A stretch of 64,000 nucleotides of DNA from Candidatus Jingweiarchaeum tengchongense (GCA_025920705.1 JAPDLJ010000001.1:124001-188000); one strand, 5' to 3'. Positions 1-64,000 are shown, numbered from the stretch's first letter. The notes: generated by a model from the letters alone, not told the origin. Numbers and translations: made by a program.

Positions 1-723
1 ATCAGCGATGAGGAATTGATGGAAATAGAAAAAGAGGCAAACAGGATTCTGTGGGAAAACATTGGAGTAAAAGTTTATTTTATGGATAAAATTGAGGCTG
101 AAAAAAAGTTTGGGTTTGTATTATATCAGGGTGGGGTCCAAGAAAGTAAGAAAATAAGAATCGTTGAAATTCCTGGTATAGATGTGCAAGCATGTGGTGG
201 CCTACATGTAAAAAATACGAGTGAAATTGGACTAATAAAAATAATAAAAGTTGAGAGAATACAGGATGGTGTTGAAAGATTAATTTTCTCTTGCTCATTC
301 AGTGCACTTAACGAAATATGGAAAGATGAGAAGATATTGAAAAATTTAAGTGAAATGTGGGGAATACCTACACAACAAATTGAGAAAACAGCTGAAAGAT
401 TCTTCTCAGAGTGGAAAGAAATGAGAAAGAAAATACAAGAGATACAAGAAAGTTTACTTTTTGAATTGATCAATCAGATGATAAAAGAGAAATCTTATGT
501 AAAATTGAACATCCCTATAGATGAGTTTGGAATATTACCAAAGGTGATAAAAAACTTGGGAGAAAAAACAATCGGCAAGACACTGATAATTGTTGGAAAT
601 GGTTTTGCATATGCAATATCAAAAAATCCAACAATAAGTGCGAAAGAGGAGTTGGAAAAATTCTGTGTGAAGGTTGAAGGGAATAATTTAGAAGCGAAAG
701 GATTTGGGTTAAAGGGGAAATGA
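1..723 (+). CDS. alaS: Alanyl-tRNA synthetase, C-terminal part (5' end outside window)
   Basis: The frame is open from base 1, so this is the 3' end of a longer gene (about 240 codons seen). It carries the end of the AlaX-like editing domain, with the zinc-site motif ACGGLH followed by NTSEIG near residue 70. A helical region and a glycine-rich stretch (LIIVGNGFAYAIS) typical of the C-terminal DHHA1-like domain follow. The enzyme charges tRNA-Ala and clears Ser/Gly-tRNA-Ala. The CGGxH motif normally reads CGGTH, and Leu replaces Thr here. The stop overlaps the next gene's start (ATGA), so the two are probably co-translated. Aminoacylation motifs lie outside the window. Confidence 0.93.
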   Translation: MSDEELMEIEKEANRILWENIGVKVYFMDKIEAEKKFGFVLYQGGVQESKKIRIVEIPGIDVQACGGLHVKNTSEIGLIKIIKVERIQDGVERLIFSCSFSALNEIWKDEKILKNLSEMWGIPTQQIEKTAERFFSEWKEMRKKIQEIQESLLFELINQMIKEKSYVKLNIPIDEFGILPKVIKNLGEKTIGKTLIIVGNGFAYAISKNPTISAKEELEKFCVKVEGNNLEAKGFGLKGK

Positions 724-2021
724 GAAAAATAATTTTTGTGATAATTGACGGTGGAAGTGATACTCCCTGTAAAGAACTCAATGGTTTAACTCCTTTTGAT
801 GTAGCAAATAAACCAAACATAGACTTCTTAGCGAGGAATGGTAGGAATGGAATCATTTATCCATTTGCTCGTGATTTTGCACCTGAAAGTGACGTTGCAA
901 CAATTGCATTACTTGGATACGATCCAATTAAGTACCATGTGGGTAGAGGACCGTTTGAAGCACTTGGCGCTGGTATAAAAATCACAAATGGTGAACTCGC
1001 ATTGAGATGCAATCTTGCTACATTAGAAAAAAATCAAATTGTAGATGTTAGGGGTGGTGGAATCTCTGATTCAGATGCTAGCATGCTTGTAGAGGAGATA
1101 AATGAAAAAGTGAAAATAGATGAAGCTGAATTCCTTCTAAAACATACAATTGGGTATCGAGCTGTGCTAATCATATCCAAAAAAGATACGGTACTTTCAA
1201 ATGAAATCACAAACACACACCCAGGCTACAATGCTGAACAGGTTGATTTAATTTGGGAAGAAAGGGGGGAATCGATGAAATTCATTTTCAATGAAGCTCA
1301 AAGAGTGAAAACAACGAGACTACTAAGCTGCAAACCACTAAGTAATAAAAAGGAAGCAAAGATTTCTGCTTCACTTGTAAATGAATTCATCAGCAAAAGT
1401 AAGGATGTATTGGAAAGTTCTGAAATTAATAAAAGAAGAGAAATGAATGGGATGAAAAAGGTGAATGTAATACTGACAAGGGACGCTGGAAATAGGTTAC
1501 CAGTTCTTGATAGTTATAAGAAGAGATTCAATTTGGAAGCATGTTGTATCGCTGATATGCCATTGGAAAGAGGAATTGCGGCTGCTGCTGGCATGCATGT
1601 CATTGATTTAAAAGAAAGGGATGTTTTGGTGGGTTTGGAAGAAAAATTCAAAAAAATAATGCAATATTATGATTCTTTCAATTTCTTTTACGTGCATATA
1701 AAAGGATGTGATGAAGCTTCACATCGAAGAAATGCAATTGAGAAAAAAAATGTAATCGAGATGATTGATAAGTATTTTTTTGGAAATTTACTTAGATACA
1801 TAAACACAAGGGAGACAATAATATGCATCACTTGCGATCATACAACTTCCTCTGAGCTTGGTGTTCACACTGCAGATCCTGTGCCATTCACAATAAGTGG
1901 TGCAAATATCATCAGGGATAATACTCAAAAATTTTCTGAGAAGAATTGTGTTAAAGGAAGTTTGGGTAGTATAATTGGTAAAAATCTCGTACCTATGTTA
2001 CTTGGATTCCTAAGAAGATAA
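720..2021 (+). CDS. apgM: 2,3-bisphosphoglycerate-independent phosphoglycerate mutase, archaeal type
   Basis: This 433-residue protein of the alkaline-phosphatase superfamily interconverts 3- and 2-phosphoglycerate. The N-terminus FVIIDGGSD supplies a metal-binding Asp (D10), and APESDVA around residue 54-60 carries the Ser nucleophile (S57). Late metal ligands lie in [15 protein letters not shown] near residue 375. The length matches the archaeal family (about 400-430 residues). It starts by ATGA overlap with alaS. In this genome it can drain 3-phosphoglycerate made by the RuBisCO/AMP pathway encoded at 47-51 kb (inference). Confidence 0.95.
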
Positions 2022-2022
2022 A

Positions 2023-2718
2023 TCAAATTGATTTTTGACCTATTTCTATGCCATTTTTCGTGATTCTCATTGGGAATATTCCTCTGGCATGATTGGTTCT
2101 CCTCATTTTCAGTATCTGCAAGCTCCTGTCAAATGCGCCACCAAGCCCAGCATAATGTAAAATGATTACTCCATCGCATGTGAATTCTTCTACACCAAAT
2201 CTTGAAACACCTTCAAGCATGATTTCTGAGCTTTGACTCTGTCCAACAATTTCAGATATTATTAAACCCGTGCATCCAAGGTATTTAATTATTTTCGAGA
2301 GTTCATGTATCTTCCTTCTAACATCGTAATCGCTTTTCAAATACAAACCAAAACCTGATGCCGAATCAATAACGATCCTTTTAATGTCATTATCCAATAT
2401 TATTTTTTCTAATTCATCGAATAGTTTTTCTATCTCGAACGGTGAATAGTATCTGATGAACAGTTTCTTTTCGTGTTGCAATTGTTCTAGGTTCCAACCA
2501 AAAACCTTTGCGTCTCTTATTAAATCGTCTTCGCTCTCTTCGAATGTGATATAAAGTCCGTTCTCCTTCTCTTCTATGATACCATAGTATAAGAACTGTA
2601 GTGCAAATATTGTTTTACCTGTTCCTGCTCCACCTGAAATGAGTATCAATGATCCTCTCTCAAATCCACCTTCGATCAACGGGTCCAAGCCTTTTATCCC
2701 AGTTGTAGTCCTCACCAT
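2023..2718 (-). CDS. KaiC-like RecA-fold ATPase, single domain
   Basis: This 231-residue RecA/RAD55-type ATPase has Walker A GGAGTGKT (residues 29-36), a TFEESED segment and a Walker-B-like RIVIDSASG. Archaeal KaiC-like proteins of this size include ArlH, which regulates archaellum or pilus assembly, and many orphan signalling ATPases. It lies on the same strand and 65 nt downstream of a pilin-like/TadC operon, so a role with that surface machine is plausible but unproven. It converges on apgM with a single base between the two stops. There is no second KaiC domain and no KaiA or KaiB gene, so nothing points to a clock. Confidence 0.85.
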   Translation of the reverse strand: MVRTTTGIKGLDPLIEGGFERGSLILISGGAGTGKTIFALQFLYYGIIEEKENGLYITFEESEDDLIRDAKVFGWNLEQLQHEKKLFIRYYSPFEIEKLFDELEKIILDNDIKRIVIDSASGFGLYLKSDYDVRRKIHELSKIIKYLGCTGLIISEIVGQSQSSEIMLEGVSRFGVEEFTCDGVIILHYAGLGGAFDRSLQILKMRRTNHARGIFPMRITKNGIEIGQKSI

Positions 2719-2783
2719 TTTTGATCACAATATTTTAAAAAATTTCATGTTTTTAAACATTCTTTTTTCCTTTGTAGTAAGGA

Positions 2784-2918
2784 TTACTTATTTTTCAGTT
2801 TCTCAATCTCTTTTTTTAAAAGTTCTATTTCGGTGCTCAGATCATCTATGTCCTTTGTTAAACTTTTTATCGTTTTTTCTAAAAAATCCAACTTCTCCCT
2901 TTCTTTTCCAAAAAGCAT
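2784..2918 (-). CDS. Small coiled-coil protein, 44 aa
   Basis: Reading the minus strand gives a 44-residue ORF starting MLFGKEREKLDFLEK. It is almost wholly Lys/Glu/Leu/Ile heptads (for example STEIELLKKEIEKLKNK), so it should form one coiled-coil helix with no signal or membrane segment. Its ATG overlaps the stop of the upstream pilin-like gene (TAATG), which supports translation by coupling. I do not recognise a family. Its position as last gene of the pilin-like operon suggests an accessory or assembly partner. Confidence 0.6.
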   Translation of the reverse strand: MLFGKEREKLDFLEKTIKSLTKDIDDLSTEIELLKKEIEKLKNK

Positions 2919-3400
2919 TAACATTCCTCCTTTACATTTAAAGAATTTGGCCACGTTCCTAATAAAATTTGCGTTTTTTCACTGCATGGAAGTTCTATGT
3001 CAATAGATGAAAGTGTAATTTCTTTTAAACATACCTTGGCCTGCTTGTTATAAATCCAAATCAATCCACTCTTAGATTGTGAATATAATATATAGTTATA
3101 GTTTTCTTTATTGAATCTCATTAAAATTTCATTTATTTCGTGATTCAAGTTTTCAGATAAGAAAGTATCATTTGTACAAAGTAAAATTCCGATCAATTCA
3201 AAGAAGTTTCTATTCAATATTTTCGATTTGTAAGATAAAAGTGAAATTAACATAAGTTGATTATAATTGTTGTTATAAACATCTGCTACTTTTTCAGATA
3301 GTTCTTTTTCGTAGGAATATGAAATCATCAAAATTAAAATCGAAAAGATAATAATAAGGAAAAGTAAATCAATGATAGACATCTGTGCTTTATTTAACAA
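2918..3400 (-). CDS. Pilin-like protein with class III signal peptide
   Basis: This 160-residue protein begins MLNKAQMSIIDLL followed by about 18 hydrophobic residues. NKA|QMSIID fits the archaeal prepilin pattern (K/R-G/A, Q at +1, S at +3, acidic residue near +5), so a prepilin peptidase (EppA/PibD type) probably cleaves it. The remainder is a polar extracytoplasmic domain with four Cys. It overlaps the previous gene by 11 nt and the next by one base. It is probably a minor pilin of a type IV-pilus-like structure. The exact role is unknown. Confidence 0.65.
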   Translation of the reverse strand: MLNKAQMSIIDLLFLIIIFSILILMISYSYEKELSEKVADVYNNNYNQLMLISLLSYKSKILNRNFFELIGILLCTNDTFLSENLNHEINEILMRFNKENYNYILYSQSKSGLIWIYNKQAKVCLKEITLSSIDIELPCSEKTQILLGTWPNSLNVKEEC

Positions 3401-3755
3401 GAAATATCACCTTCGCTGCGTATGTATTATCACTTTCTTCTATCAAAAATGGGAGTGAAAATGAATGATTTGAAAAATTTCCGAAGCTCCAATTAACATT
3501 TCTTTCAAGGTCAACAAATATGATGCCATTACACCCAGTTTCAATTTGCAGGTTATCAATCTTTTCTTTTTTAATTACACCTGTAAACTCACTTAAATTC
3601 TCCATCAAATCACTTGCAAAGCTCATAGCATCAATCTCGGAGTCAATCCTTTCGATTGTGGTAGCAAATTCTATCTCTTTTGTGAAGAGTACTACGATGA
3701 AAAATCCTACTAAAATTGAGATTAAAATCGTAAATATGAGATCCTCAATGTTCAT
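3390..3755 (-). CDS. Small single-span membrane protein of the pilin-like operon
   Basis: This 121-residue protein has an N-terminal hydrophobic helix preceded by a very short, slightly acidic head (MNIEDLIFTILISILVGFF) and then an extracellular-looking domain with an NFSNHS glycosylation-like sequon. It lacks the basic-Gly/Ala prepilin cleavage site seen in its neighbours, so it may be an uncleaved pseudopilin. It overlaps both flanking genes by 4-11 nt in the same minus-strand operon. The family is not recognised. Confidence 0.6.
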   Translation of the reverse strand: MNIEDLIFTILISILVGFFIVVLFTKEIEFATTIERIDSEIDAMSFASDLMENLSEFTGVIKKEKIDNLQIETGCNGIIFVDLERNVNWSFGNFSNHSFSLPFLIEESDNTYAAKVIFLVK

Positions 3756-4153
3756 TTTACTTCGATCTCTGAGTCCATTTTTTGGATTAAAATAAAATCA
3801 TGAAAACTTAGATTTTTGGATACGATGTTTGCGCTCAGATTTTTTTGCGCGCTTTGTTCCTCGATGATAAGCAAAACTGAATTTGTTGTATTATTCAATA
3901 CAATAATCCCACTTTTCCAAGTTGGATATCTGACCGTAATATTACCTGCAAAATTCCTTTCTCTAAAAATAATCCTTGAAATTCCATTTATCTCAAGTGC
4001 TATTTTCTCAGATTTTTGTATCAAATTTGTAGAGGATACAACGTAAAAAAAGATTGTAATGAATATGATACTCACTAAAATAAAGATAAGTTTGGAAAAT
4101 ACAATTTCTATGATGCCTTTTTTATATAAATGCAACTGTATAGTTATCACCAT
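3752..4153 (-). CDS. Pilin-like membrane protein
   Basis: This is a protein of up to 133 residues. The stretch YKKGIIEIVFSKL followed by a long hydrophobic helix looks like a class III signal (KKG|IIE). The first 10 residues overlap the upstream gene by 32 nt, so the real start may be an internal non-ATG codon just before KKG. The C-terminal domain is beta-strand-like and contains NTT and NLS sequons. Context and topology indicate another pseudopilin of the TadC-linked operon. Confidence 0.58.
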   Translation of the reverse strand: MVITIQLHLYKKGIIEIVFSKLIFILVSIIFITIFFYVVSSTNLIQKSEKIALEINGISRIIFRERNFAGNITVRYPTWKSGIIVLNNTTNSVLLIIEEQSAQKNLSANIVSKNLSFHDFILIQKMDSEIEVK

Positions 4154-4532
4154 TCATCGTAGTGTTCGAATAATAAATCACGATTTCGTATCTGCCTGTT
4201 CCTAAAAACAAGTAATTTTTAAACTGCACATTTGGTGTAAAAACATATATTTCGTTGTTGTAATTCAATCTAATTTCATTTGTTAGGTTATCAATTATCA
4301 AAGACGAGTTTATTGGTACTCTCAAAATAACCCTTGAAAAACCTCCTTGATCACTTGTAGCCCGTAATTCATTCATTCTATTCATCATTACTTGAATATC
4401 ATCAATTATTTGTCTCTTTGAATTAAGATTGAAAAATTCTGAGATTTGATAAACTAGAATGGGTAGAATCAACAAAGTAATAAGAATCAATAAATAAATG
4501 CGAAATGGAAAAGATTCAATTCCTCTCTTCAT
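4122..4532 (-). CDS. Pilin-like membrane protein
   Basis: This 136-residue protein starts MKRGIESFPFRIYLLILI. KRG|IES followed by a hydrophobic helix matches an archaeal class III prepilin signal. The rest is a predicted beta-rich surface domain with several N-glycosylation-like sequons (NSS, NLT, NTT, NYT). The start overlaps the stop of the preceding gene by 4 nt (ATGA). It is probably a structural or minor pilin. No paralogue with known function is recognised. Confidence 0.6.
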   Translation of the reverse strand: MKRGIESFPFRIYLLILITLLILPILVYQISEFFNLNSKRQIIDDIQVMMNRMNELRATSDQGGFSRVILRVPINSSLIIDNLTNEIRLNYNNEIYVFTPNVQFKNYLFLGTGRYEIVIYYSNTTMNGDNYTVAFI

Positions 4533-4723
4533 ATGCCCCTACTTGTTGCATTCGTGATACTTTCATTCAAAAACTCAGTTGCTCTCGTTGTTGAAGATAG
4601 TATGCCTAACCTAATTATACCCATCATATCCAATACTAGTGCAATGACGATTGCTGCAATTAATATCACAATCACGTACTTTAAAGGTAAACCCTCAATT
4701 CCTTTTTTATCCATTTTGAGCAC
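4529..4723 (-). CDS. Short pilin-like protein, 64 aa
   Basis: This 64-residue protein is little more than a prepilin signal and helix: DKKGIEGLPLKYVIVILIAA, then a further hydrophobic run and a short polar tail with two N-glycosylation-like sites (NES, NAT). KKG|IEG is a good class III cleavage site. It directly follows the TadC-like gene with a one-base gap and is coupled to the next gene by ATGA. Short size plus a complete pilin helix suggests the major filament subunit or an inner-core pilin (inference). Confidence 0.62.
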   Translation of the reverse strand: MLKMDKKGIEGLPLKYVIVILIAAIVIALVLDMMGIIRLGILSSTTRATEFLNESITNATSRGI

Positions 4724-4724
4724 C

Positions 4725-6611
4725 TCAATGAATCACTAATCTTGAAGTAATAAGTGTAATGATAAATATAAAGAATACGATTGGTAAATTTTTCGATATA
4801 TTTAAACTAAATTCAATTTGATCATCTCCGTGTTCGATGAAGGAAGTGAATCTAATCAATATAAGTGCTAAAAAGAGCATGTAAATTCCGACAAATAAAT
4901 AAAGAAGTTCGATGTCAACTCTTGGTGATTGCATGAATGGTAATCCAACAATTGAGAAAAGTTCTGATGAATAAAATCTTTTCTCAATCTCAATTAAACT
5001 TGATTGGATCATTGTTTGAAGTGTAATTACAAGTGCACATATTATTGGTGAGAAGAAGACGGCTGTTGTTTTCATCATTTGAATGTTTTGAGTTAAAATT
5101 CGTTTTGTTTCTTCCTCTGTTTTCTTTAATTCTGAGAAATGATTTGAAATTGTGAATAGAAGTTCTGCTGCGTGCTTGCTGCCTTTCTTACAAGAATCGA
5201 CAAAAATTCTTATTATTGAAATAACTTTCTTTGAATAGATGTTTTTTGTTACCCCAAATTTTTCATCAAAAAATGCTTGCTCTAAAGTAAAACCTCTATT
5301 TTTCATCAACCAGCAAACCTTATCAAAAATTTCTGAGATTGTTGTGTGTTTCATTACTTTGGCAGTATATTCTATTGCTTCTTCAGAACTTCTACCTTCT
5401 GAGATTCTACTCGCAACATGATAAATAGCATCTAAAATTTCATTTTCTATTTTTTCATTCCTGTCCCTGATCCTTTTCTTATGAATTGATTTTGCATAAT
5501 AGTAAAGAGACATTACAAAAAATAATGAAAAGACTATGCTCAGCGAGCTAAAACCAGTAAAAAATTTAAATTTTAGTTCAAATCCAATCAATTTTGATAA
5601 TATATACAAAATACCAGGTATGCTAAAAAACAGGAAAAGTAGAAGTAAGTAAGGAAACGCTGGAAATTCCTTGTTAAAGATCTTTATATTTCCCTCTTTT
5701 GGCACATTTTCGATTCCATCGGGTATTTCAATCTTTGAAAACCCACTTGGTTTCTTACTAAGAATTTGATTTGAGTAAATGTATGTGACTAATAAAGAAA
5801 AGGAGAGTAGAAGAAATATCTGAAGATTAGAATAGCTTTTGTTCCAAAGAAATGAGAACATGGGCAATAATGAAATGATGATAAGGGGTAAAACAGTTCC
5901 CATTGTAAATAGTATTAAAGTTGGTAAGTATAAGTTCATGGAAAATTGTCTTATTTCATTCGTGATTGAATCCAACATTGAACTGATTGCTTTGTTGAGT
6001 ATTTCATCCCTTCTTTCTGCATTTCTTTCTGAAAAGCTAGAGACTATTAAATGCAGGCTTCTCTTTAGACCAGTAGAATAGTAGCCCCACTTATCAGCAA
6101 TTAATAATAGCTGTTCCTTTAAGCTAGATCTTTTTCCCGTCCAACAATGCCATAATGATTTCTTTAATTCCTGTGCAATTTTCCCCTTTCCAAATTTTGA
6201 AGAAAATCTAAATGCTTCTTCAAGGTTCAGATTTTGTTTTAATGAGATTATCAATTGTATCAATATCTCGGGTGCGCTACTAAGTGCATTCAATCGCTCA
6301 ATGTTAGCCCGATTTTTTGGATATTCTGTAATAAAATGAGCTAATGCAAGTGGAACAAAAATATCACATACGATAAAAATACCTGGTGAACTATTGTTTA
6401 AAATTGAAAGTATCGTGATTATTGTTAATGGAATGAATGCGATGATCAAGACCAATCTGGAAAAAATTATGACAGATTCTGGTCTTATTCCCCACTCAAG
6501 AAAATCAATAGATTCCTTAAATTCATCACTATATTTAGGAGCTTTAATCAGAAATTTAAAATGTTTTTCTGAGAATCTACAACTCTTTATAAAAAAATCA
6601 TCAAATTTCAT
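4725..6611 (-). CDS. TadC/ArlJ-like type IV pilus platform membrane protein
   Basis: This 628-residue polytopic protein contains two T2SF-like modules. The first is around residues 80-260 (APEILIQLI, then NLEEAFRFSS). The second is around residues 390-550 (ISEGRSSEEAIEYTAKVMKH, then LLFTISNHFSELKKTEEETK). Membrane helices follow each module. This is the inner-membrane platform on which an ArlI/TadA ATPase acts to assemble pili or export pseudopilins. No ATPase gene lies next to it, so the motor must be encoded elsewhere. The start codon is 3 nt from the end of tRNA-Val, leaving no room for a ribosome binding site. Confidence 0.85.
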   Translation of the reverse strand: MKFDDFFIKSCRFSEKHFKFLIKAPKYSDEFKESIDFLEWGIRPESVIIFSRLVLIIAFIPLTIITILSILNNSSPGIFIVCDIFVPLALAHFITEYPKNRANIERLNALSSAPEILIQLIISLKQNLNLEEAFRFSSKFGKGKIAQELKKSLWHCWTGKRSSLKEQLLLIADKWGYYSTGLKRSLHLIVSSFSERNAERRDEILNKAISSMLDSITNEIRQFSMNLYLPTLILFTMGTVLPLIIISLLPMFSFLWNKSYSNLQIFLLLSFSLLVTYIYSNQILSKKPSGFSKIEIPDGIENVPKEGNIKIFNKEFPAFPYLLLLFLFFSIPGILYILSKLIGFELKFKFFTGFSSLSIVFSLFFVMSLYYYAKSIHKKRIRDRNEKIENEILDAIYHVASRISEGRSSEEAIEYTAKVMKHTTISEIFDKVCWLMKNRGFTLEQAFFDEKFGVTKNIYSKKVISIIRIFVDSCKKGSKHAAELLFTISNHFSELKKTEEETKRILTQNIQMMKTTAVFFSPIICALVITLQTMIQSSLIEIEKRFYSSELFSIVGLPFMQSPRVDIELLYLFVGIYMLFLALILIRFTSFIEHGDDQIEFSLNISKNLPIVFFIFIITLITSRLVIH

Positions 6612-6614
6612 AAA

Positions 6615-6687
6615 TGGGCCCAGCCGGATTTGAACCGGCGACCTATTCCGTGTAAGGGAATCGTCATGACCACTAGACCATGGGCCC
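6615..6687 (-). tRNA. tRNA-Val (TAC)
   Basis: The minus strand folds as a complete 73-nt cloverleaf. Acceptor GGGCCCA pairs with TGGGCCC, anticodon stem ATTCC/GGAAT holds loop CTTACAC (anticodon TAC), and the T arm is GCCGG TTCAAAT CCGGC. Discriminator is A and CCA is not encoded. An A+T-rich box (ATATAAAAAT) lies just upstream. The next gene on the strand begins 3 nt after its 3' end. Confidence 0.95.
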
Positions 6688-6746
6688 TCGGATTTTTATA
6701 TTATGTCAATTTTTTATCTTTAAAATATTACTTTCTTTTTGTAGTA

Positions 6747-6760
6747 ATATATATTTAAAT
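6747..6760 (+). promoter_or_regulatory. TATA-like element ahead of the GH57 gene
   Basis: The run ATATATTTAAAT lies about 33 bases before the GH57 ATG, placing a transcription start within some 5-10 bases of the start codon. No Shine-Dalgarno sequence precedes that ATG, so a nearly leaderless mRNA is likely. Confidence 0.5.
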
Positions 6761-6786
6761 ATTAAAAGTTTTTATGAAGTGCCACT

Positions 6787-8031
6787 ATGGCATCAGTGTG
6801 TTTATTTTTTGAGGTACACCAACCATTAAGGTTGAACTGGTTTGATACTAGTAATACATATGTTAGTGATTACAAGCAATTAATTGATAAGTACTTCAAT
6901 ATGGGTTTAAATAAATACGTATTTGATAAGGTTGCAAATAGATGCTACTTCCCAACAAATAGAATCATATTAGAACTATTGGATAAATTTAAAAGTGAAA
7001 AAAAGAAATTTAAGGTAAGTTATGGAATTTCTGGTGTTTGGATTGAGCAATGTGAAAAATTCAATAAAGACTTACTTGATACATTTAAACAATTGGCAGA
7101 TACTGGGTGTGTAGAGTTCGTGGATAATACATACTATCACTCACTTTCCAGCTTATTTGATATAAACAGAACAGAGTTTATTGAACAAGTAAAAATGCAT
7201 TCTGAACTAATGAAGGATTTATTTGGACAGAGACCCACTTTTTTTGAAAATACAGAATTTATTTATAATAATTTAATTGCAAAAACGGTTGAAGGTCTAG
7301 GGTACAAGGGAATGTTCACTGAGGGTGTGGATTGGATACTAGGATGGAGATCTCCTGACTATGTATACAAACCTAAATTTTGTGATAAATTGAAGCTTTT
7401 ACTGAGAAATTATAGAATTAGTGATGATATTGGATATAGATTTTCTTCCCGTGATTTTGATCAATGGCCGATAACCGCAGAGAAATATGCTGCATGGCTC
7501 GCTGCAAATCCTGGACAATGTGTGAACATATGTATTGATTATGAAACATTTGGTGAGCATCACTGGGCTGAGAGTGGTATATTCTGGTTTTTGAAGGCGC
7601 TACCTTATCAAGTATTGAAGTATGACAATTTAGAATTCTGCACTCCAACTGAAATTGTGGAGAAATATCAGCCAGTTGGTGAAATAGATGTCTTTGAGTA
7701 TAATACAATCTCTTGGGCGGATATGGAAAGAGATACAAGTGCTTGGATAAGTAATAAAATGCAGCAAGTTTGTTATAATGAAGTAAAGAGCTTGGAAAAG
7801 TATGTGAAAGCAACAGGTGATAGGGATCTTCTCCATATATGGCGATTATTACAAATTTCAGACCACTACTATTATTTATGTACGAAGTGGTGGGGAGATG
7901 GAGATGTTCATCATTACTTTTCTCACATAAAAAACCCATATGAGGGATTCATAAATTTTTTGACAATCATTTCTGATTTCAAGAGTAGAGTAATGGAAGA
8001 GTTAATGAAAAAGAATATCACAGTGAAATAA
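6787..8031 (+). CDS. Glycoside hydrolase family 57 alpha-amylase-like enzyme
   Basis: This 414-residue protein has GH57 conserved regions in order: FFEVHQP (residues 7-13), VDNTYYHSL, FFENTE (152-157), GMFTEG (175-180) and IDYETFGEHHW (250-260). In GH57 the nucleophile Glu lies in the third region and the acid/base Asp in the fourth, matching the Glu of ENTE and D251. The length fits the single-domain alpha-amylase subgroup rather than the longer amylopullulanases. No signal peptide is seen, so it is probably cytoplasmic and acts on stored alpha-glucan. It has no carbohydrate-linked neighbours. Confidence 0.88.
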   Translation: MASVCLFFEVHQPLRLNWFDTSNTYVSDYKQLIDKYFNMGLNKYVFDKVANRCYFPTNRIILELLDKFKSEKKKFKVSYGISGVWIEQCEKFNKDLLDTFKQLADTGCVEFVDNTYYHSLSSLFDINRTEFIEQVKMHSELMKDLFGQRPTFFENTEFIYNNLIAKTVEGLGYKGMFTEGVDWILGWRSPDYVYKPKFCDKLKLLLRNYRISDDIGYRFSSRDFDQWPITAEKYAAWLAANPGQCVNICIDYETFGEHHWAESGIFWFLKALPYQVLKYDNLEFCTPTEIVEKYQPVGEIDVFEYNTISWADMERDTSAWISNKMQQVCYNEVKSLEKYVKATGDRDLLHIWRLLQISDHYYYLCTKWWGDGDVHHYFSHIKNPYEGFINFLTIISDFKSRVMEELMKKNITVK

Positions 8032-8058
8032 TTTTGTACTGTTTCTTAGTCTTAGAAT

Positions 8059-8143
8059 CGCTGGGGCTGGGATTCGAACCCAGGCAGGGCAGAAGCCCAA
8101 CTGGCTCTCAAGGCCAGCCCATTAACCACTTTGGTACCCCAGC
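8059..8143 (-). tRNA. tRNA-Ser (TGA)
   Basis: This is an 85-nt class II tRNA on the minus strand. Acceptor GCTGGGG/CCCCAGC and anticodon stem CTGGC/GCCAG hold loop CTTGAGA (anticodon TGA). A long variable arm (TGGGCTTCTGCCC) and T arm CTGGG TTCGAAT CCCAG follow. Discriminator is G, as expected for Ser. It lies between two plus-strand genes. Confidence 0.95.
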
Positions 8144-8195
8144 ATTAGTTTTAGCTGATTTAAATATTTATATATGCTTCTCTTTTTTAAAATTC

Positions 8196-9179
8196 ATGGA
8201 TGACTTATTTTTAACAAGAAAAGTTAGGAATGAACTAAAAAAACCACTTGGAATGTTAATCATTGGGAGAAATAAAAAAAGAGTTGTAAGGAAGATTTTA
8301 AGAAAAATTTCTAAATTAAAATATGAAAAATTGATATGTGTTGGTGATACTGCAACAAATAGCTTCCTTTCAATCGGATTTAGACCGGACATATGTATTT
8401 TTGATGGAAGAATAAGGAGGAACAGATATATAAAGGTCAAATTAAAACCGACGTTGTACATCTATAATCCTCCATCTTCAATAAATAAGGAAGCATGGAA
8501 AGTTATCAAACGTGCAATCAAAAGTAAAAAGAAAGAGAATATTTTTGTTGAAGGAGAAGAAGACCTTCTTGTCATCCCATGCGTTATCCTTTCAAAAAAT
8601 AACATTGTTGTATATGGTCAACCATCGAAAGGTATCGTGTTTTTAACTAGCGATAAAGAGACAAGAAAAAAATTTGTCAAAATCATCAAAAAAATGAAAA
8701 AAGGAAAATTTGAGAAAGTAATTGTTGGTGGCACATTTGATCGACTACACATTGGCCATAAATTCTTTCTAAAAACAGCAAGTTTCTATGGAAGGAAGAT
8801 GATTGTTGGACTAACGAGTGATGAAATGTGTAGAAAAAAAACAGATTTCGATAAAATATGGAAGTACGATAAGAGAAAAAAAGTGCTTTATAGATTTTTA
8901 AAGAGGAACAAAATAAAATTTGAAATTGTGAAAATCCATGACATATTCGGACCAGCACTAAAAATTAGGGGAGAATGTGCTATTGTTGTTACAGGAGAAA
9001 CGGAGAAAAATGCAATAAAAATAAATAAGAAAAGAATGGGAATGGGTTTAAAGGAGATTGAAATGATTGTCTTATACTTCATAAAATCTAAAGATGGTAA
9101 AATAATATCATCATCGAGAATAAGGGCTGGAGAAATAGATAGGAATGGTAAATTAATTTTATCTAATATTGTTTTCTAA
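8196..9179 (+). CDS. Fused GTP-dependent dephospho-CoA kinase (DUF359) and phosphopantetheine adenylyltransferase
   Basis: This 327-residue protein has two parts. Residues 1-165 match DUF359, the archaeal GTP-dependent dephospho-CoA kinase family: ICVGDTATN, PDICIFDGRIRR, then the VEGEEDLLVIP motif at 118-128. Residues 174-325 are an archaeal phosphopantetheine adenylyltransferase with the nucleotidyltransferase motif GTFDRLHIGH (179-188) and the C-terminal ISSSRIRAGEID. Together they would catalyse the last two CoA steps, pantetheine-phosphate to dephospho-CoA to CoA. The ATG at 8196 is chosen because the upstream open frame runs through tRNA-Ser. Both motif sets are intact. The assignment of both domains is by motif recognition. 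Confidence 0.85.
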   Translation: MDDLFLTRKVRNELKKPLGMLIIGRNKKRVVRKILRKISKLKYEKLICVGDTATNSFLSIGFRPDICIFDGRIRRNRYIKVKLKPTLYIYNPPSSINKEAWKVIKRAIKSKKKENIFVEGEEDLLVIPCVILSKNNIVVYGQPSKGIVFLTSDKETRKKFVKIIKKMKKGKFEKVIVGGTFDRLHIGHKFFLKTASFYGRKMIVGLTSDEMCRKKTDFDKIWKYDKRKKVLYRFLKRNKIKFEIVKIHDIFGPALKIRGECAIVVTGETEKNAIKINKKRMGMGLKEIEMIVLYFIKSKDGKIISSSRIRAGEIDRNGKLILSNIVF

Positions 9180-9342
9180 GTTCTTTGGGTAACATAATCG
9201 GAATACCATCCTCAATTGGATATTCTTCTTTACATTTTACGCAGATGAGTTTATTTTTCTTTAATTTAACATCCGCCTTACATACAGGACATGCTAAAAT
9301 TTTCAGAAGTTCGATGTCAATAATGGACCCCTTCTCTTTCAT
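9163..9342 (-). CDS. Trm112-like zinc-ribbon methyltransferase activator
   Basis: This 59-residue protein reads MKEKGSIIDIELLKILACP, then CKADV, KLICVKC and YPIEDGIPIMLPKE. The layout ILxCPxC...LxCxxC...YPIxDGIPxML is diagnostic of the Trm112/YcaR (UPF0434) family. Trm112 proteins bind and stabilise class I methyltransferases that modify tRNA, rRNA or release factors. It lies 15 nt downstream of a methyltransferase gene on the same strand, which is therefore its likely partner. Its 3' end overlaps the convergent CoA-enzyme gene by 17 nt. Confidence 0.82.
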   Translation of the reverse strand: MKEKGSIIDIELLKILACPVCKADVKLKKNKLICVKCKEEYPIEDGIPIMLPKELRKQY

Positions 9343-9357
9343 ATTTATCCCATATAA

Positions 9358-9960
9358 TTAATCACTTTTAAAATTTTTGCTTAAATACACATAATAACCT
9401 TTTTCTCTTGCAATTATTTCACAATTTCCAAATATTTGAAACATCCTGTACTTTAACCTTCTTCCACCTTTTTTCTCTCTTGCAACAATTTCCAATTTTC
9501 CACCATCATTCAAAAATTCTTTTGCACCATCTATGATTTTATAACAGGTGTCCAAACCAGCACTTATTGGTGGATTACAAACAATAAAATCAAATTTTTT
9601 CCCTTTGATTGGTTCGTACAAGTTTCCAAATATCACTTTAGCATTTTTTACATGATTGAGCTTTATGTTCTTCTTAGCCAATTGGACTGCTCTCTTATTT
9701 ATCTCTACCATTGTTACCTTACAACTTGGGTGGGTTTTTGCGATCACGATTCCTATTACCCCATAACCACAGCCCATGTCAAGGATCTCTGAATTTTCAG
9801 ATAAAATTAAATTTTTGAGAAGAACAATCGTACCTCTATCTACTTTTTTCTTTGAAAAGACACCTTTGGAGGAGAGAAACTTAAATTTTTTTGAGTTAAA
9901 ATTGAAATTTATGAAAAATTCTTTACCAGGAATTTGATGCACTGAAAAATAGTGTCGCAT
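9358..9960 (-). CDS. RsmC-like class I SAM-dependent methyltransferase
   Basis: This 200-residue protein resembles the 'MTS' small methyltransferase domain. It has HYFSV at the N-terminus, VFSKKKVDRGTIVLL, SAM-binding motif I EILDMGCGYGVIG, and the NPP catalytic motif in FIVCNPPISAG. NPP-type enzymes methylate exocyclic amino groups of nucleic-acid bases or glutamine side chains. The single-domain length matches archaeal RsmC-like proteins. The substrate is not evident. Coupling to the adjacent Trm112-like gene suggests a translation-related target such as tRNA or a release factor. Confidence 0.8.
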   Translation of the reverse strand: MRHYFSVHQIPGKEFFINFNFNSKKFKFLSSKGVFSKKKVDRGTIVLLKNLILSENSEILDMGCGYGVIGIVIAKTHPSCKVTMVEINKRAVQLAKKNIKLNHVKNAKVIFGNLYEPIKGKKFDFIVCNPPISAGLDTCYKIIDGAKEFLNDGGKLEIVAREKKGGRRLKYRMFQIFGNCEIIAREKGYYVYLSKNFKSD

Positions 9961-10032
9961 AAAAATGCTATATTTTCAATGTTTAAATTGTTTCTCAACA
10001 AATTTTTATACTATGTAATTCTATAAATTAAT

Positions 10033-10431
10033 ATGAAAAAATGCTTCATTAGTGAGCTTAAAGCGAAGGAGCAAAGGGTAAAGAAAAAGGAATATGCTGG
10101 ATTCTCAACGCGCTTTCTTGCGCAAGTGATAGACATCATCGCAATTTTTGTAATATCGGCAATTCCTTACATAGGTAAAATAATCGGTTTGTTCTATGAA
10201 ACGATTTTCATTGGTCTACTTGGAACCACTCCGGGAAAAATGGCATTTGGTTTGGTCGTTGTTGACGAGAATGGTAGGTATCCAATCGGTCTATTAAGAG
10301 CTTTTCTTAGATTCATTGGAAAAATAATCAGTGGTATCATACTTTGTATTGGTTTTCTATTAATAATTGTGGATGATAAAAAACGTGGACTGCATGATAA
10401 AGTAGCAAATACATACGTGGTTTACAAATAA
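10033..10431 (+). CDS. RDD-family membrane protein
   Basis: This 132-residue protein has a charged N-terminus, then FSTRFLAQVIDIIAIFVISA, which places the conserved R and D of an RDD domain at the start of the first helix. About three membrane spans follow, with GLLGTTPGKMAFGL in the middle and DKKRGLHDKVANTYVV at the end. Both are RDD-family hallmarks. Function is generally unknown, and some members are linked to Na+/H+ or Li+ transport. It stands alone between convergent and divergent neighbours. A TATA-like run (TTTTTATACTA) lies upstream. Confidence 0.8.
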   Translation: MKKCFISELKAKEQRVKKKEYAGFSTRFLAQVIDIIAIFVISAIPYIGKIIGLFYETIFIGLLGTTPGKMAFGLVVVDENGRYPIGLLRAFLRFIGKIISGIILCIGFLLIIVDDKKRGLHDKVANTYVVYK

Positions 10432-10434
10432 AGT

Positions 10435-11409
10435 TTATTTTTTAAGACTGGGATAGGTGCCCTTTTTCATAATAACTCGCTCAAGAGAACATACGATTCC
10501 TTTTTTATTTTTCTGAATCTCTTCGCTTGTCATATTTGATCTTGCAATTGCAACAAGTTCATCTTTCAGCGTCATTATTGCGATAAGTTCATTTCTCTTT
10601 ATTTCATTATTGAATTTCACGACACCTGGAATTGCCAATTGTGCACCTGTGCAAATTGGATCAACAGCATTGTCACTGATCCATATTTTCTTTAAGTGCT
10701 CAACTGCGAATTCGCAGGGGAGTATGCAATATCTCAAAAATTTTTCATCACATTCTTTTCTCCACAAATAATATGCTAATTGTAAATCCTCAAGCTTGAC
10801 TAGGTGGTAGTCTTCATTAAACTGACCAACTTTTGTCCTTCTTAATTCAACCATGTGCGCACCCGTACCAAGTTTCTTTCCGATCTGATCGCATAGTTTT
10901 CTAATATATGTACCGGATTCACAACCCACTCTAAACAAAACATCTCTATCTTTTATTTCAAGTATATTTATATAATAGATCTCCCTTTCCCTTAGAACTC
11001 GCTTTACATGTGATCTTACGGGTGGAACTTGTTTTATTTTTCCGACAAAACTTTGCATCACTTTTTTTATTTCCTCAGCATCTTTATCCTTGTGAACATG
11101 CATTAAACAAACATATTCTTTACCACAGAGTAAGAGTGCCTTTAAAACCTTACATGAATTTTCTAACGCGATGGGTAAAATACCGGTCACGGCAGGATCC
11201 AACGTACCCGCGTGTCCTGCCTTATCTATGTTCAGAATCTTTTTTACATAATATGTAACTTGATGGGAAGTTGGACCTGCAATTTTATCAAGATTTATAA
11301 ATCCATTTCTAATGTGGTTAATGATATCTCTATCATTTGGATCAGAACCATAAGATGGATCTGTCTCCTCTTCCTTCTTCACTATTATTTTATCTTTATC
11401 CTTCATCAT
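10435..11409 (-). CDS. cbf5: tRNA/rRNA pseudouridine synthase Cbf5 (H/ACA RNP catalytic subunit)
   Basis: This 324-residue TruB-family enzyme has motif GHAGTLDPAVTGILP with catalytic D71, SGTYIRKLCDQIG further on, and a C-terminal PUA domain (about 240-315, containing ICTGAQLAIPGVV). In archaea Cbf5 works with Nop10, L7Ae and Gar1 to isomerise guide-selected uridines and U55 of tRNA. The first 30 residues are a charged extension. It lies downstream of the L14e gene at the end of the ribosomal cluster, its usual archaeal place, after a 90-nt A+T-rich gap that may hold its own promoter. Confidence 0.95.
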   Translation of the reverse strand: MMKDKDKIIVKKEEETDPSYGSDPNDRDIINHIRNGFINLDKIAGPTSHQVTYYVKKILNIDKAGHAGTLDPAVTGILPIALENSCKVLKALLLCGKEYVCLMHVHKDKDAEEIKKVMQSFVGKIKQVPPVRSHVKRVLREREIYYINILEIKDRDVLFRVGCESGTYIRKLCDQIGKKLGTGAHMVELRRTKVGQFNEDYHLVKLEDLQLAYYLWRKECDEKFLRYCILPCEFAVEHLKKIWISDNAVDPICTGAQLAIPGVVKFNNEIKRNELIAIMTLKDELVAIARSNMTSEEIQKNKKGIVCSLERVIMKKGTYPSLKK

Positions 11410-11499
11410 TTTCTATATATTATATTCATTCTTATTATAAGAAATTTAAGACTTGTAAATTAATGTCAATATTGTAACAAGGTGTTATTAACGTAATTT

Positions 11500-11841
11500 T
11501 CATTTAAGTTTCTTCTTTGCTTCTTTTTTGCCCTTTTTCTCCTCTACCTTCTTCTTCTCCTCTGCTTTCTCCTTTTTCTCTTCCTTTACAACCTGTCTTT
11601 TTTCAAATTCTTTGGGAATCAAATTTGCTTCTTTCATTTTATTTATTACTTCCTCTGTACTCGCTCCCTTCTCAATTTCGATTTTCTGTGGAAGAATTTT
11701 TAAATGATCAATGTTGCATCTTCTTCTTTTTACTTCACCATCTATCAAAACAAAGTTATTATCAATTACATCCACAATCACACATTTTCTATTTTTTTCT
11801 CTACCTTTTGTCTTAATGCAAGCCCTTCCAATCTCTATCAT
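11500..11841 (-). CDS. rpl14e: Large-subunit ribosomal protein L14e
   Basis: The KOW-type core MIEIGRACIKTKGREKNRK...VIVDVIDNNFVLIDG identifies eL14. I start at the ATG at 11841 (113 residues) because an AAGGTGAT Shine-Dalgarno sequence precedes it inside the end of the upstream gene. A longer frame reaching 11859 would erase that site. The last 40 residues are almost entirely Lys and Glu, a low-complexity tail longer than in typical archaeal L14e. Confidence 0.9.
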   Translation of the reverse strand: MIEIGRACIKTKGREKNRKCVIVDVIDNNFVLIDGEVKRRRCNIDHLKILPQKIEIEKGASTEEVINKMKEANLIPKEFEKRQVVKEEKKEKAEEKKKVEEKKGKKEAKKKLK

Positions 11842-11845
11842 AAAA

Positions 11846-12292
11846 TCACCTTTTAACAAATATTTTTGAAAGTATCTTGTTCATAATCAATGAGAATATA
11901 AGTGATGATAAAATGAATGTTCCTAACCAACCAAGTCCAGTACCCAATATTGGAATAGAAAATGGAAATGTAATTAATTTGCCTGTTTCTTTAAATATGT
12001 TTGAGAGATAACTCATAATAATTATGAAGGGGACAAATGTTATCAGTGTTGGTTTCATTGTCTTGTTCATTACGTCAAGGTTTATGCTAATCAGCTGGTT
12101 CTGAATTTTAATATATTCTGGGTCACTAACCTTCATCTTTTTAAGTTCGCTCTGCAATTTCTTCATTTCTTCTTTTTTTGAATTTATGTAATTCTGATCA
12201 ACTGTTAGAAAGTAAACGAGTTGAGAAAATAGCGTAATTAAAAAGGATGCAATTAGCACTAATTGAAGCGTTGTTAATATCATTTTAAGCAC
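11846..12292 (-). CDS. DUF106 / YidC-like membrane insertase homologue
   Basis: This 148-residue protein has an N-terminal membrane helix, a Lys/Glu-rich coiled coil (SKKEEMKKLQSELKKM) followed by KPTLITFVPF, and two more helices. This layout is that of archaeal DUF106 (Ylp), the Oxa1-superfamily relative of YidC, EMC3 and TMCO1, which helps insert membrane proteins. It overlaps secY by 8 nt and precedes L14e, as in many archaea, although adk is missing between secY and this gene. Confidence 0.88.
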   Translation of the reverse strand: MLKMILTTLQLVLIASFLITLFSQLVYFLTVDQNYINSKKEEMKKLQSELKKMKVSDPEYIKIQNQLISINLDVMNKTMKPTLITFVPFIIIMSYLSNIFKETGKLITFPFSIPILGTGLGWLGTFILSSLIFSLIMNKILSKIFVKR

Positions 12293-13685
12293 TCAATAAT
12301 TTCCTTGCTAGCGGATGCAATTCTTCCAAATGGGTTCTCATTACTTGTTGATAAAATCCATATATAATCATTACTGCAAGTAAAATCCCCGTTCCTCTTG
12401 AAAGCGCACCAAATAGATCGGCAAAAACAGATAGGAAGCCAACAGCTAATCCGCCCATCACTGTGAGTGGAAAAATGTATCTGGCAAGTATTCTTTCAAT
12501 TACCCGATCATCTCTTCTAAAACCAGGTACACTCAAACCAGAGCTAAGTATTTGTTTTGCAACAGAAGCTGGGTCTTGTCCACCAACGTGTGTCCATAAT
12601 ATTGAGAATATGACAGCACCACTCAACATCAACATTAAATAAACAAATGTGGATATGATAAAATCCTTGGTAAGCCCATAAAACAATATAAGTGCAAAAT
12701 GTGGAGGTTCCAAGTATTTTGCTATTCCTGATACGGGTACCTCTCGATAACCACCTGTAATGGATTCAATTCTTTCGTATCTTCCTAATATTGGTATATT
12801 GGCATGATAAAGCATAATACCCCAAAATTGGAGACTTGCAACTAATGAAGCAGTTAAAATTACTGGAATGTTGCTTGTGTACATGAAATTTATTGGCCAT
12901 CTTATACCGAAACCTCTGACCCTCCCAAAGCTCAATGGAACCTGAACGTTTATGGATTGTAGAAATGTTGCTAATGCAAAAACAATTAAAGTTGCGATGA
13001 TGGATAGAAGCGGCCATGTGATTTCAATATATCTTCCTTGAATCAGTAAAGATATTATTTTGGGAATAGCGCCATAGGGAACCGAAGGATCGCTTGGGTC
13101 TGAGAATGGGGAAAATCCTTGAACAAATATTTCCCTAGCAACACCTGCTACAATAAATAATGAAATACCTGAACCTATACCCCACTTACTTGATATCTCA
13201 TCAAGCAACATTAGTATGAATCCACCTAAAATAAGTTGTAGTATCATAATTGCTGAAATGAGAATTGAAGGATACGCTGGAGGTAATGCTCCACTGAGTA
13301 CATACATTCCATTTTCAAGAAAAATAAATGCAACTGAAAAAAGTTTATGTAGACCCTCATACATATTTTTTCCTTCTGGTGTTTGTGTATCTATCTTTAT
13401 TATTTCGGCTCCCATCATTAATTGTAATACAATACTACCTGTAACGATCGGTCCAATTCCAAGCGTGATGAGAGAGCCAAATTGGGCTGCTAATAAAACA
13501 GCAAGTGCTTCAAAACGGGAAACATAATTTTTATTTAAACCATAAAGTGGAATGAGAGAAAGTACAAAGTACAGAATTAGAACGATTGAAGTCCATGTCA
13601 ATTTCTCTTTGAGGCTTAATCTCTTTTTTGGTTTTTCAACTTCAGGTAATAAAAATAATAAATCTTTCAATGCCAACCTACTCAC
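12285..13685 (-). CDS. secY: Preprotein translocase subunit SecY
   Basis: This 466-residue protein has ten hydrophobic spans. SecY hallmarks are the plug region after LIPLYGLN, GIGPIVTGSIVLQLMMG, GIGSGISLFIVAG and the C-terminal PGFRRDDRVIERILARYI loop. It forms the protein-conducting channel with SecE and Sec61beta. It is the last gene of the spc-like part of the cluster and overlaps L15 by 8 nt. Confidence 0.97.
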   Translation of the reverse strand: MSRLALKDLLFLLPEVEKPKKRLSLKEKLTWTSIVLILYFVLSLIPLYGLNKNYVSRFEALAVLLAAQFGSLITLGIGPIVTGSIVLQLMMGAEIIKIDTQTPEGKNMYEGLHKLFSVAFIFLENGMYVLSGALPPAYPSILISAIMILQLILGGFILMLLDEISSKWGIGSGISLFIVAGVAREIFVQGFSPFSDPSDPSVPYGAIPKIISLLIQGRYIEITWPLLSIIATLIVFALATFLQSINVQVPLSFGRVRGFGIRWPINFMYTSNIPVILTASLVASLQFWGIMLYHANIPILGRYERIESITGGYREVPVSGIAKYLEPPHFALILFYGLTKDFIISTFVYLMLMLSGAVIFSILWTHVGGQDPASVAKQILSSGLSVPGFRRDDRVIERILARYIFPLTVMGGLAVGFLSVFADLFGALSRGTGILLAVMIIYGFYQQVMRTHLEELHPLARKLLSA

Positions 13686-14094
13686 CCACTATTTTTCCTC
13701 CAGCTCTCTCAATCTTTTCTTTAGCTTTTTTTGAAAATGATTTTGCTTTTACAATTATTTTTTTTGTTACATTCCCACCACTTAGTAGTTTATCATAACC
13801 CAATTTTGAGATGTCAATCACATAGTATTCTCCATCCTTACTTGCGATTCCCTTCTCTAATAAGCTTTCTATTTTTTCATCAATAAAGCCTATGTTTATG
13901 CCTCTCTCGTGTTTCTTTAATATCGGAACAAAACCTCTTTTTCCAATCGTATTACTCGCTGCGCTTGATACCTTCTGTTCCCCTCTTTTCCCCATTCCTG
14001 ACTTTCCTCTTCCACCCCGGTGGCCTGCACCTCTTCTCTTCTGTCCGAGTCTTCTGCTGTATCCTCTTTTTTTTCTTGATTTTTTTCTGCCCAT
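13678..14094 (-). CDS. rpl15: Large-subunit ribosomal protein L15 (uL15)
   Basis: This 138-residue protein has a Gly/Arg/Lys-rich N-terminus (KKRGYSRRLGQKRRGAGHRG, GGRGKSG) that threads into 23S rRNA. The C-terminal part has LSGGNVTKKIIVKAKSFSKKAKEKIE, typical of uL15. It abuts the L30 stop with no gap and overlaps secY. Confidence 0.95.
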   Translation of the reverse strand: MGRKKSRKKRGYSRRLGQKRRGAGHRGGRGKSGMGKRGEQKVSSAASNTIGKRGFVPILKKHERGINIGFIDEKIESLLEKGIASKDGEYYVIDISKLGYDKLLSGGNVTKKIIVKAKSFSKKAKEKIERAGGKIVGE

Positions 14095-14559
14095 TTAAAT
14101 CATCTTTTTTAGGAGCACATTTATCTTTTCTCCCCTGTAACCAAGCGCTCCTCCTTCTTTGAAACTTACTTTAATTCCCTTTCTCTCAAATCCACCACTT
14201 GGTGGCTTCAATCTAAAAACTTTTTTAACCCCAAGTTTCCTTATGTCTTCTTTTCCTTCAATTATAAGCTTACAAAATTCCTCTATTTCCATATTTACTT
14301 TGCTCTTCACATATTCTCTATCTATTCTCTTTCCTTTCTGGATATAGCCTCGCTTTAGTAAAAGTTGTGATAATGTATCGGCATTGATCTCTCCCCATGT
14401 AATAAAATCCTTAACCTTTTTTAACATTCCAAGATTTACTTTGTCATCATCTAAAATAACACAGCTATTTTTCTTATTAAGTCCTAATAATTTTAATGTG
14501 TATCTAATGTCATGTGGTGCTCTCACGCTACCTCTTATTCTTATCGCAGCTAACTTCAT
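14095..14559 (-). CDS. rpl30: Large-subunit ribosomal protein L30 (uL30)
   Basis: This 154-residue archaeal-length uL30 reads MKLAAIRIRGSVRAPHDIRYTLKLL, then NSCVILDDDKVNLGMLKKVKDFITWGEI. The C-terminal half has LKPPSGGFERKGIKVSF. The gene overlaps S5 by 4 nt (ATGA). Confidence 0.95.
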   Translation of the reverse strand: MKLAAIRIRGSVRAPHDIRYTLKLLGLNKKNSCVILDDDKVNLGMLKKVKDFITWGEINADTLSQLLLKRGYIQKGKRIDREYVKSKVNMEIEEFCKLIIEGKEDIRKLGVKKVFRLKPPSGGFERKGIKVSFKEGGALGYRGEKINVLLKKMI

Positions 14560-15290
14560 TCTTTTTTACCCTCCACGATGCCCAAGCTCTTCTTCTGTAT
14601 TTCACCAATCTTGTAATATGAAAGTTTTTTAAGTGCATCAAAACATGCAAATGCAAGATTTATCCTTGTCCTTGTTTCACCAAATGTTTTGCTCCATACA
14701 TCACTTATACCTGCAAGGGATAAAATTTTTTTCAATTCGTTGTGAACACAGAGACCTATGCCTTTCGGTGCTGGTAATAATTCAACTCTTACACTGCTAC
14801 ACCTGCCTTTTATTTTAAATGGTATCGAGTGCGCCTCTCCACAATTGCATTCCCAACTACCACATCCTCTCTTTATTTTTATCACATTCAATTTTGCATT
14901 TCTGATCGCTTTCTCTCTTGCTGGAACTGTTTCAGGCGAAGAACCTAAACCTATTCCAACATAACCATTTCTGTTTCCAACAACAGCCAGACAGACAAAT
15001 TTTATTCTGCTCCCTTCTGCTGTTTTTTTCTGTGTTTGTCTGAAAACTTTTCTCTGTCCGCCACCAAATTTTCCCTTACTCTGTCCTATTAGAACTAGAT
15101 CACTCTCAAGATTTGGAATCAGAAAATCAACAATCTCTGGTTCCCTAATCTTTATACCTTTATCAAGTATTTCATCTATGTCAGAAATCTTTCCTTCTTT
15201 TACCAATTTCCCTATCTTTGTCTTTGGTATCCATTCTTCTTTAGTTTCCTCTTTAGTTTCCTCTTTTTCCTCCAATTGTTCCTCATCCAT
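14556..15290 (-). CDS. rps5: Small-subunit ribosomal protein S5 (uS5)
   Basis: This 244-residue protein contains the S5 double-stranded RNA-binding core (RIKFVCLAVVGNRNGYVGIG) and the C-terminal domain with APKGIGLCVHNELKKILSLAGI. The first 35 residues are an unusually acidic Glu/Lys extension with a repeated KEETKEE motif. S5 lies at the mRNA entry channel. The gene overlaps both flanking genes. Confidence 0.95.
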   Translation of the reverse strand: MDEEQLEEKEETKEETKEEWIPKTKIGKLVKEGKISDIDEILDKGIKIREPEIVDFLIPNLESDLVLIGQSKGKFGGGQRKVFRQTQKKTAEGSRIKFVCLAVVGNRNGYVGIGLGSSPETVPAREKAIRNAKLNVIKIKRGCGSWECNCGEAHSIPFKIKGRCSSVRVELLPAPKGIGLCVHNELKKILSLAGISDVWSKTFGETRTRINLAFACFDALKKLSYYKIGEIQKKSLGIVEGKKE

Positions 15291-15855
15291 TTTTTACACC
15301 AAAACTATCAATTATTTTCTTCTTTACTTCCTCAAAATGGTTTTCGAAGTTCTCAACATCAAAATTTGATTTTTTGTACATTGAAAACTGATTTTTCATT
15401 TCTTTCTCTTTCAGGATTTTAAAATAATTTGAAATATGTTTACCTCTTATTCGATCCTCGCTTGGAAGTACTTCTTTGTCAAATGGAACATTTATGCCAG
15501 AATCAACGAAACCCTTTAAACAAGCATAAAGCGAAGAACCTTTTGTTGGAACATGCATTCCTATGTCAAGTATTGCTTCATTGATTTTGTTTCTGGCTCT
15601 TAATCCACATAAAAGACCTGTTAAATATGCTGCTGGAATATTATTGGGATGTGCCTTCCAACCAAATTTTTTCAGCTCTAATGAATTTGCGCTCGCAATT
15701 GTTCTATCCCCTTTCTCATCATAAATCACTACTTGGGAAATAATCGAGTTCAATTTTCTTCTAACCACTAATCTTGGCTTTCCAGAAAGTAGTAGTTTCA
15801 ATCTTTTCCTATAATTTGTCTTTTTTTCTCTCCTGCGTTTGTATGCCAATCTCAT
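15283..15855 (-). CDS. rpl18: Large-subunit ribosomal protein L18 (uL18)
   Basis: This 190-residue protein binds 5S rRNA. The core has RRREKKTNYRKRLKLL near the N-terminus, then GKPRLVVRRKLNSIISQVV, and ending NKINEAILDIGMHVPTKGSSL. The C-terminal extension (residues 125-190) is of the archaeal type. It is joined to L19e by a 4-nt overlap. Confidence 0.95.
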   Translation of the reverse strand: MRLAYKRRREKKTNYRKRLKLLLSGKPRLVVRRKLNSIISQVVIYDEKGDRTIASANSLELKKFGWKAHPNNIPAAYLTGLLCGLRARNKINEAILDIGMHVPTKGSSLYACLKGFVDSGINVPFDKEVLPSEDRIRGKHISNYFKILKEKEMKNQFSMYKKSNFDVENFENHFEEVKKKIIDSFGVKNG

Positions 15856-16301
15856 ACTTTCACTCCAAATTCTTTATCTATGTAAAGTTTGATGTGGGAA
15901 ATGCTTCTGAAAAATCCACCCTTCGAAAGCAAATACAATTTTCTATATTGTGTTTTTGTAATTTTTCCCGTATTTTTAAGTTCTTTTAAGAAACTTCTTT
16001 GTACTCTTATTTTATTTACCCAAACTTGAGCGTGAGGTACTCGTGCTGATTTTTTACCCTTCCTTGAACCAGGACCTCTCCTCCTACCCTTCCTCTTCTG
16101 TTCCTGAATTTTTTTGGCTCTGAATCTTGAAATACCTCTTTTCTTCTTTATTTTTATCGCTCCTTCTTCTATCAGCGCAAGTAAATCTGCTCGAGTAATC
16201 GCTTCTTTAATATCTTTAGCTCTAGCTGGATCCAACCAGATTCTCTTCTTTCCAACACCTAAGATTCTACTTATTAGCCTCTTTTGCTGATCCAGCTTCA
16301 T
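15852..16301 (-). CDS. rpl19e: Large-subunit ribosomal protein L19e (eL19)
   Basis: This 149-residue protein reads [27 protein letters not shown], then the basic GRRRGPGSRKGKKSARVP and KTQYRKLYLLSKGGFFRSISHI, all eL19 signatures. Its ATG lies 35 nt inside the end of the L32e gene. Family N-termini begin at this point, so the overlap is probably genuine. Confidence 0.95.
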   Translation of the reverse strand: MKLDQQKRLISRILGVGKKRIWLDPARAKDIKEAITRADLLALIEEGAIKIKKKRGISRFRAKKIQEQKRKGRRRGPGSRKGKKSARVPHAQVWVNKIRVQRSFLKELKNTGKITKTQYRKLYLLSKGGFFRSISHIKLYIDKEFGVKV

Positions 16302-16716
16302 TTTTCTTCGCCTCGAATTTCTTCAAAAATTCTTCAGGTTTTTTTAAGTTGAGTATTTTAATTCCTCTTGCCATCGCTTCCTTTACAATCTCAACCTTTT
16401 TTTTCTTACCAACAGCTGCGATTCTAATCCCTTGTCTTTCTTTATCCTTAACCTTTTCCAAATCTTTAACATTTGCAACGTAAATTTCTTCCAGACCAGA
16501 GGGATGCAGGAATTTAACTTCTTTTGGTGAGGAATAACTTGGTGACGGCATCTTTGATACATATGATTTTTTCTTTCTTACCTTGCTATGCAAACCTTTT
16601 GGTCTTCTCCATACTTCCTTCAATCTTTTCCTTCGATGACATTCCCTTCTGATGAATATTGGTTTCTTTCTCTTTATCTTTCTCCTTAATTTTAAGAGTC
16701 TTTTAATTTCACTCAT
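16267..16716 (-). CDS. rpl32e: Large-subunit ribosomal protein L32e (eL32)
   Basis: This 149-residue protein contains [29 protein letters not shown] and GYSSP-like [21 protein letters not shown], characteristic of eL32. The last dozen codons, rich in Ala/Glu/Lys, are read in a second frame as the start of L19e. Confidence 0.95.
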
Positions 16717-17263
16717 TCACCTTCGCCTTTTCAACAATGTATATTCCGTCTTGAAAGACTCTTCTATCAAGACCTCTAATCCTTGTTGCCCTTTCAATGT
16801 TAGCGGCTGTCTGTCCCACTTTTTCTATGTCTATCCCTTCAACGCAAATCTCATTACCTTTTACTTTGACATCCACTCCCTCAATAATCTTTGCTCTTCT
16901 TGGATTTCTTTCTCCCAAAAAATTTTCAATGATCAATTCGTTGCCTTGTAATTTGACATTCATCGGAAAATGGGAAAAGCATATTTTCAGTTTACATACA
17001 AAACCTTTTCTAACACCATCGAACATGTTCCTTATATGGGCAGCAAAGGTGTTCACCATCCTCTTCTCTTTTCTTGTATCTTTTGCTGCATTAATAATAA
17101 TTTTTTTATCTTTAATCTCAATTGATATATTCGGATATGCGAATTTTCTTTTTATTTCACCCTTTTCTCCTTTTATAACTAAAAAATTTCCATCCATATT
17201 CACATCTACTCCAGTTGGTATTTCTATTTCCTTATGGATTTTTTTCTTAGTAGACATAGGCAA
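16709..17263 (-). CDS. rpl6: Large-subunit ribosomal protein L6 (uL6)
   Basis: This 184-residue protein has two tandem L6 folds. The first contains [19 protein letters not shown], then [16 protein letters not shown]. The second contains [19 protein letters not shown] and [21 protein letters not shown]6 lies near the sarcin-ricin loop. The gene overlaps S8 by 17 nt upstream and L32e by 8 nt downstream. Confidence 0.95.
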
Positions 17264-17636
17264 TTAAAACACCACCTAATTTCTTGTTTTTTGCTTCCAG
17301 GTGTGTCATCATTCCTTTATTTGTTGATACAATGATGATACCAAAATCCTTTGCTGGTAAGTATCTTTTTTCAAACTTCTCAATTTCATCAATTGTGTAG
17401 GAAAATCTGGGTTTTATTGCGCAGCATTTGTTTATCCTTGCGATCAATTTAACTTTAAAAATTCCACCTCTGTTGTTCTCAATGAATTCATAATCACCAA
17501 TGTATCCGTGTTCCTTCATTATTCTAAGTACTTCTTTTATCTGTTTCGATGCTGGTTTGATAATGCATTCACTTTTACCAGTTTTCTCAGCATTCATTAT
17601 GATTGTTAATGCATCTGCAAGTGTGTCTGTTTTCAT
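17247..17636 (-). CDS. rps8: Small-subunit ribosomal protein S8 (uS8)
   Basis: This 129-residue protein reads [23 protein letters not shown] at the N-terminus and [19 protein letters not shown] near the C-terminus, which is the conserved S8 RNA-binding turn. It is an early-assembly protein of the 30S platform. It follows S14 with a 2-nt gap. Confidence 0.95.
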
Positions 17637-17638
17637 TC

Positions 17639-17878
17639 TTACACCTCGTGCCCATATTTTTTAAAACCTATTTCCTTTGCAATCTCCCTGAAGCATTGTC
17701 TACATACATTCAATCCATATTTCCGAATGTGTGCTCCTCTCCTTCCACACCTAGTACATCTCCTCACATCCTTACCAAATTTCTTATCCTTTGGTTTGTT
17801 ATATTTTAAAAATCGCTGTAATTTAGCAGGCTTCCTTACTAATTGTTTCAATATCTTTTCATAACTTGAGCTCGTCAT
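17639..17878 (-). CDS. rps14: Small-subunit ribosomal protein S14 (uS14), zinc form
   Basis: The C-terminal half, [21 protein letters not shown], then QCF, is the zinc-binding S14 core with two CxxC pairs. At 79 residues it is longer than most archaeal S14 proteins because of a basic N-terminal extension of about 35 residues ([17 protein letters not shown]). It overlaps L5 by 4 nt. Confidence 0.94.
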
Positions 17879-18399
17879 TTTTGAATCACTTCTACCCCAA
17901 AATTTTTCTTAAGGAAATCAATTACTTCTTCCTTTTTTATCATGTGTTTTTTTGATATTTTTCCACTCATTCTCTTTCTTTTTATCCTGAAACCAGGTCG
18001 CTCGAATGTAATACAAACACTTAGACCAATAATTCCTATGTTTGGATCATACTTAACCCCGGGTATGTGAATGTACTCTTCTATTCCAAATGAGAGATTT
18101 GCTCTCTCATCAAACTTTGAAATTTCTATTTTATTGTCAACTGCTTTAAATAATTTTTTGAGTATCTCAAATGCCTCTTGTTTTCTCAAAGTAACTTTGG
18201 CACCTATTTCAAGACCTTCTCGAATGTTGAATTCTGGAATTCTCCTCTTCGCTTTTGTTTTGATCGCTTTTTTACCTGTAATCATCTCTAACAGTTTTAC
18301 TGCTTTCTCCAACTTCTCTCCTGGTTCTCCGACACCAATATTCAATGTCACTTTTTCTATTCTTATTTCCCTCATTGGATTTTCATTCAATGTATTCAC
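17875..18399 (-). CDS. rpl5: Large-subunit ribosomal protein L5 (uL5)
   Basis: This 174-residue 5S rRNA-binding protein contains [21 protein letters not shown], then [16 protein letters not shown] and the [12 protein letters not shown]-like [16 protein letters not shown]. The ATG at 18399 keeps the usual NENPMREI start and overlaps S4e by 17 nt. A second Met eight codons later is possible. Confidence 0.95.
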
Positions 18400-19099
18400 C
18401 TACTAAATTTATCATTGGTTTATCTGTGCCAATTACATACACGTATTCCTTGGATGTCTCGAAAATTTTACCTGCATCACTTCTTAAAATGACCCTTGCT
18501 GGGACCGTGTCCTTTGGTGGTATTATTTTCTCAATCACTGCAATCGTACCTATGTGCCTTCCAGAGGCAACAAATACCTTTGAACCTTCAACAAATTTGA
18601 GATGTTGTTTTATTTCTTGATTTGGTAAAGAAATTAAAAGGGAATCACCAACTTTATATTTATTATCATTTGTCAAAATACTTCTTCCATCATGCAAGTT
18701 TAGTTGTATCTTATTCTTAGGAATCGTTCTCTTTCCAATTATCTTGCATATCTTTGTATTTTCAGAAGCATCAATTTTGATCAATGAAATCCTACCTTTT
18801 CTATTGAGAATGACCCTATAGTTAAGTGCTAATTTTGGTATTGAAAGAATGTCAAAAAGACCTACGCCAAATTTTGGATCTTTTCTTATCTTAAAATCAA
18901 CTAAAACTTCACCTCTTTTCAGAATCTTCTTTGTTTCATCCGAATTTCTTGTAATTTTCAGTATATCTCGAATGATGATCAATAAAGGTATGCTTCTGTC
19001 ACTCGGGTGTGGTCCTCTCGGTTTTGGTGCAAACTTCACAATTTTTCTTGGAATCTTCCAAGCCTTCGGAATTGCGAGTCTCTTTAAATGTTTTTTCAT
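18383..19099 (-). CDS. rps4e: Small-subunit ribosomal protein S4e (eS4)
   Basis: This 238-residue protein begins with the S4-like RNA-binding segment KHLKRLAIPKAWKIPRK, then GPHPSDRSIPLLIIIRDIL and KRGEVLVDFKIRKDPKFGVGL. It has a KOW-like C-terminal region (ASGRHIGTIAVIEKI). It sits between L24 and L5, the canonical archaeal position. Confidence 0.95.
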   Translation of the reverse strand: MKKHLKRLAIPKAWKIPRKIVKFAPKPRGPHPSDRSIPLLIIIRDILKITRNSDETKKILKRGEVLVDFKIRKDPKFGVGLFDILSIPKLALNYRVILNRKGRISLIKIDASENTKICKIIGKRTIPKNKIQLNLHDGRSILTNDNKYKVGDSLLISLPNQEIKQHLKFVEGSKVFVASGRHIGTIAVIEKIIPPKDTVPARVILRSDAGKIFETSKEYVYVIGTDKPMINLVGEYIE

Positions 19100-19101
19100 T
19101 T

Positions 19102-19491
19102 TTACACCTTTGTAATTTTGCTTTCAATCTTGCTTTTTCTCAATTTATCATTCAAATTTAATTCAACGATCATCAAATTTGATGGTTTCAATGGATAACT
19201 TGTCTTTGTTCCATCTGCTTTCTCAATCTTTGCGACATCAACAAAAACATTACCTTTTCTCAAATCAATTCTTTCAACAGTACCAACCATTTTCTTAAAT
19301 CTTCCCTTCATAATTTTCACTTTATCACCTTTACAAATCGTTACACTTCGTCTTTTGTACTTTGCTCTCAATTCCTTTGATAGATTAACAGATAAAAACT
19401 TCCTTCTAATATGAAGTGGGGCATTATACCTATACTTACGCTGCTTGCTTGGTTTTTTGCTACTCTTCCATTTTTTACTCCAATATTTCAT
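19102..19491 (-). CDS. rpl24: Large-subunit ribosomal protein L24 (uL24)
   Basis: This 129-residue protein has a KOW motif (KGDKVKIMKGRFKKMVGTVE) preceded by the archaeal segment APLHIRRKFLSVNLSKELR. L24 helps start 50S assembly. It is separated from L14 by 8 nt and from S4e by 2 nt. Confidence 0.95.
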   Translation of the reverse strand: MKYWSKKWKSSKKPSKQRKYRYNAPLHIRRKFLSVNLSKELRAKYKRRSVTICKGDKVKIMKGRFKKMVGTVERIDLRKGNVFVDVAKIEKADGTKTSYPLKPSNLMIVELNLNDKLRKSKIESKITKV

Positions 19492-19499
19492 TTTTACAC

Positions 19500-19931
19500 C
19501 TAAGCCACGATACTTGCAACTTTTGAAATATTTGGAAATCTTTCGATTACTTCCTTTGCGATTGGTCCCTTCACAATCGTTGCTTGAGGATCCTTTGTCT
19601 TAAGGTCTTTTAGCAAAATTGCTGCATTGTCTTCAAACTTTACCCTTAAACCATTCGCTCTCCTGTATTCTTTTTTCTGCCTAATTATTACTGCATTCAC
19701 GATCTTATGTTTCATCTCTGGTGTTCCATCTTTAACTACTGCTGTTATTATGTCACCAACACCTCCTGCAGGATATCTGTTTTTTACACCCTTGTATCCT
19801 CTTATAGATATTACTGTAATCAATCTTGCTCCTGAATTATCCGCCACTTTTATTGTTGAATTTACCGGAATTGCTCTTGTTACGTGTGCTTTGATTGGTT
19901 TAATACCAACTGTTTTTCTTCCTACACCCAT
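19500..19931 (-). CDS. rpl14: Large-subunit ribosomal protein L14 (uL14)
   Basis: This 143-residue protein contains NSTIKVADNSGARLITVISI and PAGGVGDIITAVVKDGTPEM, the L14 signature, plus the C-terminal GPIAKEVIERFPNISKVASI. It forms intersubunit contacts. Confidence 0.96.
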   Translation of the reverse strand: MGVGRKTVGIKPIKAHVTRAIPVNSTIKVADNSGARLITVISIRGYKGVKNRYPAGGVGDIITAVVKDGTPEMKHKIVNAVIIRQKKEYRRANGLRVKFEDNAAILLKDLKTKDPQATIVKGPIAKEVIERFPNISKVASIVA

Positions 19932-19936
19932 TTATC

Positions 19937-20263
19937 TCACCCTATCTTCTCAATAATGACAAATTTCTTTATTTTGCTTAAAGGTCTACATTCCATTATC
20001 CTTACCCTATCGCCTTCTTTTGCATTTATGCAGCTTGGATTATGAGCATAAACTCTTGTTTTTCTTCCTTCATATCTTTCAAATTTTTTTAGATACCTGA
20101 AATACCTCCACTCAACAATTGCGGTCTTCGCTGGCTTTGATCCAATGACTTTACCCTCGAACATTCTCCCCCTAACTCTAAGCTTACCATGAAAAGGACA
20201 GTTCCTATCTGTGCATTCCTTCGTTGGTACCTTTACATTTATTCCAATATTTCTTACCATCAA
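19937..20263 (-). CDS. rps17: Small-subunit ribosomal protein S17 (uS17)
   Basis: This 108-residue protein has the archaeal N-terminus VPTKECTDRNCPFHGKLRVRG with two Cys, and an OB-fold core (GKVIGSKPAKTAIVEWRYFR, then RVRIMECRPLSKIKKFVI). It binds 16S rRNA early in assembly. Confidence 0.95.
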   Translation of the reverse strand: MMVRNIGINVKVPTKECTDRNCPFHGKLRVRGRMFEGKVIGSKPAKTAIVEWRYFRYLKKFERYEGRKTRVYAHNPSCINAKEGDRVRIMECRPLSKIKKFVIIEKIG

Positions 20264-20264
20264 A

Positions 20265-20528
20265 TCACCTTTTCAATCTATCCTCTGGTCTGCCAATTAA
20301 AAGATTCCCATCTATCCTAATCTTTCTACCTTCAATCTCAAATTCAAATATCGTGTCTTTTTTTGGAACCATTTTTTCCCTTCCCATTTGCTCGATTACC
20401 AGCATGTTCTTTGTCTCGTCCACTACTTTCCCTACAATTTTTTCGTATGAGTTATTTATGCTTTTCTTTACCTTCACTTTTAGCCCTATCAGTTCATGTC
20501 TGGTGATATTCTTCGGACTTATCATCAT
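20265..20528 (-). CDS. rnp1: Ribonuclease P protein component 1 (Rpp29/Pop4)
   Basis: This 87-residue Sm-like protein reads ITRHELIGLKVKVKKSINNS, then GKVVDETKNMLVIEQ and the ending DGNLLIGRPEDRLKR, all typical of archaeal p29. It binds the specificity domain of RNase P RNA together with Rpp21. It sits between SUI1 and S17, its standard place in archaeal S10 clusters, and overlaps SUI1 by 4 nt. Confidence 0.93.
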   Translation of the reverse strand: MMISPKNITRHELIGLKVKVKKSINNSYEKIVGKVVDETKNMLVIEQMGREKMVPKKDTIFEFEIEGRKIRIDGNLLIGRPEDRLKR

Positions 20529-20833
20529 GAAACTTCGATAGTTTCCGGTGCAAATCCAAGTTTTACTAGTATCTCTTTTGCTTTTTTCCTGTGATCTCCC
20601 TGCAGTTCAAGTGTATTGTTCTTGATTGTTCCACCACATGCCAATTCTGTTTTCATTTTTTTCACGATTTCTTTAAGATCTATTTGTTTTGTGTCAATCC
20701 CTGAAATCACTGTCATAAACTTGCCAAATCGTTTCTTCTCTAATTTTATCATAATTTTTGTTTGCTCCTTCGCTATTATTTCACATGCACAAATGTCCTT
20801 TGGTAAACCACACTTTGGACATGTTTCACTCAT
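20525..20833 (-). CDS. Translation initiation factor SUI1 (aIF1)
   Basis: This 102-residue protein has a short zinc-finger-like N-terminus (CPKCGLPKDICAC) and then the SUI1 fold: KFMTVISGID, LKTELACGGTIKNN-like TELACGGTIKNNTLELQGDH, and AKEILVKLGF. aIF1 monitors start-codon selection. It is coupled to L29 upstream and RNase P p29 downstream by 4-nt overlaps. Confidence 0.93.
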   Translation of the reverse strand: MSETCPKCGLPKDICACEIIAKEQTKIMIKLEKKRFGKFMTVISGIDTKQIDLKEIVKKMKTELACGGTIKNNTLELQGDHRKKAKEILVKLGFAPETIEVS

Positions 20834-21033
20834 TTTATTTTTTTCTCTCCCTTTAACATCAATATTCTTGCAATTGTTTTTTTAATTTCTTTTATTTTCC
20901 CTGGATTGTCCGGATTAACTTTACTTGCGATTTTTGTGCGAGCATTAATTAATTCTTTCCTGAGTTCCGAAAGTTTTTCATCTAATTCTTTTTCACTCAT
21001 TTTTCTGAGCTCTTTCATCCTTATTATTGCCAT
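20830..21033 (-). CDS. rpl29: Large-subunit ribosomal protein L29 (uL29)
   Basis: This 67-residue two-helix protein reads MKELRKMSEKELDEKLSELR, then IKEIKKTIARILMLKGE. The first Met overlaps S3 by 41 nt. Family N-termini begin MAI-R-KE-R as here, so I keep it, though Met6 or Met12 would shorten the overlap. Confidence 0.92.
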   Translation of the reverse strand: MAIIRMKELRKMSEKELDEKLSELRKELINARTKIASKVNPDNPGKIKEIKKTIARILMLKGEKKIK

Positions 21034-21742
21034 TTGTCTTACCCTCCAACTCCTCTTGTTTTAATCTTTCCTCTTCTTTCTCCATTTCTTCTTTTTCTTC
21101 TTTCGTTAATTCTCCGCTCTCAACCTGAACTTCTACCTTTTTCTCTTCTACTTTCAATTTTATATCATCTGGCATTTCTACATTCGGCGGCAAGATTTTC
21201 ACAGTGACTCCAACTATTCCTGGAGGTAACAATATCGCCTTGAATCCTTTCAAAACTTGCGTCTGTGCGATTTGACCACATTTCGGGAGATAACCAGCAA
21301 AAAATCGCCAATAATTGGCTCTCTTTCCGGGCACTTTTCCTGCGATCTTAATTTCAGCTCCTATTGCACCAGCTTTCATTATTCTTTCAATGTTCTTGTG
21401 ACCTATTGCCTTGAAGCGAGAAACCCCAAATCTATAGAGTTGGTTTGCAACTCGCTCAGCCATTATTTGTGGATCGAGTTCTTGAACTTCAACTTCCTTA
21501 ACTTCAAGTTGGGGATTCTCAATATTGAATTTATTCTTCAGGGTTTCAACTATTTCATTGATGTTTGCACCCTTTCTACCCACAATTAAACCAGGTTTTG
21601 CGGCGTATATCACAATCCTAGTACCAAGTGGTACTTTTTGAATCTCAACATGACTATATCCAACATTCTTTAGTATTTCATTTAGATAATTCCTCACTTG
21701 AAATTCCTTCATCTTCTCTTTGATGAACTTGTGCGCGATCAT
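20993..21742 (-). CDS. rps3: Small-subunit ribosomal protein S3 (uS3)
   Basis: This 249-residue protein has a KH domain (VIYAAKPGLIVGRKGANINEI) and the C-terminal S3 domain (MKAGAIGAEIKIAGKVPGKR, then PKCGQIAQTQVLKGFKA). The last 50 residues are a Glu/Lys-rich tail whose final part is read in another frame as L29. S3 shapes the mRNA entry pore. Confidence 0.96.
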   Translation of the reverse strand: MIAHKFIKEKMKEFQVRNYLNEILKNVGYSHVEIQKVPLGTRIVIYAAKPGLIVGRKGANINEIVETLKNKFNIENPQLEVKEVEVQELDPQIMAERVANQLYRFGVSRFKAIGHKNIERIMKAGAIGAEIKIAGKVPGKRANYWRFFAGYLPKCGQIAQTQVLKGFKAILLPPGIVGVTVKILPPNVEMPDDIKLKVEEKKVEVQVESGELTKEEKEEMEKEEERLKQEELEGKTNGNNKDERAQKNE

Positions 21743-22206
21743 TTTTTCTCACTTAATTCGATTAAAACATTTGTCCCTTTACCATAACCGTACTTTTGCA
21801 TTTTTTTCTTTGAAATTCCTCTCGTAACTAATATCTTAGATATGTACAGTTTTCCTTCATCCATGTTATGGTACTTTGCATTTGCAATCGCATTTTTTAA
21901 GAGTTCTAACATGTACTTCGTGGGTTTTGTTGCATATCTGCCAGCCGCAATCCCCTTACGGTGTGGAACATCTCGCTTGTATCTCTTAAATGGAACTGCT
22001 CTCTTAAACTCCAAAACTTCTTCTAAAATCTTCTTTGCTTTTGAAACATCTTTCCCTTTGATCATCATTGCAATGTTCACACATTTCTTGAATGAGATTG
22101 GAAGTCTCCATCCTCTTGCACTTGCAACTTCTAATTTTCCCTTAACTACTTTAACCTCCTTCTTCTCTTTCTTTTCCTCTTTTTTCTCTTCTGCCATTTT
22201 GCTCAC
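21739..22206 (-). CDS. rpl22: Large-subunit ribosomal protein L22 (uL22)
   Basis: This 155-residue protein contains [33 protein letters not shown] and [21 protein letters not shown], as in archaeal uL22. Its beta-hairpin lines the exit tunnel. It has a charged N-terminal extension of Lys/Glu (about 20 residues) and overlaps S19 by 4 nt. Confidence 0.95.
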
Positions 22207-22604
22207 TTTATTGGCACGAATGCACTACCCCTTGTAGCACCAACACCTGGTGCTCCATGCTGAACCCTTTTCCTTGTTAAAACAAAATCTCCTAGTCTAA
22301 ATCCAATCATCTCTGGTTTTATTTCGATTACAACGAATTCTTTTCCGTTGTGAACAGCAAACTTAAGTCCAATCATATCTGGTAAAATTATCATCTCTCT
22401 CAAATTTGTCCTAATAATCGTATCTGCGCTTAATTTACCTTTCTTTATCATCTCTATCTTCTTTAATAATTTCTTCTGCTCTTCATTGAATCCACGCAAT
22501 AAACTCCTTCTTTGTCTTGCTGGTAAAAGCTTTGCAAATTCCTTTAAATCCATCTTTTTAAGTTCTTCAATTTCATATCCACGGTATGTAAATTTCTTTA
22601 CCAT
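22203..22604 (-). CDS. rps19: Small-subunit ribosomal protein S19 (uS19)
   Basis: This 133-residue protein has [21 protein letters not shown] near the start (archaeal extension), and the core [27 protein letters not shown] with [10 protein letters not shown] near the end. S19 contacts the A-site finger and the head of the 30S subunit. Confidence 0.95.
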
Positions 22605-22610
22605 TTTTCA

Positions 22611-23330
22611 TCACTTCTTCCCAGTTCTTTTAGCAGCTATGCTTCCAACTTTTGCTCCTGGTGGCTTCCTTCTTGAAACGGTTTTGTTCTTCTTCGTTCT
22701 TGAGCCTTTTCCACCATATGGATGAGCATAAGCACTCATCGCAACACCTCTAACAACTGGCCAGTATTTTCCTCGAGATTTCATTTCATACCACTTTTTG
22801 CCTGCTTTTATAAATGGTTTCTCGGTTCTACCTGCGCCTGCTATTGCGCCTATCATGGCTCTACAATTCGGATTAAAAGCTTTAAGTTCTTTTGAAGGAA
22901 GTTGGACGATCACTTTATCCGCTTCTCTGGTAATCACAGTTGCATAACCCCCACTTGCTCTAACAATTTTCCCACCATCTCCTGGTCTCAATTCAATATT
23001 AGATACCTGCGTTCCCTCTGGTATCTTCAAAAGTGGAAGTACATTACCAACTTTAATACTTGCATTGATACCACTTTCCACGACATCTCCTGTTTTTATT
23101 CCATTTGGCGCAGGAAGCAAAACTTCTTTTTTGTCTTCATATTTTATCTTCATCAAAGGCGCAGTTCTACCGGGATCATGTAAAATATCGACTACTTTAC
23201 CTCTAACAACATCTGTCCTTTCTTTTTCATCGAAGATCCTAAAACAAGCGTCCCCTAAGTATCTGAATCCATGAGTCCTAAAAACATTTGTTCCCTTTCC
23301 TCTCCTTCTTTGTTTTATCCTGTGTGTCAT
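22611..23330 (-). CDS. rpl2: Large-subunit ribosomal protein L2 (uL2)
   Basis: This 239-residue protein has GRTAPLMKIKYEDKKEVLLPAP in the N-terminal OB domain and the C-terminal signature VRGVAMSAYAHPYGGKG containing the conserved His next to the peptidyl-transferase centre. The length is normal for archaea. Confidence 0.96.
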   Translation of the reverse strand: MTHRIKQRRRGKGTNVFRTHGFRYLGDACFRIFDEKERTDVVRGKVVDILHDPGRTAPLMKIKYEDKKEVLLPAPNGIKTGDVVESGINASIKVGNVLPLLKIPEGTQVSNIELRPGDGGKIVRASGGYATVITREADKVIVQLPSKELKAFNPNCRAMIGAIAGAGRTEKPFIKAGKKWYEMKSRGKYWPVVRGVAMSAYAHPYGGKGSRTKKNKTVSRRKPPGAKVGSIAAKRTGKK

Positions 23331-23338
23331 AAAAACAC

Positions 23339-23599
23339 CTAAATCAACTTCAGTTTTGTTGCTACATCTATCGCTTTGAATTCTTTATTTAATTTTACGA
23401 TTGCTTTTTTTTCTCCCTTTATCGTGAGCATTGTCCTAACATTATCTACCTTCACGTTGAAAAGCTTTTCAACAGCATTTTTTATTTCGTTTTTATTTGC
23501 CTTTTTGTCAACGATGAAGGCAAGTTTATTCTCTTTCTCCATTAATCTAACTACCTTTTCGGTTGAAATTGCATTTTTTATTATCTCTTCTGGTTCCAT
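23339..23599 (-). CDS. rpl23: Large-subunit ribosomal protein L23 (uL23)
   Basis: This 86-residue protein reads ISTEKVVRLMEKENKLAFIV, then KNEIKNAVEKLFNVKVDNVRTM, as in uL23. It lies at the tunnel exit and docks SRP and Sec. The gene is spaced 6-8 nt from L4 and L2. Confidence 0.95.
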   Translation of the reverse strand: MEPEEIIKNAISTEKVVRLMEKENKLAFIVDKKANKNEIKNAVEKLFNVKVDNVRTMLTIKGEKKAIVKLNKEFKAIDVATKLKLI

Positions 23600-23605
23600 T
23601 TTTCA

Positions 23606-24412
23606 TCACAAAAATTTATTTTTTAATTCCTCGATCGCTGATTTTGTCCATATCACAAACCTTCCTGGCTTCCCTCCAGGCGCTAGTTGTTCAACGTTCA
23701 AATCCTTTAAAATTACAGCATCGCATCCTGGAATATTCCTTGCAATTTTGTAAAGATCACAATATTTTGAAACAACGAAAAGTATCCCTTTTTTCTCTTT
23801 ATATCTCCTTCCCCTGAACTTACCTTTTCCTGCCTTTATCTTTTTCTCTTCAGTCCTTTCAAGCTCTTTTTCTAATCTGAAATTCTTTAATACTTTAATC
23901 AAATCTTTTGTTTTTTTCAGATTCTCAATTTTATCCTCGATGATAAGTGGAATTTCAGGAACATCATTTACCTTGTGTCCCCTTGATAATACGAGCTCTT
24001 TTTTTCCAGAAGCAGCAATCGCAGATCTTATTGCTTTCTTCCTCTCTTTTTTATTTATTTTTTTGAAGATTACTTTTTCTGTCCTTGGTGGATGTGCCTC
24101 TCTACCACCAACAGTATGTGGCGCAAAGGCTCCGACAAGGTGAAATTGCATTCCCCTCCTCATCAATGTCTTTCTTGGAGTTCTGCTCCTACCAGCACCA
24201 TAAACACTTTTGTATCTCCTTCTTTCTTTTGTTAACCAAACCACTTTCTTCTTTCCAGCTAGCTCATCTCTACCTTGTGTTTGTTTTTTATGTGATTCCA
24301 ATGCAATGAATACTCTTCTAATTAAATCTTCTCTTACTTCTTCACTAAAGTGCATTGGAAGTTCAACTTCGCCAATTTTTTGGCCATTTATCGAATAAAC
24401 ATTTGCGTTCAT
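23606..24412 (-). CDS. rpl4: Large-subunit ribosomal protein L4 (L4e/uL4)
   Basis: This 268-residue protein begins MNANVYSINGQKIGEVELP. The core contains KKVVWLTKERRRYKSVYGAGR and FAPHTVGGREAHPP, the archaeal/eukaryotic L4 loop that enters the exit tunnel. I take the ATG at 24412, preceded by AAGGTG in the end of L3. A GTG nine bases upstream also opens the frame but overlaps L3. Confidence 0.95.
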   Translation of the reverse strand: MNANVYSINGQKIGEVELPMHFSEEVREDLIRRVFIALESHKKQTQGRDELAGKKKVVWLTKERRRYKSVYGAGRSRTPRKTLMRRGMQFHLVGAFAPHTVGGREAHPPRTEKVIFKKINKKERKKAIRSAIAASGKKELVLSRGHKVNDVPEIPLIIEDKIENLKKTKDLIKVLKNFRLEKELERTEEKKIKAGKGKFRGRRYKEKKGILFVVSKYCDLYKIARNIPGCDAVILKDLNVEQLAPGGKPGRFVIWTKSAIEELKNKFL

Positions 24413-24413
24413 T

Positions 24414-25412
24414 TCATGCACCTTTTGCTATATGGACAATTTTTGGCGCTTGTTGGAATGTTTTTCTGGATGGTCTAACTGCGAGCCTGAATCTTAAAAG
24501 TCTTTTCCTTGAGCCTGGTACAGAACCAGCAATGAGCATATAATCAGTGTTTACATTTCCATAATTTAAAAATCCACCACTTTTGTTTATCTCTGCTGGA
24601 TTGCTTGAAATTTTTAAAATTACTTTATTAAGTTCTGTTCTTGTCTGAAAGCCCATTTGACCAGCCCTACCAACACGCCATGTCTTTGTGTATGGTCTCC
24701 AAGGTGAGAGTGCTCCTGGTTTTCTTCTCACTCTCTTCGTCTTTCTTGTCAAAATCTTCATTCCATGTCTCATGATTGGCCCTTGTATTCCTTTTCCTTT
24801 CGTTACTGCGATAACGTCAACTTGTTCTCCTTCTTTCAGTACTTCATTTACTTTTATTTCCTTTCCAAGTATTGACCTGGCAAACTCAATTTTTTCCTTG
24901 ATATCCTTTCCACCAATTGCAATTTCAAATATCTCTGGTTTCTTTTTCAATTTTGCTAATCTTGGTTGTGTGTGTGCTAAAATTCGTAAATCGCATATTT
25001 TATTGATGTTTGCTTCGATTTTTTCAAATTCCTTTGCTAATTCTTTTCTCTTTTTGGGAATTTTTATCTTTCTTTCTAAATCTTTACTCAAAGAATCTGA
25101 TAGAATGTCACAAAAAACTTCTTTTTTACCTTGATCCATTCGATAGAATCTTATACCAAAAATTTTTAGTGGTGGTGTTTCAATGATTGTGACGGGTAAA
25201 GCAATTTCTCCTTTGGTTGGCGAATGCTTTCTATCATCAATTACGATCGCATGCGTCATTCCTACCTTATAACCTGCGAATCCGAGAATTCGCTTTTCTT
25301 CAATTTCAGGCCAATTCTTTATTCTAGGATAAATCCTCTTAGCCCTAACCCTAGGCCAATATGCCAAACTGCCCCTGTGTGGATATCTCTTCCTTCCTAC
25401 TTTATGTCCCAT
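24414..25412 (-). CDS. rpl3: Large-subunit ribosomal protein L3 (uL3)
   Basis: This 332-residue protein is the first gene of the ribosomal cluster. It has RGSLAYWPRVRAKRIYPRI near the N-terminus, GKGIQGPIMRHGMKILTRK in the middle and GQMGFQTRTELNKVILKI near the end. L3 contacts the peptidyl-transferase centre. A promoter-like box lies 35 nt upstream. Confidence 0.96.
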   Translation of the reverse strand: MGHKVGRKRYPHRGSLAYWPRVRAKRIYPRIKNWPEIEEKRILGFAGYKVGMTHAIVIDDRKHSPTKGEIALPVTIIETPPLKIFGIRFYRMDQGKKEVFCDILSDSLSKDLERKIKIPKKRKELAKEFEKIEANINKICDLRILAHTQPRLAKLKKKPEIFEIAIGGKDIKEKIEFARSILGKEIKVNEVLKEGEQVDVIAVTKGKGIQGPIMRHGMKILTRKTKRVRRKPGALSPWRPYTKTWRVGRAGQMGFQTRTELNKVILKISSNPAEINKSGGFLNYGNVNTDYMLIAGSVPGSRKRLLRFRLAVRPSRKTFQQAPKIVHIAKGA

Positions 25413-25444
25413 GCATTACACCGCAATTTTTTAAATACCACTAT

Positions 25445-25460
25445 GTTTTTAAATATTTCT
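25445..25460 (-). promoter_or_regulatory. Promoter (TATA/BRE-like) of the L3-led ribosomal operon
   Basis: On the minus strand the sequence reads AGAAATATTTAAAAAC, a purine-rich BRE-like start followed by an archaeal TATA core. It is centred about 40 nt before the L3 ATG, so transcription should begin 10-15 nt upstream of the start codon. It is the only good box between L3 and the divergent gene. Confidence 0.55.
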
Positions 25461-25540
25461 ATCCCAGCCGCAGAATTCCGATCAGGTTGCGTATATTAAT
25501 AAATTTTGGGTAATTTAAAAAGTTTTTCTTTTTATCATAG

Positions 25541-25554
25541 TTATCATTTGATAA
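25541..25554. promoter_or_regulatory. Short inverted repeat upstream of the phosphoesterase operon
   Basis: TTATCATTTGATAA is a 6-bp perfect inverted repeat with a 2-nt spacer, and a further TTATCA half-site lies just to its left. It sits 16 nt upstream of a TTTTTATAG TATA-like box (25571-25579). This is a possible activator or repressor site, and no protein is known to bind it. Confidence 0.3.
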
Positions 25555-25603
25555 ATACAAACCCATAATCTTTTTATAGTAGTAAATAATTACGAATAGT
25601 AAA

Positions 25604-25690
25604 ATGAAGAAATGGGTAGCTCATCTTGAGTTTCTATTTATAGCTACGATTCAGATATCTAAAAATTCTGGGGATAAAAATGAAAAATAA
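25604..25690 (+). CDS. Possible 28-aa leader ORF
   Basis: An ATG at 25604 opens a 28-codon frame (MKKWVAHLEFLFIATIQISK, then NSGDKNEK) that ends inside the start of the next gene, overlapping it by 11 nt. It starts about 25 nt after a TATA-like box, so it could be a leaderless first cistron whose translation feeds the large gene. There is no family resemblance. It may equally be untranslated leader. Confidence 0.3.
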   Translation: MKKWVAHLEFLFIATIQISKNSGDKNEK

Positions 25691-27800
25691 AATCACTCTT
25701 GTGGGTCTGGGTGAGCTCGGTCTAGGCACAAAATATGGCTATCCTGAAGCGATAACGGGATTAACACATGTATTGAAAAATGAAGATATTGACGCAATAA
25801 TTATCACTGGTGGCTTATTGCCGAGGGTTCCAAGGGTTGCAAGTAAGAGAAATTCTCAATACCTAGATACGCTTGCATCAGATGAGATAGATTCTATCCA
25901 AAAAGCTTCGATTGAAAGTAAAAAAATAATTGAACCGTTAAAAAATGTCACAAAGAAAGCAAAATGGTATTATGCGTGTGGTGAAGAGGATAGAGGAAAT
26001 CTTGAAGAGCTAGTTGATGTTAGAATTGCTGAAGCATTGGACTTACCAACAATTGTTGAAAATTTGAAAACTAAAATTGCAACATTTAGTGAGCAATTAA
26101 AATCAAAAAAGAGGGAACTTGAACTTCTAAGAGAAGAATTTGAAAAATTTGGTAAGAATAATCATGATAAAAATTATTTAAGTGAATATAGGAAAAGACG
26201 GAGGGAAATAGAGAACGAAATAAAAAGAATCGATACTGAACTTAGGGAAGATGAAGCAAATCTCGTTCAGAGACAAGAGGCATTGAAGAAGTATGGTTTC
26301 ATTAAATTTACTGGACGTTATCCACTAAAAAAAGAGGAACGTGATTTATTCTTAGAAGAGGCAAAAAGAGAGTATAAAGAATTGATCTTTCATAGCATTG
26401 GTCATGATGCAAATATAATTTTACCTGATTCGGAAGCAAATATTAAAGTAAAGGGAATGGAAATTAAAGTTGCGCACAATTCTAACAGAAAATCAGACGT
26501 ACCCTTACAGGTTGGGATACAAAGAAGGGTAATGAAAAATAAATTTAAAAATGTTACAAAAGAAAATGTTCCAGAATTGGATATCGAGGGACATCATGCT
26601 GGTGGATTCAGGGTATACATCCAGCGAAAAAGAAGAAATGTTCCTGAGCAAGTCTTCTATGTTCAGCTACCAACACTTCATCACATTGGAAAACTTGAAG
26701 AAATGCTCGCAGAAGGAATTAATAATTGGGATGTTAAAAGACTTTATGAGGGATATAGCAGCGGTTATGCTTCTGGTGCAGTAATAATGAGAAAAAGAAA
26801 TGATGGTGTAAGAGAATTTGAATTCTTTTCGTCTGATGAATTGGCAAAAATAAAAGATACTGGAATCGAAAGTTTGAGAAACAAACCAATAAAGATAGAA
26901 GCGCTTGCTGATATGCACATAGGTTGTACGAATGAGCCATCACTTCCGAATTCAATGAGTAATTATGCATTGGTGGAAGCATACAAAAATTATCAAAGGA
27001 TTCATGGTTTACCAAATATTATCGTAGCGCTTGGGGATATGGTGCAAGCAGGACCATATCGTGGGGCTGAAAGTGAAAGTAGAGTGGAAATGACAAGATT
27101 CCAGCTTGAGCAAGAAAGAGCTAAAATAATGAAGAGTAATTTGAGTAACGAAGAAAAACTTAAGAAAATTGAAGAATTGGATCGAAGCTACTTGTCATAC
27201 ATACCAATCACGAACATTAGTGAGCAAAAGATGGAGTTGAGGGATAGGTGGATTAAGCCACATGTACATAAAGTACTTGACAATGGTGGAAAAGTGTTGC
27301 TCGTCAGCGGAGATCATTACAACAAAACACTTGGTGGAAAAGAAGACGAGGCAACTGAAATAGCAAATATGATTGATGAGAGATTTAGGGACAAAGTATA
27401 TGTGCTCAAAGGGAATGAGTTCGGAACCGGGAAAAAAGTAATAGACAATTTGAGAATTTACGCGCAGCATAAACCAATGTACTCAAATCAAGATGAAGTA
27501 ATTGGTGGGATGAAACACTTGATTAGAATAAATGAAGATTGCGACATTGCATTCTTTGCGAACTGGCACCATCCTGGTTTTGGTTACATAAATAGCGCTA
27601 GTGGTGGTGTTCTAATCACTGCCTTACCTTCCTTCCAACCTGATAATCCTTATGTATCAGCGATCGGCAAGCAATCTTCAACAAATGGTTTTTACAACAT
27701 CTTCGTAAAACCCGGAAGGCAATGGTTTAAGATTGAAGTTGTGACAGATGATGCGCTATTAAATTATGTGCCTGGATTAGAAAAGAAGCCAAGAGTGTGA
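25680..27800 (+). CDS. Tandem metallophosphoesterase-like protein with central coiled coil
   Basis: This 706-residue protein is of unknown function. Residues 410-640 have calcineurin-like phosphoesterase motifs in order: ADMHIG (D411, H413), ALGDMVQ (D453), SGDHYN (D545, H546) and NWHHPGF (H630-631). The first 110 residues look like a second, eroded copy: LVGLGELGLG where DxH should be, IITGGLL in place of GD, and ACGEEDRGN in place of GNH. A Lys/Glu coiled coil spans about 120-215, followed by a GHDANIILPD-containing segment. The active half could be a nuclease, nucleotidase or phosphatase. The start is preceded by GGGGAT. The gene is followed after 4 nt by a nitrilase gene. Confidence 0.6.
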   Translation: MKNKITLVGLGELGLGTKYGYPEAITGLTHVLKNEDIDAIIITGGLLPRVPRVASKRNSQYLDTLASDEIDSIQKASIESKKIIEPLKNVTKKAKWYYACGEEDRGNLEELVDVRIAEALDLPTIVENLKTKIATFSEQLKSKKRELELLREEFEKFGKNNHDKNYLSEYRKRRREIENEIKRIDTELREDEANLVQRQEALKKYGFIKFTGRYPLKKEERDLFLEEAKREYKELIFHSIGHDANIILPDSEANIKVKGMEIKVAHNSNRKSDVPLQVGIQRRVMKNKFKNVTKENVPELDIEGHHAGGFRVYIQRKRRNVPEQVFYVQLPTLHHIGKLEEMLAEGINNWDVKRLYEGYSSGYASGAVIMRKRNDGVREFEFFSSDELAKIKDTGIESLRNKPIKIEALADMHIGCTNEPSLPNSMSNYALVEAYKNYQRIHGLPNIIVALGDMVQAGPYRGAESESRVEMTRFQLEQERAKIMKSNLSNEEKLKKIEELDRSYLSYIPITNISEQKMELRDRWIKPHVHKVLDNGGKVLLVSGDHYNKTLGGKEDEATEIANMIDERFRDKVYVLKGNEFGTGKKVIDNLRIYAQHKPMYSNQDEVIGGMKHLIRINEDCDIAFFANWHHPGFGYINSASGGVLITALPSFQPDNPYVSAIGKQSSTNGFYNIFVKPGRQWFKIEVVTDDALLNYVPGLEKKPRV

Positions 27801-27804
27801 TTTA

Positions 27805-28689
27805 ATGGTAAGGATTGTGGGAACTATTCCTCGCTATCAAAAAGACGAAAATTGTAAGATTTGTGAAATAGAGCGAATTGTGGAAAAATCTAATGGAGAC
27901 ATTATCATATTACCTGAAGAATACTTCGGTGGTCCAAAAGTAGCCTATGAAAAGGAAAGCAGCTTGGTTGACAAACTTGAAAAAATTGCAAGAGAAAGAA
28001 ACGTTGGTTTAGTTGTTGGTGTGATAGAAAAGGAAGACGATAAGAAATACCAATCAATCTGGTTCTTTAATGAAAAGGGTAAATTTCTTGGCTCTGAAAA
28101 AAAGTACAACCTTGCTGGATACGAAATGGATCCTGATTTCTACAACCTAAGTGCAAATCCATCAAAATTCTTCGAGAGAGGTGCGTATGAGATTAAGGGC
28201 ACAAAAGGAACTGGGGTCATATGTTGGGAAGTTTATGACTTACATACAAAAGTTGCATGTGATAGTGCCAACATAGACTGGATTGCTAATTTGATAAAGT
28301 TCCCAATTAATTACTTTCCTGTGTATGAAAGGAGTGGGAATAATTATGTAATAAGACAATTGGTGAAATCGGAGGAAGAGTATGTAAGATGGATGGAAAA
28401 ATTACAGGAGCTCGCGAGTGATACATTGAGTTTGGTCATCGCTTCTTGCAACCCAACTTTTCCAGGATTGGAAAATTTGGTGCCAAAGGATGCAAAGGCA
28501 TTGGCGTGTATACTACATCCAAAAAATGGTTTAGTTAGGACTACAAATTTAGAAGGTATGTTCGTTAGTTTTGATTTTGAACCTGAGACGATAAGGAATA
28601 TTAGAGAGAGTAATGATCTAAATGCAAAAGCATGGAGAATAAGACACAAATATGATAACAGAAAGGTGAAAATAGAAAGATCAGGGTGA
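27805..28689 (+). CDS. Nitrilase-superfamily carbon-nitrogen hydrolase
   Basis: This 294-residue protein carries the Glu-Lys-Cys triad of the nitrilase fold: Glu in IILPEEYFGG, Lys in GSEKKYNLAG and Cys in GVICWEVYD. Members cleave amides, nitriles or carbamoyl groups, or act in reverse as amidotransferases. The C-terminal third (after PTFPGLENLV) is not typical of the well-known NAD-synthetase or omega-amidase branches, and no substrate can be assigned. It is 4 nt downstream of the tandem phosphoesterase and probably co-transcribed. Its 3' end overlaps the convergent gene by 9 nt. Confidence 0.8.
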   Translation: MVRIVGTIPRYQKDENCKICEIERIVEKSNGDIIILPEEYFGGPKVAYEKESSLVDKLEKIARERNVGLVVGVIEKEDDKKYQSIWFFNEKGKFLGSEKKYNLAGYEMDPDFYNLSANPSKFFERGAYEIKGTKGTGVICWEVYDLHTKVACDSANIDWIANLIKFPINYFPVYERSGNNYVIRQLVKSEEEYVRWMEKLQELASDTLSLVIASCNPTFPGLENLVPKDAKALACILHPKNGLVRTTNLEGMFVSFDFEPETIRNIRESNDLNAKAWRIRHKYDNRKVKIERSG

Positions 28690-29568
28690 AACGAGTTCTG
28701 ATAAAATTTCAATTAAATCTTTTTGTGTTTCAGCAACCCACTTATTCAATCCAAATTGTTTATTGTGATTTGAAATTTCTGGAATTACTTCCCAATCAAC
28801 TGCATGGTCAGGAACTACTTCATATTTTCCAGCTTTTGGCCAGATGTATTTGTGTATTCCAATTACTGGTTTTGAAGATGCAATTGTGTATCCTGTTTCT
28901 ATCCAAGGACCTATGTTGTTTTCATCATCGACCCTTGTGATTATGCCATCTGACATATCAATTAAGTCTAAGCAGTATCTTGCGCCTTTTTTACCTGGCT
29001 GCACTTTCTTGAAGTTTTCTTCTGGTAGTGCAGATAGATCATTGCAGTAATTTTCATAAGGATTGTAGTTATCCACTAATTTCTGTGGATTAATCGCATT
29101 GAAGGCATATCTTTTTAAGAATTCTTCCATCCATACAAAATAACCTGTTTTATCTGCAAATCTCACATCCCCAGCGATGTAGAAAGTTGGTGGACTCTGA
29201 AATCCTTGAAAATTTCTAAAATTTTTTTTACCTCTAAAGTTCTCAATTTTTTGAAGCGTATCACTAATTTGAGAAGTTTCAGTTATGGTTATTGGTAGAA
29301 CGCCATAGAAACCGTAGCTTGGTGCTTCTTTCTTTAAATTCCAAAATGCAATGATAGGTAAATTCAGGCCGAGCGCATAACCAACCCCAGTCCATATCTC
29401 TGGTGTTCTTTGGTCTCTTCTTACGAGAACGAAATCACTATCTTTTATTTTTGAAAGTGAAAATTCAAGATTTTTATTTAAAACCTCTACGTCATTCTTC
29501 TCTAGCTCTTCAAGAACATCATCGATTACGCTTTTTCTTTCGTTTATTGCTAAGATTGTAGTTTTCAT
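28681..29568 (-). CDS. Two-domain nucleoside 2-deoxyribosyltransferase-like protein
   Basis: This 295-residue protein has two copies of the deoxyribosyltransferase (NDT/SLOG-like) fold. The C-terminal copy (about 125-290) has FYIAGDVRF, YCLDLIDMSDGIITRVDD and the active-site-like IGPWIETGYTIASSKPVIGI, with a Glu (E224) where NDT enzymes have their nucleophile. The N-terminal copy (1-110) has IKDSDFVLVRRD and WTGVGYALGLNLPIIAF, with Thr at the equivalent position, so it may only bind ligand. NDT relatives cleave N-glycosidic bonds of (deoxy)nucleosides, nucleotides or NAD. It converges on the nitrilase gene. Confidence 0.65.
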   Translation of the reverse strand: MKTTILAINERKSVIDDVLEELEKNDVEVLNKNLEFSLSKIKDSDFVLVRRDQRTPEIWTGVGYALGLNLPIIAFWNLKKEAPSYGFYGVLPITITETSQISDTLQKIENFRGKKNFRNFQGFQSPPTFYIAGDVRFADKTGYFVWMEEFLKRYAFNAINPQKLVDNYNPYENYCNDLSALPEENFKKVQPGKKGARYCLDLIDMSDGIITRVDDENNIGPWIETGYTIASSKPVIGIHKYIWPKAGKYEVVPDHAVDWEVIPEISNHNKQFGLNKWVAETQKDLIEILSELVSP

Positions 29569-29614
29569 TCTTTATGCAAAATGAACAACGAATATAAATT
29601 TTACTACTTAAAAA

Positions 29615-30097
29615 TTAAAAAATAATCATATAAAAATCGACTTGTGAACTGTCCTTTCTCCTTTGACCAATTTCTAGGATTACACTTTCAAGATCTTTCT
29701 TTATTTCTTTTGGGATTTTTCTAAAGATGTTACACTCTGGCATTGAATTTTCTTTTCTAAATTCATTTTCTAAGATTTCGGCAAAAAAATGCGCGATCTT
29801 TGCTCTTTCTCCCTTCTTTTTCCAAATCAATTGCGCAAACGATGGATATTTATTATAAAATCTCGGATCCTGCGAATAGCATTCCGTTATCTCGTGGACA
29901 AGAATTGCGCACCTCTCTTTAAAATCTTTGATCATCGAAAATTTATTTGGATTTAATTCTACAATTGGTGGTGTTTTCCATGGATAAGAGGTGCACGCCT
30001 CACCTATTTTATTTTCTAAAAATAAAATTGGTATATCTAAGTTTGTGAAATTTTTAACATAATTTTTTGCTTCTTCTATTTCACTAGAGAATTTCAT
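29615..30097 (-). CDS. Putative zinc metallopeptidase-like protein (HExxE)
   Basis: This 160-residue protein is without signal peptide. The segment CAILVHEITECYSQ has an HExxE motif and is followed 35 residues later by KIAHFFAEILENEF, where a third zinc ligand (His or Glu) could lie. This resembles the two-helix zinc sites of small archaeal metalloproteases, but no specific family is recognised and proteolysis is unproven. Its start overlaps the stop of the Cas4-like nuclease gene by 4 nt (ATGA), so the two are co-translated and probably act together. Confidence 0.5.
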   Translation of the reverse strand: MKFSSEIEEAKNYVKNFTNLDIPILFLENKIGEACTSYPWKTPPIVELNPNKFSMIKDFKERCAILVHEITECYSQDPRFYNKYPSFAQLIWKKKGERAKIAHFFAEILENEFRKENSMPECNIFRKIPKEIKKDLESVILEIGQRRKDSSQVDFYMIIF

Positions 30098-31632
30098 TTT
30101 AGATCAAGCGGCTCAGTAATTTGAATGCTACTTCTTAAATTGGTGACGTGTTCAAACGGAAATCTTGAAGATGCTATTCCCACGCTTTGAATTAAACCTT
30201 TTTCTTTTAGTGCTTTCTCCCTAGCTTTGAAGATTTTTTTGAGAAATGTTGTGTATGGTGTACCACATTCCCTTAACTTTTGCATCATTTCTTCTTTAAA
30301 TTCGTTCAATGCTTTTTGCTCCTTACCCACCATCTCATGCTGTTTTTTTCTTCTATAAACAACTGTTCTTTTCCTGTTAATTGGATTGATTATTTCCTGC
30401 TCTCTGACCCATCCAAGATTCTTTGCAATTTTAAGTAAAGTTGAAATCGATGTTGGTGAAATATGTGTATAGGCGCTGATTGTGGAAATTGATCTCTCTT
30501 TATTGTCTTCAAGTCCAAGGAAAAGTATTGTAAAAAGTCTTAGTGTCGAATAGTCATTTGCTTGTCTTTCCATCCATCGTAATTCACTTTCAAGCCCAGT
30601 GATATTTTTTTCTTTTGTCCAATATCGCAATGGCTTAAACTCTTCCTTTATCCTGGCCTCTTTAAGTTTTGTATTTCCATTATCAATTGCGATTTGTGTA
30701 AGCATTCCTTCAATTCCAATCGTCCTTCTTCTACCAATTATATATTCTCCATTTTCATCTTTTCTTGCCACTATCTCTCCCCTTCTCTCAACTGCTTCTT
30801 CTAAGCAAGGTGAGCATCTCTCATAGTATTCAGAATACCTGCATTTCTTCATTCTTCCTGGTTTAACATTAAATTCTTCAATTATTTCTTTTGCTAAAAT
30901 TTCATTTTTTTTCTTCAAATTTGACATTAAATCAGAAATGAATTGGAATTCGTAGAGCTCCCCTTCGCTTGGTTCGTATTCTATCATCTTCTTCGGAAAG
31001 AAAAGATAAAGTAATGATTTCCTTGAATCACCAAGTTCCCTTGCAAGTATGATCTCACCTTGCATTTGTCGCTTGACGATTGAATCAAGGAAACCATCCA
31101 ATTTCATTTCGACAGGAACCGATTGACCTTCGTGAAATTCGATTTTATCCGGTCTTCCAATTAAATTTGTTTTCTTTGAAATTATCTCTGGATTCACCAT
31201 TGCTTTAACATAAATTCCATCAAATGCTTTCTTTGAATTTAAATTTGAATAGAAAATCTCATGAAATCGCTTTGCTTCAAATTCGGATTTTGTGTGAATA
31301 AAAATATTCTTTAGTTTATCTACTTGTTCATCATTTAAGAAAACAAATTTATTGTTGTAATTGAAAATGTCTTGTAGGTATGCATCAGCAATCTTACTCT
31401 TCGTGATTTCTCTGTTTATATCAATGCTATTTCCTCGTTCTATTTTTGAAATCAGATCTGATGCTAATTTTTTATCAACATTACAAGAAATACTGAACAA
31501 ATCATGAATGAGTTTTCCCCTCTCCATAGATCTATTTAAAATTGTTCTTCCACGATTGTATTTCCAGTGCCATTCTAATGGACAATGATCGAATGTAACA
31601 ACTTCGCTAATGGTGTTAAGCATCGATTCCAT
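30094..31632 (-). CDS. Cas4/RecB-like PD-(D/E)XK nuclease fused to a winged helix
   Basis: This protein has about 512 residues from the ATG at 31632. The N-terminal half has the Cas4 layout: first Cys in VVTFDHCPLEWHW, His in RGKLIHDLFS, D and ExK in GRPDKIEF...VPVEMKLDG, Gln in RQMQGEIILAREL, and three further Cys in CRYSEYYERCSPC for a 4Fe-4S cluster. Such enzymes are DNA exonucleases. The C-terminal half has a winged helix (STISAYTHISPTSISTLLKI) and a Lys/Arg-rich end, so it may bind DNA sequence-specifically. A GTG at 31695 extends the frame by 21 unusual residues. No Cas1, Cas2 or repeat array is nearby, so a CRISPR role is unlikely. Confidence 0.7.
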   Translation of the reverse strand: MESMLNTISEVVTFDHCPLEWHWKYNRGRTILNRSMERGKLIHDLFSISCNVDKKLASDLISKIERGNSIDINREITKSKIADAYLQDIFNYNNKFVFLNDEQVDKLKNIFIHTKSEFEAKRFHEIFYSNLNSKKAFDGIYVKAMVNPEIISKKTNLIGRPDKIEFHEGQSVPVEMKLDGFLDSIVKRQMQGEIILARELGDSRKSLLYLFFPKKMIEYEPSEGELYEFQFISDLMSNLKKKNEILAKEIIEEFNVKPGRMKKCRYSEYYERCSPCLEEAVERRGEIVARKDENGEYIIGRRRTIGIEGMLTQIAIDNGNTKLKEARIKEEFKPLRYWTKEKNITGLESELRWMERQANDYSTLRLFTILFLGLEDNKERSISTISAYTHISPTSISTLLKIAKNLGWVREQEIINPINRKRTVVYRRKKQHEMVGKEQKALNEFKEEMMQKLRECGTPYTTFLKKIFKAREKALKEKGLIQSVGIASSRFPFEHVTNLRSSIQITEPLDLK

Positions 31633-31710
31633 TTTATTGGATACAAGATTTGGTTTTTTAAGATTTACTCTATAGTAGTAATTATAGATTTTCACATAAA
31701 AATATCAAAA

Positions 31711-31729
31711 TGACTACAAAATGTAGTCA
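31711..31729. promoter_or_regulatory. Perfect inverted repeat between Cas4-like nuclease and divergent gene
   Basis: TGACTACA-AAA-TGTAGTCA is an 8-bp perfect inverted repeat with a 3-nt spacer. It lies in the 83-nt region between divergent genes, next to TATA-like runs on both strands. It is too short and lacks a T-run for a clear terminator. A dimeric regulator's operator fits better, and the winged helix of the neighbouring nuclease is one candidate binder. Confidence 0.4.
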
Positions 31730-31778
31730 ATTCTGAATTCCAGGAAAAAATTTATCCAAGTAAAATATTGTTTTAACC

Positions 31779-32291
31779 ATGGATCTGTTTGTTGATAAGG
31801 AAAAAATAGTATGGATATTGTTTCTGTTTCTAATTTTTTTGAATAGTGTGGTAAAGCCAGAATTGGAGGAGCAAATAGAAAGAATGGAAATAATTAGGTT
31901 AAGTTTGGAGAAATCAGCTGAAGAAATGAGGCAAACAACAGAAAGTTTCGAGAAATCAATAAAGGAATTGCAAGAAACACAGAATAAAAGTGAAGATTGG
32001 ATTAGGTTGAGGAATTTGATGGAAATAACCAGTTCGTTGAATGTAAGTAGGTGTGAAGAAATCAAAGAAGAAGTTTTTCAGATACTTTGCGTTGGATACA
32101 TAGTGAATGAAACGCAAGATTACACAAAATGTTGGCAGATAAATGAGTCTTCAATTGTCTACAATAATAGTTTAAGGGATTGGTGTTTTTATTTTAGTGC
32201 GCTTGTTGAACTAAAAAATGCTTCACTATGTAATTATGTTAGTAATACTTCTCTTAGGCAAGAATGTTTTTTAAGATCAAGAAATATTTAA
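31779..32291 (+). CDS. Membrane-anchored coiled-coil protein with Cys-pair repeats
   Basis: This 170-residue protein has a short N-terminus, one membrane helix (KIVWILFLFLIFLNSVV), a coiled coil (about 28-75) and an extracytoplasmic C-terminus. That domain has two C-x11-C units (CEEIKEEVFQILC and CNYVSNTSLRQEC) and one longer Cys pair, each preceded by helical Ala/Asn-rich sequence. It also has several Asn-glycosylation-like sites. Disulphide-stapled helical hairpins are likely. The function is unknown. It converges on rtcB with a 4-nt overlap. Confidence 0.6.
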   Translation: MDLFVDKEKIVWILFLFLIFLNSVVKPELEEQIERMEIIRLSLEKSAEEMRQTTESFEKSIKELQETQNKSEDWIRLRNLMEITSSLNVSRCEEIKEEVFQILCVGYIVNETQDYTKCWQINESSIVYNNSLRDWCFYFSALVELKNASLCNYVSNTSLRQECFLRSRNI

Positions 32292-33736
32292 CCCTTGCAT
32301 ACACCAATCGGTACCAACCTAACAACAAGTTTTCCTATTCCTGCTCGGTTACTGACATTGGCTACTTCATCGATGTCTTTGTAAGCGCCTGGTGCCTCTT
32401 CAGCGATCACTTCCCAAGAAGCTGCTCTGACTAAAATTCCTCTGTTCTCAAGTTCCTTTGCAACGGTTTTGCCCCAATACCTCCTTATCGCCTCATTTCT
32501 TGACATTTCTCTACCTGCACCATGCGCGGTTGAATAGAAGGTTTTCTGGGCTTCTTTGTTGCCAACGAGCACATAACTTGCCGTTCCCATGCAGCCTGGT
32601 ATCAAAACTGGTTGGCCAACACTTTGATAAGCTGCTGGTATATCTGGGTGTCCTGGTGGAAACGCTCTTGTTGCCCCTTTCCTATGAACAAAACATTTTA
32701 TTCTTTTTCCATCAATTTCGTGTTCCTCAATCTTTGCAATGTTATGAGCGACATCATAAATTAATTTTAAACCCATTTTTTCAGCATCTTTTTTGAAGAT
32801 TTCCTGAAAACTTTCTCTTACCCAATGTAAAATCATCTGTCGATTACACCAAGCATAATTGGCTGCGGCGCACATTGCGCTAAAATAACTATCTGCCAAT
32901 TCGCTATTTGATGGTGCATAAACTAATTCCCTATCGGGAAGCTTCGAAATTACTTCGTGATATTTTCGCTCTATCTCTCTCAAGTAATCACTACATACTT
33001 GATGACCCAAACCTCTTGAACCTGTGTGGATCATCACAGTTATTTGATTCTCTTCTTCTATACCAAATGTTTTTGCAACATTTTGATCATATATCTTATC
33101 GACCCTCTGAATTTCGAGAAAATGATTACCTGCGCCTAAACTGCCAAGTTGTGGCATACCTCTCTGTTTTGCATTATTGGAAACTTTTTTGGGATCAGCT
33201 TCTTCCATACATCCCTCCTCTTCCATATGCTTAATGTCTTCTTCCCAACCATAACCATTCTCTACAGCCCACTTTGCTCCAAGTCTTAGTACCTCATCTA
33301 ATTCATTCAATGAATGGACTTTCACCTTTCCTTTGCTTCCAACTCCAGATGGCACATTTCTAAATATTTTCTCCAGTAATTCTTTTAACACTGGACGAAT
33401 ATCGTTCTCCTTAAAATTAGTCCTAATTAAGCGAACACCACAGTTTATATCGTATCCAACTCCACCAGGACTAATACAACCTTCTTCATAATCTATGGCC
33501 GCTACACCACCAATTGGAAAACCATAACCTTCATGCCCATCTGGTAGTGTAATTGAATACTTGTGGATTCCTGGTAAGCAAGCAACACCTGCTGCTTGAA
33601 TCAATGTTCTATCCTGCTTCATTTTTTCTAGTAGCTTTGGACTTGCAATCACTAGGCCAGGCACTTTCATTCCTGGAATTGTACTTTGTGGTATCTCCCA
33701 TTCAATGTCATTTATTTTTTTCAATTGAATATCCAT
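32288..33736 (-). CDS. rtcB: tRNA-splicing ligase RtcB
   Basis: This 482-residue protein has family motifs LPDGHEGYGFPIGGVAAID, PGGVGYDINCGVRL (C99 is a Mn ligand), GSLGAGNHFLEIQ, HTGSRGLGHQV, and STAHGAGREMSR with the His that is guanylylated. RtcB joins 2',3'-cyclic-phosphate and 5'-OH RNA ends using GTP, completing archaeal tRNA splicing. No intein is present, whereas some archaeal RtcB genes carry one. Its cofactor archease is encoded 0.8 kb away, separated by a divergently oriented phosphatase gene. The tRNA-Trp in this window is a likely substrate. Confidence 0.96.
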   Translation of the reverse strand: MDIQLKKINDIEWEIPQSTIPGMKVPGLVIASPKLLEKMKQDRTLIQAAGVACLPGIHKYSITLPDGHEGYGFPIGGVAAIDYEEGCISPGGVGYDINCGVRLIRTNFKENDIRPVLKELLEKIFRNVPSGVGSKGKVKVHSLNELDEVLRLGAKWAVENGYGWEEDIKHMEEEGCMEEADPKKVSNNAKQRGMPQLGSLGAGNHFLEIQRVDKIYDQNVAKTFGIEEENQITVMIHTGSRGLGHQVCSDYLREIERKYHEVISKLPDRELVYAPSNSELADSYFSAMCAAANYAWCNRQMILHWVRESFQEIFKKDAEKMGLKLIYDVAHNIAKIEEHEIDGKRIKCFVHRKGATRAFPPGHPDIPAAYQSVGQPVLIPGCMGTASYVLVGNKEAQKTFYSTAHGAGREMSRNEAIRRYWGKTVAKELENRGILVRAASWEVIAEEAPGAYKDIDEVANVSNRAGIGKLVVRLVPIGVCKG

Positions 33737-33797
33737 AAGATAAATTAAATAGGAAAAGATATATAAAGTTTATAAGTGAAAGTGGGGTTTCGTTAAT

Positions 33798-34586
33798 ATG
33801 AAAAGTATTGAGGGGAAACTAGTAAAAATTGAAGGCTTAGAGAACTTAATCGTTGTTGGAGACTTACATGGTGATTTTAATAGTTTTAAAAAAATTGTTG
33901 ATGAGTGGAGAAAACAAAAAGGTTACATCATTTTTCTTGGTGATTATGCAGACCGCGGTAGCAGTGGCTTAGAAATCATAGAAAGTCTGATGGAATTGAA
34001 GAAAGATAAGAACGTAATATTGCTCAAAGGGAATCATGAAGACTACGATAAGTATGGCCGACCTTCATTTTCACCATGTACTTTGATTCATGAAGTTGAG
34101 CAAAAAATGGGTGAATGGAAATCTTATTTTTCAAAAAAATTAGAACCATTCTTAAATGAATTGAACTTGGCTGCGATTGTAGATAAAATTTTATTTGTTC
34201 ATGGTGGTATAAGTTCAAGAATAAGAAGTATCGAAGATTTGAAGCATCCTAGTAAGCAAATAGAAGAAGATGTGATATGGAGTGATCCTAAAAGTGATTG
34301 TGGGAAAGGAGAATTCCCAAATTATAGAGGTGCTGGAGTCGAATTTGGTACAGACATTGTCCAAAAAGTGTTCAGTAAGTTGGGTGTGGATTTATTAATA
34401 AGAAGTCACCAACCCACGATTGCAAAGTATGGTCCATATTTTGCGTTAAATGACATGGTTATCATAATTTCCTCTACTGACATTTATGGGGGAATACCGC
34501 ATTACTTAAACATACCAGGAAACAAAATTGATGCAATTGCCAAAAATTCAAGAGAAATTTTGAAATACACAAAATTTTTACATTAA
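33798..34586 (+). CDS. PPP-family serine/threonine protein phosphatase
   Basis: This 262-residue protein has the complete PPP metal site: GDLHGDF (residues 22-28), LGDYADRGSSGLE, KGNHED and VHGGIS, with a later RSHQP His motif. This is the PP1/PP2A-type fold. Archaeal members dephosphorylate Ser/Thr/Tyr residues, and diadenosine-tetraphosphatase activity is an alternative for this superfamily. It is transcribed divergently from rtcB across a 61-nt region with TATA-like runs (GATATATAAAG), and converges on archease with 4-nt overlap. Confidence 0.85.
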   Translation: MKSIEGKLVKIEGLENLIVVGDLHGDFNSFKKIVDEWRKQKGYIIFLGDYADRGSSGLEIIESLMELKKDKNVILLKGNHEDYDKYGRPSFSPCTLIHEVEQKMGEWKSYFSKKLEPFLNELNLAAIVDKILFVHGGISSRIRSIEDLKHPSKQIEEDVIWSDPKSDCGKGEFPNYRGAGVEFGTDIVQKVFSKLGVDLLIRSHQPTIAKYGPYFALNDMVIIISSTDIYGGIPHYLNIPGNKIDAIAKNSREILKYTKFLH

Positions 34587-35008
34587 ATGTCTAAGACAAC
34601 ATGAACGAAGAAATTGGAATCTTTTTTTCCAATGTCCATATTAAAGTAAGTAACTGCTTTAATTGCTGTCCTTGGCTCATGTTTATTCTCATCAAATTTT
34701 TCACCCATTGCTCTTGCTTCCAGCTTCCACACACCAGTAGTTTTCCATATTTTTATCACCTTAACTTTACCAAAGACAAGATCTTCTGCGTCATGAAATA
34801 TTAGAAACTTCTCAAGAAAATCATAAAGTAGGCTCTTCATATCCTCACTTTGTATACTAATTTCTTTTGTTGTTTTCAATTCGACTTTCTTTGTATTTAC
34901 CATCACTTCTTGAAGTGCAATTGCAGCATTTTCGAATGCTTCCTCAATCGTTTTACCTTGGGCTTCGTATTCAACATCTGCTGTGTGTCTGAAAAATTTA
35001 ATTTTCAT
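34583..35008 (-). CDS. Archease, RtcB activator
   Basis: This 141-residue protein reads FFRHTADVEYEAQGKTIEEAFENAA, then SLLYDFLEKFLIFHD and EPRTAIKAVTYFNMDIG, the archease signature with the metal-binding HTAD-V and C-terminal VVLDI. Archease speeds RtcB guanylylation and allows multiple turnover. The gene overlaps the PIN-domain gene by 4 nt. Confidence 0.94.
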   Translation of the reverse strand: MKIKFFRHTADVEYEAQGKTIEEAFENAAIALQEVMVNTKKVELKTTKEISIQSEDMKSLLYDFLEKFLIFHDAEDLVFGKVKVIKIWKTTGVWKLEARAMGEKFDENKHEPRTAIKAVTYFNMDIGKKDSNFFVHVVLDI

Positions 35009-35448
35009 TTTCTCTTTGTTATTTTTAGGATGTAATTTTTAAACTCTTCTTTTTTCTCATCATCATTTAATCCAATTTGGGTTGCATATCTATATATTAT
35101 TTCTTCTATTCCATTTCCCTTAAAAACATTGTCTGTAGAAGCAATTGGCATATCATACAACAACGATGCAATTATTAAGCTCAGATCTGCAAGGTGCTTT
35201 TTTTTACGTTCTCTTATCTGCTTGTGATACTTATCATATACTTTCATTAAGAGTGTTTCAACAGAAGGTACTCCAGACTTCTTTGGTAATATTTTCAAAT
35301 TTTTCGGTATGCGTTTTTTTGGAATTTCGGCGTAGACCGTTTGTGTGGTGTAAATTTCTTTGTCTCTAAGAAAATCTGCCAATGTTGGATCTACTTTGTT
35401 AATATCATAAAATACGTTTGTATCAACCAAAACTGCATTTTTCTTCAT
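35005..35448 (-). CDS. PIN-domain ribonuclease
   Basis: This 147-residue protein has the PIN acidic residues in VLVDTNVFYD (N-terminus), an Ala-Glu in TVYAEIPKK, and ADLSLIIASLLYDMPIASTDN near residue 115. The segment between has a basic KKRIPKNLKILPKK stretch. No antitoxin-like partner is adjacent. Instead it is translationally coupled to archease, so RNA processing is more likely than a toxin role (inference). A GIEEIIYRYATQIGL helix closes the fold. Confidence 0.75.
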   Translation of the reverse strand: MKKNAVLVDTNVFYDINKVDPTLADFLRDKEIYTTQTVYAEIPKKRIPKNLKILPKKSGVPSVETLLMKVYDKYHKQIRERKKKHLADLSLIIASLLYDMPIASTDNVFKGNGIEEIIYRYATQIGLNDDEKKEEFKNYILKITKRK

Positions 35449-35499
35449 AATTATAACTGAGAAGAAGTCATTTTATATTTTTAATGGAATATAATACTT

Positions 35500-36003
35500 A
35501 TGGATATGGATGATTATTATGATAAAATAGCCAGGGGCTATGATGAACTTTACTTTGAAGAGCAAATGGACAAGTTAGAAAAGATTGAGAAGTTCGTAAA
35601 GTTTGATAAAGAGGATGTTGTACTTGACATTGGCTGCGGGACAGGTAAGATAACAAAGATAATAAAAGACAAAGTAAAGATGATTATCGGTATTGATATA
35701 TCAAGAGAAATGGCAAGGCTAACAAAAAAGAATCTCGTACCTTGCATTGTAGCAGATGCTGAAAATTTACCTTTCAAGAGGAATAAATTTGATAAAATTA
35801 TTTGTCTAACAGTAATACAGAATATTGAAGATCAGAAAATGGCAATAAATGAGATGGAAAGGGTCTGCAAAAAAGGTGGGATGATAATACTGACGATGAT
35901 GAAAAGAAGCAAGCGGGTCCACTTCTTGAGATACTTAATGGATAAGGGTACTTTATTTATTGGAGACATTGGTAAGGATTTTTTATTTATTTTGAAATTT
36001 TAG
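35500..36003 (+). CDS. Class I SAM-dependent methyltransferase (Methyltransf_11 type)
   Basis: This 167-residue protein has DYYDKIARGYDELY at the N-terminus, motif I VVLDIGCGTGKITKII, motif II acidic residue in IIGIDIS, and AENLPFKRNKFDKIICLTVIQ. These are features of small-molecule or tRNA-type methyltransferases. It is shorter than usual at the C-terminus (about 200-230 expected), ending soon after GGMIILTMM, and overlaps the convergent HAD gene by 17 nt. The substrate is unknown. Confidence 0.75.
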   Translation: MDMDDYYDKIARGYDELYFEEQMDKLEKIEKFVKFDKEDVVLDIGCGTGKITKIIKDKVKMIIGIDISREMARLTKKNLVPCIVADAENLPFKRNKFDKIICLTVIQNIEDQKMAINEMERVCKKGGMIILTMMKRSKRVHFLRYLMDKGTLFIGDIGKDFLFILKF

Positions 36004-36667
36004 GAAAATACTGGAGAATTTCACTTAGATTGTTCTTGTTTATGATAACATCCGCCACTTTTTTCAATCTTGCGTCGTTGGAATTAAATGCAATTGAAAA
36101 TGCACATTTCTTAAAAAGTAAATAGTCATTCCAACTATCTCCAATTGCTGCGCATTCATCTAACTTTATATTAAACTTTTTACATATTTTGATTAAACTT
36201 TTGAACTTTCCAACGAAATCCTTTCTATGAAAATCAGAATTTACATCTACACCAATCAGGTTTCCTCTTTGATCAAAAATTGCCTTACTACCGTGAATCA
36301 CTTCATCGACTCCTAATATTTTTTTAATGTTAATTGATACGTCTAGGCTTCCGGATATTACAACGATTTTGTACCCTCTTTTTTTCAGTTCATGAATTGT
36401 TTTTCTCACACCAGGATTAAGTTGTAGCATCACTTTTTTAAAAAAATTGAGTAAGTGGGTCTTCTTTGGTTTTGCATTTTTTATCCAGATTTTTATGATA
36501 ATTTCTGCCCACTTCTTATATGTAATCTTGTTTGCCATATACATATTAAAATATTTTTTGTCCTCTTCTTCACTAATACCAAATTTCTTATTAAGCGTAA
36601 ACCAACTAGATGAATTTTTTGTTAATATCCCTTCCAAGTCAAAAACAATCAATCTTATTTTTCTCAT
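35987..36667 (-). CDS. HAD-superfamily phosphatase (SerB-like)
   Basis: This 226-residue protein has HAD motif I FDLEGIL (D-x-E instead of the usual D-x-D), motif II VISGSLDV, motif III Lys around HRKDFVGK and motif IV CAAIGDSWNDYLLFK. The overall order resembles phosphoserine phosphatase. The Glu in motif I occurs in some archaeal HAD proteins, so activity is not excluded. It is coupled by ATGA to the gene upstream, which suggests a shared function. Confidence 0.75.
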   Translation of the reverse strand: MRKIRLIVFDLEGILTKNSSSWFTLNKKFGISEEEDKKYFNMYMANKITYKKWAEIIIKIWIKNAKPKKTHLLNFFKKVMLQLNPGVRKTIHELKKRGYKIVVISGSLDVSINIKKILGVDEVIHGSKAIFDQRGNLIGVDVNSDFHRKDFVGKFKSLIKICKKFNIKLDECAAIGDSWNDYLLFKKCAFSIAFNSNDARLKKVADVIINKNNLSEILQYFPKISK

Positions 36668-37257
36668 TTTGTTTTTGTCCTAGAAACTACTTTTGGACCA
36701 AATAGTAAAAATATGGGTGGAGTTAATAGCTCAGTTAATGTATTTAACGATTTAAAAATTTCTTCTTCATCTGTTTGTTTTAATTTATTTACATCAATGA
36801 ATAGTCTTGGTTTTCTTGGCCTTGAAATTACACTCATGTCTGGGAACCCAAGTTCTCTTGGATAAGTAAGATCTTCGATGCTTGGTACATCGTCAAAGAT
36901 ATGCGTATGGTGTATTATCACATAAAAATTGTCTTTTTTGAGCAAGGATTGCAGCGCTTGGTCTTCTTCATAATTACAATAAACTCCATCGATGTCTCTA
37001 TCAACGATCACACCCAAATCCTCAAGTTTTTCAGTAGATAAAGTTTTGATTTCAGAATCTTTATATGCAAACAAATCATATCTCTCCTTTCTTTCTTTCA
37101 ATGATTTCTCTAGGGAAGCATCCATCTCATTTATAATTTCAGTTGGAAGCGATGGTTCTGGATAGATTATAAATTTTTGAAATGTTTGCGCAGCTTCTAA
37201 AACTCTTTTATACATACCAAATGGCTTAACATTCAAATTTAACCTCATTAGAAGCAC
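36664..37257 (-). CDS. Unknown protein with JAB/MPN-like segment
   Basis: This 197-residue protein belongs to no family I recognise with confidence. The central segment FYVIIHHTHIFDDVPSIEDL, followed by GFPDMSVIS and RLFIDVN, resembles the JAMM metal site (HxH...S-x2-D) and the strand after it in JAB/MPN isopeptidases, but the loop between the second His and Ser has 6 rather than 7 residues. No obvious upstream catalytic Glu is identified. There is no membrane segment. It precedes the HAD phosphatase with a 4-nt overlap and starts 29 nt after tRNA-Ser. Confidence 0.45.
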   Translation of the reverse strand: MLLMRLNLNVKPFGMYKRVLEAAQTFQKFIIYPEPSLPTEIINEMDASLEKSLKERKERYDLFAYKDSEIKTLSTEKLEDLGVIVDRDIDGVYCNYEEDQALQSLLKKDNFYVIIHHTHIFDDVPSIEDLTYPRELGFPDMSVISRPRKPRLFIDVNKLKQTDEEEIFKSLNTLTELLTPPIFLLFGPKVVSRTKTK

Positions 37258-37286
37258 ATAGAATCAAGCGTATTTAAAAATTTCCA

Positions 37287-37371
37287 CGCCAGGGCTGGGA
37301 TTCGAACCCAGGCAGGGCAGAAGCCCAACAAGCTTAGCAGGCTTGCCCCTTAACCGCTTGGGTACCCTGGC
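37287..37371 (-). tRNA. tRNA-Ser (GCT)
   Basis: This is an 85-nt class II tRNA. Acceptor GCCAGGG/CCCTGGC and anticodon stem CAAGC/GCTTG hold loop CTGCTAA (anticodon GCT). The long variable arm TGGGCTTCTGCCC and T arm CTGGG TTCGAAT CCCAG are identical to those of tRNA-Ser(TGA) at 8.1 kb. Discriminator is G. Confidence 0.95.
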
Positions 37372-37422
37372 ACTTATTATTTAATGTAAAGGATTTAAAT
37401 CAATTTTGCTTTATTAATTTAT

Positions 37423-39378
37423 ATGGTTAAGATAAAATCGATTTGTCCTCACTGTGGATGTGGTTGCTATCTTCTATATGAAGTTGAAAATGGAAAATTA
37501 ATTAAAGTTTATCCGGATAAAAGTGATCCAGTAAGTGAAGGTAAACCTTGTATTAAGGGTTTGACTTGTTATGAAGCAATATATGAGGGTAGAATAAAGC
37601 AACCAATGATAAGAGAAAAAAAGAATTCGGAACTAAGACCTGTTTCTTGGAGGGAAGCGATTGATTTTATTTATGAAAAAACGAAGGGTATTGCACCAGA
37701 GGAAATATTTTTTAATGCATCTGGAAAAACAACGAATGAAAATAATTATATTATCCAAAAGTTTGCTAGAATTGTTTTTAAGACAAATAATGTTGATAAC
37801 TGCTGTGGTCGCCTCTGTCATTTGGCAACCGTACTCGCCGTAAAGCAAACATATGGTACTTCTATAAATCCATATTACATGAATGACTTGAGAGAATTGG
37901 ATTGTATTTTTTTAATAGGAACAAATCCAAGATCAAATTATCCGGTGGCGTTTAATAGGATTTTAGATGCAAAGAAGAAGGGTGCAAAGATAATTTCAGT
38001 ACAAAGTGTATTAAATTTGACCTCTGAATTCGCAGATCTACCAGTAACGATCGCGCATGGGACTGAGCTTGTACTCTTGAATGGTATCATAAATTTCTTA
38101 ATCAAAAATAAATTTTATGATAAGGAAGTAGAAAGCATACATGGTTTTTCTGAACTTTGTAGTACGGTTGAAAAATACGAACCTAGTTTGGTTTGTGAAA
38201 CGTGTGAAATCGATAGAAAAACATTCGATGAGATTACGAGAATGGTCAAAGAATCAAAAAATTTTGGATTAATGCACGGTATGGGAGTCACGCAGCATGT
38301 GAATGGAATAGAGAATGTTTTTGGGTTATTAAATCTAGTTCTATTGAAAAAAGGTAAGATATTGTCACTCAGGGGAGAGGTGAACGTGCAAGGCGCAGGA
38401 AATATGGGATGTCTACCTGAATTTTTACCCATTGGTCCGATGGTACTTTATAAAAAACTTGAAGAAATTTGGAATTATAAGTTGTCTTACAATAAGGGGA
38501 GGTCAATCACAGAAGCACTATTGATAAGTCCGGTCAAGGTTGCTTTTATTACAGAAATGAATCCCGCGCAGTCATTACCAAACTTAAATCAGGTACATAA
38601 AAACCTTAGAAAAATGTTTTTAGTTTACATAAATCCATTCTTCAATATTACTTCAACATTTGCAGATGTGATACTTCCATGCCCAACGATCATTGAAGAA
38701 ACAGGTACTATCACAAATGGTGAAGGTAGAATAAGGTTGGTAAACAAAGTGATTGAACCGTTTGGAGAGTCTAAATCTGTTTGGAAAATAATGAAGGAAT
38801 TAGCAGTTAAATATGGTCATGAAAAATATTTTAATTATGAAAGTGAAAGACAGATTTTCAATGAAATTACGCAGGTGATAAAAGACTACGAAGTTGATGC
38901 TGATAAGGTCTATTCTGGAGAAGAAGCGTTCATGAATAAAAAAATTAGATTTCTTAGATTTAATCCAAGTGAATTTGAGGGAGTAGAAGTAGTTAGGAGT
39001 AAAGAGTATCCATTCATCCTTGTAACTGCAAGGTCCCAGTTCCATTTTTTAACTGGAGACATCACAAGTAGATGTCCAACATTATTAAAGATGGAAAAAG
39101 AGGCACATTGTTTAATAAATAGTAAGGATGCTGGGGAACTTGGTGTCAAGGATGGAGAATTTGTAATCGTTGAATCAAGTAGTGGACAAATCAGAGTAAA
39201 ATTGAAAATAGATAATAGAATCCCGGATAAGACGATAGTAATTCCATTCCATTTCAGAAATGTACTTGTAAACAAATTGATGCCAACCCAATTTGATGAA
39301 AAAACATTCACACCAAATTATAAAGTGGTAGCAGTAAGAATAAGAAAAAAAGAAGAAGATTATTTTTCTATTGGATAG
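37423..39378 (+). CDS. Formate-dehydrogenase-like molybdopterin oxidoreductase, catalytic subunit
   Basis: This 651-residue protein has an N-terminal 4Fe-4S site C8-x2-C11-x3-C15-x27-C43, then NVDNCCGRLCHLATV, in which C132 aligns with the Mo-coordinating Cys (Sec in some enzymes) of formate dehydrogenases. Later segments include GTNPRSNYPVAFNRIL, FADVILPCPTIIEETGTITN and, in the C-terminal domain, RSQFHFLTGDITSR. It lacks N-terminal ferredoxin domains. No FdhB, hydrogenase, membrane anchor or molybdenum-cofactor gene is adjacent, so its electron acceptor is unknown. Formate is the likely but not certain substrate. Confidence 0.83.
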   Translation: MVKIKSICPHCGCGCYLLYEVENGKLIKVYPDKSDPVSEGKPCIKGLTCYEAIYEGRIKQPMIREKKNSELRPVSWREAIDFIYEKTKGIAPEEIFFNASGKTTNENNYIIQKFARIVFKTNNVDNCCGRLCHLATVLAVKQTYGTSINPYYMNDLRELDCIFLIGTNPRSNYPVAFNRILDAKKKGAKIISVQSVLNLTSEFADLPVTIAHGTELVLLNGIINFLIKNKFYDKEVESIHGFSELCSTVEKYEPSLVCETCEIDRKTFDEITRMVKESKNFGLMHGMGVTQHVNGIENVFGLLNLVLLKKGKILSLRGEVNVQGAGNMGCLPEFLPIGPMVLYKKLEEIWNYKLSYNKGRSITEALLISPVKVAFITEMNPAQSLPNLNQVHKNLRKMFLVYINPFFNITSTFADVILPCPTIIEETGTITNGEGRIRLVNKVIEPFGESKSVWKIMKELAVKYGHEKYFNYESERQIFNEITQVIKDYEVDADKVYSGEEAFMNKKIRFLRFNPSEFEGVEVVRSKEYPFILVTARSQFHFLTGDITSRCPTLLKMEKEAHCLINSKDAGELGVKDGEFVIVESSSGQIRVKLKIDNRIPDKTIVIPFHFRNVLVNKLMPTQFDEKTFTPNYKVVAVRIRKKEEDYFSIG

Positions 39379-39527
39379 TTATCTATCTTTCCCCACCAGA
39401 ACATGTCTTTTATGCAATAGTATCCCCAACATCCCAACCAGCGGACTGCCAGGTCATCACCGCATTTTGGACACTTTTTAGGTACAAATGTAATCTTGAT
39501 TTCTTTTTCTTTCAAAGATTTTTTCAT
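39360..39527 (-). CDS. Small zinc-ribbon protein, 55 aa
   Basis: This minus-strand ORF reads MKKSLKEKEIKITFVPKKCP, then KCG and LGCWGYYCIKDMFWWGKID. The four Cys (CPKCG and CWGYYC) could bind zinc, and the C-terminal half is unusually Trp-rich. An AAGGTGATGAAATG arrangement gives a good Shine-Dalgarno sequence directly after tRNA-Trp (13 nt away). It overlaps the convergent molybdoenzyme gene by 19 nt. No family is recognised. Confidence 0.6.
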   Translation of the reverse strand: MKKSLKEKEIKITFVPKKCPKCGDDLAVRWLGCWGYYCIKDMFWWGKIDNYPIEK

Positions 39528-39540
39528 TTCATCACCTTAA

Positions 39541-39644
39541 TGGGGCTGCAGGGATTTGAACCCTGGTTTTTGGGTTTCTTCATCTTTAAATCTGCGCTCC
39601 AGTCTGCTGGAGCCCAATGTCCTACCGTGCTAGACTACAGCCCC
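39541..39644 (-). tRNA. tRNA-Trp (CCA) with 31-nt intron
   Basis: The mature 73-nt cloverleaf has acceptor GGGGCTG/CAGCCCC, anticodon stem TTGGG/CCCAA and T arm CAGGG TTCAAAT CCCTG, with discriminator A. The anticodon loop is CTCCAG...A, interrupted after position 37 by 31 nt. Removing these restores a normal 7-nt loop with anticodon CCA. The intron end pairs with the anticodon (CTCCAG with CTGGAG). Splicing endonuclease and RtcB would process it. Confidence 0.9.
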
Positions 39645-39661
39645 ATATAAAAATATTAAGC

Positions 39662-40852
39662 TCATTTTTTAAACTTTAAGTTTATCGTTAATACAAGTAT
39701 AATAAATGAAAGCACTGCACAAAAAAGAAATGTTTTCGTATAACTAACTCTTTGGAGTAAAAAACCACCGATCAATGGTCCAGCGAATATCCCAATATCT
39801 TGTAACATTGAAAATAGACCTGTAAAAATACCACGTTGCTCATTCTTTGATATATCAACAATAATTGAATTGGTACTCAGATAAAAAATGATGTTCGAAA
39901 GGCTTATTATACCAAGTAGCAAAAAAATGATAAAGATGTTTTTAAAGAGTGGGAATAGCAAGAAAGAAATAATGTAAAGTACACAAACAATTACAATTGC
40001 ATATTTTTTTCCTCTTAAATCAATAAATTCTCCAATTTTGATTTCTGAAAATATAATTGGAAGCGTTGTTAATGCGATCAGGATCCCAATGTATTCATAG
40101 CTTAGACCCATCTCATTCAAAAAAATTGGTAAGAAATTGTTAAAGAAGCTCCATATAGAAAAAAATAAGATTATAATTAATGAAAAGGGAAGGAAAAAAT
40201 GGAACAAATTTTTTATTTGTGATATATCCTCTTTTATCAATGTGATAATGCTGTGTTTTGTTGTTATTTTCAAATCTGGAAGTTTAAAGTGCACGACCAC
40301 AAGAAGCATCAAACAGATCAAACTTAACAAATAAAATGGAAGTTGCCAATAAAAGAGCGCAATAAATCCACCAATTATCGGTGCTGTTGTACTTGCCAAA
40401 TCTGAGAAGAAAGAAAAGATACTTATTCCCTCTGTTTCATATCTTTTTTGGATTGTTCTCCTTAAATAAGTCCAAACCGAATTCCAAAATAAAACTGCAA
40501 CTATCGCATGTACAACCCTTATAATTACTAATTGTCGGAATTCATTAACAAGTGCATAAAAAATGATTAAAGGCACATATATTGTAAGAGAAAAAATTAT
40601 TATCTTTTTTAAGCTATACCTATCACAGATTAAACCTACTGGTAAATCAAATATTACTCTAACTAAACCAAAAATTGAAAATATAAATCCGGTTAGTAAG
40701 ACATCTTTAGTGATTTGTTGAATTCTGATTGAAAAGATGGGAGTAAGCAAACCCCAACCAAAAGAATATAAGAATATAATAAGAAAGAATATCATTAATT
40801 GCATGTATTTCTTCTTTTTCAATATTCCAAAATAGTACTCAACGAAAACCAT
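39662..40852 (-). CDS. Major facilitator superfamily transporter
   Basis: This 396-residue protein has about 12 hydrophobic spans. The loop between helices 2 and 3 contains the MFS motif-A-like GLICDRYSLKKII, and a second copy GEFIDLRGKKYAI is in the C-terminal half. The pattern fits drug/sugar-efflux type carriers, but the substrate cannot be told. It is 17 nt upstream of tRNA-Trp on the same strand. It has no regulatory or catabolic neighbour. Confidence 0.85.
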   Translation of the reverse strand: MVFVEYYFGILKKKKYMQLMIFFLIIFLYSFGWGLLTPIFSIRIQQITKDVLLTGFIFSIFGLVRVIFDLPVGLICDRYSLKKIIIFSLTIYVPLIIFYALVNEFRQLVIIRVVHAIVAVLFWNSVWTYLRRTIQKRYETEGISIFSFFSDLASTTAPIIGGFIALFYWQLPFYLLSLICLMLLVVVHFKLPDLKITTKHSIITLIKEDISQIKNLFHFFLPFSLIIILFFSIWSFFNNFLPIFLNEMGLSYEYIGILIALTTLPIIFSEIKIGEFIDLRGKKYAIVIVCVLYIISFLLFPLFKNIFIIFLLLGIISLSNIIFYLSTNSIIVDISKNEQRGIFTGLFSMLQDIGIFAGPLIGGFLLQRVSYTKTFLFCAVLSFIILVLTINLKFKK

Positions 40853-40947
40853 TTTTTATCCCAAGTTCAAAGAATTTTAAAATAAATTCAAATTTTTAAA
40901 CATAGTTATTAGGGATAAACACATCATCAAGTGAATAATTTTAGTCA

Positions 40948-41799
40948 TTAATGCAATTCTTTGAATATGAGTTTGTTTTTTCTTCCCTTTCTTTCTTTTA
41001 TTATTATGTCCTTTTTAACAAGATCGGTTACGATTCTTGTCATTTTAGCTCTGGAAAGCTTGAGTTCTTTTCTTATTTTATTTTGATATTCAAATTTCCT
41101 TTCCATTAAAATTTGCACTACTTTTCTTTCATCTTCGCTAAATCCTTTTAAAAAGTAGGTGCTTCTTTTTTTATAAAAGTAGTAAATAAAAATTATTGAT
41201 ATGGTAACTATAAGTAGTATGAAAAATAGGAATATTTCAAGATTGAACATTGGTTCAAAATAAACTGAGAATGGAATTTCACCTTTTACATCGTACATAT
41301 TCCAACAAACAATAATTTTTTCCCCATCTGTACTCATGACACCATTTCTTGGAAAGAAACCTCCGTGAGAAATTTTAGTTCCACTTGGTAATTTGAAGCA
41401 TAAATTGAATCTCGGTGTCTCAATGGGAATTTGAACTATTGTGAAGAACAGATATTCCTCATTCCTTGTGATTAGGTCGTTCTTCCAAAATCTGATTTTT
41501 ATGTCAGTACAATTTTTTGGATAAATGTTGATATAAGAAGTACCATTAACAAAAGATACATCAAATTCTAGCCTTTTATCATTACACAGTACATAAACAT
41601 CATTTACATCCCCAAATATTACATAAGTAATCTTATCCTCAGTTAAATCTCTGATCTCAAGCTGAACAAATTCTAAAATTTTATTGTAATTGATCGCCTC
41701 CAATACAATCTCATAGTTTTGTATGGAGAAAGCATGAGTGTACGAAAATAAATAAAGAAAAATAAAAAATAAAGATAAATTCCTCAATGTCTTTGACAT
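40948..41799 (-). CDS. Membrane-anchored winged-helix transcriptional regulator
   Basis: This protein has about 283 residues. It starts with a signal peptide (MSKTLRNLSLFFIFLYLFSY), then a beta-rich extracytoplasmic domain of about 160 residues with Cys and N-glycosylation-like sites. A membrane helix (EIFLFFILLIVTISIIFIYY) follows, then a cytoplasmic winged helix (GFSEDERKVVQILMERK, then LSRAKMTRIVTDLVKKDIII). Signal sensing outside and DNA binding inside makes it a one-component regulator. I start at the ATG at 41799, 25 nt after TTTAAATAA. An ATG at 41847 would extend it by 16 residues into the upstream gene. Confidence 0.75.
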   Translation of the reverse strand: MSKTLRNLSLFFIFLYLFSYTHAFSIQNYEIVLEAINYNKILEFVQLEIRDLTEDKITYVIFGDVNDVYVLCNDKRLEFDVSFVNGTSYINIYPKNCTDIKIRFWKNDLITRNEEYLFFTIVQIPIETPRFNLCFKLPSGTKISHGGFFPRNGVMSTDGEKIIVCWNMYDVKGEIPFSVYFEPMFNLEIFLFFILLIVTISIIFIYYFYKKRSTYFLKGFSEDERKVVQILMERKFEYQNKIRKELKLSRAKMTRIVTDLVKKDIIIKERKGRKNKLIFKELH

Positions 41800-41821
41800 A
41801 TTTCTATTAATGAATTTGGCT

Positions 41822-41830
41822 TTATTTAAA
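41822..41830 (-). promoter_or_regulatory. TATA-like box for the membrane regulator gene
   Basis: TTTAAATAA on the minus strand ends about 23 nt before the ATG at 41799, the spacing expected for a leaderless transcript. It lies within the last codons of the DUF5667 gene, so the regulator may also be read from the upstream promoter. Confidence 0.35.
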
Positions 41831-42521
41831 TCGTTTGATTTGGACATTCATCCACTTTTCTCCAAGTTGGTGGTACGTCACATGGTGTTGGAAATGCCAT
41901 GCAATTCCCAGTCTTAGGATTCATCGCATAGGTAATCACTTGGATGCATGCTGATTCATTTGCTCGTGTTCTATTCAATATTGCTTGATATTCTTGTCTC
42001 GTTTGAATCATCTGTAAAATCCTCTCATGTCCCCTACTAGCTCTTTCGATCACAAATGATGCTTTTAAACATGCAGTTGAGTTTGGTGCGATTTCACATG
42101 TCTTGTTTTTTACGTTTAGTAAAATTGTAATATGTTTCTCTGTTGCATTCAATGCATTGAGTAATCCGTTTATTGCTGCCTGGCCTTTCTGGACTGCTAT
42201 CTGATTATAAACCTCTGTTTTGTTTATTTCGTCCTCGTAGTCATCAATTAGGTTTTGGTATTTTTCTAGTTTTCCAAGTTTCTGCATTGCTCTTATTTCA
42301 GCTAATCGCATTTCTGCTAACCTAAGATGAAATTGTGCTCTCACTTGTTCTCTGAAAATAAATCTCTCTTGGAGTCGTTCGATGAATCGCTTAACCCCGT
42401 AGAGTGGACTGTCCGGTAAAATCCATGGTGTAGGTAGCTGATCTGTCTCGTTCTCTTGTGCATGCGCAATCGTAATTAACACAAAAAATAATGTGACGAT
42501 TGCCATAATCTTCTTTAACAT
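41826..42521 (-). CDS. Secreted or surface DUF5667-domain protein
   Basis: This 231-residue protein starts at the ATG at 42521, which is preceded by a strong GAGGTGA Shine-Dalgarno sequence. A signal peptide (MLKKIMAIVTLFFVLITIAH, then AQ) precedes LPDSPLYGVKRFIERLQE, the usual opening of DUF5667 domains. Long helices rich in Arg/Glu/Ala follow to about residue 190. The C-terminus has Cys pairs and several N-glycosylation-like sites (NATE, NKTC, NRTR, NESA). The function is unknown. In many archaea such proteins sit beside membrane-linked regulators, as here. Confidence 0.75.
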   Translation of the reverse strand: MLKKIMAIVTLFFVLITIAHAQENETDQLPTPWILPDSPLYGVKRFIERLQERFIFREQVRAQFHLRLAEMRLAEIRAMQKLGKLEKYQNLIDDYEDEINKTEVYNQIAVQKGQAAINGLLNALNATEKHITILLNVKNKTCEIAPNSTACLKASFVIERASRGHERILQMIQTRQEYQAILNRTRANESACIQVITYAMNPKTGNCMAFPTPCDVPPTWRKVDECPNQTI

Positions 42522-42548
42522 TTTTTTCACCTCTGTTATTATATAGAA

Positions 42549-42579
42549 TGTTTCAAGTATATCTTTTTGACTTGAAACA
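42549..42579. promoter_or_regulatory. Inverted-repeat operator candidate upstream of the DUF5667 gene
   Basis: TGTTTCAAGT and ACTTGAAACA form a perfect 10-bp inverted repeat with an 11-nt spacer, 28 nt upstream of the DUF5667 ATG. A further TGAAACAA half-site follows at 42584-42591 in direct orientation to TGAAACAA at 42573-42580. The repeated half-sites suggest cooperative binding of a dimeric regulator, perhaps the membrane winged-helix protein encoded downstream. Confidence 0.45.
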
Positions 42580-42648
42580 ATTGTGAAACAATTATTTCGG
42601 AGGCCGATTAGAAGCATCAATTAAAATACTCATATTATAAGATTAAAT

Positions 42649-42841
42649 CTATGTGCCCTTATCAATTATCTTGTTTTTTATTTCTTTTTTACCAATGTTC
42701 TTTCTGAACCTTGTGATTAAGAAGCATGTATTTGCACCAAACCTAGCTAACTTTTATTAAGTGCATATAGAATCCAAGTTTATAATCTGTAGCTTCTTTT
42801 GGATATTCAGGTTTTTTAGCGCTTACATTTTCACAGTTCAT
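42649..42841 (-). pseudogene. Short reading frame coupled to the VanZ gene, probably frameshifted remnant
   Basis: An ATG overlapping the VanZ stop (ATGA) opens 32 codons with protein-like composition (NVSAKKPEYPKEATDYKLGF, then YMHLIKVS) ending at 42743. A one-base frame change at that stop continues as ARFGANTCFLITRFRKNIGK, then KEIKNKIIDKGT, to a stop at 42649. The two halves look like one small protein broken by a frameshift. No family is recognised. It could alternatively be a genuine 32-residue protein. Confidence 0.35.
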
Positions 42842-43218
42842 CCAGTAAATTTTATTTTAATAAAATTTTCTTTAGATTGGAACAAAATGATACCTAAATA
42901 AACACCAATAAAATCTGCAATTAAATCAAAAAAACTAAAGATTCTATATGGAACAAAAGATTGATGTATTTCATCTGTCAGTGCATAAAAAAAACCAATT
43001 AAAATTGAAAATTTTTTGTCTCTTTTTGCATTGAAAATTAGAAAACCAAGGATTGAGTATTCAATCACGTGTAATGAAAATTTTGTTGGATCTAATAAGT
43101 CTATTATCTCTGGAAAATCTAAAGGTATTGAGGAGAGATAAAAAATAATTAACATATAAATGATAATAAGTGTGTAATTCAGCTCATTTCTACTATACTT
43201 AAATTTTATGTTTGGCAT
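42838..43218 (-). CDS. VanZ-like membrane protein
   Basis: This 126-residue protein has about four membrane spans. The family signature LTDEIHQSFVPYRIFSFFDLIADFIG occupies residues 80-105, with the conserved Glu-x-x-Gln and Asp positions. VanZ proteins are linked to glycopeptide tolerance in bacteria, but their biochemical role in archaea is unknown. The ATG lies only 5 nt after tRNA-Arg, without a Shine-Dalgarno sequence. Confidence 0.8.
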   Translation of the reverse strand: MPNIKFKYSRNELNYTLIIIYMLIIFYLSSIPLDFPEIIDLLDPTKFSLHVIEYSILGFLIFNAKRDKKFSILIGFFYALTDEIHQSFVPYRIFSFFDLIADFIGVYLGIILFQSKENFIKIKFTG

Positions 43219-43223
43219 TTAAA

Positions 43224-43298
43224 TGGGCCCGGTGGGATTTGAACCCACGATCTACAGCTTAGAAGGCTGTCGCCTTATCCAGACTGGGCTACGGGCCC
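43224..43298 (-). tRNA. tRNA-Arg (TCT)
   Basis: This 75-nt cloverleaf has acceptor GGGCCCG/CGGGCCC, D stem GCCC/AGGC, and anticodon stem ACAGC/GCTGT around CTTCTAA (anticodon TCT). The T arm is GTGGG TTCAAAT CCCAC, and the discriminator is A. A TATA-like ATTATAAAAT lies about 35 nt upstream. VanZ follows after 5 nt. Confidence 0.95.
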
Positions 43299-43379
43299 AC
43301 ATATTAGTTAAAATAATAGATATTTTATAATATTACCTATATAGAAATTCTTTTATTTTTATATTTCGTCTTTAAAAAT

Positions 43380-43640
43380 ATGTTCAATGAATTATTGACG
43401 TTTATTAGCATCGTTTTAACACTGGCTATTATTTTGGTAACGGTTGATTCATTAAGATGGTTGGTATTTGAGAAAGTTTATGTCGAAAACAAGTATTTTT
43501 GTATCACAGATAAGGACTGTGAGTCAATGTGTGCGTGCAAGAATGTAATTTATTCTTCTTACACATGCGAACCTGTCCCATTCAATGTAAATTTATCGTG
43601 TTCTTGTAGAGGATTTTATTGTGTAGCCAGAGCAACTTAG
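43380..43640 (+). CDS. Small membrane-anchored Cys-rich protein
   Basis: This 86-residue protein has an N-terminal membrane helix (LLTFISIVLTLAIILVTV) and then an extracytoplasmic segment with eight Cys: YFCITDKDCESMCACK, TCEPV, and SCSCRGFYCV. The C-x4-DC-x3-C-x-C pattern suggests a small disulphide-rich module on the cell surface. Similar tiny proteins are common in reduced archaeal genomes, and their function is unknown. It stands alone upstream of leuS. Confidence 0.6.
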   Translation: MFNELLTFISIVLTLAIILVTVDSLRWLVFEKVYVENKYFCITDKDCESMCACKNVIYSSYTCEPVPFNVNLSCSCRGFYCVARAT

Positions 43641-43705
43641 TTTTATTGATAAAAATCAGCAAAAAATAAAAAGTGTATTTGACTAATTTAATGATTGGTG
43701 AATAC

Positions 43706-46588
43706 ATGCAAACAATTGAGATTGAGAGGAAATGGCAGGAGGAATGGAAAAAGGCAAAGATTTTTGAAGCAGAACCAGATAAAAGAAAAAAATTCTTCAT
43801 TACCGTACCTTACCCTTATACATCAGGTCCGTTGCACATAGGACATGGTAGGTCATATACGAACGGTGATATATTCGCTAGATATATGAGAATGCTAGGT
43901 TACAATGTTCTATTCCCAATGGCATTTCATATTACTGGAACACCAATTTTGAGTATATCAATGCGAATTGCGAATAATGAAAAGGAGACAATCAATCTAT
44001 TCAAAGAATACGTTTCTTTATATGAAAATGATCCAAAAAAGGTAAAAAAAATTGTTGAAAGTTTTAAGGAACCATGGAATGTGGCAAATTATTTTGCCGA
44101 AAAAATGATGGATGACTTTAAGTCAATTGGTTATTCAATTGATTGGAGGAGAAGATTTACCACTGGTGATAAGGCATACAAGGCATTTGTGCAATGGCAA
44201 TTTAGGAAATTGAAGGAAAGTGGGTATTTAATAAAAGGAAGTTATCCTGTGCTTTTTTGCATAAACTGTAATAATGCTGTTGGAGAGGATGATATAAAAG
44301 GTGGAGATGTAATTAAACCTGGGATATGTGAATTTTACTTGTTAAAGTTCAAGTTTGATGATCTTTATCTTGTTGCTGCCACGCTCAGACCAGAAACAAT
44401 TTTTGGTGTGACAAATCTTTGGCTAAATCCAAGTGCCACGTATAAAATAATTCAAATAGATGGTGAAAAATGGGTTGTATCTGAGGAGGCTGCTTTTAAA
44501 TTAAGTAAACAAAACAAAGAATTAAAAGAAATAGGAGAGATCAAAGCGAGCGAATTGATTGGCAAGTATTGCATTGAACCAATGAATAAAAATAAAATAT
44601 TAATTCTTCCAGCTGAATTTGTTGATACTTCGCAAGCAACAGGTGTTGTTTATTCTGTACCATCCCATGCACCATTTGATTACATAGGTTTAGTAGAAAT
44701 ATGGAATGGAAAATTCGTTGATGAATTCAAATTAAACATTAATGAAATTAAAAGTATAAAACCAATCTCATTGATAAAAGTGAAAGAGTTTGGTGATCAT
44801 CCCGCAATTGAACTTTGTGAAAGAGAAGGGATCAAGCAAGTAAGAGAAAAAGATAAGCTCGAGAAGGTGACACAAGAACTCTATAAACTTGAATTTTATA
44901 ATGGGATACTGAAAGAAAACTGCGGAAAGTTCGCTGGAAAAAAGGTATTTGATGCAAAGGAAGAGGTGTTCAGCTATCTTTATTCAATGAAATTAGCAGA
45001 TAAAATGTATGAAGTGAGTGCGATTGAAAAACCCGTGGTGTGTAGGTGTGGCGGTAATGTTATCGTATCTGTGATTTCTGACCAATGGTTTATTGATTAT
45101 GGTAACGAAGAATGGAAAAACAAGGCAAGAGTATGTTTAGATAGAATGGGGATTGTTCCTGAAATCTATAGAAAATTGTTTGAAGACACGATTGCATGGC
45201 TACATGAAAGGCCATGTGCAAGAAGGAGAGGTCTTGGCACGCCATTACCTTTTGATTCTAATTGGATAATTGAGTCATTAAGTGATTCCACTATTTACAT
45301 GTGTTTTTATATTATTTCAAAATACATAAATGAAGGTAAGATAAGAGCTGAGCAATTTGAAGATAAGGTGTTCGACTATGTTTTTCTTGGTAAGGGTGAA
45401 GTTGAGGACATAGAAGAAGACACTGGGATAAATAGGGAAATATTAAAGGCAATGCGCAAGGAGTTTGAATATTGGTACCCTGTAGATCAAAGACATACTG
45501 CGGTTGGGCACATCTCCAACCATCTAACATTTTATATATTCAATCACGTGGCAATATTTCCAAGCGATAAATGGCCGAAGAAAATTACATTAAATGAAAT
45601 GCTGATTCGCGAAGGTAGAAAAATGAGTAAGAGTTACGGAAACGTTTTACCGTTGGCCGAAATACCAAAAAAATATTCTGCTGATCTCTATCGTTTATAT
45701 GTCTCTTATGCTGCTGATTTGACTTCAACATTGGACTGGAGGGAAAATGATATAAAAAATGTTGCTGGAAAAATCGAGAGATTTTACAATATACTGGCGC
45801 ATGTAAAAAAAGGAAAATTCAGAAAAAGTATGTTAAAAAGATGGTTGATTTCAAGATTCAATAGAAAAATTAAGATGGCAGATGAATGTATAAAAAGTTT
45901 TAAGATAAGAGATTACATTCAGCATGCATTCTTTGATGTCCTGAATGACATCAATCACTTCGAACGTAGGGAAACGGACAAAAAAGAAGTTAATAGATTT
46001 TTATATTCAATTGCTGATGAATGGATAAGATTAATGTCACCAGTGATACCTCACTTATGTGAGGAACTTTGGCATTCACTTGGAAAAAAATCATTTGTTT
46101 CAATTGAAAAATGGCCGAGCGCAAATGATAAGTTGATTGATGATAAGATAGAATTAGCTGAAGAAACGATCATGAATACTCATGCCGACATTGTACAGAT
46201 AATTGAGTTAATAAAAAAACAACCAAAGAAAATAAATTTATTTATTGCAAGTGAGTGGAAATTTAAATTTTTGAATAAGTTAATCAAAATTTTTAATGAA
46301 AATAAAAAAATTGATTTTAATTTTATTATGGAAAAAATTAAAGAAGAAGATTTTTGGAAGGAAAAGAAGGAAGATGTCATTGTATTATTGAAAAAATTTG
46401 TGAAAGAGCCGGGTAAATTACCTAGTATAATCAATGAAAGAAATATCGAATTAAAGGCTTTTTTAGAAGCAAAGAATTTTTTTGAAAATGAATTTAAATG
46501 TAGTGTAGAAATAATAAAGGAAGAGAAGGCAACGATTGAAAAGGCAAGACAAGCAATGCCTGGAAAACCAGCAATATATGTGGAATAA
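43706..46588 (+). CDS. leuS: Leucyl-tRNA synthetase, archaeal type
   Basis: This class I synthetase of about 960 residues has PYTSGPLHIGHGRS (HIGH motif near residue 35), a CP1 editing insertion with the conserved LRPETIFGVTNLW, and REGRKMSKSYGNV (KMSKS) near residue 645. An anticodon-binding helical domain follows. The architecture, with the editing domain after the zinc-like region, is archaeal/eukaryotic. I use the ATG at 43706, preceded by GGTGA. ATGs at 43673 and 43691 would add 11 or 5 residues. A small membrane protein gene follows 5 nt later. Confidence 0.95.
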   Translation: MQTIEIERKWQEEWKKAKIFEAEPDKRKKFFITVPYPYTSGPLHIGHGRSYTNGDIFARYMRMLGYNVLFPMAFHITGTPILSISMRIANNEKETINLFKEYVSLYENDPKKVKKIVESFKEPWNVANYFAEKMMDDFKSIGYSIDWRRRFTTGDKAYKAFVQWQFRKLKESGYLIKGSYPVLFCINCNNAVGEDDIKGGDVIKPGICEFYLLKFKFDDLYLVAATLRPETIFGVTNLWLNPSATYKIIQIDGEKWVVSEEAAFKLSKQNKELKEIGEIKASELIGKYCIEPMNKNKILILPAEFVDTSQATGVVYSVPSHAPFDYIGLVEIWNGKFVDEFKLNINEIKSIKPISLIKVKEFGDHPAIELCEREGIKQVREKDKLEKVTQELYKLEFYNGILKENCGKFAGKKVFDAKEEVFSYLYSMKLADKMYEVSAIEKPVVCRCGGNVIVSVISDQWFIDYGNEEWKNKARVCLDRMGIVPEIYRKLFEDTIAWLHERPCARRRGLGTPLPFDSNWIIESLSDSTIYMCFYIISKYINEGKIRAEQFEDKVFDYVFLGKGEVEDIEEDTGINREILKAMRKEFEYWYPVDQRHTAVGHISNHLTFYIFNHVAIFPSDKWPKKITLNEMLIREGRKMSKSYGNVLPLAEIPKKYSADLYRLYVSYAADLTSTLDWRENDIKNVAGKIERFYNILAHVKKGKFRKSMLKRWLISRFNRKIKMADECIKSFKIRDYIQHAFFDVLNDINHFERRETDKKEVNRFLYSIADEWIRLMSPVIPHLCEELWHSLGKKSFVSIEKWPSANDKLIDDKIELAEETIMNTHADIVQIIELIKKQPKKINLFIASEWKFKFLNKLIKIFNENKKIDFNFIMEKIKEEDFWKEKKEDVIVLLKKFVKEPGKLPSIINERNIELKAFLEAKNFFENEFKCSVEIIKEEKATIEKARQAMPGKPAIYVE

Positions 46589-46593
46589 CCATC

Positions 46594-46899
46594 ATGAAAA
46601 AAATATTGGTTTTTTTATGTTTTTTGGATATATTCTCTGGGTTCGTTCTTCTTTATAGCAATTTTTTCGTAAAGTTGGGTCTGCTTTTCATGCTGATAAT
46701 GTATTTATATATAATAAAGGGAAGCTGGTCAATTTTTTCAAGTGCAAGTGTTGGATATTATTATGATTGGATGGGTTTTGTTGACATGACTACAGGTATT
46801 TCTTTATTATTTGCCTACTACAATGTATACAATTTCAATATCTTTGGTGTAATAATGATAATAAAAGGATTATTTTGTCTCTTTAGTTTGGTTTTTTGA
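46594..46899 (+). CDS. Small integral membrane protein, unknown
   Basis: This 101-residue protein is almost entirely hydrophobic, with three or four predicted spans (for example ILVFLCFLDIFSGFVLLYS and LGLLFMLIMYLYIIKG) and a Tyr-rich loop (ASVGYYYDWMGFVDM). There are no charged active-site-like residues. It follows leuS after 5 nt and converges on S17e with one base between the stops. I do not recognise a family. Confidence 0.55.
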   Translation: MKKILVFLCFLDIFSGFVLLYSNFFVKLGLLFMLIMYLYIIKGSWSIFSSASVGYYYDWMGFVDMTTGISLLFAYYNVYNFNIFGVIMIIKGLFCLFSLVF

Positions 46900-46900
46900 G

Positions 46901-47089
46901 TCACTCTTCTTTTTTCTTTAAAAATGTGATGTAACCTGCGATTTTATTTCTCATTTTCTTTGATGAAAATGTAATTAGTTCGTTTAATACTTGTTTATTG
47001 TGCTCAAAATCCTTTGTAAATCTATCCTGATACTTATCAAATATTTTCTTACCCTCACTTTTTATTAATTTTGTTCTGACTCTACCCAT
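46901..47089 (-). CDS. rps17e: Small-subunit ribosomal protein S17e (eS17)
   Basis: This 62-residue protein reads MGRVRTKLIKSEGKKIFDKY, then FTKDFEHNKQVLNEL and SKKMRNKIAGYITFL, which is the complete eS17 signature. An AAGTGAG Shine-Dalgarno-like sequence in the end of the AMP phosphorylase gene, 4 nt away, shows it is the last gene of the RuBisCO operon. Confidence 0.95.
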   Translation of the reverse strand: MGRVRTKLIKSEGKKIFDKYQDRFTKDFEHNKQVLNELITFSSKKMRNKIAGYITFLKKKEE

Positions 47090-47093
47090 TTTC

Positions 47094-48578
47094 TCACTTT
47101 ATAATGATTGGATTAATCTGTTTTAGAATATCTATTGCTTTATCAATTTTTCCCTCGCTTTCTGAATATAAAGTAAGCAATTTTTCTCTTTTTTTGACAT
47201 GGCTGTCGATGTGCTTATGTAAATATATTCCTGCTCCTTTATCTCTCGGACAACCTAATATCCTAGCAATATAAGAAATCATTGTATTGTCTATGAGTTC
47301 AACTTTCCCTGTTCTATCTGATAAAAAATCATAGGAATATTTGCCAATTGATATATCACTCACATTAACGTTTGGATTTCCATTCTGTGCTTTTATTATC
47401 TCGCGCATTTTCTTCAACGCTTTACCGGATATTAATATTTGCTCCGCTATTTTTCTACCTTTACCCCTCCTTACTTTACCACTCATTTCAAGTAGGTTCG
47501 CTGCAAGATTTAATGATTTTTCCCTAAGGTCTCTTGGTCCACGATTGTGTAAAACAAGTAAAACATCCCTTGCCTCGAGTGCTGGACCAATTCCATTACC
47601 AATTGGTTCATCACCACTTGTAAACACAGTCTGAATGTTTATGTTTAGTCTGGCGCCAAGTCTCAAGAATTGTCTTTGTAGGTGCCTTGCATGCTCAATG
47701 TCTTCAACTTTTCCTCCTTTTCCAATCGGTATATCAATCAATATATGCGTAGAACCAACAGCCATTTTCTTTGCGAGTATACTTGCCAGCATCTGTGATT
47801 CTGGGTCAAGTGAGAATGGATGCTCAATTTTTATGATCTTATCATCGGCTGGAGCTAAATTTAGACTGCCACCCCAAACAATACATCCATTTGTTTTTAA
47901 TACAATCTTTTTTAATTCATTTATATCAAAAGTTACATTCGCCAATACTTCCATTGTATCAGCAGTGCCAGCTGGTGAAGTAATCGCCCTCGAACTTGTT
48001 TTTGGTATAATCAAACCATATGCTGCGATGATGGGAACAATTATCATCGTAATTCTATTACCTGGCACACCACCTATTGAATGGAGATCCATTATTGGGT
48101 ATCTTTTAAGTTTCAATCTCTCCCCAGTATCAATCATCGCCTTCGTTAAGTGATACGTCTCTTCCAGACTCATACCTTTCATATAACAGGCAGAAACAAA
48201 GTATGTTAATTCGATTTCAGTAAGATTGTTTTTAACAATATCATTCACGATTGAATATATTTCATTTTTATTTAATTCTTCACCATTTATCTTTTTCTTT
48301 ATTGCTTCAATTGAACTTGGTTTTTCTGCAAGTTCAAATTCAATTGTATCACCGTCTCTCAATTTAAGATCTTTCCAAACTTCTCTGAATGTACCAATTA
48401 AACCTTCTCCGAGAATTACGCTCGCGAGATCAACTACCACAGTTAAACTTTTATTTCCTTTCTTTATCACTGCCCTATCCATAGGAAAAATACCAATGTT
48501 CTTTGCAAACTCCTCATTCAAAATTACGATGTGTTTTCCACCAGCGGTTAAATCAAAATTCCTCACTTTCAGCTTCAT
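47094..48578 (-). CDS. deoA: AMP phosphorylase
   Basis: This protein of about 494 residues belongs to the nucleoside-phosphorylase II superfamily. It has an archaeal N-terminal domain (KVRNFDLTAGGKHIVILN), then HSIGGVPGNRITMIIVPI and KTSSRAITSPAGTADTMEVL, the phosphate- and base-binding motifs. It converts AMP and phosphate to adenine and ribose-1,5-bisphosphate, the first step of the archaeal AMP pathway. The ATG at 48578 overlaps the rbcL stop (ATGA) after a GGGGT sequence. An ATG four codons upstream also exists. With its two neighbours the pathway is complete. Confidence 0.95.
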   Translation of the reverse strand: MKLKVRNFDLTAGGKHIVILNEEFAKNIGIFPMDRAVIKKGNKSLTVVVDLASVILGEGLIGTFREVWKDLKLRDGDTIEFELAEKPSSIEAIKKKINGEELNKNEIYSIVNDIVKNNLTEIELTYFVSACYMKGMSLEETYHLTKAMIDTGERLKLKRYPIMDLHSIGGVPGNRITMIIVPIIAAYGLIIPKTSSRAITSPAGTADTMEVLANVTFDINELKKIVLKTNGCIVWGGSLNLAPADDKIIKIEHPFSLDPESQMLASILAKKMAVGSTHILIDIPIGKGGKVEDIEHARHLQRQFLRLGARLNINIQTVFTSGDEPIGNGIGPALEARDVLLVLHNRGPRDLREKSLNLAANLLEMSGKVRRGKGRKIAEQILISGKALKKMREIIKAQNGNPNVNVSDISIGKYSYDFLSDRTGKVELIDNTMISYIARILGCPRDKGAGIYLHKHIDSHVKKREKLLTLYSESEGKIDKAIDILKQINPIIIK

Positions 48579-49801
48579 TTTAACCCCCATTTTTTAATTG
48601 CTAATTTTAATTCTTTTTTGTTTTTCATATAATCTTCGATCGGAATTCCATTGACTACTGCATCTATTGCCTGTCTCATTGCTTTTGCTCCAGAAAAAGT
48701 ACCATTTGGATGACCATGAACCCCTCCTCCAGCTTGTATAATAATATCTTTACCAAGTAATTCGATTAATTTTGGTATGGAACCTGGATGAAGTCCACCA
48801 GAGGCAACGGGGAATACAGATTTCAAACCAAAAAATTCTGATTTTAAAAACGAATTTATTTCTTTGGTTTCCTCTTCTCCACTTTCCATTTTCCCGATGT
48901 TTGCTGTGCCTGTGTGTATTTGATCTACACCAATGAGCCTTGATATTTTTGCGATTACTAACATTGAAATCCCGTGCTTTCCTTTTGTAAAAATTGCATG
49001 GCCTGCCCTGTGGGCGTGCAAAACTAATTTTAATTCATCATTCTCATTTCTTAGGGTCTGAAGCGCTGACCATCCTAATGTAATTATATCTACCATCACA
49101 TATTCATTACCAACTTCTCTAACAATCCTGGCCCTTCTCAGCATCTCCTTGACTTCAGCTGTAATATTTATCATGTAGATTTTCTTCTCTCCTGTTTCCT
49201 TCTCTGCTTTCTCCTTTGCATTGAATGTTTTTCTGAGTCTTTTTTCAAACCTATTAAACGAGAGTGAGGATAAATTCTCATCATCCTTAACGATATCAAT
49301 ACCGCCAGTCCAAGCTTCGTACGCTACTCTTGCATGTTCATTTTCGTTCAAACCAAGCTTTGGTTTTATTATCGTCCCGCATAATGGTCTATCATAAACT
49401 TTCAATAATTTTCTTATGCCATGAATTCCAAAGAGTGGACCTTTAAAAGATTTTACAATTTTTTCTGGAAAAATGATATTTTGAAGTTTCAAATTTTTGA
49501 TGATGTTCATTCCAAAGATGTTACCTGCGATACTTGAAAGAATTTGTGATATATTCCCTTCTTCAAATAATTCAATAGGATACGCGATTTTAACTTTATT
49601 TTTATCAATTTCAAAAACCTTTGCCCCCAATCTTTTTATCCTATATTTCATCGTCGCTACGTCAGTCCATGTGCCAATGCTTGACTCTGCAGCTATCTGT
49701 TCTGCAACCTTTTTAAATGGTATATCACGTGATGGTTCTACATAAAATTCTGTAATAAGGTCATTTTTTGATGGTTCATATTTTAAATTTATGTAACTCA
49801 C
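48575..49801 (-). CDS. rbcL: Form III ribulose-1,5-bisphosphate carboxylase/oxygenase
   Basis: This 408-residue archaeal RuBisCO has IIKPKLGLN (catalytic Lys 146), GGIDIVKDDEN (K172, the carbamylated Lys, with D174 and E175 as Mg ligands), VLHAHRAGHAIF, QIHTGTANIGKMESG (loop 6 Lys) and SGGLHPG. All key residues are present, so it should be active. It fixes CO2 onto RuBP from the AMP pathway to give two 3-phosphoglycerates. The start is GTG, 5 nt after GGAGGT, which overlaps the stop of the isomerase gene. Confidence 0.96.
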   Translation of the reverse strand: MSYINLKYEPSKNDLITEFYVEPSRDIPFKKVAEQIAAESSIGTWTDVATMKYRIKRLGAKVFEIDKNKVKIAYPIELFEEGNISQILSSIAGNIFGMNIIKNLKLQNIIFPEKIVKSFKGPLFGIHGIRKLLKVYDRPLCGTIIKPKLGLNENEHARVAYEAWTGGIDIVKDDENLSSLSFNRFEKRLRKTFNAKEKAEKETGEKKIYMINITAEVKEMLRRARIVREVGNEYVMVDIITLGWSALQTLRNENDELKLVLHAHRAGHAIFTKGKHGISMLVIAKISRLIGVDQIHTGTANIGKMESGEEETKEINSFLKSEFFGLKSVFPVASGGLHPGSIPKLIELLGKDIIIQAGGGVHGHPNGTFSGAKAMRQAIDAVVNGIPIEDYMKNKKELKLAIKKWGLK

Positions 49802-49805
49802 CTCG

Positions 49806-50729
49806 CTACCTCCTAAATAACCATGGATATTTTGATTGAATGATATGAATCAAGACTTGTGGGTGTTGGATTCCCTCCTCGCTAATTATGCCTGTTATGT
49901 ATTCATTTTCAGTCAAATCAAATGCTGGGTTTCTTATTTCTATCATTTTTCTCTTCGTCTTCCAAATTTCATTTCTATCTCTTTCCTCAATTATATAAGT
50001 TTCATCCAAACTTCTTGGATCAAACTTATATAATTCACATGCAACATAGAATGGAACCCATGCTTTTTTTGCAGCCAGCGCAATTAAAGAAGTACCAACT
50101 TTGTTTATTATCCCTTTTGGGGTGATTGCATCTGCACCAACAATGACGATATTCGCTTTCTCTATCATATAACTTGATGCGGCATCAACAATCATTGTCG
50201 TAGGTATACCAAGTGCACTTAACTCTTTTGCTGTTTTTCTTCCTTGAAATAGTGGTCTCGTCTCAGTACATATCACACTAAATCTTTTCCCGTTCTCTTT
50301 TGCCTTTTTAAGAATACCCATAACCGTTGAACTGTGGCAGTGAGTGAAGACAATTTCCTCGTCTTTTATAAGCGTGGAACCAACTTCTGCTATCTTGTTT
50401 TTTGCGCTTTCCAAATTGTGTAAAAATTCATTGGAATACAAGGATACAAGATGCTTTAGCTCTTTTATTTCATTAACGGGATTCTTTTCTAACATTGTGA
50501 TGATAAAATTCAGTGAATTTAACATCAAAGGTTCGGTTGGCCTTGATTCTGCTAAAATTTTTTTTGCCTCTTCAATTTTATTTATAAACTCATACTTATC
50601 ATTCACTTCTAATTTCTCACTAAATTCCTGTATTCTTTGAAGCGCAGATTTAGCGATATTTTCTGCTCCTTGAATCTTCAATTCTTTTATTTTACTTGCA
50701 GTTCTTTCAATAATATCGAATTGCTTCAC
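49806..50729 (-). CDS. Ribose-1,5-bisphosphate isomerase
   Basis: This 307-residue protein of the eIF2B-alpha/MtnA superfamily has FTHCHSSTVMGILKKAKENG (with the conserved Cys), ETRPLFQGRKTAKEL and VGADAITPKGIINKVGTS. In archaea this type converts ribose-1,5-bisphosphate to RuBP. Adjacency to rbcL and AMP phosphorylase strongly supports that role over eIF2B function. It lies 39 nt after aEF-1beta, in a gap with an AATTTTTATTAA TATA-like run. Confidence 0.92.
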   Translation of the reverse strand: MKQFDIIERTASKIKELKIQGAENIAKSALQRIQEFSEKLEVNDKYEFINKIEEAKKILAESRPTEPLMLNSLNFIITMLEKNPVNEIKELKHLVSLYSNEFLHNLESAKNKIAEVGSTLIKDEEIVFTHCHSSTVMGILKKAKENGKRFSVICTETRPLFQGRKTAKELSALGIPTTMIVDAASSYMIEKANIVIVGADAITPKGIINKVGTSLIALAAKKAWVPFYVACELYKFDPRSLDETYIIEERDRNEIWKTKRKMIEIRNPAFDLTENEYITGIISEEGIQHPQVLIHIIQSKYPWLFRR

Positions 50730-50768
50730 AAGAAATTAATAAAAATTGATTTATTAAAAAAGTTATGA

Positions 50769-51047
50769 TTAAAATTCCTCTGTCAATCTAGTAACATCGT
50801 CAACGCTAACATCACTTATTCCTTTTATCTTCCTTATTTCCTCCTCTATTTTCTCAGTTCCACCCTTTGATTCATCCATTATAAATGTAAATACGATCGC
50901 ATTTATACCATATGCAATTGGTTGTATTCTTATATTTGCTATTTTACCGTGTTTATTTAGTATCTGTCTTGTTGCTTCCCCAATCTCTTCAAGTTTTATA
51001 TTTGGATTTTCCGGAAGTATTTTTAGTGTGACTGCAACTTGCGCCAT
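50769..51047 (-). CDS. Elongation factor 1-beta (aEF-1B)
   Basis: This 92-residue protein reads MAQVAVTLKILPENPNIKLE, then IQPIAYGINAIVFTFIMDE and KIKGISDVSVDDVTRL, the archaeal guanine-nucleotide exchange factor of EF-1alpha. It lies 4 nt after the acetyltransferase gene. The zinc-ribbon gene usually paired with aEF-1beta in archaea is one gene further up. Confidence 0.94.
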   Translation of the reverse strand: MAQVAVTLKILPENPNIKLEEIGEATRQILNKHGKIANIRIQPIAYGINAIVFTFIMDESKGGTEKIEEEIRKIKGISDVSVDDVTRLTEEF

Positions 51048-51051
51048 TTAT

Positions 51052-51591
51052 TCACCCCATTTTCTTTAGTGGAAGTTCCATCACGATTTGATTAATGTAT
51101 TTACCTTTATAAAATATTCTATTTTTTAATACGGCAACCCTCTTAAACCCTATTTTTTCATATACATGCTGCGCTACTTTGTTATTAGCATAAACAGTCA
51201 AATACAACAACTTCAGATCTCTATCTTTCTTTGCTAATTTTATAATTGCTCTTATCATCTCCTTACCAATTCCTAAGTTTCTATATTCTCTAATCACGGA
51301 CACGCCAAGTTCACCAGTATGTTTCTCCCTAAAACGACCCTTTCTTATTTCAACTGCACCAATTATTTTTCCATCAATCTCAGCAACTAAATATATCTTT
51401 CTTTTTTTATTTATGTCTTCAATAACGCCCTTCAACCACTTTCTCTCCTCTTTAAATGTCATTCTACGGTTGCAGAGTATTGGTGCATCTTCTCTTACCA
51501 GAGAGTTGATAAAATTTAGAAGTCCTTTGACATCACTCATCTTCGGTTTTCTCAGAACAACTTTTCTTCCATCCTTTGCTTTTATTATCAT
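51052..51591 (-). CDS. GNAT-family N-acetyltransferase
   Basis: This protein of about 179 residues starts at the ATG at 51591, which immediately follows the stop of the zinc-ribbon gene (TGAAATG). A longer frame to 51627 would overlap it. GNAT features are YLVAEIDGKIIGAVEIRK, then LGVSVIREYRNLGIGKEM (the acetyl-CoA loop, R-x2-G-x-G) and NKVAQHVYEKIGFKRVAVLK. It resembles RimI/YhbS-type protein acetyltransferases. Its place between two translation genes hints at a ribosomal or factor substrate. Confidence 0.85.
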   Translation of the reverse strand: MIIKAKDGRKVVLRKPKMSDVKGLLNFINSLVREDAPILCNRRMTFKEERKWLKGVIEDINKKRKIYLVAEIDGKIIGAVEIRKGRFREKHTGELGVSVIREYRNLGIGKEMIRAIIKLAKKDRDLKLLYLTVYANNKVAQHVYEKIGFKRVAVLKNRIFYKGKYINQIVMELPLKKMG

Positions 51592-51592
51592 T

Positions 51593-51763
51593 TCATGGAC
51601 CTGTAAAATGGCATTCTGGACACTCATATGGAACTGCTAAAATTCTGCATTTGCCACATCTCACTATCTTGGTCTTTCCACAATTTGGGCAATTAAATAT
51701 TGTTGAATTTTCAACCGTACTTATGTCTGTTTTGCATGTACTACAGTATTCTTTGCTTCTCAT
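51593..51763 (-). CDS. Archaeal zinc-ribbon RNA-binding protein
   Basis: This 56-residue minus-strand ORF reads MRSKEYCSTCKTDISTVENS, then FNCPNCGKTKIVRCGKC and YECPECHFTGP. Four CxxC pairs make two zinc ribbons, the pattern of the small archaeal translation-linked protein normally found beside aEF-1beta. It leads an operon with the acetyltransferase and aEF-1beta. Confidence 0.85.
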   Translation of the reverse strand: MRSKEYCSTCKTDISTVENSTIFNCPNCGKTKIVRCGKCRILAVPYECPECHFTGP

Positions 51764-51808
51764 CTGCCTAAAAAAAGCTTTTATTGTTTAAAAGTTTTTC
51801 TAAAATAG

Positions 51809-52159
51809 ATGAAACAAGTAATTGTAATAAGAAGTGACTTAAAATTAAGTAGGGGTAAGGCTTGTGTACAAGTGGCTCACGCATCATTAGTTAGTGCTTT
51901 AAAGGTACAAAAGAAGAATGAAAAACTATTCAAAAAATGGTTATTAGATGGACAAAAAAAAGTAGTACTAAAAGTAAGGGGTGAAAAGGAGCTCTTAGAG
52001 ATCTATGAAAAGGCAAGGGAAAATGATTTGGTTTGTGAAGTAATAAGGGATGCTGGGCTCACAGAGTTAGAACCTGGAACAATCACGTGTATTGGGATAG
52101 GCCCTGATGAAGAAAAAAAGATAGATAAGATAACTGGCAGCTTACCGCTTTTAAAATAA
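51809..52159 (+). CDS. pth2: Peptidyl-tRNA hydrolase, Pth2 family
   Basis: This 116-residue protein reads MKQVIVIRSDLKLSRGKACV, then QVAHASLVSA and VIRDAGLTELEPGTITCIGI, GPDEEKKIDKITGSLPLL. The Lys, His and Asp residues of the Pth2 active site are present (K18, H24, D at 81). It recycles peptidyl-tRNA dropped by ribosomes. It overlaps the convergent gene by 9 nt. Confidence 0.95.
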   Translation: MKQVIVIRSDLKLSRGKACVQVAHASLVSALKVQKKNEKLFKKWLLDGQKKVVLKVRGEKELLEIYEKARENDLVCEVIRDAGLTELEPGTITCIGIGPDEEKKIDKITGSLPLLK

Positions 52160-52786
52160 ACTTTCAAATAAATTTACCAATGAAAATTTTGCTCCAGGCC
52201 TCATTTCTTCAACTTTGTTTATTTTGTTTAAGTAAATATTTTTTTGCTGGTACTTAAGAAAATTATAATTTTTTAATCTTGCAAGTGTTTCAATTTCTTT
52301 GATTGGTATATTAAATAAAGGTCTTACAAGATTTCCATTTCTTGGTTTTATTTCATTGATCAAACTTAATTTTTTCTCAGCAAAGGCAATTATTAATTTT
52401 TCACAAGTATCCTCCAAACAATCGTTCAGGACGATTGTTTCTTTTGTCTTCCTTAATTTAAGGTTTTTTATTTCTTTAACCATCACACCATATTTTTTTG
52501 ATATTTCTTTTGCAACTTTGAGTGCTTTTTTTGTTGAAAGTAAGGTAAAACTTGTGTCTTTTCTTGATCCTAATAAATTAAATATGTGGAAGAAACAAAC
52601 AAAACTTGGAGCACTTCCATCAAAAATGAATGAAATTTTTTTATTGTTCAGCATCTTGTAGTGTTTGATATTTCTATTTATTCTCTTTCTCATTATTTTG
52701 ATGAAACAAGCATTACAAAAGTACTTTTTTAGATATGGGAGAAATATTTTTCCGTTTCTTTTTTCACAATTTCCACAAAAAATCAT
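52151..52786 (-). CDS. Degenerate TtuA/Ncs6-like protein lacking the PP-loop
   Basis: This 211-residue protein has an N-terminal zinc site C4-x2-C7...C24-x2-C27 followed by RKRINRNIKHYKMLNNKKISF, as in TtuA/Ncs6 tRNA thiolases. Where these have the ATP-binding SGGKDS, this protein has FDGSAPS. The later ...ETIVLNDCLEDTCEKLIIAF and KPRNGNLVRPLFNIPIKEIETLA parallel the helical region and the KPL segment of TtuA. The Fe-S cysteines in the middle and the C-terminal zinc finger are absent, and the protein is about 100 residues short. It is probably non-catalytic: a partner subunit or decaying copy. It is 1 nt from tyrS. Confidence 0.65.
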   Translation of the reverse strand: MIFCGNCEKRNGKIFLPYLKKYFCNACFIKIMRKRINRNIKHYKMLNNKKISFIFDGSAPSFVCFFHIFNLLGSRKDTSFTLLSTKKALKVAKEISKKYGVMVKEIKNLKLRKTKETIVLNDCLEDTCEKLIIAFAEKKLSLINEIKPRNGNLVRPLFNIPIKEIETLARLKNYNFLKYQQKNIYLNKINKVEEMRPGAKFSLVNLFESLF

Positions 52787-52787
52787 T

Positions 52788-53879
52788 TTATCTTGTAATT
52801 TCTTGTGTCTTTACAAACTCATAAAGCTCTCTTGCTTTTTTATCCTTCTCAAAATGTTCTCTTATTGGTCTTATCAATTCTTCCATTACATCAGAAACTG
52901 CGTTCTTCAAATCTTGGGGATGTAATTTTCCACTTAGAAAATCCTTTTCTAGTTTAGAATAATCAAAGTATTCAACATCTCCTCCAAATTTTGATGATCT
53001 CTTTATCAAAAATGAACTTTTTTTTCTAAATATGATGTATCTCACATATTCAAGGATTGGATTATTTTCAACTGTTTTTGGCGGGCAATAGGCATGCTGT
53101 ATTTTATTTCTAATTTCTTCGCTTGAATCGTGTACATACAAACAACTTTCAGGTATGCTTTTACTCATTTTACAACTTATTTGCTCTGATATTCGCTTAT
53201 CATCGTCGTAGAGAAAAATCTTTGATGGTTTTTTAAGACCCATCAACATATGGTGGTGTACAGCAACTGGCTTCCAAAGACCAAGTGATGGGCCAACTTC
53301 TCTTGCAAGTATGTTCGCGCGTCTTTGATCCATGCCTAACTGACATATGTCTGTTTTAAGTGTAAATATGTCTGCAACCTGCATTGCTGGATAGAACAAT
53401 TGTGATGATTCTTGAATTTCATCAATCTTTCTTCCCATGATCGTGAGACACCTAAGTATTCTTTTGAGTGTTGTTTTCTTTGCTACTTTTATTACTAGTT
53501 TCCAATAATCTGAATTTTTTACGATATCACTTGCCCAAATAACCTCAACTTTGTTTATGTCAATGCCTGCTGCCTTCCAGACTTCAATAAAATATTCACC
53601 TACTTTTCTTATCTTTTCTAAATCCCCACCCATCTTATTATTAATCCATGCATGCCAGTCAGCAAGTAGTAATTTAAATTTACAACCAGCATCCAACATG
53701 TCCTGTAATTTTATTGCCCGCAACAATGCGAAGTGAATTGGTGCTAATCCACTGGGCTCAAAACCATCATACGCAATCGGGTTGTTTTTCGTTTCTAAAA
53801 GCCTTCTAAGTTCTTCTTCAGTAATTATTTCTTCAGTTGGATCTTTTTTGATTAGTTCAATCCTTTCTTCAATGTCCAT
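52788..53879 (-). CDS. tyrS: Tyrosyl-tRNA synthetase, archaeal type
   Basis: This 363-residue class I synthetase has AYDGFEPSGLAPIHFAL (HIGH-like region), LLADWHAWINNKMGGDLEKI, TDICQLGMDQRRANILARE (Tyr pocket) and SCKMSKSIPES (KMSKS). The overall features are archaeal/eukaryotic TyrRS. A weak alternative is TrpRS, but the ADWHAW and GMDQRRANILAR segments favour Tyr. Confidence 0.9.
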   Translation of the reverse strand: MDIEERIELIKKDPTEEIITEEELRRLLETKNNPIAYDGFEPSGLAPIHFALLRAIKLQDMLDAGCKFKLLLADWHAWINNKMGGDLEKIRKVGEYFIEVWKAAGIDINKVEVIWASDIVKNSDYWKLVIKVAKKTTLKRILRCLTIMGRKIDEIQESSQLFYPAMQVADIFTLKTDICQLGMDQRRANILAREVGPSLGLWKPVAVHHHMLMGLKKPSKIFLYDDDKRISEQISCKMSKSIPESCLYVHDSSEEIRNKIQHAYCPPKTVENNPILEYVRYIIFRKKSSFLIKRSSKFGGDVEYFDYSKLEKDFLSGKLHPQDLKNAVSDVMEELIRPIREHFEKDKKARELYEFVKTQEITR

Positions 53880-53948
53880 AACTACACCTTTATTTAGGTA
53901 ATAAGTTCAAGAATAAAAATTTATTTACTTCTTTTATATTCTAGAAGT

Positions 53949-54959
53949 ATGATTGAAATAGATGGTTCAATTCTAGAAGGTGGAGGTCAAATAATTAGAA
54001 CTGCAATTGCTTTGTCCTGCATTACAAATAAACAAATACGTGTTTACAATATTAGGGCAAAAAGGGATAAACCTGGTTTGAGAGCACAACATTTACATGC
54101 GATAAAAGCTGCTTCTGAACTATGTAGTGCTGAAGTTGAAGGCTTAAAAATTGGTTCGATGGATATTAGATTTTTACCAGGTAAAATAAAAGGGAGAACA
54201 TTAAATATTGATATTGGCACTGCTGGCTCAATAAGCTTACTCCTCCAGTGTCTGATCCCAATATGTGTATTCGCGGATGACAAAGTAAGATTAAAGATAA
54301 GGGGAGGTACTGAGAACCTAAATGCGCCTTGTATTGATTATGTAAGATTTGTTATTTTACCTATGCTTGAGAAAATGGGTGTAAAGGTGAAAGTGAAATT
54401 ATTACGTAGGGGTTATTATCCGATGGGTGGTGGCTTCGTTGAGGTTTTCACTGAACCAGTGAATGATGGACAGCCACTAAATTTGGTTGACCAAGGAGAA
54501 CTGGTTGAAATTTTAGGAATATCAAATGCAAGTAATTACTTAAAAAAAGCCAATGTAGCTGAAAGACAGGAGAAAGCTGCAAGACAATTTCTGGTAAACA
54601 AATTTTTATGTCCTATTAAGATCAATGCAGAATATTGGAATTCGCTTTGCGCAGGATCAAGTATCACGCTTTGGGCAAAAACGAGCAGTGGTGCAATAAT
54701 TGGTGCTGATGCACTTGGAGAAAGAGGAAAAAGAAGCGAAGAAGTTGGGAAAGAAGTTGCAGAAAAATTGATAAGGGAAATAAAAAGTAACTCACCCGTT
54801 GATGTGCACTTGGCCGATAATTTGATATTATGGATCGCATTGTTTGGTGGTAAAATAAAAGTAAGTGAAATTTCACTGCACACAAAAACGAATATATTTA
54901 TATGTGAGGAAATACTTGGAAAAAAATTCAAGTTGGACGGGAATGTGATAGAATGTTAG
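53949..54959 (+). CDS. rtcA: RNA 3'-terminal phosphate cyclase RtcA
   Basis: This 336-residue protein starts MIEIDGSILEGGGQIIRTAI, the RtcA signature. It continues with RAKRDKPGLRAQHLHAIKA, GTAGSISLLLQCLIP and, near the end, PVDVHLADNLILW with the His that takes AMP. It converts RNA 3'-phosphate to a 2',3'-cyclic phosphate, a form RtcB can ligate. It overlaps the DHH gene downstream by 7 nt. Confidence 0.95.
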   Translation: MIEIDGSILEGGGQIIRTAIALSCITNKQIRVYNIRAKRDKPGLRAQHLHAIKAASELCSAEVEGLKIGSMDIRFLPGKIKGRTLNIDIGTAGSISLLLQCLIPICVFADDKVRLKIRGGTENLNAPCIDYVRFVILPMLEKMGVKVKVKLLRRGYYPMGGGFVEVFTEPVNDGQPLNLVDQGELVEILGISNASNYLKKANVAERQEKAARQFLVNKFLCPIKINAEYWNSLCAGSSITLWAKTSSGAIIGADALGERGKRSEEVGKEVAEKLIREIKSNSPVDVHLADNLILWIALFGGKIKVSEISLHTKTNIFICEEILGKKFKLDGNVIEC

Positions 54960-56044
54960 ATTTATTTGAAAAGATAAAAAGAGAACTTGAGGGAAAAGAA
55001 ATCGTTGTGTTTTACCATATAGATACAGATGGAATTTGTAGTGCGAAAATACTGAACGTGGCAATTAAATCACTGGGTGGAAGTGTAAAGAAATTTTTAC
55101 CTTGTTCTCCCGAGAAATTATCAAAAAGATTGAAGATGGAAAAATCTAATATTTTGTTTGTTGTTGATTTACCTTTCGACAAACTTGAAAATGAATCGAA
55201 AACAACGAGTAAAAAAATCGTTATTTTTGATCACCATCCGAGAAGCAATGTCATTGATAATGATAATATTATATTGGTTGAGCCTAGTGATATTGATTTA
55301 GATGAATATTGTCCTGCTTCAAGATTGGTTTATGAATTTTTTTCAAAATTCATAAATATGGAAATAGTTGACTGGATTGCATGTACAGGAACAATCGGAG
55401 ATGGTGGTGCAAAATATTGGAGAGACTTTATCGAAAAAACATTGAAGAAATATAATTATACAACTGGGAAAGATGAGAACTTCAATGACACATTTTTTGG
55501 TAACATTGATAAAATCATTGGATCGGGTAGAATATACAGAGGAGAAACTGGTGCAAGTGAGATACTGGATGTATTATTAAAAAGTGAAACGATTGGTGAA
55601 TTTTTATCAAAATCAAAGAAGTTTATTGAATGGAAGGAAAGAATTGAAAAAAACTTAAAGGAAATGATTTTAAAATTTGATGTAAGAAAAGAGGAGTATA
55701 AGGAAATTGAACTCTGTTTCTTTGAGATTGAAAACCCAAAATATAATATTGGTTCTGCACTTGCAAGTATGCTCAGTTATAAATTTCCAAATTTAACAAT
55801 CGTATTAATTGTTGAGAAAAGGAACTTTGCAACGGTGAATTTGAGAAGGTACGATGGGAAGATTGACTTAAATGTATTGGTAAGGGAAGCGATAAGAAAC
55901 ATCCCAAAAGCAAGTGGTGGAGGTCATAAGCAGGCGAGTGGTGCAACGATGTTAAAAGGTGATGTGAAAAAATTCAAACAGAGAATAATTGAATTATTGA
56001 AAAATTTTTATTTAGAAGAGAGCGCCAATAAGCAAAATCAATGA
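54953..56044 (+). CDS. DHH-family phosphoesterase (RecJ/GAN-like)
   Basis: This 363-residue protein has VFYHIDTDGICSAKIL (residues 21-36), VVDLPFD, VIFDHHPRSN (the DHH motif), WIACTGTIGDGG and, in the DHHA1 domain, ASGGGHKQASGATML. This arrangement is found in RecJ nucleases, the archaeal GINS-associated nuclease and oligoribonucleases. It overlaps rtcA, suggesting an RNA-end role as an alternative to DNA repair. It overlaps the convergent MgtC-like gene by 33 nt. Confidence 0.83.
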   Translation: MLDLFEKIKRELEGKEIVVFYHIDTDGICSAKILNVAIKSLGGSVKKFLPCSPEKLSKRLKMEKSNILFVVDLPFDKLENESKTTSKKIVIFDHHPRSNVIDNDNIILVEPSDIDLDEYCPASRLVYEFFSKFINMEIVDWIACTGTIGDGGAKYWRDFIEKTLKKYNYTTGKDENFNDTFFGNIDKIIGSGRIYRGETGASEILDVLLKSETIGEFLSKSKKFIEWKERIEKNLKEMILKFDVRKEEYKEIELCFFEIENPKYNIGSALASMLSYKFPNLTIVLIVEKRNFATVNLRRYDGKIDLNVLVREAIRNIPKASGGGHKQASGATMLKGDVKKFKQRIIELLKNFYLEESANKQNQ

Positions 56045-57247
56045 AATGATAAGCGATGCGATTGTTACACTCTTTCTTAGATTTTTATTTTCAGAATATC
56101 TCACCCAAAAAAATTTGTTTAACGTGGCTGATGAGCAGGCAATTAAGATCAACTTGCCAGCCGTTTCTATATCAATTATACCTTTTGCTGCTATTAACGC
56201 AGTACTTGCAACGACAGGACTAGAAGCGATGAATCCAGCGATAAATGAGATTAAATATAAAATATTTAATGATAAATTTTCACTTACGAATCCCATTATC
56301 AATGTCACAAAGAGGAAAAGAAGTGCAAATTTTAATGCAAACATAATTGAAAATGGTGAATGAATATTCACCTTTAACTTTGTTTTTGTTTTGATTGCTT
56401 TATAACAAAGCAATATCGCAATGATGATTGCGATTGAAGCTGGTAGAACAAAATTTCTTAGAATAAATAAAGAGCCATAGACAATCGGTGCGATGATGAT
56501 TCTATTCAAGATCATTGAAGCATTTGCCAGTATAATTCCGACAAATGCCTCATTCTCAATTCTAACATCTTTACTTTTTTCAGCGATTTTTTGTACCGTG
56601 GCTTCACTATTTATGAATCCGCCAAATATACCTGTAAGTATCAATTTGTTTTCTCCGTAACTCTTAAGTATGATGTATGTAACAAATTCTAGGAAGCTTA
56701 TTAAGACAACGACAAGCCAAAACTGTTTTGGATTTATAAAACTTATTGTTGTGTCTGGAAGAAAAGGAAATATCACAAAAGCAACAATTGCAAATTTAAT
56801 TGCATTTAAGATTTCTTCTCTTGTTAAGCCACGTACAAAACCATGTAGCTCTTCTTTAATTGCTAGAAAAGCAGTCATAATAATTGCGCTCGTCACTGCG
56901 ATTCCATATTCACCGATTCCAGCTAAGAAACCGACAATAAAAACAATTGGCATTGCCACATATGTTGTTGCACCAGTGAATTTATAAACAATCGCTCTTG
57001 TTATAAACGCAACCGTTGAAATCACTAACACTGTGGCGATACCAATTGCCAATGCACTTGTTATACCAATGGTATCAGATATAATTGCAAATAGAAAACC
57101 TAAAAGTGCGAGTAATATTGAAGTTCTTATCCCAAATATCACAATTTTCTTTTCAACTTCTTTTTTATATTCTCTTTCGATCCCGATCAAACATCCAAGC
57201 GCTAATGTCAAAACAAGTTTCTCAGCGATGTTTGCAAGTGCTACCAT
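56012..57247 (-). CDS. MgtC/SapB-family membrane protein with DUF4010 domain
   Basis: This 411-residue protein has about 12 hydrophobic spans. The first 140 residues match MgtC: LTLALGCLIGIEREYKKEVE and GIRTSILLALLGFLFAI. The rest resembles DUF4010 (KFAIVAFVIFPFLPD, then LTGIFGGFINSEATV and AGFIASSPVVASTALIAAKG). This family is predicted to act in metal or ion homeostasis, but its substrate is not established. Confidence 0.8.
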   Translation of the reverse strand: MVALANIAEKLVLTLALGCLIGIEREYKKEVEKKIVIFGIRTSILLALLGFLFAIISDTIGITSALAIGIATVLVISTVAFITRAIVYKFTGATTYVAMPIVFIVGFLAGIGEYGIAVTSAIIMTAFLAIKEELHGFVRGLTREEILNAIKFAIVAFVIFPFLPDTTISFINPKQFWLVVVLISFLEFVTYIILKSYGENKLILTGIFGGFINSEATVQKIAEKSKDVRIENEAFVGIILANASMILNRIIIAPIVYGSLFILRNFVLPASIAIIIAILLCYKAIKTKTKLKVNIHSPFSIMFALKFALLFLFVTLIMGFVSENLSLNILYLISFIAGFIASSPVVASTALIAAKGIIDIETAGKLILIACSSATLNKFFWVRYSENKNLRKSVTIASLIISLILLIGALF

Positions 57248-57322
57248 ATTTTATTAAAGAAAATCAAAATTTTTATACTTATGTAACAAAGCTAATAAAT
57301 CTACAATTAATTAAGAAAGTTG

Positions 57323-57571
57323 ATGGAATACGATATTGAATTAAAAAAAATTAAAAATGAAATTAAAAAAGCGAAAAGGATTTTGATACAGCTTCCAGAA
57401 GGAATTAGGAATAATGCATGTAAAATTGCTTGTGAAATTGAAAAAGAGAGAAAAATCGTATTTATATGGGCTGGTAGTTGCTTTGGCGCATGTGACATAC
57501 CAAATATACCTAAGAAGTTTGGAATTGACTTATTAATACATTTTGGACATAGTAAATTAAGGGGTGGGAGT
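57323..57571 (+). pseudogene. dph2: Truncated dph2 (diphthamide synthase, N-terminal domain only)
   Basis: The first 83 residues match Dph2's first domain: KRILIQLPEGIRNNACKIA, then FIWAGSCFGACDIPN (with the first cluster-ligand Cys) and IDLLIHFGHS. Dph2 is normally about 340 residues, with two further domains each supplying a Cys. Here homology stops after FGHS, and within a few codons the same frame reads an RNase HII start (KKKETICGIDEAGR). A deletion appears to have joined dph2 to rnhB, so the radical-SAM enzyme cannot be complete. Confidence 0.7.
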
Positions 57572-58280
57572 TTGGTTCTGAAAAAGAAAGAAACGATTTG
57601 CGGCATTGATGAGGCTGGTAGAAAGTTAAACAATGTTTAACTTACCAAAAGGCCCTCTGATCGGAAGTCTGTACATTTGTGGAATTTTAGTAGAAAAAGA
57701 TCGAATTAAAGAGTTAAAAAATATTGGTGTAAAGGATTCAAAAGAACTAAAAAAGAATGAAAGAGAAGAATTGGAATCAAAAATTAAGAAAATTGCAAAG
57801 GATTTTAAGATAGTCAAAATTACGCCAAAAGAAATAGACGAAAGGGCTTCTGTTGGTATGAACTTAAATCATTTAGAAGCAATAAAAATGGCTGAAATTA
57901 TAAATACGTTGAAACCGGACGTGGCAATCATTGATTGTCCATCACATAACACAAATGCGTTCAAGAAATTTTTGGAAAAATATCTTGAGCATAAATGTAA
58001 ACTAAAAGTCGAAAATTATGCAGATGAAAGTTATGTTACTGTTGGAGCTGCTTCAATTCTAGCAAAAGTGGAAAGAGACCGGGAGATTGAAAAAATCAGT
58101 AAAGAGTTAGGGATAGAATTGTACAATGGTTATCCGAATGATGAAAAAGCATTAGAATTGGTAAAAAATCTTGAGAAAATTCCTGGTGCTAGGAAATACA
58201 TAAGAAGCAGTTGGTACACATACAAAAGAATAGAAGAAGAAAAAAATTTAAGGAAACAAAAGAAGATTCTGGATTTCTAA
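57572..58280 (+). pseudogene. rnhB: Ribonuclease HII interrupted by a 28-nt insertion in the active-site motif
   Basis: RNase HII removes RNA from RNA-DNA hybrids. The first frame ends ETICGIDEAGR then KLNNV and a stop at 57640. The second frame, open from 57633, gives KGPLIGSLYICGILV and the rest of the enzyme, including AIIDCPSHNT and ENYADESYVTVGAASI. Deleting 57623-57650 exactly restores GIDEAGRGPLIGS, with both N-terminal acidic residues in frame and a normal total length of about 226. No ATG precedes the motif, and TTG at 57572 is the best start. This is a broken gene, or one repaired by splicing or recoding. Confidence 0.75.
57623..57650 (+). other. 28-nt hairpin-bearing insertion in rnhB
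   Basis: AAGTTAAAC-AAT-GTTTAACTT (57623-57643) is a perfect 9-bp hairpin with a 3-nt loop, followed by ACCAAAA. An extended fold pairs TGGTA (57616-57620) with TACCA (57643-57647), leaving a GAA bulge. The segment's removal restores the conserved RNase HII motif with no other change. Confidence 0.7.
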
Positions 58281-58343
58281 GCATTGGAAAATTGGTAACG
58301 CCATCAAAATATTTTAAATATTTACTGCTATTCATTAATTGGT

Positions 58344-59555
58344 ATGAAAATAAAATTTGCACATATCGGGGATACACATATTGGTGCAAGTAATTTCAAG
58401 CTAAGGGAGAGGGAAGAGGATTTTGAAAGGGCATTTGAAATAGCTGTAGACAAAATAATAGAAGAAAAAGTAGACTTTGTAATACATAGTGGAGATCTAT
58501 TTGATAGGGGGAGACCTTCACTCAAAACTTTTTTATTTTGTTTGGAACAATTAAAGCGATTAAAAAAAGCGAATATCCCAGTTTTTATCGTTCCAGGGTC
58601 CCATGACATCAGCACTGAAGGCACATCAATCTCGATCTTTGAAAGAGTTGATTTGATCAAGGATGTTTCTTCAAGGGAATTCTTTGAAATGGGTGAGGAA
58701 AAGAGTAATTTCAGTGGAATGATGTTTGAAATCAAAGGGAACAAAGTTTTCATCTGCGGTTTGCCAGGAAGAAGAGCAAGGATTAATGAAATCTATGAAA
58801 AATTTTATGTGGATTTACCAAAGGATGCATACAAGATATTTGTGTTTCACCATATTATTTCTGATATCCCAAATTCTGTGCCATTCAGTGATATCGCAAC
58901 TTCTCAGTTACCTAAGGGTTTTGATTATTATGCTGGTGGTCATTGGCATTCAAGATTTGAAATGAAATATAACAGTCATTTAATTGTCTATCCTGGATCA
59001 CTTGAATATTGCGATGTAAGAGAAATGGAATCAGATGCTGAAAAGGGTTTTTATATCGTGGAAGTTGATAATGGAAAAACAAGCTTAAAATGGATTAAAG
59101 TGAAAGTAAGAAAGATTATGGTGAGGAAATTAAACTGCAACAATTTAAGCGCTCATGAAGCGACTGAAAATTGTTTAAAATTGATAAGAGAAGAGGCAAA
59201 AAACCTAGAAAATGGCGTTCTCATACTAAAACTTGAAGGTAGATTAAAGAGTGGTAGCAGAGGAGAAATAGATAGGACAATAATAGAAAAAGTATCAAAG
59301 GAATTTGGTGTATTGATAACACAGGTTTATGTATCTGACTTACTTGACCCCACTTCAGCAATCTCTATTGACATTAGATCGAAAAGTTTAGAACAAATAG
59401 AACAAGAATATCTCGAAAGGCAGAAATATGATACGAAGATGATAAAAGTTGCAAGGGAACTCATTTCAATCCTTGGGCAAGAACTTGGTGGAGATGAAAT
59501 AGAGAGAGAAGTAAATAAGGCCTGCGAAATAATAGAAAAGGAGATACTTCAATGA
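58344..59555 (+). CDS. mre11: DNA double-strand break repair nuclease Mre11
   Basis: This 403-residue protein has KFAHIGDTHIGAS (D10, H12), VIHSGDLFDRGRPS, VPGSHDIS (usually GNHD, so Ser replaces Asn), FHHIISD and YYAGGHWHSRF, the complete Mre11 metal site. The C-terminal part (about 300-400) is the capping and Rad50-binding region. The gene overlaps rad50 by 4 nt (ATGA). HerA and NurA genes, often adjacent in archaea, are absent. Confidence 0.93.
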   Translation: MKIKFAHIGDTHIGASNFKLREREEDFERAFEIAVDKIIEEKVDFVIHSGDLFDRGRPSLKTFLFCLEQLKRLKKANIPVFIVPGSHDISTEGTSISIFERVDLIKDVSSREFFEMGEEKSNFSGMMFEIKGNKVFICGLPGRRARINEIYEKFYVDLPKDAYKIFVFHHIISDIPNSVPFSDIATSQLPKGFDYYAGGHWHSRFEMKYNSHLIVYPGSLEYCDVREMESDAEKGFYIVEVDNGKTSLKWIKVKVRKIMVRKLNCNNLSAHEATENCLKLIREEAKNLENGVLILKLEGRLKSGSRGEIDRTIIEKVSKEFGVLITQVYVSDLLDPTSAISIDIRSKSLEQIEQEYLERQKYDTKMIKVARELISILGQELGGDEIEREVNKACEIIEKEILQ

Positions 59556-61552
59556 TAATCAAAAGATTGAGGATCGAGAATTTAAGATCACATGAGAAGA
59601 GTGAGATCGAATTTAACAAAGGTATAACTGTTTTTACTGGTAGAACTGGTAGTGGAAAATCGTCTATTTTGATGGCAATTGAATATGCTCTTTTTGGAAG
59701 TGAAAGTGGAATCTTAAATTCAATGATAATGAGAAGGAGAAGTAACAGTACATTGATCATTCTGGAATTTGAACATATGGGTAAGAACTATAAGGTGGTG
59801 AGGGGGCTTAGGAGAAGTGGTTCGAGCATACAGGTTGATGTAAATAATTTGAAGATATTAGAAAATGATAGGCCAATAAACATACTTGCTAGAAGTACTG
59901 ACTTAAATGAGAAGATTATACAAATTTTGAATTATCCTAAGGATGTGAAACCTAGAGATTTGTTTGAAATTACTAGTTATACGAGACAAGATGAAATAAG
60001 AAAAATAATTGAGATGAAGCCACAGGAGAGACAGGTTTACATAGATAGGACACTGCAGCTCTCTAAGTATCAGAGAACATGGGAAAATATGAGGGATGTG
60101 ATAAGAAAATTTGAAAATATGGCTGAGTTGAAGGCAGTTAGAATTGAAAATTATGATTCGCTATTGAAAAAAATTGCTGAAAGAGAAGCGGAAAAAGATG
60201 AAAAAGAAAAAGAAATCGAAATAAAAAAATTAGAATATGAGAAAGCCGTTAATGATTATAGATTATGCCATGAGGAACTTATCAAATTAAAAGAAAAAGT
60301 CGAAGAAATCATTGAAAATAAACAAAGATATGATGCATTAAATGGAAAGCTAGTGAGAATAAGAGATGATATTAAAAATAATGAAAGGAATATATTATTA
60401 CTCGGAGACAAAATTAGTAAAATAAATGCTGAAAAAGACAAAATCGAAATAAAAGAAAAATTAGAGGAATTACAACACAAGAGGGGAGAGTTAAGCTCAA
60501 AGAGGGATTTCTTACTGGAAGAAAGAGAGAAAATAAAAAGAGAGGTTTCAAGGATAATGGAAATTGAAGAAGGAGAATGTCCACTCTGTAAACAGAAGGT
60601 TACCAAAGAACACATTAAAAATTTAGAGAAGGAGTACAAGCAGAGGATGGATGAAATTAAAGAAAAATTAGACGAAGTGGATGAAGAAGTAAAATTAATT
60701 TTGAAGAAAATAGAATTGGCAGAGAAGTTACAAGAGTTTGAGAGAGAATTGAACAAGTATAATTCACTTTTAAACGAGAAAAAAGAAGTTGTTAATGAGT
60801 TAATTAAAGAAGAAAATGAAATTAAAAAAGAATTAGAAAAATTGGGTGGAGAAATAAAAGATTATGAACTAGTAAAAAGAGCAATTGATGAGAAGAGCAA
60901 AATCGAGCGCGAAAGCCACATTTTTGTTGTTAGACTTGAAAGCGAAATCAAGCACTTGGAGCAAGAGATTGCTAGTCTCAATGAAGAAATTGCAGAATTA
61001 AAAAAAGAAGTTTTTGAAATTGAGAAGAATAGGAAAGAATATGAAAAATTAAAGAATTTGATTGATGTCTTAGTAAAATTAAGAGAAGACATCAGAAATA
61101 TCAGGGAAATTGTAAGGAATAAGTTTTTAGAAGATTTAAGGCGGGAATTTCAGCAAAAGTTTGAAGAAATAAGAAGATACGATCGAGAATACATCGTTGA
61201 TATAAAAAGCGATTATGAACCTGTAGCCTACACTTCTGAGGGAGAAGAAGTGCCAATTCAAAATTTAAGTGGTGGAGAAAAGACAAGTGTCGCGTTAGCT
61301 TATAGATTGGCACTTTCCAATTTGGCCGCCCAAATTTCTGGTGTGATGCAGAGTGAAATATTAATACTTGATGAACCAACAATTGGCTTCGACCGAGAAG
61401 ATATCAGGGCACTTCCGGAGGCCTTAAGGAATATTAAAACAATACCGCAAATTATTATTGTGACGCATGAGGAAGAGCTAAAAAATGCTGCTGATTATAA
61501 ATATGAAGTAAAGAAAGAGGGTGGTGTTTCAAGAATCGTTGAAGTAACCTAA
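59552..61552 (+). CDS. rad50: DNA double-strand break repair ATPase Rad50
   Basis: This 666-residue SMC-like protein has Walker A GRTGSGKS (residues 30-37), Q-loop region ITSYTRQDEI, long coiled coils, zinc hook CPLC (343-346), ABC signature NLSGGEKTS (571-579) and Walker B ILILDEPTIGFD. The coiled coil is shorter than in typical archaeal Rad50 (about 850-1000 residues). It forms the end-processing complex with Mre11. It overlaps trm56 by 4 nt at the 3' end. Confidence 0.95.
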   Translation: MIIKRLRIENLRSHEKSEIEFNKGITVFTGRTGSGKSSILMAIEYALFGSESGILNSMIMRRRSNSTLIILEFEHMGKNYKVVRGLRRSGSSIQVDVNNLKILENDRPINILARSTDLNEKIIQILNYPKDVKPRDLFEITSYTRQDEIRKIIEMKPQERQVYIDRTLQLSKYQRTWENMRDVIRKFENMAELKAVRIENYDSLLKKIAEREAEKDEKEKEIEIKKLEYEKAVNDYRLCHEELIKLKEKVEEIIENKQRYDALNGKLVRIRDDIKNNERNILLLGDKISKINAEKDKIEIKEKLEELQHKRGELSSKRDFLLEEREKIKREVSRIMEIEEGECPLCKQKVTKEHIKNLEKEYKQRMDEIKEKLDEVDEEVKLILKKIELAEKLQEFERELNKYNSLLNEKKEVVNELIKEENEIKKELEKLGGEIKDYELVKRAIDEKSKIERESHIFVVRLESEIKHLEQEIASLNEEIAELKKEVFEIEKNRKEYEKLKNLIDVLVKLREDIRNIREIVRNKFLEDLRREFQQKFEEIRRYDREYIVDIKSDYEPVAYTSEGEEVPIQNLSGGEKTSVALAYRLALSNLAAQISGVMQSEILILDEPTIGFDREDIRALPEALRNIKTIPQIIIVTHEEELKNAADYKYEVKKEGGVSRIVEVT

Positions 61553-62070
61553 TTTCTTACTATTTTCTTTCCTTTTTCTTGTGGAATTATCCTTACTTTC
61601 CCGTCAAACTTTTTCTCAAGCTCTTTTCCTTGAAAAAATTCATGTAAAAAAACTGCAAGTGCTGCAACTTCACTATGTGGCTGATTTGTAATTGAGACAT
61701 TAAAATCGGCAATCTCATAAACTTCTCCAGGTACTTTTGCACCCCCGACAACAATGATTTTATCTTTATTAGAGATTCTTATTTTTTCTATTAATTTGGT
61801 TATTGGTAATCCGTACATTGTTAAGTGAATAATTTCAAAACCTTCTTCCTTCTTTCTCTTTAAAAAGTTTCTCCAATTTTTTTCATAATTTATCTTGAAT
61901 TCGTCTCCCCATTCGCTCACTATTTTTTTTACGGAACAAATTAATTCTCTATCTTCATCGCCACTAAAAACTATTTCATTTGCGCAAAATGCTCTTGCTA
62001 CTAGTGCAACATGTGTAGAAATCCTTTTATCTCTCTTTATTCGATGCCCTAGACGAAGGACGACGATCAT
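61549..62070 (-). CDS. trm56: tRNA (cytidine-56-2'-O)-methyltransferase Trm56
   Basis: This 173-residue SPOUT enzyme begins MIVVLRLGHRIKRDKRISTH, then VALVARAFCANEIVF. The trefoil-knot part has KIIVVGGAKVPGEVYEIADFNVSITNQPHSEVA, diagnostic of archaeal Trm56. It methylates C56 in the T loop of archaeal tRNAs. Length and start are typical. Confidence 0.93.
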   Translation of the reverse strand: MIVVLRLGHRIKRDKRISTHVALVARAFCANEIVFSGDEDRELICSVKKIVSEWGDEFKINYEKNWRNFLKRKKEEGFEIIHLTMYGLPITKLIEKIRISNKDKIIVVGGAKVPGEVYEIADFNVSITNQPHSEVAALAVFLHEFFQGKELEKKFDGKVRIIPQEKGKKIVRN

Positions 62071-62116
62071 TTTATTATAGAAACTTTTTTAATTAAATAA
62101 AACTTTCTTCACTTTC

Positions 62117-63289
62117 ATGTACTTCTCTACAAGCACGACTGGTTTGGGTGGAAAAATAAAAAGTTTTCCTGAAGATTTCATTGTTGAGGAAATCACAGAA
62201 GAAAAAAGGATTTTAAGTGCAAATTACGGAATCATACAAAGAATTATTGATTCTCTCCCTAGGAAAAGAAAAGATTATCTACACTTCACACTTGTTAAAA
62301 GGAATTGGGACACAATAAGTGCATTAAGAGAATTGACACGGAGGTTACACATAAGTTTAAAGCGAATTGGTTATGCTGGGAACAAGGATAAATTTGCAAT
62401 CACTGCACAAAGGTGTTCAATATGGAAAATGGATGTAAGTGAGGTTAGAAGGATTAAACTAAAAGATATAATAATCAAAGACTTCGATTATTCGGATAAA
62501 AAAATTGAAATTGGTATGCTTTATGGTAATAGATTCACAGTTACAATTAGAGAAATACCTCATGATAAGAATGAAATCGCTGCGATACTTCATGAATTTA
62601 TGAAGTCTTCAGAGCACGGTATATTAAATTATTTTGGAATACAGCGATTTGGAGATAAAAGAAGTGTGAATCATCTAGTTGGCAAGGAGATTTTGAAACA
62701 TAATTTTAAAGAGGCGATTAGAATTTTTTTATGTGAGACGGATGGTGTTGAATATGGAAAAGAGGCAAGAGAGTATTTGGCAAGAAATTGGGGTAACTTC
62801 AAAGAGGTATTAAAGATTTTCCCAACCCACTTAAAACCAGAAAGGACCATCATCGCGCATCTCAGTAAATATCCAAATGATTATGTTGGTGCGCTAAGAA
62901 AACTACCAAAATTTCTTAGATTGATTTTTGTGAATTCATACCAAAGTTATTTGTTCAATTTAACATTAGACAAACTGTGGGAAAATGGGATGAGAAAAAA
63001 TGTAAAAGTACCAATGGTTGGTTATAATTTAAAATTGGGTGAAGATGAGATAAGTTGCATCATCAAGGAAATAATGAGAAGGGAAGGGATTGGATTAGAG
63101 GATTTCAAAGTAAAAAGCATGCCTGAGATGAGTGTCAGCGGATCTGAGAGGGATTATTTATTTTTTCCAGAAAATTTTGAAATATTAAAAATTTCAGATA
63201 ATTTGGTAAAGGTACGGTTCATATTGAAGAAAGGTTGTTATGCAACGACGCTATTGAGAGAGTTGATGAAAAGTGAAGATGGTAAATAA
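62117..63289 (+). CDS. truD: tRNA pseudouridine synthase TruD
   Basis: This 390-residue protein has the TruD N-terminus KSFPEDFIVEEI, the catalytic motif GYAGNKDKFAITAQ (D91), and NYFGIQRFG and FVNSYQSYLFN further on, all family signatures. The enzyme modifies U13 of tRNA, and archaeal members may have broader targets. It has an archaeal TRUD insertion domain in the second half. The stop lies 9 nt beyond the start of the next gene. Confidence 0.94.
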   Translation: MYFSTSTTGLGGKIKSFPEDFIVEEITEEKRILSANYGIIQRIIDSLPRKRKDYLHFTLVKRNWDTISALRELTRRLHISLKRIGYAGNKDKFAITAQRCSIWKMDVSEVRRIKLKDIIIKDFDYSDKKIEIGMLYGNRFTVTIREIPHDKNEIAAILHEFMKSSEHGILNYFGIQRFGDKRSVNHLVGKEILKHNFKEAIRIFLCETDGVEYGKEAREYLARNWGNFKEVLKIFPTHLKPERTIIAHLSKYPNDYVGALRKLPKFLRLIFVNSYQSYLFNLTLDKLWENGMRKNVKVPMVGYNLKLGEDEISCIIKEIMRREGIGLEDFKVKSMPEMSVSGSERDYLFFPENFEILKISDNLVKVRFILKKGCYATTLLRELMKSEDGK

Positions 63290-64000
63290 AATTTTCATTT
63301 TTTTCATCATAATTTCTATTATTTTTAGATTTTCATTGATTAATTTAAATAAAGGATATTGGTGGGATGAAGTTGTTTATTTGGGGCTTGCGAAGAACTT
63401 GTATGAAAAATTTGAATTCGGGATTCCACCACCGATTGAGAGCTTCAGACCTGTTTTTTTACCAATTTTAATTGCAATCGGAAATCACTTTTATGAGATT
63501 GAAACAATTGCAAAGATAATTGTGTTATCCTTCTCCGTACTCTCACTCATCGCTGTCTTTGTACTTGCAAAAAACTTCTATGATGAAGAAACTGCATTGG
63601 TCACTTCTATCATGCTGGGTACGAATCATCTTTTTTTATTCTATGGGCAGCGGATTTTTACTGAATCTATTTTCATCACATTTTATTCTATTTCACTCTT
63701 CTCTTTTTTTATCGGCATTGAAAAGCAGAAGAAATTTTTGATCTTATCTGCAATGTCTGCTGCTATATGTGCACTAACAAAAAATTTTGGTTTTTTGATA
63801 CCAATAATCTTTATTATCTATTTCTTTCTTAGAAAGAAATTTGATCTCCTTAAAAGTTGGCAAATTTACGTGTCTATTTTACTGTATTTCATCGTGCTAA
63901 CACCTTTCTTATATTTCCTATTTTTAAACTATGGTAATTTTTTCAAATTTTTAAATGCACAAAGTAGTAATGTACCTGTAATGAACAGTGAGGTTGATTT
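63279..64000 (+). CDS. GT-C fold glycosyltransferase, N-terminal part (3' end outside window)
   Basis: From the ATG at 63279, 240 codons are open to the window edge. A first membrane helix (KIFIFFIIISIIFRFSLI) leads to NKGYWWDEVVYLGLAKNLYE. The WWDExxYxxxA motif in the first loop is typical of ArnT/PMT-like lipid-phosphate-sugar-dependent glycosyltransferases. FRPVFLPILIAIG and at least five more hydrophobic spans follow. It may glycosylate surface proteins, which fits the many N-glycosylation-like sites in secreted proteins here (inference). It overlaps truD by 11 nt. Confidence 0.7.
   Translation, partial: MVNKIFIFFIIISIIFRFSLINLNKGYWWDEVVYLGLAKNLYEKFEFGIPPPIESFRPVFLPILIAIGNHFYEIETIAKIIVLSFSVLSLIAVFVLAKNFYDEETALVTSIMLGTNHLFLFYGQRIFTESIFITFYSISLFSFFIGIEKQKKFLILSAMSAAICALTKNFGFLIPIIFIIYFFLRKKFDLLKSWQIYVSILLYFIVLTPFLYFLFLNYGNFFKFLNAQSSNVPVMNSEVD

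Follow-up and report, generated by a model that had tools for sequence, protein, structure and literature searches.

The metallophosphoesterase (calcineurin-like) superfamily is recognised by five motifs, I to V (DxHxG, GD, GNH, H and GHxH), carried on a two-layer β sandwich. This fold is found in the Mre11/SbcD nucleases, where Mre11 has Rad50 as a partner, as well as in the PolD subunit DP1 and the B-subunits of eukaryotic polymerases. The PD-(D/E)XK superfamily, which includes the RecB- and Cas4-type nucleases and is mostly DNA-cutting, is recognised by an active-site set of H, D, (D/E)xK and Q. Here we compare these systems with a locus of Candidatus Jingweiarchaeum tengchongense, found in a 64,000-nt stretch of DNA (GCA_025920705.1, JAPDLJ010000001.1:124001-188000) that is referred to as the window. 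The host genome (G000) has a size of 1.1 Mb with a completeness of 92.5%, and the class containing it is part of DPANN.

An ORF call on the window finds five genes within positions 25604-31729:

25680-27800, plus strand: P1, 706 aa, tandem metallophosphoesterase-fold protein (from the ORF, an AlphaFold2 model, Foldseek and the family distribution)
27805-28689, plus strand: P2, 294 aa, nitrilase-fold amidase (PF00795, 3.7e-10)
28681-29568, minus strand: P3, 295 aa, nucleoside 2-deoxyribosyltransferase (NDT)-like protein (PF05014, 6e-8)
29615-30097, minus strand: P4, 160 aa, small HExxE zincin-like protein (HEITE at residue 68)
30094-31695, minus strand: P5, 533 aa, PD-(D/E)XK (RecB/Cas4-type) nuclease with a winged helix (PDDEXK_1 and Cas4 matches)

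A sequence-only reading of the window had described an island of two plus-strand and three minus-strand genes, none of them housekeeping, that meet with a 9-nt overlap between a ribosomal cluster and RNA-repair genes. The ORF call confirms this arrangement, with the tails of P2 and P3 overlapping at 28681-28689, rpl3 on one side of the island and rtcB-archease on the other. The island is real, its P1 gene starting at 25680 rather than at 25604. All five genes have host-like codon use (z from -0.3 to 2.1, inside or near the host range) and are therefore taken as genes, not chance ORFs. With only 4 nt separating P1 from P2, and a 4-nt overlap between P5 and P4, the genes probably form two convergent operons, P1-P2 and P5-P4-P3, in the second of which P3 follows P4 after a spacing of 46 nt. 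The true start of P5 is probably an internal ATG at residue 22 (31632), since the proteins of its relatives begin there. The domain assignments of the same reading mostly hold: P2, P3 and P5 score above their Pfam cut-offs, while P1 and P4 remain below.

P1 had been read as a tandem phosphoesterase, which is right even though its Pfam phosphoesterase match (E 0.004) is the sub-threshold one. Its parts, all on the plus strand, are as follows (motifs from the alignment):

25680-26879: N-terminal half, residues 1-400 (from secondary structure order, motif positions and an alignment of the N and C profiles)
26034-26399: coiled coil, about residues 119-240, inserted between the positions of motifs III and IV
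26880-27797: C-terminal metallophosphoesterase domain, residues 401-706 (from invariant columns among 33 relatives)
26910-26918: motif I, D411-M-H413
27033-27038: motif II, G452-D453
27312-27317: motif III, D545-H546 (with Asp replacing Asn in this genome)
27468-27470: motif IV, H597
27561-27569: motif V, N628-W-H630

Only D411, H413, H546, G578, H597 and H630 are invariant in the 33-row alignment, and five of these six residues belong to the classic phosphoesterase motifs of the metal site. The motif set is complete in the P1 relatives of Micrarchaeota. Two positions are substituted in the window P1, the Asn of motif III and the first His of GHxH in motif V, which is Asn here and Asp in many relatives; the metal site is thus altered in this clade, a counterpoint to the activity predicted for P1 below. 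The N-terminal half shows the same strand order and motif positions as the C-terminal half, with the metal ligands lost. Its motif-equivalent sites read GGLLP, GEEDR and GHHAGG (GG for GD and GEED for GNH), and the alignment of the N and C profiles falls in the motif register with a weak score. Judged from these features, the N-terminal half is a degenerate phosphoesterase-like fold.

The AlphaFold2 model of P1 (pLDDT 79, pTM 0.77) gave 38 Foldseek matches in the PDB at E <= 0.001, and nearly all of the matches listed have the phosphoesterase fold with its two-layer β sandwich. The solved structures closest to it are those of Mre11, polymerase B-subunits, PolD-DP1, Rv0805, GpdQ, SbcD and LpxH. 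With an E of 1.4e-5 and a target TM no higher than 0.57, these are modest scores, and the nucleases stand among phosphoesterases that act on cyclic nucleotides and lipids (Rv0805, GpdQ and LpxH). These folds fit a phosphodiesterase and leave the substrate unfixed. That Mre11 and DP1 are among the best PDB matches would be expected if P1 itself had diverged from Mre11 or from the small subunit of PolD. Against this, the P1 chain combines a coiled coil with two phosphoesterase halves, and the window encodes a separate pair further along:

58344-59555: Mre11-like gene
59552-61552: Rad50-like gene

A separate DP1-like gene is located beside a DP2-like gene on contig C37 of the host genome. In each of the genomes G000, G026 and G016, a Rad50-like gene comes after an Mre11-like gene, and a separate DP1-like gene adjoins a Cdc6-like or DP2-like gene, with identities read from the sequences. 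P1 was thus rejected both as the Mre11 and as the DP1 of its genome, and a diverged form of either is almost certainly not what P1 represents.

The P1 family was found as a single-copy gene in 57 of the 378 genomes of the class (15%), spanning 16 families with 29 hits in one of them (f13), and also in Micrarchaeota. When two short patterns were run against 84,980 species genomes, a scan of limited sensitivity, the family was detected only in that DPANN class and in Micrarchaeota. The 725-aa proteins of f13 are homologous to P1 over almost the full length (E 2e-28). Literature searches found no described family matching P1, which is an undescribed DPANN-wide protein family that no library searched names.

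The other outer gene, P5, had been read as a nuclease of RecB/Cas4 type that also carries a winged helix. This is right, with a PDDEXK_1 match of 7e-7 (29.8 bits versus the Pfam cut-off of 22) and weaker matches for the remainder. The two regions of P5 are both on the minus strand:

30814-31611: nuclease domain, residues 29-294 (from Pfam and conserved residues)
30313-30537: winged-helix region, residues 387-461 (from F-112, MarR_2 and MJ223 matches)

The complete active-site set is present (H64, D183, E196-x-K198 and Q210), with H64, D183, K198 and Q210 invariant in four relatives; together with the Pfam score, this places P5 in the PD-(D/E)XK superfamily. The F-112 (4.7e-4) and MarR_2 (0.0016) matches of the winged-helix region are below their cut-offs, and MJ223 matches at 0.01. 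The Cas4 match is weak (3e-5), its 21.7 bits being far from the cut-off of 65 for Cas4 membership. Three Cas4-like cysteines, C38, C285 and C294, are conserved; the fourth position is not a Cys here, which is a counterpoint to a Cas4-like P5, and there is an extra C297. No cas genes are present among the P5 neighbours read in the window and in the loci of the relatives. A single-sequence structure model of P5 was uninformative (pLDDT 34). The P5 architecture was not found described in literature searches.

Among the 378 class genomes, only four have a strong match to the P5 profile (G000, G026, G016 and G003); the matches in G081 and G015 are weak and to short generic ORFs only. A P1-family gene is located beside P5 in all four, always with rpl3 on one side and rtcB-archease on the other, and P2-P4 are absent from this slot in three of them. 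The order in G026 is rpl3(-), P1(+), P5(-), rtcB(-), archease(-); here the tails of P1 and P5 overlap by 8 nt, with nothing between the two genes. The order of the pair is reversed in G016 and G003, which read, in the orientation of the window, rpl3(-), a gene of 173-178 aa(+), P5(-), P1-like(+), rtcB(-), archease(-). Profile comparison shows the P1-like proteins of these two genomes to be homologous to P1 (prob 96.9, E 1.5e-10), in a match that covers part of the N-terminal half and extends into the C-terminal domain. The P1-P5 pair thus occupies the rpl3-rtcB-archease stretch in three families of the class and is therefore older than the P2-P4 genes of this lineage. In the P1 tree, G000 and G026 are near each other, with G003 and G016 in another subclade. 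Forcing all four P1 sequences into one clade was rejected with p_AU 0.0265, a modest value for a tree with long branches. Given the separate subclades and the two gene orders, P5 has therefore been paired with two kinds of P1 in two arrangements, and the P1-P5 linkage is well supported. One candidate operator palindrome is located upstream of P5 in the window and another upstream of P1 in G026; the palindromes are not common in sequence or to all four genomes.

The sequence-only reading had treated the five genes as a possible conserved unit, to be given up if the plus-strand pair and the minus-strand trio occurred independently in relatives. The comparison of neighbourhoods gives a third outcome. 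What is conserved is the pair of outer genes, which lie on opposite strands; P2-P4, which have no orthologs in 111 class genomes, are found between them only here. P1 and P5 could still have unrelated jobs and merely abut in a stretch from rpl3 to rtcB that is inherited and tolerates insertions. We consider this somewhat unlikely. In its favour, 53 of the 57 P1 genomes are without P5, most P1 genes have other neighbours, and P2-P4 have evidently also been added into this stretch. The gene rpl3 is near rtcB in G037 as well, a genome without P1, and the neighbourhood may therefore be a stable slot, the shared inheritance of which may explain part of the P1-P5 adjacency. It would account less readily for the finding that every P5 genome has a P1 beside P5, given that the gene order comes in two forms and the P1 copies belong to two subclades.

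The calls of nitrilase and deoxyribosyltransferase-like proteins for P2 and P3 are borne out by Pfam. P2 is a CN_hydrolase match with a putative nitrilase triad, E38-K100-C140, and has one weak paralog in G078. The Nuc_deoxyrib_tr match of P3 covers residues 130-239, in the C-terminal half only, with E224 at the place of the putative catalytic Glu; the N-terminal half is apparently a degenerate copy. In P4, the HExxE motif is present as described, without any family match in the domain libraries searched. We infer that P2-P4 are lineage-specific additions, any link of which to the P1-P5 pair is hypothetical. The amidase P2, the N-glycosidase-like P3 and the zincin-like P4 would have joined the P1 and P5 operons of this lineage at their tail ends. 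Insertion at the P1-P5 junction is the simplest history; alternatively, P2-P4 may have been lost elsewhere. A role of the three as a nucleotide clean-up set is a guess.

PD-(D/E)XK nucleases, NDT-like proteins and nitrilases are domain types that occur in defence loci, and the distribution of P1 is patchy. On such domains the sequence-only reading had based a defence or nucleotide-signalling island, which we regard as very unlikely. For defence, the only PADLOC match is the weak Cas4, and the genes are host-like in codon use and occupy a fixed slot at the ribosomal flank. No relatives were found in viral-contig scans for P1, P5 and P3, in phage tblastn searches with P1, P3, P4 and P5, or in a plasmid search with P3; the plasmid search with P2 gave only distant nitrilases. 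An association with mobile elements is likewise not seen: the island lacks meaningful repeats and any mobile, viral or plasmid signature, and there is no tRNA closer than 5 kb. For signalling, the presence of the NDT fold is the only point in favour from the island. In G232, two NDT-like genes and a gene whose sequence resembles thymidine kinase come after P1. NDT genes are near P1 in only two of 32 genomes, and an association of NDT with P1 as a rule was rejected.

The biochemical role of P1 and P5 is a matter of inference. A role in the processing of nucleic-acid ends is suggested by P5 having a nuclease fold, by the resemblance of the P1 fold to Mre11/DP1, and by recurrent P1 neighbours with nucleic-acid substrates (DHH/DHHA1 in f13, a LigD 3'-phosphoesterase in f5, LigT in G309 and RtcB in four families). 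We propose a composite locus in which P1 and P5 process broken or blocked nucleic-acid ends, a proposal that we hold to be about evenly balanced between right and wrong. P1 would be a one-chain pseudo-dimer resembling the Mre11 dimer. Its dead N-terminal half and coiled coil would bind or position the substrate, and its C-terminal half would hydrolyse phosphodiester bonds in the nucleic acid. P5 would degrade or resect the same ends.

Healing of RNA ends is a close rival to general end processing. In this mechanism P1 would heal a 3' phosphate, a cyclic phosphate or a phosphodiester for ligation by RtcB-archease. P1 is near RtcB in four families, within 5 kb of rtcB in f1, f4, f19 and f15, and the LigD 3'-phosphoesterase and LigT genes mentioned above adjoin it. 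However, the adjacency in f1, f4 and f19 is all one slot, and in f13 and f5 a large distance separates P1 from rtcB or the two are found on different contigs. RtcB is also near-universal (106 of 111 genomes) compared with a P1 in 15% of genomes, and most members of the P5 superfamily cut DNA. We consider RNA end healing quite unlikely. A bolder form of the end-processing proposal, slightly less probable still, is a DPANN-specific nuclease pair of P1, as a single-chain pseudo-Mre11 dimer, and P5 for ends or blocked ends that Mre11-Rad50 does not handle, with P3 and P2 consuming the damaged nucleotides released. The P5 partner, in part of the range of the P1 family, gives a testable pair with P1. 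These cells, with genomes of about 1 Mb, keep few optional genes, and an extra nuclease-like enzyme retained beside Mre11-Rad50 is informative.

Compared with the described systems, P2 resembles the nitrilase superfamily in its Pfam match and putative catalytic residues, and has no orthologs in the relatives searched. P3 resembles nucleoside 2-deoxyribosyltransferases in the same two respects, but it is of double length with an apparently degenerate first half, and is likewise without orthologs in the relatives searched. P5 shares with Cas4/RecB-type nucleases the H, D, E-x-K, Q set and the places of the Cas4-like cysteines. In contrast to Cas4, it is located away from cas genes and fused to a winged-helix region, and one Cys of the cluster is replaced here. 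P1 matches PolD DP1 and the eukaryotic polymerase B-subunits in the phosphoesterase fold, whereas no gene for a polymerase large subunit is found beside it. The C-terminal half of P1 is most like Mre11/SbcD, sharing fold and motifs, and Mre11 is the best Foldseek match. P1 differs from these nucleases in having two halves in one chain, the N-terminal one degenerate, and in that its phosphoesterase fold itself contains a coiled coil, where Mre11 has a Rad50 partner. Such a single chain, with a dead and a live phosphoesterase and a coiled coil inside, is an unusual design for a nuclease-like protein.

In the P5-bearing genomes, the tandem metallophosphoesterase-fold protein P1 is without an N-terminal winged helix and the nuclease P5 carries one, whereas the N-termini of some P1 relatives (loci L012 and L013) weakly match a winged helix (MarR 0.019; DnaD_N 5e-4). 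A palindrome lies upstream of P5 in the window, and another upstream of P1 in the relative G026.

31711-31729, window: palindrome TGACTACAAAATGTAGTCA, upstream of P5
453-472, locus L015 of G026: palindrome ATGTAGATTATAATCTACAT, upstream of P1

The two palindromes may be chance occurrences; possibly, they are candidate operators for the winged helix.

Two further genes were noted next to P5 and rtcB in the window.

31779-32291, plus strand: 170-aa gene between P5 and rtcB
33798-34586, plus strand: further Metallophos-family gene (PF00149, 2.4e-26)

The 170-aa product, assigned to no family, has a hydrophobic N-terminus and a likely coiled coil. The Metallophos gene sits between rtcB and archease. 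Neither gene was found at the corresponding position in G026, G003 and G016.

Among the RtcB matches, frames of ~950-1475 aa occur in G015, G008, G056, G075, G080 and G021, with the family match interrupted after ~residue 50; these long split frames look like putative inteins in RtcB.

Elsewhere, P1-family genes have other neighbors. In family f5 (loci L014, L055 and L056), the gene is flanked by one resembling ribosomal protein uS2 on reading and by a stand-alone LigD 3'-phosphoesterase gene, arranged tail to tail with 1-5 nt gaps or an 11-nt overlap. Locus L061 carries a same-strand series.

8340-13434, L061, same strand: P1-family gene, nucleoside 2-deoxyribosyltransferase (NDT)-like gene, thymidine kinase-like gene, second NDT-like gene

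The gene between the two NDT-like genes reads like thymidine kinase.
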